Assembly (NCBI GenBank): GCA_025774865.1
Contig: JALGZO010000370.1
Coordinates: 1-8,944, forward strand
Length of the DNA: 8,944 nt
Direction: 5' to 3'
From: a bacterium
Lineage (GTDB): Bacteria > ARS69
Made by a program: the position numbers and the translations under genes. Below the pieces are notes generated by a model that searched no databases, was not told where the DNA came from, and was given only the letters and a program-made list of their open reading frames with translations. Position 1 is the first letter of the stretch. Every line of letters begins with the position of its first letter. This document shows, in pieces, positions 1 to 8,944 of this stretch.

Positions 1-64
1 AGGGATACCCCGGGTCGACCTCCCCCAGAACGCGCGTCCCGCTATCTCCCCGTGGCGACGCCTC
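1..64. repeat. Direct repeat, copy 1 (unit about 103 nt)
   Basis: Two 15-nt blocks recur downstream: AGGGATACCCCGGGT at 1-15 recurs at 104-118, and ACGCGCGTCCCGCTA at 30-44 recurs at 132-146. CCTCCCCCA at 19-27 also recurs at 121-129. The two copies differ by a one-base gap near position 16 and a few substitutions, with weaker similarity on to about 64. The copy starts at the first base of the window, so the array may continue outside it. It lies beyond the stop of the membrane protein gene and codes for nothing recognisable. Confidence 0.8.
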
Positions 65-103
65 TGAGGCCTGGATATTCGGCGAGAAGCGTATGGCGGA
101 GCG

Positions 104-166
104 AGGGATACCCCGGGTGCCCTCCCCCACGACGCGCGTCCCGCTACCTCCTCGCGGCGAGGCCTT
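104..166. repeat. Direct repeat, copy 2, overlapping the 3' end of a gene
   Basis: This is the second copy of the repeat at 1-64, spaced 102-103 nt away. Its conserved block 132-146 contains the stop codon of the minus-strand membrane protein (CTA at 144-146, read as TAG). Weaker similarity, about 15 of 20 bases, continues into the last seven or so codons. The spacer between copies (about 65-103) contains a short GCCTC-T-GAGGC palindrome and no gene. The repeat may be an intergenic tandem array that expanded from, or inserted at, the end of this gene. Confidence 0.75.
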
Positions 167-1745
167 CGCGGAACCGGAACCGCACGCCTTTCGGTAATGT
201 CCTCCGAAACGCTTCGAGCTTCGCGGTCATCTCCGGCACGTCGTCCGGGTCCATGGCGAAGAACGTGACGGTGTGCCGGGCCGGGATGATGCGCGGCTTG
301 GATAGGGTCAGGTCCGCGAGCGCGGTCCATTTCTCCGGAATCTCCGGGAACCAGATCTCGAAGATCATCGCCATGTCCACGCCGTAGGTCTCGGCCTGCT
401 CGCGGAGCCAGTCCCGGCTGTCCCAGTCCGTGACGTCGCGGTGAGTCCGCAACTTCAACGCGTCTCTCGAGGCGAGTCCCCAGAGATCCAGGACGTACTC
501 GTCGTTTCGATAGGATGTCCAGCCGAGGTCGTTCACGGCCACCGGGCGGGGGTGAAACTCCGTGATGAAGCGGTGCATCTGGTAATGCATCTCGTGCACG
601 TTGTTGGAGGCGATCGGCAATGTCGCGAACACGTGGAGGTAGGGGTAGCACGCGCCTCCGATGAAGACGCCGAGGAACGTCGCGGCGCGCAAGCGCGATC
701 CCCCGAAGAAGATGCTGCCGAGACCGGCGCGGTGGAGGTACATCAGGGCGAGAATCGTCGACGCCCAGATGTAGATCTCGTAGCGGTTGTACCAACCGAA
801 CTTGCCGATCGCGAGATGCATGAGTACGGCCGCTGCGGACCACGTCGCGAACGCCCGCTCGATCGGCGGCCTCCGGCTGAACACCGCCGGTAGGAGGACG
901 ATCAGGCTCAGCGTGAGGAGTGCTCCCTGACGATGTCCCAGGTTGCGCGAGATCGTCTTGAACACCTCCGGCAGATTGCCGCCGCCGTACAGCGGTGTGA
1001 GCTTGGCGGTCACGGAAGTCGGGAGTGGACCGAGCCCGTTCGACATCAGAAAAGCCGAAAAGGCGCCGACGGGAATCGCGATGAGGAGGCCGCACAGGAT
1101 GGCCGCGCGGAGTCGTCGCCGCCACGCGAGGTACGCGAGGGCGGGCAGCGAAAGCGCGAGGAGCTCGTACCGAACGAGCGGTCCGACGACGATGGCGGCG
1201 TAGAACCACCGGGATGGTCTGTCTTCCTCTTGGTCCCGGATCATCCCCAGTACCATCGCGGCTGCGAGCAGCACCTGCAGCGTGTGCTCCATTCCCGAGA
1301 AGGACAGTCCCAGGAGATTCGTGGCGACGATCGTTCCCACGAGAACCACCGGGACCATCCAGCGCCGTTCTGGCCACGCCGACGCCGGGAACGCCGCTTC
1401 GATCAGCCGGTGGAACACGACGATCGTCGCCACCGTCAGAAGGACGTTCACGACCAAGGGCAGCCAGTAGCACCCGGGCAGCTGCATGAGAGGTGCGAGC
1501 AGAAACGGCCAGATGATGCTGGAACAGGGGGCGGACACTTCGCCGAGGTTCACGCCGTAGTGCCCGCGGATGAGGTTCTCGGCGAGCGCGAAATGGATGT
1601 ACGCGTCGTCGAGCGTGTACATGAAGAGGCCGCCGTTGAGCCACAACATGAGGGAGAGCTCGATCGCGAACAGCGCGAGAAAAACTCCGACACCGATCGT
1701 CACGGCACCGCGGCCGGTGCCGGCGAACGAAGGAAGGGAGTTCAC
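144..1745 (-). CDS. GT-C-type multi-pass membrane glycosyltransferase-like protein
   Basis: This 533-residue protein probably transfers a sugar from a polyprenyl-phosphate donor to an acceptor on the outer face of the inner membrane. The first hydrophobic segment (about residues 14-40) leads straight into YTLDDAYIHFALAENL. Asp46-Asp47 there sits where GT-C enzymes carry their catalytic or metal-binding acidic pair, in the first periplasmic loop. Several further hydrophobic segments follow, roughly 74-113, 129-168, 181-205, 213-235, 275-290, 296-315, 322-338 and 354-378. A soluble C-terminal region (about 385-533) contains VAVNDLGWTSY and a DLWGLASRD stretch, a layout seen in other GT-C-like proteins. 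The start is GTG, 4 nt after the fumC stop, with no strong Shine-Dalgarno, which suggests translation coupled to fumC. Donor and acceptor cannot be predicted. The gene call is firm, the family likely, the substrate unknown. Confidence 0.85.
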   Translation of the reverse strand: MNSLPSFAGTGRGAVTIGVGVFLALFAIELSLMLWLNGGLFMYTLDDAYIHFALAENLIRGHYGVNLGEVSAPCSSIIWPFLLAPLMQLPGCYWLPLVVNVLLTVATIVVFHRLIEAAFPASAWPERRWMVPVVLVGTIVATNLLGLSFSGMEHTLQVLLAAAMVLGMIRDQEEDRPSRWFYAAIVVGPLVRYELLALSLPALAYLAWRRRLRAAILCGLLIAIPVGAFSAFLMSNGLGPLPTSVTAKLTPLYGGGNLPEVFKTISRNLGHRQGALLTLSLIVLLPAVFSRRPPIERAFATWSAAAVLMHLAIGKFGWYNRYEIYIWASTILALMYLHRAGLGSIFFGGSRLRAATFLGVFIGGACYPYLHVFATLPIASNNVHEMHYQMHRFITEFHPRPVAVNDLGWTSYRNDEYVLDLWGLASRDALKLRTHRDVTDWDSRDWLREQAETYGVDMAMIFEIWFPEIPEKWTALADLTLSKPRIIPARHTVTFFAMDPDDVPEMTAKLEAFRRTLPKGVRFRFREGLAARR

Positions 1746-1749
1746 GTGC

Positions 1750-3144
1750 TCAGGCCTTCGGACCGATCATCTCCTCCGCGCGCACCCACTCTTCGAACTG
1801 GTCCTCGCTCAGGAGCTCGAGCTGGAGCGCCGCCTCGCGAAGCGTGATCCCCTCGCTGTAGGCCGTCTTCGCGATCTTCGCCGCCTGGTCGTAGCCGATG
1901 TGCGGATTGAGCGCGGTCACCAGCATCAGCGACCGGTTCAAGAGCTCCGCGATCCTCTCCCGGTCGGCCTCGATCCCTACCACGCACCGCTCGCGAAACG
2001 AGTCGCAGGCGTCCGCGAGGAGCCGCGACGATTGGAGCACGTTGTGGATGATGACGGGCTTGTAGACGTTCAGCTCGAAATTTCCCGAGGCCCCACCGAA
2101 CGTGACGGCGGCGTCGTTCCCGATCACCTGCGCGCACACCATCGTGATCGCCTCGCACTGGGTGGGGTTGACCTTGCCCGGCATGATCGAGCTGCCCGGC
2201 TCGTTCGCCGGGAGCCGAATCTCGCCGATCCCGCAGCGCGGCCCGGAGCCCAGCCATCGCAGGTCGTTCGCGATCTTGTGCAGCGCGACCGCCACCGTCT
2301 TCATCGAGGCGGAGAGATGGACGAGCGCATCGTGCGCAGCGAGCGCCTCGAACTTGTTTGGTGCGGTCACGAACGGCAGCCCCGTGAGCTCCGCGATCTT
2401 CGCCGCGATCCTCTCCGCGAACTCCGGGTGGGTGTTGAGCCCGGTGCCCACGGCGGTGCCGCCCTGCGCCAGCTCGTAGACGCGGGTCAGTGCATCGCGG
2501 ATTCGCGCGGCGCCGTTCTCCACCTGTTGTGCGTAACCCGAGAATTCCTGTCCGAGGGTCAAGGGCGTGGCGTCCATGAGGTGCGTTCGTCCGATCTTCG
2601 TGACTTCGGAGAACTCGCGGGCCTTCGCGCCGAGTGCTTCGTGGAACCGTTCGAGGGCGGGAAGGAGCTCCTCGTGGATCTGACAAGCCGCCGCAACGTG
2701 CATGGCGGTGGGGAAGACGTCGTTCGACGACTGCGACTTGTTGACGTCGTCGTTGGGATGGATGGGGTCCTTGCTACCGACCTCGCCACCGGCGAGCTCG
2801 ATCGCCCGGTTCGCGATCACCTCGTTCGCGTTCATGTTCGATTGCGTACCGCTGCCCGTTTGCCAGACGACGAGCGGGAAGTGATCGTCCAGTTTTCCCG
2901 AGACGACCTCCTCCGCCGCCGAGACGACGAGGTCGGTCTTCTCCCGGGACAGCGCGCCGAGCTCCTGGTTCGTCAGGGCCGCCGCCTTCTTGACGATCCC
3001 CAGCGCGCGAATCATCGAGCGCGGGAATCGGTGGCCGCCGATCGGGAAGTTTTCCAGAGAACGTGCGGTCTGCGCGCCGTAGTAACGGTCGACGGGAACC
3101 TCGACCTTGCCCATCGTGTCGGTCTCGATTCGGGTCTTTCCCAC
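1750..3144 (-). CDS. fumC: Class II fumarate hydratase
   Basis: This enzyme interconverts fumarate and L-malate in the TCA cycle, in the cytoplasm, as an iron-independent homotetramer. Its 464 residues match the family length (about 460-467). Characteristic regions are present in order: [14 protein letters not shown] (96-109); [14 protein letters not shown] (129-142), with His129 of the B site; [16 protein letters not shown] (185-200), with catalytic His188; and the signature loop [15 protein letters not shown] (317-331), with catalytic Ser318, Lys324 and Asn326. The numbering agrees with E. coli FumC. The start is GTG at 3144, fixed by a perfect AAGGAGG six bases upstream (3151-3157, minus strand) and by the conserved N-terminus [14 protein letters not shown]. 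It probably leads a two-gene unit with the membrane glycosyltransferase-like gene. Aspartase and argininosuccinate lyase relatives are less likely because the substrate-site motifs are fumarase-like throughout. Confidence 0.97.
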
Positions 3145-3150
3145 GGGGGG

Positions 3151-3157
3151 CCTCCTT
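3151..3157 (-). promoter_or_regulatory. Ribosome binding site of fumC
   Basis: Read on the minus strand this is AAGGAGG, a full anti-16S match, followed by six C residues and then GTG at 3144. It decides the GTG start of fumC. Confidence 0.85.
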
Positions 3158-3192
3158 GCCGGAAGCGGCGGGCTCGGGGTTTTCGGACGCGG

Positions 3193-3221
3193 ATCTTAGC
3201 AGAGGGCTCGCAGCCCGTCAC
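3193..3221 (-). promoter_or_regulatory. Candidate sigma70-type promoter for fumC
   Basis: On the minus strand, GTGACG (3221-3216, -35) and TAAGAT (3198-3193, -10) are separated by exactly 17 bases. TGC directly precedes the -10, giving an extended -10 (TGCTAAGAT). Transcription would start near 3186, leaving a leader of about 40 nt that contains the Shine-Dalgarno. The spacer holds an inverted repeat, GGGCT-CGC-AGCCC at 3204-3216, which could be a regulator site or chance. This is called by consensus only. Confidence 0.5.
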
Positions 3222-3275
3222 CGAGCGCCCCTTCCCGCGAGACTTTTGACCGGATCGAAGTTACGCTGCCGGGGC

Positions 3276-3282
3276 GAGGAGG
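3276..3282 (+). promoter_or_regulatory. Ribosome binding site of the 35-residue ORF
   Basis: GAGGAGG ends three bases before ATG at 3286. Depending on pairing register, the effective spacing is 3-6 nt. This strong site supports translation of the very short ORF that follows. The symporter itself has no comparable site directly before its ATG. Confidence 0.7.
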
Positions 3283-3285
3283 AAC

Positions 3286-3393
3286 ATGCCGGCCGCCACT
3301 ATCGTGATCGTGTTCGGATCGTGGGCGCTCCTGCTCGGGCTCGTCCTTTGGGTGCGAGCGAAGACGTCGGATGACGGCGAGGGCGAACCCTGA
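3286..3393 (+). CDS. Small single-span membrane protein, probable symporter accessory subunit
   Basis: This ORF encodes 35 residues, starting MPAATIVIVFGSWALL and ending KTSDDGEGEP. One hydrophobic segment (about residues 5-23) is followed by Trp-Val-Arg-Ala-Lys and an acidic tail. By the positive-inside rule the tail would face the cytoplasm. It has a strong Shine-Dalgarno, and its TGA at 3391-3393 overlaps the ATG of the symporter by one base (TGATG), so the two are probably translationally coupled. Known precedents are small partners encoded beside transporters, such as MetS for the MetP NSS transporter, YjcH beside ActP and YhdT beside PanF. Very short 'symporter small accessory protein' families are also annotated next to sodium:solute symporters. 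Assignment here rests on size, topology and context, not on a recognised sequence motif. It could instead be only a leader peptide that drives translation of the symporter. Confidence 0.72.
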   Translation: MPAATIVIVFGSWALLLGLVLWVRAKTSDDGEGEP

Positions 3394-4979
3394 TGGGGGG
3401 CGCCAATCAGGGCTGGCTCCTCTTCGGGATCGGGCTCTACCTCGCTGTGATCCTCGCTGTCGGGTTCGTGACCTGGCGGCGCATGCGCTCCCTCGACGAT
3501 TTCGTGCTGGGCGGTCGCCGCCTGTCGCCGTTCTCGGCCGCGCTGTCCGAGCGTGCCTCCGGTGAGAGTGCCTGGTTCCTGCTCGGGCTCCCGGGGGCGG
3601 CCTATGTCGCCGGGTTCGCGGAGTTCTGGACGGTGATCGGAAGCTCGTTCGGGATCTTCCTGTCCTGGACGCTGATCGCCCGCCGGCTGAACGAGGAGTC
3701 GCGGCGGGCCGGTGCGCTCACGATCCCGGACTTTCTCGAGTCCCGGTTCGGTGACAACACGAGAGTTCTTCGCGTCGTCGCCATGATGATCATCCTGTTC
3801 TTCTACACGGCGTACGTCGGGGCGCAGTTCGACGGCGCCGGGAAGATCCTGGAGACGACGTTCGGGAGCAGCCTCCAGGGGATCGCCGACGGCCTCGGCT
3901 CGTTGATCCGTGGCGTCACGTTCGGAGCCGTGGATCCCGCGCTCACCCCGAAGGAAGCCGGGATGATCCTCGGCGCGATCGTGGTCGTCTTCTACACATT
4001 CATGGGCGGGTTCATCGCGGTCGTGTGGACGGACGTCGTGCAGGGACTCTTGATGATGTCGGTCGTGGTGGTGTTGCCGCTCCTCGGGCTCGCGGCACTC
4101 GGGGGACCGTCCGGAATGGTCGAAGCGATCGTCTCACGCACCGCGGCCACGCTTCCCGAGATGCCGGCGGAAGACGCGGCCAAGGTGGCGGTCGGCTTCG
4201 ACGCGCTTCGGATGTCGGCCGGCAAGGTCGGGTGGGGCCTCGTGAACGGAGTCATGTTCGGCGGCCTCATGTGGGGGCTCGGCTACCTCGGGCAGCCGCA
4301 CCTCCTCGCGCGGTACATGGCGATTCGGAGCCCCGAGGACGTTCGAACGGGGCAGACGATCGCGGTGATGTGGGTGCTCCTCGCGTACTGGGGGGCAGCT
4401 TTTGTCGGGATCATGGCGATCGGTCTGCTCCCGGATCTCGACTACGCGAACCGCGAGCAGGTCATGCCGCTCTTGGCGCTCAAGCTCCTGCCGGGGTGGC
4501 TCGCGGGACTCGCGATCGCCGGCGCGATGGCGGCCATGATGTCCACCGCCGACTCCCAGCTCCTGGTCGCGACGTCGGCGCTCATCGAGGACGTTTACGT
4601 GAAGCTCGTGAGGCCGACCGTCGACGCGGCACGGCTCGTTCTCCTGTCGCGCCTTGCCACCATCGGAATCGCGGCCGTCGCGCTCTTCCTCGCCTTCCGA
4701 TCGAAGGACTTCATCTTCGATTCGGTGGAGTACGCGTGGACTGGCCTCGCCTCTTCCTTCGCGCCGGTCCTGCTCCTGTCGCTTCGGTGGAAGCAGATGA
4801 CTCGGTGGGGGGCTCTCGCGGGCATGGTGAGCGGCATGGTGTCGACGATCGTCTGGAAGAACGTGGACGTGTTGGGGGCATTCCTCGACATCAAGCTCGC
4901 CACGTTCCTCATCGCGCTTCTGTTCGCGGTCGGGACGAGCCTCGCCACCCGGTCGGAGGCCGGCGAGTCGCGCGGCTGA
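3393..4979 (+). CDS. PutP-like sodium:solute symporter (SSS family)
   Basis: This 528-residue inner-membrane transporter has about 12-13 predicted spans and resembles E. coli PutP (sodium/proline symporter) along its whole length. Matching stretches are DDFVLGGRRLSPFSAALS (35-52), LLGLPGAAYVAG (63-74), YTFMGGFIAVVWTDVVQG (201-218), WGLGYLGQPHLLARYMA (294-310) and AAMMSTADSQLLVATSALIED (380-400). The last includes Ser384-Thr385, equivalent to the Na2-site Ser340-Thr341 of PutP. PutP Asp55 aligns with Gly57, followed by Glu58 and Ser59 (ASGESAW instead of ASDMSGW). About 25 extra residues sit near 157-187, between two spans. It starts by a one-base overlap with the stop of the small membrane protein. 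Proline is the best guess for substrate, but another amino acid or organic solute is possible, so no gene symbol is given. Confidence 0.92.
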   Translation: MGGANQGWLLFGIGLYLAVILAVGFVTWRRMRSLDDFVLGGRRLSPFSAALSERASGESAWFLLGLPGAAYVAGFAEFWTVIGSSFGIFLSWTLIARRLNEESRRAGALTIPDFLESRFGDNTRVLRVVAMMIILFFYTAYVGAQFDGAGKILETTFGSSLQGIADGLGSLIRGVTFGAVDPALTPKEAGMILGAIVVVFYTFMGGFIAVVWTDVVQGLLMMSVVVVLPLLGLAALGGPSGMVEAIVSRTAATLPEMPAEDAAKVAVGFDALRMSAGKVGWGLVNGVMFGGLMWGLGYLGQPHLLARYMAIRSPEDVRTGQTIAVMWVLLAYWGAAFVGIMAIGLLPDLDYANREQVMPLLALKLLPGWLAGLAIAGAMAAMMSTADSQLLVATSALIEDVYVKLVRPTVDAARLVLLSRLATIGIAAVALFLAFRSKDFIFDSVEYAWTGLASSFAPVLLLSLRWKQMTRWGALAGMVSGMVSTIVWKNVDVLGAFLDIKLATFLIALLFAVGTSLATRSEAGESRG

Positions 4980-4982
4980 CTC

Positions 4983-5011
4983 TTGCCGGCGAAGACCCCC
5001 GCGAGTATCCT
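4983..5011 (+). promoter_or_regulatory. Candidate promoter before the PP-loop/sulfatase-like operon
   Basis: TTGCCG (4983-4988) and TATCCT (5006-5011) are spaced by exactly 17 bases, each matching four of six sigma70 consensus positions. It lies just after the symporter stop and would give a leader of about 75 nt. The leader could form a stem between CCCTTC (5040-5045) and GAAGGG (5059-5064). The 113-nt gap and the strong downstream Shine-Dalgarno favour a separate promoter here, but the call is weak in a GC-rich genome. Confidence 0.35.
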
Positions 5012-5082
5012 CACCCGATCGCTTCCGACCGATGAAGAGCCCTTCGGTCCCAGACAAAGAAGGGTTCGGCATCCCAACCTCT

Positions 5083-5087
5083 GGAGG
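5083..5087 (+). promoter_or_regulatory. Ribosome binding site of the PP-loop enzyme gene
   Basis: GGAGG lies five bases before ATG at 5093. It fixes the start of the PP-loop protein, whose SGGLDST loop begins 11 residues later, as expected for an N-terminal PP-loop domain. Confidence 0.8.
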
Positions 5088-5092
5088 CACTC

Positions 5093-6175
5093 ATGTCTCG
5101 CCGGCCCCGCGCGCTCGGGCTCGTCTCGGGCGGCCTCGACAGCACGCTCGCGCTCGCGCTCATGAAGGAGCAGGACGTCGAGGTCGAGGCGGTGAACTTC
5201 TCGACCGGCTTCTGCTTCACCGACCACCACCGCGCGATGTCCTCCCCCAAGCACAAGCTCCGCAACGAGGCGCTGCGGGCGGGCGCGGATCTCGCCGTGC
5301 CGGTGACCGTCATCGACATCTCGCAAGAGTACTTCGACGATGTTCTGCTTCGCCCGAAGCACGGGTACGGCGCGAACATGAACCCGTGCCTCGACTGTCG
5401 CGCGTACATGCTCGCTCGAGCGCGAGAGCACATGGAAGAGATCGGCGCGGACTTCATCTTCACGGGCGAGGTGCTCGGGCAGCGGCCGAAGTCGCAGTTC
5501 CGCAAGGCGCTCGGGATCGTCGCGGATGAGTCGGGGCTCGGAGACCGGCTGCTGCGTCCGCTCTCGGCCCGGCTCCTGCCGCCGACCCGGCCCGAACGCG
5601 AGGGCTGGATCGATCGGTCGAAGCTCCTGGGCATCTCCGGACGCAGCCGGAAGCTCCAGATGGAGGAGGCCGCGAGGCTCGGTCTCGACCTCGAGGACAT
5701 TCCGCAGCCAGCCGGAGGGTGCTGCTTCCTCACGGACGAGTCGTACGCCCGCAAGCTCAAGGACTGGCTGGACCACCAGGAGGAGCCGAAGCATGACGCG
5801 GAGGCGTTCGTACTCCTGAAGGTGGGGCGACACCTGCGGCTCAACGACGAAGTGAAGGTCGTCGTGGGTCGGGATGAGGCTGAGAATCGTTTCCTCGCGT
5901 CGTATCGCAGGGGGCGGTGGGAATTCTGGGCTCGCGACTTCACGGGACCGACCGTCCTGGTGGAGTCGGCGCGCGATCTCCAGTGGGAGGAGATCGAGAA
6001 GGTCGCCGCGATTACCGCCCGCTACGGCCACGGCCGGGACGAAGAGGGGGTCACCGTTTGCTACCGAGTTCCGGGAGGGCCGAACGAGTTGCTCTCCACG
6101 GTGGACGAGCGTCCGATCGAGGAGATCTCGGTGTCGGTATCACGGCTCGAGGAGATCGAGCCTTTTCGCGTGTGA
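5093..6175 (+). CDS. ThiI/MnmA-like PP-loop RNA-thiolation enzyme with C-terminal NFACT-R-like domain
   Basis: This 360-residue cytoplasmic protein is probably an ATP-dependent tRNA thiouridylase or related RNA sulfuration enzyme. The PP-loop SGGLDST (12-18) would bind ATP and adenylate the target base. NPCLDC (Cys99, Cys102) and PAGGCC (Cys210, Cys211) supply cysteines that could act in sulfur transfer or hold an Fe-S cluster, as a CxxC plus a third Cys does in archaeal ThiI. Other family-like stretches are FIFTGEVLGQRPKSQ (121-135) and LLGISGRSRK (178-187). The C-terminal part from about 237, with LLKVGRHLRLNDEVKVVVG then FWARDFTGPTVLV, resembles the NFACT-R (DUF814) domain, for which fusion to ThiI-like enzymes and a role in RNA modification have been proposed. 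I see neither the N-terminal THUMP nor the rhodanese domain of E. coli ThiI. Its TGA overlaps the next start by one base. The exact modified nucleotide is unknown. Confidence 0.85.
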   Translation: MSRRPRALGLVSGGLDSTLALALMKEQDVEVEAVNFSTGFCFTDHHRAMSSPKHKLRNEALRAGADLAVPVTVIDISQEYFDDVLLRPKHGYGANMNPCLDCRAYMLARAREHMEEIGADFIFTGEVLGQRPKSQFRKALGIVADESGLGDRLLRPLSARLLPPTRPEREGWIDRSKLLGISGRSRKLQMEEAARLGLDLEDIPQPAGGCCFLTDESYARKLKDWLDHQEEPKHDAEAFVLLKVGRHLRLNDEVKVVVGRDEAENRFLASYRRGRWEFWARDFTGPTVLVESARDLQWEEIEKVAAITARYGHGRDEEGVTVCYRVPGGPNELLSTVDERPIEEISVSVSRLEEIEPFRV

Positions 6176-8169
6176 TGCGGCGAGTCTGGCCGGGGCTGCT
6201 CGCGCTCGGTCTCGTTTCGTGCGCACGCGGCCCCGTCTCGGGCGACCTGGCCGGCTGGAACGTCCTGTTGATCACCATCGATACGCTGCGCGCCGATCGG
6301 CTCGGGTTCATGGGGTACGACGGCGTCGAGACCCCGGTGCTCGACGATCTCGCCGCCTCCGGGGTCGTCTTCGACGGTGCCGTGTCGTCGGCGCCCGTCA
6401 CGTTGCCGGCGCACGCGACGATTCTCACCGGGCTATATCCTCCGGCGCACGGCGCGCTGGACAACGGCTTTTACTCGCTGCCCGAAGGCGTTCCCACCCT
6501 CGCGACGATCTTGAAGGAGGAAGGCTACGACACGGCCGCCGTGATCGGCGCGTACGTGCTCGTCGATCGCGCCGGCCTCGACGCCGGGTTCGACGTCTAC
6601 GACGACGAGTTCACGAAGCCGCGGCTCCGCGGGCAAGCGTACCGCGAACGGCGGGCCGCGGAGGTCACGGCCAAGGCGGCGGCGTGGCTCGAGAGTCGAT
6701 CCTCGAAAGCGCCGTTCTTTCTGTGGGCGCACTACTTCGATCCGCACGCGCCCTACGATCCGCCGGAGCCGTACGCCACGCGTTATCGATTGCGCCGGTA
6801 CGAAGGCGAAATCGCCTACACCGACGAATTGATCGGGCGTCTCCTGGAGGCCGTGCACGCGGCCGGCGAGCTGGATCGGACGCTCGTCGTCGTCACCGCC
6901 GACCACGGAGAGGCGTTCGGAGACGGCGGCGAGATGACGCACGGAATGTTGCTTCGAGGGAGCACGTTGCGGGTGCCGCTCGTCCTGGCCGCGGCCGGTC
7001 GGCTCGCGAAGGGGCGGCGCGTCGCCGAGGTCGTGGGCACGGCCGACGTAACGCCGACAATCCTCGATCTCCTGGGCGTGAGTGGACCGGGTGACGTTCA
7101 CGGGATCTCGTTGCTTCCGGCGATCCGAGGTGAACGGCGGGAGGAGCACTACGTGTACTCGGAGACGCGCCTTCCCACGGACGAGTTCGGATGGTCCATG
7201 CTCGCCGGCGTGCGGGGGGATCGCTGGGCGTGGGTTCGCGCTCCGCGCCCGGAGCTCTACGATCTGGAGGCGGATCCCGGCGAGTCGAACAGCCTGCACG
7301 AGGCCCGTCCCGGTCTCGTGGAGCGTCTCGACGGTCTCGTTGGCGAGATCCTCGATCGTGGCCGCGAGTCGGTAGCCCGCGCCCACCTCTCCGACGAGCA
7401 GGTGTCGGCGCTGCGCTCGCTCGGGTATCTCGTGTCGCACGAACCGCCGCCGTCCACGGGCGAGGACCCCAAGGACATGATCTACATTCAGGCGGAAGGC
7501 AACCTCCTCATGAACTACCTGGACCGCGGCGAGCCGGAACGGGTGCTGGAAGGAATGGAGAGCCTCCTCGAGAAGACTCCGCTGAATCGCGAGCTTCTCA
7601 TGCTGCGGGCTCAGGCGAACGCCAGGCTCGGGAATCTGGAGCCGGCCATCGCCGACATGCGGGAGTGCCTCGCGACCGGGGGATCACTCGAGGTGGACGG
7701 GACTCTGCTCGCGATGTGGTTGAACCAGGCGGGGAAGTCGGGGGAAGCGGAAGCGCTTCTCGAGAGCTTCGTCGAGGCGGAGCCCGACTTCGCGCAGCAC
7801 TCGTACAATCTCGGGAACCTGCTCGGGGAGCTCGATCGAACCGAGGAGGCGGTCGCCGCGTACGAGCGTGCCCTCGAGCTCGATCCCGACAACATTCCGG
7901 CCCTCGTCAACCTCGGCTTCGCGTTGAGCCGGTTGGAGGGGGACGCGAGAGACGTCGATCGCGCGCGCGAAGCGATCGACCGAGCGATCGAGTTGGCGCA
8001 CGACGACGTTCCGTCACTCATGAAGATCGATCTCTGTCAGAACCTGGGTCTCCTCGAAGAAGGTCTCGCAGTGGCGCGCGAGCTTCAACAGAAGCCGAAG
8101 CTCCGCGGGATCACGCGGCAGCAGCTCGCGGATGCGCTACGTCGGCTGCAGGAAACCGAGGCGGAATGA
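6175..8169 (+). CDS. Lipoprotein with sulfatase-fold (alkaline phosphatase superfamily) domain and C-terminal TPRs
   Basis: This 664-residue protein has a signal peptide ending in the lipobox LVSC (Cys16). Ala at +2 suggests the outer membrane if Lol rules like those of E. coli apply. The sulfatase-fold domain spans about 28-365: LLITIDTLRADR (Asp36, metal), PVTLPAHATILTG (73-85), WAHYFDPHAPYDPP (184-197), TADHGEAFGDGG (241-252; Asp243 and His244), THG (255-257) and LRVPLV (265-270). Thr76 stands where true sulfatases have the Cys or Ser that becomes formylglycine, so a Thr-nucleophile phosphatase or phosphotransferase is as likely as a sulfatase. A linker, LSDEQVSALRSLGYL (405-419), leads to about five TPR-like repeats (437-470, 475-508, 509-541, 542-575, 576-614), the fourth being the clearest. 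The reading frame is open back to 5917. The ATG at 6175 is chosen because it gives a proper lipoprotein signal and a TGATG overlap; GTG at 6172 is the alternative. Substrate unknown. Confidence 0.9.
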   Translation: MRRVWPGLLALGLVSCARGPVSGDLAGWNVLLITIDTLRADRLGFMGYDGVETPVLDDLAASGVVFDGAVSSAPVTLPAHATILTGLYPPAHGALDNGFYSLPEGVPTLATILKEEGYDTAAVIGAYVLVDRAGLDAGFDVYDDEFTKPRLRGQAYRERRAAEVTAKAAAWLESRSSKAPFFLWAHYFDPHAPYDPPEPYATRYRLRRYEGEIAYTDELIGRLLEAVHAAGELDRTLVVVTADHGEAFGDGGEMTHGMLLRGSTLRVPLVLAAAGRLAKGRRVAEVVGTADVTPTILDLLGVSGPGDVHGISLLPAIRGERREEHYVYSETRLPTDEFGWSMLAGVRGDRWAWVRAPRPELYDLEADPGESNSLHEARPGLVERLDGLVGEILDRGRESVARAHLSDEQVSALRSLGYLVSHEPPPSTGEDPKDMIYIQAEGNLLMNYLDRGEPERVLEGMESLLEKTPLNRELLMLRAQANARLGNLEPAIADMRECLATGGSLEVDGTLLAMWLNQAGKSGEAEALLESFVEAEPDFAQHSYNLGNLLGELDRTEEAVAAYERALELDPDNIPALVNLGFALSRLEGDARDVDRAREAIDRAIELAHDDVPSLMKIDLCQNLGLLEEGLAVARELQQKPKLRGITRQQLADALRRLQETEAE

Positions 8170-8944
8170 AACGTCTCGCGCCGCTGGTCGCACTCGGCCT
8201 CGTATCCTGTGCGAAAGGGCCGGAGGTCGGAGACCTCGCGGGCTGGAGCGTCCTGCTCATCACCATCGACACGTTGCGGGCGGACCGCCTCGGCTTCGCC
8301 GGCTACGGCCCGGCGGAGACTCCGAACCTCGACCGGCTCGCGGAGGAAGGCATCGTCTTCGAGGGCGCGATCGCCGCGGGGCCGGTGACATTGCCGTCGC
8401 ACGCGACGATTCTGACCGGCCTTTATCCGCCGTCCCACGGTGCGCTCGACAACGGGTTCTACGGACTCCCCGACGGCGTGCCCACGCTGGCGACCCACTT
8501 GAAGGGCGCCGGCTACGCGACCGGTGCCGTCATCGGTGCCTACGTGCTGCACGGTCAGTACGGACTGGACGAAGGATTCGACTTCTACGACGACCGCTTT
8601 CGCCAGCCCCGGCGCGAGGATCAGGACCACCGCGAGCGCCGAGCGGAGCGCGTCGTCGATTCGGCGCTGACGTGGCTCCGGGACCGGTCGGGCGACGAGC
8701 CTTTCTTCCTTTGGGCTCACTTCTATGATCCGCACGCTCCCTACGATCCGCCCGGCCGGTACCGGACGAGGTTCGCGACCCAGCCCTACGACGGAGAGAT
8801 CGCGTACACCGATGAACAGGTGGGCGTGTTGCTCGATCGCCTCCGCGAGACCGGGCACCTCGACCGCACCCTCGTCGCGGTGCTCGCCGATCACGGTGAG
8901 GCCTTCGGGGATGGCGGCGAGACGACCCACGGTCTCTTGCTCCG
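8166..8944 (+). CDS. Second sulfatase-fold lipoprotein, paralogue of the previous gene (3' end outside the window)
   Basis: An open frame runs from ATG at 8166, overlapping the previous stop by four bases (ATGA), to the end of the window: 259 complete codons, no stop. GAGG lies four bases upstream. The N-terminus MKRLAPLVALGLVSC gives a lipobox Cys15, followed by AKGPEVGDLAGW, very like its neighbour. Sulfatase-fold motifs recur: LLITIDTLRADR (Asp35), GPVTLPSHATILTG with Thr75 at the formylglycine position, WAHFYDPHAPYDPP and LADHGEAFGDGGETTHG. Hand alignment without gaps over 250 residues gives about 172 identities (about 69%), so this is a tandem duplicate that has since diverged. Divergence is greatest around residues 125-215. 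Whether it also ends in TPRs cannot be seen. The two may act on different substrates or as partners. Confidence 0.9.
   Translation, partial: MKRLAPLVALGLVSCAKGPEVGDLAGWSVLLITIDTLRADRLGFAGYGPAETPNLDRLAEEGIVFEGAIAAGPVTLPSHATILTGLYPPSHGALDNGFYGLPDGVPTLATHLKGAGYATGAVIGAYVLHGQYGLDEGFDFYDDRFRQPRREDQDHRERRAERVVDSALTWLRDRSGDEPFFLWAHFYDPHAPYDPPGRYRTRFATQPYDGEIAYTDEQVGVLLDRLRETGHLDRTLVAVLADHGEAFGDGGETTHGLLL

Follow-up and report, generated by a model that had tools for sequence, protein, structure and literature searches.

Tandem sulfatase-fold lipoproteins with threonine at the formylglycine position and a predicted active site resembling that of EptA and MCR-1

Introduction

In sulfatases, the position of the nucleophile is occupied by a Cys or Ser that is converted to formylglycine (FGly). 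In the Enterococcus arylsulfatase EfAS this residue is C61, and mutants of R65, K110, H112, H220 and K324 show severely reduced or abolished activity (PMC12421950). According to SulfAtlas (2016), 30 of the 59 Pfam seeds of PF00884 carry a Thr at the FGly position and were judged not to be proven sulfatases. The same paper points out that oxidation of a Thr would yield a ketone in place of formylglycine, and it holds the Pfam profile responsible for the spread of false sulfatase annotations (PMC5066984). In the same classification, the phosphonate monoester hydrolases of S1_0 display FGly (PMC5066984). Mislabelled Thr-bearing "sulfatases" are thus already known, and the observation of Thr in the two proteins described here is a correct rediscovery.

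For a Thr nucleophile, a point of comparison is the active site of the phosphoethanolamine transferases EptA and MCR-1. The zinc ligands of MCR-1 are Glu246, Thr285, Asp465 and His466, and Thr285 is phosphorylated. His395 and His478 lie next to Thr285 and are also ligands of a doubtful second zinc, Glu468 forms a hydrogen bond with His478, and alanine substitutions at these active-site positions lowered function (PMC5216409).

Results

The locus and its surroundings

The window, by which we mean the whole stretch of 8,944 nucleotides that was analysed, contains two adjacent genes for sulfatase-fold proteins, P0001 and P0002 (Table 1). P0001 consists of a signal peptide with the lipobox LVSC, a catalytic domain at about residues 28-420 and TPR repeats at about 432-663; in profile searches, PF00884 matches it with an E-value of 1e-46, alongside TPR matches, and it matches P0002 with an E-value of 2e-43. 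The stop codon of P0001 (8167-8169) and the start codon of P0002 at 8166 overlap in an ATGA. On the other side, the TGA of the thiolase-like gene (6173-6175) shares one base with the ATG of P0001 at 6175, and therefore translation of the two genes is probably coupled. This upstream gene fuses an MnmA/ThiI-like thiolase domain to an NFACT-R_2 RNA-binding domain.

Table 1. Coordinates of genes and residues in the window, with equivalent residues in EptA and MCR-1.
Feature	Position	Strand	Equivalent or basis
Sodium:solute symporter, upstream, in conserved block	3393..4979	+	TIGR00813 and PutP-type matches
Upstream gene, tRNA thiolase (MnmA/ThiI-like) and NFACT-R_2 domains	5093..6175	+	Domain matches
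P0001, Thr-type sulfatase-fold lipoprotein 1, 664 aa	6175..8169	+	Translation
C16 of P0001, predicted lipobox cysteine (LVSC)	6220..6222	+	Sequence
D36 of P0001, predicted metal ligand	6280..6282	+	EptA E244, MCR-1 E246
T76 of P0001, nucleophile position	6400..6402	+	EptA T282, MCR-1 T285; pairwise and profile alignments
H80 of P0001, replaces sulfatase Arg	6412..6414	+	
H191 of P0001	6745..6747	+	EptA H385, MCR-1 H395
D243-H244 of P0001, predicted metal ligands	6901..6906	+	EptA D455-H456, MCR-1 D465-H466
E246 of P0001	6910..6912	+	EptA E458, MCR-1 E468
H256 of P0001, Lys in FGly-type sulfatases	6940..6942	+	EptA H468, MCR-1 H478
P0002, Thr-type lipoprotein 2, first 259 aa	8166..8942	+	Translation; contig stops at window end
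T75 of P0002, nucleophile position	8388..8390	+	Sequence, alignment

P0002 is truncated by the end of the window at an assembly break: an exact overlap of 114 bp joins positions 8831-8944 to contig C488 (locus L098), which extends the P0002 frame to a full-length TPR protein; genes for a 978-aa secreted protein and for an FG-GAP/FlgD_ig protein come next. Across 259 aligned residues, P0001 and P0002 are 68% identical. Because 87 synonymous codon differences are found among the 177 identical residues, the duplication is, by its codons, an old one, with both copies still under apparent constraint.

Two other genera of the phylum (loci L094 and L095) have this same gene order: fumC on the opposite strand, then the sodium:solute symporter, the tRNA-thiolase-like gene, the Thr-type lipoprotein and a 990-aa secreted protein. 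Both have a single lipoprotein copy, and the duplication therefore seems to be specific to the lineage of the window, or the second copy to have been lost elsewhere. In three genera, the gene after the Thr-type lipoprotein encodes a conserved secreted protein (about 980-990 aa) whose C-terminal domain is FlgD_ig-like (L095:10250-13225, L094:9939-12911, L098:2848-5784). Apart from this domain, the 990-aa neighbour had no informative match in Pfam or PDB, and it offers no hint of a substrate. Genes at GC-rich loci were called by codon-usage score; longest-ORF calling chose wrong frames.

A threonine at the position of the nucleophile

The motif region reads SSAPVTLPAHATILTG in P0001 and AAGPVTLPSHATILTG in P0002, with T76 encoded by ACG and T75 by ACA. 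The preliminary description of this DNA had assigned both residues to the FGly site, and four checks of the register agree with it. In a phmmer alignment with EfAS (9koq), T76 falls on C61 and H80 on R65. With hhalign, T76 falls on the Cys of CTPAR in E. coli YidJ (E-value 2e-38) and on T282 of E. coli EptA (E-value 2e-9); the EptA register was taken from this profile comparison, as plain MAFFT misplaced the EptA Thr relative to T76. Finally, in the AlphaFold2 model T76 starts a helix (residues 76-85), and it is at such a helix start that the nucleophile of the superfamily sits (PMC11677397). In the family alignment of 58 sequences, T76 is conserved to at least 90%. The span originally given for the motif, 6394-6417, marks the correct site but covers PVTLPAHA only.

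The FGly motif [CS]-x-[PA]-x-R is absent from both proteins, which read T-L-P-A-H (P0001) and T-L-P-S-H (P0002), such that His does indeed replace the Arg of CxPxR, as had been proposed. The Lys and His of GKxH are likewise absent, P0001 having GAY there, and so is the late active-site Lys (EfAS K324; Lys375 in SulfAtlas numbering), since H256 of P0001 aligns with K297 in the ISKGAA of YidJ. R65, K110, H112 and K324 of EfAS are thus all replaced in P0001, and only the equivalent of H220, H191, remains.

Two covarying sets of active-site residues

Loci from the genome of the window, related loci and reference loci, once aligned to the family profile, gave 102 sequences that could be classified. 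The residue sets of 85 Thr-types and 11 FGly-types covary almost completely, where these counts are of related sequences and not of independent events. FGly-types have the Arg and GKxH (11/11 each) and mostly a Lys in the column of P0001 H256 (9/11). GKxH occurs in none of the 85 Thr-types, which bears out the remark in the preliminary description that the Lys normally following the HG segment is not evident. Thr-types instead carry D36 (80/85), T37 (78/85), H80 (61/85), H191 (83/85), E212 (72/85), D243 (83/85), H244 and E246 (84/85 each) and H256 (83/85), and position 189 is acidic in 75 of 85 as compared to 3 of 11 FGly-types. The 58-sequence alignment shows no variation at D243, H244, E246 and H256. 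In a second set of loci, picked by PF00884 score from other bacterial families, the Thr-types in which all positions were readable (L146, L150, L151, L152) all have H191, DH, E246 and H256, and the Cys-types have the Arg and mostly a Lys at 256. A chance substitution, a sequencing error and a degenerate sulfatase were rejected as explanations, because the whole active site shifts consistently in many genomes.

Scaffold and phylogeny

Structure prediction, one of the checks that had been suggested, and profile comparison place P0001 close to the S1 sulfatases. P0001 belongs to the alkaline phosphatase superfamily and to PF00884, as judged by the profile match, the fold and the location of T76 at the N-terminus of a helix. 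Its AlphaFold2 model, built from 58 aligned sequences, is confident and S1-like (mean pLDDT 93.7, pTM 0.90), and the closest solved structures among the matches listed are S1 sulfatases and phosphonate monoester hydrolases, with Z scores between 41.3 and 33.9 and an rmsd of 2.2-3.8; the best is 6hr5 (Z 41.3, rmsd 2.4 over 343 residues). With hhalign E-values of 2e-38 for YidJ, 2e-9 for EptA and 2e-5 for OpgB, the predicted scaffold is nearer to S1 sulfatases than to EptA. P0001 shares with the S1 enzymes (EfAS, YidJ, choline sulfatase, 6hr5) the fold (Z about 34-41), full-length sequence similarity, the C-terminal LYDL..DP.E..N motif, the first metal Asp, H191 and D243. In contrast to them, Thr-types lack the CxPxR Arg and GKxH; Thr stands in the place of Cys/Ser and of the second Asp/Gln, His in that of the late Lys, the Asn/His/Gln position is occupied by His, and DHG is followed by Glu.

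In a tree of 103 sequences from which 15 catalytic columns had been removed, a branch with an SH-aLRT of 90, which corresponds to one change, separates the 11 FGly sequences from Thr-types of Bacteria and Halobacteria. A single origin of the Thr-types is only suggested by this tree, which is a quick search with many open forks, sampled around P0001.

Likeness to and difference from EptA and MCR-1

In the hhalign comparison, D36, T76, H191, D243, H244, E246 and H256 align with the EptA residues given in Table 1. All seven catalytic positions are held in common with EptA and MCR-1, including the Thr nucleophile and the spacing of DHGE...H, with an Asp for the first Glu. Beyond the active site the likeness is limited: P0001 is a lipoprotein with TPR repeats, an S1-type C-terminal part and distant overall similarity. 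The N-terminal transmembrane domain of the EptA type is absent, P0001 having a short lipoprotein signal and then, from residue 28, the catalytic domain, and the curated EptA-family model NF007160 gives P0001 only 20.3 bits against a cut-off of 561. EptA is also missing from the best 50 fold-search matches listed, an absence that does not exclude it. Furthermore, Thr-types conserve an E212 and an acidic D189 for which EptA has no counterpart, and therefore the Thr-type site may differ from that of EptA in detail.

Predominance of Thr-types in the genome and phylum

PF00884 has 46 matches in the genome of the window (4.7 Mb in 785 contigs). Among the 39 with a readable column, 35 have Thr, 3 Ser and 1 Cys, where the 35 include one protein (L015) that reads CTAGR, offset by one column. 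Among these proteins, only L015 and the column-Cys protein L001, a canonical CSPTR sulfatase, carry the FGly motif. Two of the Ser cases read GSAA[SA]H rather than SxPxR; for the remaining one (L034) the alignment is poor. In L022 and L030, GSAA[SA]HAALLTS replaces TLPSH and the rest of the Thr-type signature is kept; this subgroup is perhaps a Ser-nucleophile variant. Four other genomes of the same phylum have 21-42 PF00884 matches each. With about 35 Thr-type copies in one genome, the feature is general and not special to P0001 and P0002. Proteins with the FGE domain PF03781, a domain match that is not proof of a functional FGE, were found in all five genomes, and therefore FGly chemistry may exist alongside the Thr-types.

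Discussion

With the FGly motif, the Lys and His of GKxH and the second sulfate-binding Lys absent, and the catalytic set of EptA and MCR-1 conserved, the suspicion voiced in the preliminary description that "sulfatase" is the wrong label for the chemistry of these proteins is well supported, as far as residues can tell. It had named phosphate, phosphonate and phosphoethanolamine esters as possible substrates. A phosphoester is favoured by the sequence comparison, but phosphonate not specially so, since FGly is the nucleophile of the phosphonate monoester hydrolases (S1_0) and P0001 has a Thr in its place.

What the analysis shows is which residues are present and how far they are conserved, the fold that carries them and the split of the two types in the tree; the reaction, metal, location and substrate proposed below are inferred. 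We consider it probable that P0001 and P0002 are tandemly duplicated periplasmic TPR lipoproteins that break or transfer phosphodiesters via a phospho-Thr on an S1 scaffold. Once the protein is exported and anchored by its lipid, T76 would be activated by a divalent metal (probably Zn or Mn), with D36, D243, H244 and T76 itself as ligands, and would attack a phosphoester to give a phospho-Thr or phospho-X-Thr intermediate. The ester would most likely be a phosphodiester, because those members of the superfamily that act on diesters (NPP, EptA) typically use a Thr. H191 and H256, the latter oriented by E246, would hold the phosphate, a second metal or both, and so stand in for the sulfate-binding Arg, Lys, His and Lys of sulfatases. 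The intermediate would then pass to water, as in a phosphodiesterase, or to an acceptor, as in a phospho-X transferase, and the TPR domain would probably dock a partner or polymer.

The alternative that fares best, although we regard it as rather unlikely, is a dinuclear phosphodiesterase or phosphomonoesterase like NPP, in which D189, H191 and H256 bind a second metal and which hydrolyses nucleotide-like or glycan phosphoesters instead of transferring them; in so far as the explanation given above includes a hydrolase, the two overlap. PF01663, the profile of type I phosphodiesterases/nucleotide pyrophosphatases, also matches P0001, above its cut-off (E-value 1e-16), which speaks for the preferred explanation as well. 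With NPPs, P0001 has in common the Thr nucleophile and the DH metal pair; the prevalence in Thr-types of an acidic residue at 189, of H191 and of H256 would suit a second metal, and ENPPs use two zinc ions and a Thr (PMC11677397). However, the PF00884 profile fits P0001 far better, the fold search favours S1, and the second metal site is putative in P0001, the related site in MCR-1 being of doubtful relevance (PMC5216409).

It is improbable, in our estimation, that these proteins are genuine sulfatases in which Thr acts directly via a Thr-sulfate, with no formylglycine involved. The S1 fold, the close sequence kinship to sulfatases and the catalytic promiscuity of the superfamily (PMC12421950) would allow for this, but the tested sulfate-binding basic residues are all lost in the 85 sequences and swapped for one consistent other set, the genome has separate FGly-type sulfatases and FGE-domain proteins, and SulfAtlas leaves out Thr-types for lack of evidence (PMC5066984). 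Least credible of all is a pseudoenzyme or sensor like YejM/LapC, whose fold would bind a ligand for the TPR domain to signal: YejM has the superfamily fold and a Thr, its NCBIfam model matches weakly and TPR repeats suggest protein contacts, but E. coli YejM has, in our alignment, lost several catalytic positions (GRGI for DHGE, Asn for H191) that include residues invariant in the 58-sequence alignment of the family of P0001.

At the family level, P0001 and P0002 do not differ from the Thr-bearing PF00884 proteins of SulfAtlas, for which that work had already called the sulfatase labels false. The additions made here are modest and comprise the full, paired residue signature, the match to EptA/MCR-1, the predominance of Thr-types in the genome, the conserved operon, the TPR/lipoprotein form and the tandem pair. 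In the open-access literature, where only the SulfAtlas, MCR-1 and EfAS papers proved relevant, we found no experimental characterisation of a Thr-type on an S1 scaffold; subscription journals lay outside the search, such that prior work is possible. More tentatively, and with the odds in our view somewhat against it, the Thr-types might form a large coherent class of enzymes that carry out EptA-type phosphotransfer on an S1 scaffold, with dozens of copies per genome in a small phylum, many of them TPR lipoproteins, and that, jointly with PMT-type glycosyltransferases, remodel a surface or an extracellular polymer that bears phosphate.

Many bacterial and archaeal proteins labelled "sulfatase" carry the Thr, and sulfatase gene counts will thus overstate the metabolism of sulfate esters. 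A possible rule for annotation would be to require CxPxR, GKxH and the late Lys for FGly sulfatases, and to take Thr, DHGE and a His 12 residues past the His of DH as the mark of presumed phosphoester enzymes. Under such a rule, almost the whole "sulfatase" complement of the window lineage would be reassigned.

As to the substrate, PMT_2-type glycosyltransferases by other Thr-type loci weakly hint at a glycan or glycolipid. Membrane glycosyltransferases of this type, with TPR repeats of their own, adjoin Thr-type genes or fumC (L160:8502-10418, L094:1610-3388). At a further locus (L161, G003 contig 2, about 8391-10221), genes for APS kinase and ATP sulfurylase are flanked by PF00884 genes, and PMT_2 glycosyltransferases are encoded in the vicinity; if most of the sulfatase-fold genes encode phosphoester enzymes, it is odd to find genes for sulfate activation beside them.
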